Below are positions 1 through 6,114 of a DNA stretch of 6,114 nucleotides, piece after piece. This DNA comes from Acidimicrobiia bacterium (GTDB lineage Bacteria; Actinomycetota; Acidimicrobiia; UBA5794; UBA11373): assembly GCA_025456165.1 (NCBI GenBank), contig JALOLI010000166.1, forward strand, positions 1-6,114. Direction: 5' to 3'. The notes beneath the pieces were generated by a model, which was given only the letters and a program-made list of their open reading frames with translations, had not been told where the DNA came from and made no database searches. The first letter of the stretch is position 1. Each line of letters opens with the position of its first letter. Made by a program: the position numbers and the translations under genes.

Positions 1-474
1 CGGCTCGAGGCCGAAGAGGATCTCGGCGATGCCCAGACCGACGTACCAGGTGCCCAGGGTGACCATGAACGCCGGAATGCGGAACCTGGTGTTCACGAAC
101 CCGTTCACCAGGCCGAAGGCGGCGCCCATCAGGATGACGATCAGGATGGCCCAGGGGCCGAGGTCGACACTGTTGGTCTGGTCGGCCAAGAGGAGGGCGG
201 CGAGCATCGAAGTGGCCGCGAGGCTGCCCTCGAGGGAAAGGTCGATGGCCCCCAGCAGGATCACGAAGGTCATGCCGGTGCCGAGAGTCAGGGGGATAGC
301 GGCCTGGTCGGCCAGACTCCTCAGGTTTGTGACACTGACGAACTTGTGGTTGGCGATCGAGAAGAAGACGACGAGCACGAGGAGGGCCAGGATCGGCCCG
401 CCGTCGGTCACGAGCCGACGCAGGCTCGCCCGGCCCGTCTTGGACTGTGCTTGCCTCGCACTGGTGGTGGTCAT
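1..474 (-). CDS. Sugar ABC transporter permease (RbsC/CUT2-type), 5' part only
   Basis: This is the N-terminal 158 residues of an inner-membrane permease that would form the channel of a ribose/xylose-type ABC importer; the rest lies beyond the left edge (family members are about 320 residues). The protein starts MTTTSARQAQSKTGR with a basic cytoplasmic tail, followed by hydrophobic segments at about residues 26-43, 60-77, 84-97, 106-125 and 135-155. The segment GAIDLSLEGSLA (75-86) corresponds to the GGIDLSVGS-like motif of RbsC-type permeases, and NTRFRIPAFMVTLGT (128-142) to their conserved loop before the next membrane helix. The ATG at 474-472 was chosen because the frame is open to the edge and a GGGAGGAGG stretch (488-496) lies 13 nt upstream, a slightly long spacing. 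It is 69 nt downstream of the substrate-binding protein gene on the same strand, so they form one transport operon. The substrate cannot be read from the permease. Confidence 0.9.
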   Translation of the reverse strand, partial: MTTTSARQAQSKTGRASLRRLVTDGGPILALLVLVVFFSIANHKFVSVTNLRSLADQAAIPLTLGTGMTFVILLGAIDLSLEGSLAATSMLAALLLADQTNSVDLGPWAILIVILMGAAFGLVNGFVNTRFRIPAFMVTLGTWYVGLGIAEILFGLEP

Positions 475-487
475 GGCCCCGGCGCTG

Positions 488-496
488 CCTCCTCCC
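488..496 (-). promoter_or_regulatory. Ribosome binding site of the permease gene
   Basis: On the minus strand this reads GGGAGGAGG, 13 nt before the permease ATG. It lies just past the strong intercistronic hairpin, so the hairpin's state could affect access to it only indirectly. Confidence 0.5.
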
Positions 497-504
497 GGCA
501 GGGG

Positions 505-536
505 GTGGTGCGGGGCGGCTTGCCGCCCCGCACCAC
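505..536 (-). terminator. Intercistronic hairpin between binding-protein and permease genes
   Basis: The arms GTGGTGCGGGGCGG (505-518) and CCGCCCCGCACCAC (523-536) are exact reverse complements around a 4-nt loop, so the transcript can fold a 14-bp, very GC-rich stem. It begins 7 nt after the binding-protein stop codon and ends before the permease Shine-Dalgarno sequence. No T-run follows on the minus strand. In many importers, similar structures after the binding-protein gene partly end transcription or protect the upstream mRNA from 3' decay, giving more binding protein than permease. That role is inferred here; a full terminator is less likely because the permease has no visible promoter of its own. 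Confidence 0.7.
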
Positions 537-543
537 GGCCCAT

Positions 544-1638
544 TCACCGTCTAGGTTCGGCGAGTGGGCGGAACCGGTCACCCGGCTGAAGAGGTTCAAC
601 AGCGGTCACCAGGAGCCCCTGATGGAAGGCCGCACGCTGCGTGTCCGGGATGCTCGCCGGGTCGAGTTGGCCGATGGCGGCGTAGTAGCCCATTGCCAGG
701 CCGATGCCGCCCTGGTACGCGGGGTCGGGGTTCACGGTGGCGATCATGTCGCCGGCCTGGAGCGCAGCGAGCGCATCCGGGATGGCGTCGACACCGGTCA
801 CCTGGATGGTCCCGTTCTTGCCGGCTGCCCGCAGCGCCTCGATGGCGCCGATGGCCATGTTGTCGTTGGCCGCCCAGACGCCGCCGATCTCATCGCCGTA
901 CTCGGCGAGCCAGCCCTCGACGATGGCCTGGGCGTCGGTGGCCGTCCAGCCCGCCGACTGGTCGTCGAGCAGGACGATGTTGGGGTACTCCAACAGCGCC
1001 TTCTCCAGGCCCTGGAAGCGGGTGATGGCGGCCTGGTTGTCCAGCACGCCCTGGAGGGCGACGATGTTGCCCGAGCCACCCATGTGGTCGAACAGCGCCT
1101 TGGCGATCTGATAGCCGTTGTCCACGCCGTCGAAGGTCACGTGAGCGACCCAGTGGGGATAGTCCCCGCCGGGCAGTATCTCGTCGGGACGGCTCCACTG
1201 CGAGACAACATAGGCCCCGGCTTCCTCGACCGCATCGAGGATCTGGGGCAGGATGGAGGTCTCGTGCGGGTCGACGTTGACGGCCACGCACTCGCCGTGC
1301 GCTGCCAGGTAAGACGTGATCTGAGATAGCTGCCGGGCCGAGTCGCTCTGGCTTTCCACGAACTGGTACTGGCCGCCGAGGCCGACCGATTCGGCGAAGC
1401 ACTTCGCGCCGGCATCGACGATCACGTAGTAGGGGTTGGCCAGGTCACGGCCCGACTGGAGCAGCCACACGTCCTCGGGGGCGCATCCCTCGGCCGCCGC
1501 GGTGGTAGAGGCGGCAGTAGTGCCGGCCCCGGTCGTCGTCGTCTCTTCGGCGTCGTCGCCGCAGGCCGCGGCGATCAGGCCGAGGACCAGCAGCAGCACC
1601 GCTACCGCAAGTCCCGTCTTGGTAACGGAGGTCCTCAT
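544..1638 (-). CDS. Sugar ABC transporter substrate-binding lipoprotein (RbsB-like, Peripla_BP_4)
   Basis: This 364-residue secreted lipoprotein would capture a sugar or related ligand outside the membrane and deliver it to the permease encoded next. Residues 1-25 form a lipoprotein signal peptide (basic start, hydrophobic core, LIAAAC lipobox) with Cys26 as lipidation site, followed by CGDDAEE and a Thr/Ala-rich linker to about residue 50. The two-lobed type I binding-protein fold follows. Recognisable parts are NVDPHETSILPQILDAVEEAG (121-141), where the ligand-binding loop normally lies, GSGNIVALQGVLDNQAAITRFQG (188-210), VWAANDNMAIGAIEAL (254-269), VTGVDAIPDALAAL (280-293) and the hinge-region segment TVNPDPAYQGG (301-311). 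The internal ATG at 1638 was chosen over an upstream one at 1743 because it begins the signal peptide and has AAGGAGG (1649-1655) 10 nt upstream; the longer start lies inside the promoter. The ligand is unknown; C52, C80 and C117 could allow a disulfide after export. Confidence 0.93.
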   Translation of the reverse strand: MRTSVTKTGLAVAVLLLVLGLIAAACGDDAEETTTTGAGTTAASTTAAAEGCAPEDVWLLQSGRDLANPYYVIVDAGAKCFAESVGLGGQYQFVESQSDSARQLSQITSYLAAHGECVAVNVDPHETSILPQILDAVEEAGAYVVSQWSRPDEILPGGDYPHWVAHVTFDGVDNGYQIAKALFDHMGGSGNIVALQGVLDNQAAITRFQGLEKALLEYPNIVLLDDQSAGWTATDAQAIVEGWLAEYGDEIGGVWAANDNMAIGAIEALRAAGKNGTIQVTGVDAIPDALAALQAGDMIATVNPDPAYQGGIGLAMGYYAAIGQLDPASIPDTQRAAFHQGLLVTAVEPLQPGDRFRPLAEPRR

Positions 1639-1660
1639 TCGGTACGTTCCTCCTTGGTCT

Positions 1661-1695
1661 GAGCCCGCCCGGCGCCTTGCGCGCCCACCGGGCTC
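1661..1695 (-). promoter_or_regulatory. Two-tier hairpin in the 5' leader of the binding-protein mRNA
   Basis: The outer arms GAGCCCG (1661-1667) and CGGGCTC (1689-1695) pair over 7 bp, and the inner arms GGCGC (1671-1675) and GCGCC (1681-1685) pair over 5 bp, with a symmetric 3x3 internal loop and a 5-nt apical loop. On the transcript it ends 5 nt before the AAGGAGG ribosome binding site. It could stabilise the 5' end of the mRNA or influence ribosome entry; no known riboswitch class is recognised. In 70% GC DNA some such pairing is expected by chance, so the role is uncertain. Confidence 0.45.
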
Positions 1696-1721
1696 CCTCC
1701 CCGGATTGCCCCCACCTGTGT

Positions 1722-1739
1722 GGGGTAAGCGCTTTCTAG
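1722..1739. promoter_or_regulatory. LacI/GalR-family operator, transporter side
   Basis: The sequence GGGGTAAGCGCTTTCTAG contains the 8-bp palindrome AAGCGCTT (1727-1734) with a central CG step, the hallmark of LacI/GalR/CcpA-type operators. It is an exact 18-bp reverse complement of the site at 1835-1852. It overlaps the -10 box and the expected start point of the leftward promoter, which is a repressing position. No regulator gene lies in the window, so the protein that binds is inferred from operator style alone. Confidence 0.75.
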
Positions 1740-1762
1740 TCATGGCGCCTGCCCCGTGTCAA
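1733..1762 (-). promoter_or_regulatory. Predicted leftward promoter for the ABC transporter operon
   Basis: On the minus strand a perfect -35 hexamer TTGACA (1762-1757) is followed after 18 nt by TAGAAA (1738-1733), which matches the -10 consensus at four of six places but lacks the final T. Transcription would start near 1726, giving a leader of about 88 nt. The -10 box lies within the LacI-type operator at 1722-1739, so a bound repressor would block polymerase. The matching arrangement in the opposite direction supports this reading. Confidence 0.65.
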
Positions 1763-1812
1763 GCGGTTCGAGAAATTGCTGGGTCGCATGTGCCTCTTGG
1801 TGGCCCTCGCTC

Positions 1813-1841
1813 TTGACGCCAGCACGATCTGTGGCTAGAAA
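1813..1841 (+). promoter_or_regulatory. Predicted rightward promoter for the CoA-transferase/dehydrogenase operon
   Basis: TTGACG (1813-1818) is a five-of-six match to the -35 consensus. After 17 nt comes TAGAAA (1836-1841), the same -10-like hexamer as in the leftward promoter. Transcription would begin near 1848, about 73 nt before the CoA-transferase ATG. The -10 box is inside the operator at 1835-1852. The -35 elements of the two promoters are about 50 bp apart, back to back. Confidence 0.65.
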
Positions 1842-1852
1842 GCGCTTACCCC
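1835..1852. promoter_or_regulatory. LacI/GalR-family operator, acyl-CoA gene side
   Basis: CTAGAAAGCGCTTACCCC carries the palindrome AAGCGCTT (1840-1847) and is the perfect inverted copy of the site at 1722-1739. The palindrome centres are 113 bp apart. It covers the -10 box and start point of the rightward promoter. The same regulator should therefore control both directions, possibly with both sites held by one tetramer and the DNA between them looped. Confidence 0.75.
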
Positions 1853-1876
1853 TCTCCCGACGAAGGGAGCGTTGAA

Positions 1877-1915
1877 ATGCGCCTGGTCCAGCCCCGATCG
1901 CTGCGAAACTGCTAA
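1877..1915 (+). CDS. Possible 12-codon leader ORF upstream of the CoA-transferase gene
   Basis: An AAGGGAG Shine-Dalgarno sequence (1863-1869) stands 7 nt before an ATG that opens a 12-residue reading frame, MRLVQPRSLRNC, ending in TAA at 1913-1915. The stop is 5 nt before the ATG of the CoA-transferase gene, which has no visible ribosome binding site of its own. The simplest reading is that ribosomes load here and reinitiate on the main gene. The peptide does not resemble a leader peptide I recognise, and an ORF this short may be chance; the good ribosome binding site and tight spacing are the only evidence. Confidence 0.4.
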   Translation: MRLVQPRSLRNC

Positions 1916-1920
1916 CGCCG

Positions 1921-3398
1921 ATGCGCCCGGTAGCGACTCTCAGCGCAGCAGAAGCGGTGGCCCGCATCCCCGACGGCGCCACCATCGCCCTGCCCGGCTC
2001 GGGCGGCGGGTTGCTCGAGGTCGACGCCCTCTTCGCCGCGCTCGAGGAGACCACCTGGCGCACGAGGGCCTGGTGCGCAGCATCATCGCCGGCCACTGGT
2101 CCTGGTCCCCCCCGATGCAGCGCCTGGTCAAGGAGAATCGCATCGAGGCCCACTCCTGGTCGGCGGGCATGGTGAGCACCATGTACCGCGAGATGGGCGC
2201 CGGGCGCCCCGGCATCTTCACCCGCATCGGCCTCCACACCTTCGTCGACCCCCGGCACGGCGGCGGCACCTGCAACGAGCGCACCACCGAGCCCCTGGTG
2301 GAGTTGGTGGAGGTCGCCGGCCGGGAGCACCTGTGGTACCGCCCGGTGCGGATCGACGTGGCTCTCATCCGCGCCAGCGCCGCCGACGAGTTCGGCAACC
2401 TCACCCTTTGCGACGAGCCCACGCAACTCGACACCCTGGCTGCCGCCCAGGCGGCCAAGGCCTCGGGCGGGCTGGTCCTCGCCCAGGTGAAGCGGATCGT
2501 CCCCGGAGGCTCCCTCGACCCCCGGCTGGTGCAGGTGCCCTGCATACTGGTCGACGCGGTCGTCCTCCACCCCGGGCAGTGGCAGACCTACCTTTCCGAG
2601 TACGACCCGGCGCTGGCCGGGGCCGAGCGCCTCGACCCCGGGCCCATCGCGCCGCCCGAGGAGACCGCCAAGCGCATCCTCTCCGGGCGGGCCGCCGACG
2701 AGGTGGTTGCGGGCAACCTGACCGTCTTCGGCTTCGGCGTCTCCTCCGACGTGGTGGGGGTCCTGTACGAGCAGGGCCGCCTCGACGACATCACCCTCGC
2801 CATCGAGCAGGGCCTGGTCGGCGGCCGCCCCGAGACCGGATGGCTGTTCGGAGCAAGCCGCAACCCCGTGGCCATGATCTCCTCGAACGCGATGTTCGAC
2901 ACCATCGCCGGGCGCGGGGTGGACACGTGCATCCTGGGCATGGCCCAGGTCGATCGGACCGGGTCGGTGAACGTCAGCCACATCGGGGGCCTCATCGTGG
3001 GCCCGGGCGGCTTCATCGACATCTCCCAGTCGTCCCGCCACGCCGTGTTCTGCGGCACATTCACCGCGCGCGGCCTCCAGGTAGAAGCCGCCGGCGGCCG
3101 CCTGCACATAGTCCAGGAAGGGCAGATCCCCAAGTTCGTCGCCGGCGTGGATGCGATCACCTACAGCGGACCCTTTGCCCTCGAGGAGGGACGCCGGGCC
3201 ACCTACGTCACCGAGCGGGCCGTCTTCGAACTGACCCCGGAGGGCCTGGAGCTCACCGAGGTCGCCCCCGGCATCTCCATCGACGGAGACATCCTGCCTC
3301 ACATGGGCTTCACCCCCATCATCCGCTCGCCGCGTCCCATGCCGGCGGCGCTGTTCACCGGCGAGCTCGCCCGCCAGATCCCAGGAGGAACCCGATGA
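1921..3398 (+). pseudogene. Propionate/short-chain acyl CoA-transferase (Pct/YdiF type), broken by internal deletion and frameshift
   Basis: Pct/YdiF enzymes move CoA between short carboxylic acids through a glutamyl-CoA intermediate; the two halves of the enzyme are fused in one chain of about 520 residues. The N-terminus, MRPVATLSAAEAVARIPDGA onward, reads in frame from 1921 to about 2049. The rest, beginning DHLAHEGLVRSIIAGHW, reads in another frame from 2049 to the TGA at 3396-3398. Later motifs include GIFTRIGLHTFVDPRHGGG, VALIRASAADEFGNLT, the catalytic region IEQGLVGG with its Glu codon at 2805-2807, FGASRNP, and GGFIDISQSSRHAVFCGTF. Joined, the product has 492 residues and the catalytic Glu is number 296, whereas Pct has it near 324; about 26 residues are therefore missing at the junction. 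The remainder shows no decay, so a recent deletion or an assembly/sequencing error are both possible. The ATG at 1921 is the only usable start in its frame. The stop overlaps the dehydrogenase start. Confidence 0.87.
3383..3388 (+). promoter_or_regulatory. Ribosome binding site of the acyl-CoA dehydrogenase gene
   Basis: AGGAGG stands 6 nt before the ATG at 3395, inside the last codons of the CoA-transferase. It fixes the dehydrogenase start although its frame stays open far upstream. Confidence 0.8.
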
Positions 3399-4549
3399 GC
3401 AACCCGTCCGACTCCGGCCAGGCCGACCGCGATCTCCTGGTGGGGATGGTGCGGCAGTTCGCCGCCGATCGCATCCGGCCCATCGCCGAGGACCTCGACG
3501 CCACCGAGCGCTTCCCCGCCGAGATCTACCGAGAGCTGGGCGAGCTGGGGTTGCTGGGCATCACGGTCCCGGAGGCCATGGGCGGCTCCGGCGGCAGCGC
3601 CCTCGACTACGCCAAGGTCATGGAGGAGCTGGCCTACGGCTACGCCAGCGTGGCCGACCAGTGCGGCCTGGTGGAGCTGATCTCCTCGCTGCTCACCGAG
3701 TTCGGCACCGACGCCCAGCGCGCCCACTACCTGCCCGGGCTCCTCGCCGGCACCAAGTACTGCGCCTACGCCCTCACCGAGGCCGAGGCCGGCTCCGACC
3801 TGGGGAACCTGAAGACCAACGCCCGGCGGGAGGGCGACGGCTGGGTGCTCAACGGGGAGAAGGTCTACATCCACAACGCCCCCATCGCCGACGTCGCCAT
3901 GGTGCTGGCCGTCACCGACAAGGCGAAGGGCCGCCGCGGGGGCATGTCGATGTTCCTGGTGGACTGCGACCTCCCCGGCGTTACCCGGGCCTATCACGAG
4001 CACAAGATGGGCCAGCGCGCCTCCCAGGTGGGGGGCTTTGTGTTCGAGGATGTCCGGCTCGCCCCCGATGCCATCCTGGGCGCCGAAGGGGCCGGCTTCG
4101 GGGCGGTGCTCCGAGTGCTGGAGAAGGGGCGGGTGGGCATCGCCGCCCTGGCCCTGGGCATCCAGCGAGCCGCCCTCGACGCCTCGATCGAGCACGCCAC
4201 CACCCGCATCCAGTTCGGCAAGCCCATCGCCGAGTTCCAGGGGGTCTCCTTCAAGGTCGCCGACATGGCGACCGACTACGAGGCCGCCCGCTTGCTCGTC
4301 GAGAGCGCCGCCCGCAAGATCGACGCCAAGGACCCCGGGGCGGGCCCGGCCTCGTCGATGGCCAAGGTCTTTGCCTCCGAGGCGGCGGTGCGCAACACCT
4401 CGCTTGCCGTGCAGATCCACGGCGGCTCCGGGTACATCAAGGGCGTCGAGGTGGAGCGCCTCTACCGGGACGCCCGGGTCACCATGATCTACGAAGGCAC
4501 CAGCGAGGTGCAGCGCTTGATCATCTCCCGCGCCTACCTGCGTCCCTGA
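3395..4549 (+). CDS. Acyl-CoA dehydrogenase (short-chain type, FAD-dependent)
   Basis: This 384-residue cytoplasmic flavoenzyme would introduce a 2,3 double bond into an acyl-CoA and pass electrons to electron-transfer flavoprotein; the length is normal for the family. The helical N-terminal domain covers about residues 10-122. The middle beta domain opens with ALTEAEAGSDLG (126-137), the first family signature. The C-terminal domain holds RIQFGKPI (271-278) and the second signature region from Gln340 (QIHGGSGY...ERLYRDAR). Glu367 in IYEGTSEVQ aligns with the catalytic base of short-chain acyl-CoA dehydrogenases. Gly350 occupies a place where the second signature normally has Asp, Glu or Asn. 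The start is set by the AGGAGG at 3383-3388 and the ATGA overlap with the CoA-transferase stop, indicating translational coupling. E. coli has a similar pair, ydiF-ydiO. The CoA-ester substrate cannot be told; coupling suggests the acid activated by the upstream enzyme. Confidence 0.95.
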   Translation: MSNPSDSGQADRDLLVGMVRQFAADRIRPIAEDLDATERFPAEIYRELGELGLLGITVPEAMGGSGGSALDYAKVMEELAYGYASVADQCGLVELISSLLTEFGTDAQRAHYLPGLLAGTKYCAYALTEAEAGSDLGNLKTNARREGDGWVLNGEKVYIHNAPIADVAMVLAVTDKAKGRRGGMSMFLVDCDLPGVTRAYHEHKMGQRASQVGGFVFEDVRLAPDAILGAEGAGFGAVLRVLEKGRVGIAALALGIQRAALDASIEHATTRIQFGKPIAEFQGVSFKVADMATDYEAARLLVESAARKIDAKDPGAGPASSMAKVFASEAAVRNTSLAVQIHGGSGYIKGVEVERLYRDARVTMIYEGTSEVQRLIISRAYLRP

Positions 4550-4577
4550 GCCCGGCGGGGGGCGGCCTCAGGCCGGG
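4545..4577. terminator. Possible bidirectional terminator between convergent genes
   Basis: The dehydrogenase stop (ends 4549) and reductase stop (4568) face each other across 18 nt. CCTGAG (4545-4550) can pair with CTCAGG (4567-4572), extended by two more pairs past a mismatch; alternatively CCCGGC (4551-4556) can pair with GCCGGG (4572-4577). Both folds work on either strand and span both stop codons. No T-run is present on either side. The stems are short, so this is only a candidate. Confidence 0.3.
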
Positions 4578-5584
4578 GTGGGGGCGTCCTGGCGAATCAG
4601 CCCCGCGGCCCGCATGTCTGCCCAGAAGGCGGCGGGGATCGGATGGGAGACCAGTTCCACGCTGCCCAGGAACTGCTCCACCGTGCGACCACCGGGGATG
4701 ATCGCGGGCACCGCCGGGTGGGCTATCGGGAACTGCAGGGCGGCGGCGGCCAGCGGGATGCCGTGGCGGGCGCAGACCGCCTCCATGCGGGCCACCCGGG
4801 CCATGATCTCCGCCGGTGCCGGACCGTAGTTGTACTTGGCGCCGGGCACCGCCCCGGTGGCCAGGATGCCGCTGTTGTACCCCCCGCCCAGCATGTTGGC
4901 GATGCCCCGCTGCTCGCAGAGGGGCAGGAAGTCGCCGAGCACCTCCTGGTCGAGCAGGGTGTAGCGGCCGGCCAGCAGGAAGCAGTCCAGGTCGGCGCGT
5001 TGCGCCGCCTCGTGGCATACCTCCCAGTGGTTCACCCCGAAGCCGAACCCGCCGATGACCCCCTCGTCGCGCAGTTTGGTCAGAGCGGGCACCGCCCCCG
5101 CCAGTGCCGCCTCGAAACGCTCCCGCCAGAGATCGCCCATGATGTAGGGGTCGGTGTCGTGGATGAAGGCGATGTCGATGCGGCCCACCCCGAGGCGCTG
5201 CAGGCTGTCCTCCACGGAGCGCATCACCCCGTCGTAGGAGTAGTCGAACACCGCCTCGAAGGGGCCGGTCTGCACCCAGGGCCCCACCCGGCTCACCCCG
5301 GGGTCGGGCTTGAGCAGGTACCCCACCTTGGTGCTCAGGATGTACTCCTCCCGCGGGCGAGTCCGCAGGAACGCCCCGACGCGGTACTCGCTGGCCCCGT
5401 TGCCGTAGGAGGGAGCGGTGTCGAAGAGGCGCACCCCCTGCTCCCAGGCGGCAGCCAGCATGGCCTGGGCCGTCTCCTCGGGCACCGGACGGAACAGGTT
5501 GCCGATGGTGGCCGCCCCGAAGCCCAGGGCGGTCACCTCGATGCCGGACCTCCCGAAGCGTCTGCGCTCTGCCGCCATCACCAT
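4568..5584 (-). CDS. Aldo/keto reductase, D-threo-aldose 1-dehydrogenase / L-fucose dehydrogenase-like
   Basis: This 338-residue cytoplasmic NAD(P)-dependent oxidoreductase most resembles aldose 1-dehydrogenases that oxidise L-fucose and related sugars at C1 to the lactone. The TIM-barrel begins with RRFGRSGIEVTALGFGAATIGNLFR. The aldo/keto reductase tetrad is complete: Asp55 and Tyr60 in FDTAPSYG, Lys86 in LSTKVG and His142 in FIHDTD. Group-typical stretches are DYSYDGVMRSVEDSLQRLG (114-132), DLDCFLLAGRYTLLDQ (198-213) and GGGYNSGIL (233-241). The ATG at 5584 was chosen because AAGGGAG (5590-5596) lies 5 nt upstream; another ATG two codons later is an equal alternative. A longer open frame reaching 6094 is rejected because it runs through the neighbouring glycosyltransferase gene. 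The gene starts 35 nt after that gene's stop on the same strand, so they are probably cotranscribed. The exact sugar is uncertain. Confidence 0.9.
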   Translation of the reverse strand: MVMAAERRRFGRSGIEVTALGFGAATIGNLFRPVPEETAQAMLAAAWEQGVRLFDTAPSYGNGASEYRVGAFLRTRPREEYILSTKVGYLLKPDPGVSRVGPWVQTGPFEAVFDYSYDGVMRSVEDSLQRLGVGRIDIAFIHDTDPYIMGDLWRERFEAALAGAVPALTKLRDEGVIGGFGFGVNHWEVCHEAAQRADLDCFLLAGRYTLLDQEVLGDFLPLCEQRGIANMLGGGYNSGILATGAVPGAKYNYGPAPAEIMARVARMEAVCARHGIPLAAAALQFPIAHPAVPAIIPGGRTVEQFLGSVELVSHPIPAAFWADMRAAGLIRQDAPTPA

Positions 5585-5619
5585 TTCGGCTCCCTTCGAC
5601 CTACTCGATCCCTGCGATG

Positions 5620-6114
5620 CTATCCCCCGGCACCGGGGCCCCCGGCCGTGGCCGGCCCCGCTTCGGGGAAGATGAGCGACGCCCGGTGCAGGCGCGGCAG
5701 CAGCGGCCCGATGGTTCCTTCCCGCCGGCACCCGAGCCAGACCCCGGCGCAGTAGGCGGCATCGTCGGCCAGGTGGAGCACCCCGTAGGTCGCCGGATCG
5801 AGGGGCGGCCGGCGCTCCAGCCAGTCCACCAGGGGGGGCACTGCCAGAAAGAGGGCCAGGGCCCGGCGGGGCCGGCGCCCTGCCGCCAGGGCGCCCAGCG
5901 CCAGCGGCAGCCAGGTCCGGGAGAGAGCTGAGGCCAGGACCCGGGCCGCCCCAAGATGCCCGGCGCCGGTCACCGCCCAGGCCACCGCCCGGGAGTCGCC
6001 CACCCGGCCCCGCAGCCGCCGCTCCAGGCGGCCTAGCGTGAACAGGCCCAGGAGCCCGGCCAGCCTGAGGCGGCCGGCCAGGGCGGCTGCCCACAGAGCC
6101 GCGCTCCAGGGGGA
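5620..6114 (-). CDS. mftF: Mycofactocin glycosyltransferase MftF-like protein, C-terminal part
   Basis: This is the last 164 residues of a protein entering from the right edge; the frame is open from the first base and ends at TAG (5622-5620). The segment resembles the C-terminal membrane-associated region of MftF, the family 2 glycosyltransferase that decorates the redox cofactor mycofactocin with glucose units. Fragment residues 44-71 (from AWAVTGAGHLGAARVL to TWLPL), 84-107 (ALALFLAVPPLVDWL then RRPPLDP) and 110-140 (YGVLHLADDAAYCAGVWLGC then the REGTIGPLLPRL end) follow the pattern I remember for that family: a Trp-Pro hydrophobic helix, a DWL/RPxLDP turn, and an ADDxAYxxGxWxG segment. 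Hydrophobic helices at about 4-28, 65-78 and 85-98 suggest membrane association. The catalytic domain is outside the window, so the assignment rests on the tail alone. A short internal GTG start at 6003 is not the real one. Confidence 0.72.
   Translation of the reverse strand, partial: SPWSAALWAAALAGRLRLAGLLGLFTLGRLERRLRGRVGDSRAVAWAVTGAGHLGAARVLASALSRTWLPLALGALAAGRRPRRALALFLAVPPLVDWLERRPPLDPATYGVLHLADDAAYCAGVWLGCRREGTIGPLLPRLHRASLIFPEAGPATAGGPGAGG

What the first reader, a model, noticed from the sequence alone, without database searches (positions are those of the whole stretch)
1722..1852. Twin identical operators embedded in the -10 boxes of back-to-back promoters
An exact 18-bp inverted repeat (1722-1739 and 1835-1852) flanks a 95-bp spacer in the only long intergenic region. 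Each arm contains AAGCGCTT, a LacI/GalR-style core, and each holds TAGAAA placed 17 or 18 nt from a TTGACG/TTGACA facing outward. The symmetry of both promoter and operator suggests a single repressor silencing both directions, possibly through a loop over 113 bp between centres. It ties a sugar importer and acyl-CoA genes into one regulon.
Basis: partly seen in the sequence, partly recalled or inferred. Interest (0 to 1): 0.7.

Follow-up and report, generated by a model that had tools for sequence, protein, structure and literature searches.

The report
Twin repressor sites in back-to-back promoters
Two identical repressor-binding sites sit inside two promoters that face away from each other, and related bacteria have the same arrangement next to a LacI-type repressor gene, so a sugar importer and genes for handling acids bound to coenzyme A are probably switched together by one local repressor, an orderly but largely familiar kind of gene switch.

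Summary
In detail: an exact 18-nt inverted repeat (1722-1739, 1835-1852), absent from 100 window shuffles, centres 113 bp apart. Each arm overlaps a TAGAAA lying 18 (minus) or 17 (plus) nt from TTGACA/TTGACG. In those three genomes the composite occurs 2, 3 and 1 times, all 6 inside the cluster, with 0 reversed controls. The pattern was shaped on these sites, so its absence elsewhere is the informative part. The binding-protein promoter is TTGACA-N18-TAGAAA and the CoA-transferase-side one TTGACG-N17-TAGAAA in window, G733 and G901 alike. All three relatives' clusters hold an orthologous LacI-family gene. Twin sites in five divergent regions lie 110-113 bp apart without consistent similarity between them. 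Best reading: a local LacI-family repressor occludes both -10s; gal-like looping is possible, unproven. The window's own repressor gene was not found, and its operator core (AAGCGCTT) differs from the relatives'. New member of a known kind.

The parts
1722..1739 (-). left operator arm, LacI-type even palindrome with CG centre at 1730/1731, overlapping the -10 and inferred start of the minus-strand promoter
   Evidence: exact inverted copy of 1835-1852
1835..1852 (+). right operator arm, CG centre at 1843/1844, overlapping the -10 and inferred start of the plus-strand promoter
1757..1762 (-). -35 element TTGACA of the binding-protein promoter (N18 to TAGAAA)
   Evidence: same TTGACA-N18-TAGAAA before the orthologous gene in L100 and L101
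1733..1738 (-). -10 element TAGAAA of the binding-protein promoter; start near 1726 inferred
   Evidence: position of start is inference
1813..1818 (+). -35 element TTGACG of the CoA-transferase promoter (N17 to TAGAAA)
   Evidence: same TTGACG-N17-TAGAAA before the SDR-CoA-transferase operon in L100 and L101
1836..1841 (+). -10 element TAGAAA of the CoA-transferase promoter; start near 1848 inferred
   Evidence: position of start is inference
544..1638 (-). controlled gene (inferred): RbsB-type sugar-binding lipoprotein of an ABC importer
   Evidence: Peripla_BP_4 2.5e-43; relatives; lipoprotein signal read by eye
1..543 (-). controlled gene (inferred; cut by window edge): RbsC-type permease
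   Evidence: BPD_transp_2 2.2e-10
1921..3398 (+). controlled gene (inferred): FadX-like CoA-transferase; the reading frame changes near 2045-2060 and about 30 codons are missing there relative to orthologs (counted by eye)
   Evidence: CoA_trans 8.4e-24; FadX model 6.5e-90, below its cut-off; frames and orthologs listed side by side
3395..4549 (+). controlled gene (inferred): acyl-CoA dehydrogenase
   Evidence: Acyl-CoA_dh domains; 69% identical ortholog in the L001 cluster

Best explanation
The region is a divergent regulatory hub of one catabolic gene cluster. A dimeric LacI-family repressor, probably encoded elsewhere in the same cluster, binds two identical operators, each laid over the -10 element and start of one of two outward promoters. 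Bound repressor blocks RNA polymerase at both, silencing the importer operon (binding protein, permease) and the CoA-transferase/acyl-CoA dehydrogenase operon together; a substrate or intermediate of the pathway would release it. Shown: the sequence, the composite, its conservation, its restriction to the cluster in three genomes, and an orthologous LacI gene in those relatives. Inferred: binding, occlusion, inducer, dimer state, and any cooperation between sites. Looping is a possible refinement (about 0.3).
For: Exact twin arms. The composite TTGAC-N18/19-TANAAANCGNT occurs in whole genomes G733, G901 and G001 only within the orthologous cluster: 6 of 6 hits, 0 control hits (the G001 hit is L001 6116). 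The pattern was made after seeing these sites, so the informative part is that nothing else in the three genomes matches. Among 103 sequences held at that point (102 loci, some overlapping, and the window; 1.64 Mb) all 5 matches to the strict form lie in the window or these clusters. Gene-specific promoter shape is kept: TTGACA-N18-TAGAAA before the binding protein and TTGACG-N17-TAGAAA before the SDR/CoA-transferase operon in window, L100 and L101. Over the 12 sites listed, 24 of 24 half-sites have A at NT-3 and 21 of 24 G at NT-6 (sites were picked with a CG centre and A/T-rich flanks, so the first figure is partly built in). Even palindromes with central CG are the LacI-family norm (PMC4052901, section 9), and G at NT-6 goes with R at AA-20, as in the TVSR helix of the cluster regulators (PMC2978694, section 6). 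A LacI gene (PF00356 in 3 of 3 tested) lies in the clusters L001, L100 and L101; the G901 protein finds the other two as best hits by a wide margin (581 vs 138 bits in G733; 292 vs 128 in G001).
Against: No regulator gene was found in the window, and no genome of the source is held. The window's core (AAGCGCTT) is not that of G733/G901 (AATCG on the promoter side in 7 of 8 sites), so its regulator should differ at DNA-contacting residues. The bare operator is not unique: TAGAAANCGNTT has 16 matches in the 103 sequences, 11 of them outside the window and these clusters (10 in Streptomyces loci, 1 in L022), and exact GGTAAGCGCTTNC sites occur away from this cluster in G002, G005 and G006. The -10 TAGAAA lacks the usual final T. 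The LacI-side operator ends in L100 and L101 have no good -35 (GTGAAC, TTCAAC, read by eye). In L001 only the SDR promoter carries the full composite; its binding-protein promoter has at best a half-site (CGCTTACC at 9787). In L018 and L020 the cluster has TetR-type regulators instead.
Confidence: 0.84

Rival explanations
1. Gal-like looping: repressor dimers on the two operators touch each other, closing a loop of about 110-113 bp that holds both -35 elements, so full repression needs both sites.
For: Centre spacing 113 (window), 113, 112, 110, 111 bp in five divergent regions, while the inner sequences show no consistent similarity (z from -2.1 to 2.7 over 10 pairs). The E. coli gal loop is 113 bp (PMC4693257). 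The promoter partners differ between window and relatives, yet the spacing is the same.
Against: Orthologous regions are related by descent, so the five spacings are not independent, and one of the ten inner pairs (L101 A and B) reaches z 2.7. The regulator appears to lack the C-terminal extension of tetrameric LacI (match ends at LacI residue 329 of 360). L001 has 55 bp and one direction only. 110-113 is not among the peaks 13, 22, 32 bp named for LacI-family sites (the histogram itself was not seen). 110-113 bp is 10.5-10.8 turns at 10.5 bp per turn, not a whole number.
Confidence: 0.3
2. The sites belong to a global catabolite regulator of CcpA type (cre-like sites), not to a local repressor.
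For: The closest solved structures to the relatives' LacI protein are CcpA (best 1rzr, 5e-44; that its listed name, glucose-resistance amylase regulator, means CcpA is recalled). Recalled: cre sites have a GNAANCGNTTNC-like form, which the window's core fits. Operators of the window's very letters occur elsewhere in other genomes.
Against: In G733, G901 and G001 the composite is found nowhere but in this cluster, and the LacI gene sits in the cluster.
Confidence: 0.1
3. The arms are terminal inverted repeats of a small mobile element (131 bp).
For: Exact inverted arms with a short unique middle.
Against: No target-site duplication visible at the flanks; arms coincide with -10s in phase; relatives keep the arrangement with different arm letters.
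Confidence: 0.02

Closest known systems
Local LacI-family regulons of carbohydrate clusters (Ravcheev et al. 2014, PMC4052901)
   Same: Even palindrome with CG centre, sites upstream of a sugar importer, regulator in or beside the cluster, divergons with more than one site
   Different: Controls a CoA-transferase/acyl-CoA dehydrogenase operon too; twin sites at 110-113 bp rather than the named peaks at 13, 22, 32 bp (passages and section 9 read)
E. coli gal operators and GalR loop (PMC4693257)
   Same: Two operators of a LacI/GalR-family repressor, 113 bp apart, two promoters controlled together
   Different: gal has two promoters of one operon; here they are divergent and the operators lie on the -10s; no HU site was looked for; loop not shown (passages and section 12 read)
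CcpA and cre sites (Bacillus)
   Same: Closest solved relatives of the cluster regulator; similar core (recalled)
   Different: Global regulator (recalled); here the promoter-operator composite is confined to one cluster in three genomes

Membership tests
LacI-family operator | Even palindrome with central CG | tested here: met
   12 of 12 listed sites have a CG centre, but they were chosen so; independent part: G at NT-6 in 21 of 24 half-sites
LacI-family operator | LacI-family gene in the orthologous clusters | tested here: met
   L001, L100, L101; not in L018 and L020, which have TetR-type genes
LacI-family operator | LacI-family gene in the window's own cluster | not testable with these tools
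   no PF00356 in the 7 translations scanned; no genome held
LacI-family operator | Conservation upstream of orthologous genes | tested here: met
   (L100, L101 both sides; L001 on the SDR side only)
LacI-family operator | Binding by the regulator | not testable with these tools
   needs gel shift or footprint
gal-type looping pair | Two operators about 113 bp apart | tested here: met
   113, 113, 112, 110, 111 bp; 55 in L001
gal-type looping pair | Both sites needed together for full repression | not testable with these tools
   needs reporter assays
LacI-type tetramer | C-terminal tetramer helix | tested here: not met
   L101 regulator matches LacI (1lbg) to residue 329 of 360, with 13 residues left after the match; the window's own regulator is unknown
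CcpA/cre global regulon | Sites at many unrelated operons | tested here: inconclusive
   6 of 6 composite hits in the cluster, but the composite demands the promoter too, so bare operators elsewhere in these genomes are not excluded
Mobile element termini | Target-site duplication | tested here: not met
   flanks unlike by eye

The most novel reading that the evidence does not exclude
A spacing-locked divergon: selection keeps two -10-embedded operators 110-113 bp apart through a change of promoter partners, loss of spacer similarity and a change of operator core, because a non-tetrameric LacI-family repressor closes a gal-length loop over divergent promoters. Regulator and operator core have drifted together: NT-2 is a purine in window and Planosporangium and mostly T in G733/G901, while the known regulators differ at AA-55 (A to R) and AA-15 (I to E).
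Probability: 0.25. Interest if true: 0.55.

Novelty: new member of a known kind. Interest (0 to 1): 0.4.

Why it matters
It gives a clean, testable regulon for a pathway I could not identify that joins a sugar-type importer to CoA chemistry in two phyla, and a natural series of related operators and regulators in which co-change of recognition residues and operator bases, and a kept operator spacing, can be tested directly.

Tried and rejected
Mobile-element ends: rejected (no duplication of flanks; arrangement conserved with other letters). RNA element: no Rfam match at gathering thresholds. Standard sigma-70 scan: found neither promoter because it demands a T at the last -10 position; I rely on conservation instead. 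Search for AAGCGCTT or close palindromes up to 700 bp upstream of the match in the first 30 loci: one hit, L026 (for L029 the scan was misplaced, so 29 of 30 count); since the core differs in relatives that scan alone would have misled. A 13-mer operator scan in six genomes was too loose: matches exceeded the reversed control clearly in G002 (27 vs 10) and G005 (40 vs 20), barely in G001 (15 vs 12), and not in G003, G004, G006 (4 vs 7, 13 vs 34, 27 vs 33). Closer relatives were sought by binding protein: 1 of 396 genomes of the phylum (the known G001), 0 of 3, 1 of 395 of a class, 3 of 298 of an order (G733, G901 and G881), 1 of 22 of a family (the known G901). G881's relative is only 38% identical; its stretch L102 shows importer genes but no CoA-transferase, dehydrogenase or LacI match in the ORFs labelled and no composite. 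A strict composite scan of 385 genomes gave 1 hit (G733 cluster) against 3 control hits in 3 genomes. Loci L002-L017 and L021 (same binding-protein family, no CoA-transferase match within the stretch) have no composite. Pathway identity: no held paper has DUF993; left open. Searches for divergent LacI regions with two operators (two unrelated papers listed) and for Acidimicrobiia with LacI and operator (none) gave nothing.

Full report
Observation. The window holds an exact 18-nt inverted repeat at 1722-1739 and 1835-1852, extended to 21 nt at 95%. No exact 18-nt inverted repeat was produced in 100 shuffles of the window or in 1000 of the intergenic region. Each arm is a near-palindrome around a CG (GTAAGCGCTTTC), with centres 113 bp apart. 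Read outward, each is laid over a TAGAAA that stands 18 nt (minus) or 17 nt (plus) from TTGACA/TTGACG. In 5000 shuffles of the intergenic region none held even one relaxed composite, against two observed.

Surroundings. On the minus strand lie an RbsC-type permease and an RbsB-type binding lipoprotein. On the plus strand lie a FadX-like CoA-transferase and an acyl-CoA dehydrogenase, then on the minus strand an aldo/keto reductase and the end of a gene resembling the mycofactocin glycosyltransferase MftF (the MftF and FadX scores are below those models' cut-offs). No LacI DNA-binding domain was found in the seven translations scanned. No genome is held for the window.

Relatives. I scored the first 30 of 80 for synteny: 4 of 30 (L001 Planosporangium, L018 Rhodobacteraceae MAG, L019 Paraburkholderia, L020 Caballeronia) carry the binding protein together with CoA-transferase and acyl-CoA dehydrogenase. 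Their clusters (L100, L101) hold importer, SDR, CoA-transferase, acyl-CoA dehydrogenase, a relative of the L001 DUF993 protein, a GMC oxidoreductase, and a LacI-family gene divergent from the binding protein. So importer and CoA genes travel together in two phyla, which supports a common pathway (inference). The substrate is unknown to me.

Conserved architecture. L100 and L101 each have two divergent regions: binding protein / LacI (A) and permease / SDR-CoA-transferase (B). All four have twin CG-centred sites, facing outward as in the window. The binding-protein promoter is TTGACA-N18-TAGAAA in window, L100 and L101, and the CoA-transferase-side promoter is TTGACG-N17-TAGAAA in all three. 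The permease side has TTGACG-N17-TATATA (L100) and TTGACC-N17-TATAAA (L101). The two LacI-side ends have no good -35 (read by eye). L001 has TTGACA-N17-TAGAAA with a site over it before the SDR, and a second site 55 bp upstream, but no full composite before its binding protein. Spacings in the five divergent regions are 113, 113, 112, 110 and 111 bp, although the inner sequences are not consistently alike (10 pairs, z -2.1 to 2.7). A rough simulation with uniform spacings of 60-200 gives a range of 3 bp or less for three independent regions in 0.2% of draws. This is only a guide, since orthologous regions are not independent.

Specificity. The composite occurs 2, 3 and 1 times in the whole genomes G733, G901 and G001; all 6 lie in the cluster and the reversed control gives 0. 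The pattern was shaped on these sites, so what counts is that nothing else matches. In the 103 sequences held (102 loci and the window, 1.64 Mb) the loose form gave 12 hits: 1 elsewhere (L060), and 11 in the window or clusters, 3 of which are overlapping copies (L096-L098) of L100/L101 sites. The -35/-10 pair without the operator gave 11 hits, 1 elsewhere (L076). The operator with TAGAAA but without the -35 gave 16, of which 11 lie elsewhere (10 Streptomyces loci and L022), so specificity comes from the composite, not from the bare operator. Across 385 genomes of the class the strict form hit only G733, with 3 control hits in other genomes. Exact GGTAAGCGCTTNC sites also occur in G002, G005 and G006 outside this cluster, as expected if other LacI-family regulators use such cores.

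Regulator. The cluster LacI of G901 finds its G733 and G001 counterparts as best hits by a wide margin. The helix is VSEATVSRA in L100/L101 and VSIATVSRV in L001; the residue after the hinge leucine is R in the former and A in the latter (positions AA-15 and AA-55 assigned by me from the numbering in PMC2978694, of which I saw the abstract, passages, and sections 6 and 9). That paper links NT-2 to AA-55, AA-15 and AA-5, and NT-6 G to R at AA-20. NT-2 is G in the window (4 of 4 half-sites), A or G in L001 (4 of 4), and T in 12 of 16 (C in 3, A in 1) in L100/L101. This fits co-change but rests on three regulators, two of them 81% identical. The G901 regulator ends near where LacI's core ends, so it probably lacks the tetramer helix.

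Mechanism. Most likely a dimeric repressor occludes both -10s when no inducer is present. Because the operators cover the -10s and inferred starts, each could repress its promoter alone; the kept spacing hints at cooperation, and the gal loop is 113 bp (PMC4693257: passages and section 12 read). The missing last T of the -10 goes with the operator letters, so the promoters may be weak or strongly -35-dependent (inference).

Verdict. It is a new member of a known kind, with an unusually clean comparative record.

Noticed in passing
window 1921-2175 and 1872-3398: The CoA-transferase starts in one frame (ATG 1921) and continues in another from about 2045-2060, with about 30 codons missing relative to L001/L101/L019 orthologs (by eye); either an assembly fault or a damaged gene. 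Intact orthologs exist.
   Followed up: partly
window 1877-1915: A 12-codon open frame (MRLVQPRSLRNC, stop) lies just before the CoA-transferase ATG at 1921, possibly a leader for coupled translation.
   Followed up: no
window 5620-6114: C-terminal part of an MftF-like mycofactocin glycosyltransferase beside the catabolic cluster (2.7e-27, below the model's cut-off).
   Followed up: partly
L001, L018, L019, L020, L100, L101: An unidentified cluster joining an RbsB-type importer, CoA-transferase and acyl-CoA dehydrogenase (with GMC oxidoreductase, DUF993, SDR, ETF or glycerate kinase in some) recurs in Actinomycetota and Proteobacteria; TetR-type regulators stand in L018 and L020.
   Followed up: partly
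L034, L040, L041, L043, L047, L053, L056, L057, L059, L065: Ten Streptomyces loci share a TAGAAAGCGCTT site roughly 5-9 kb from a distantly related binding-protein gene, without the -35 composite.
   Followed up: no
L100 7581-9773: One long frame in G733 encodes two binding-protein domains in tandem (58% and 61% identical to the window's).
   Followed up: no
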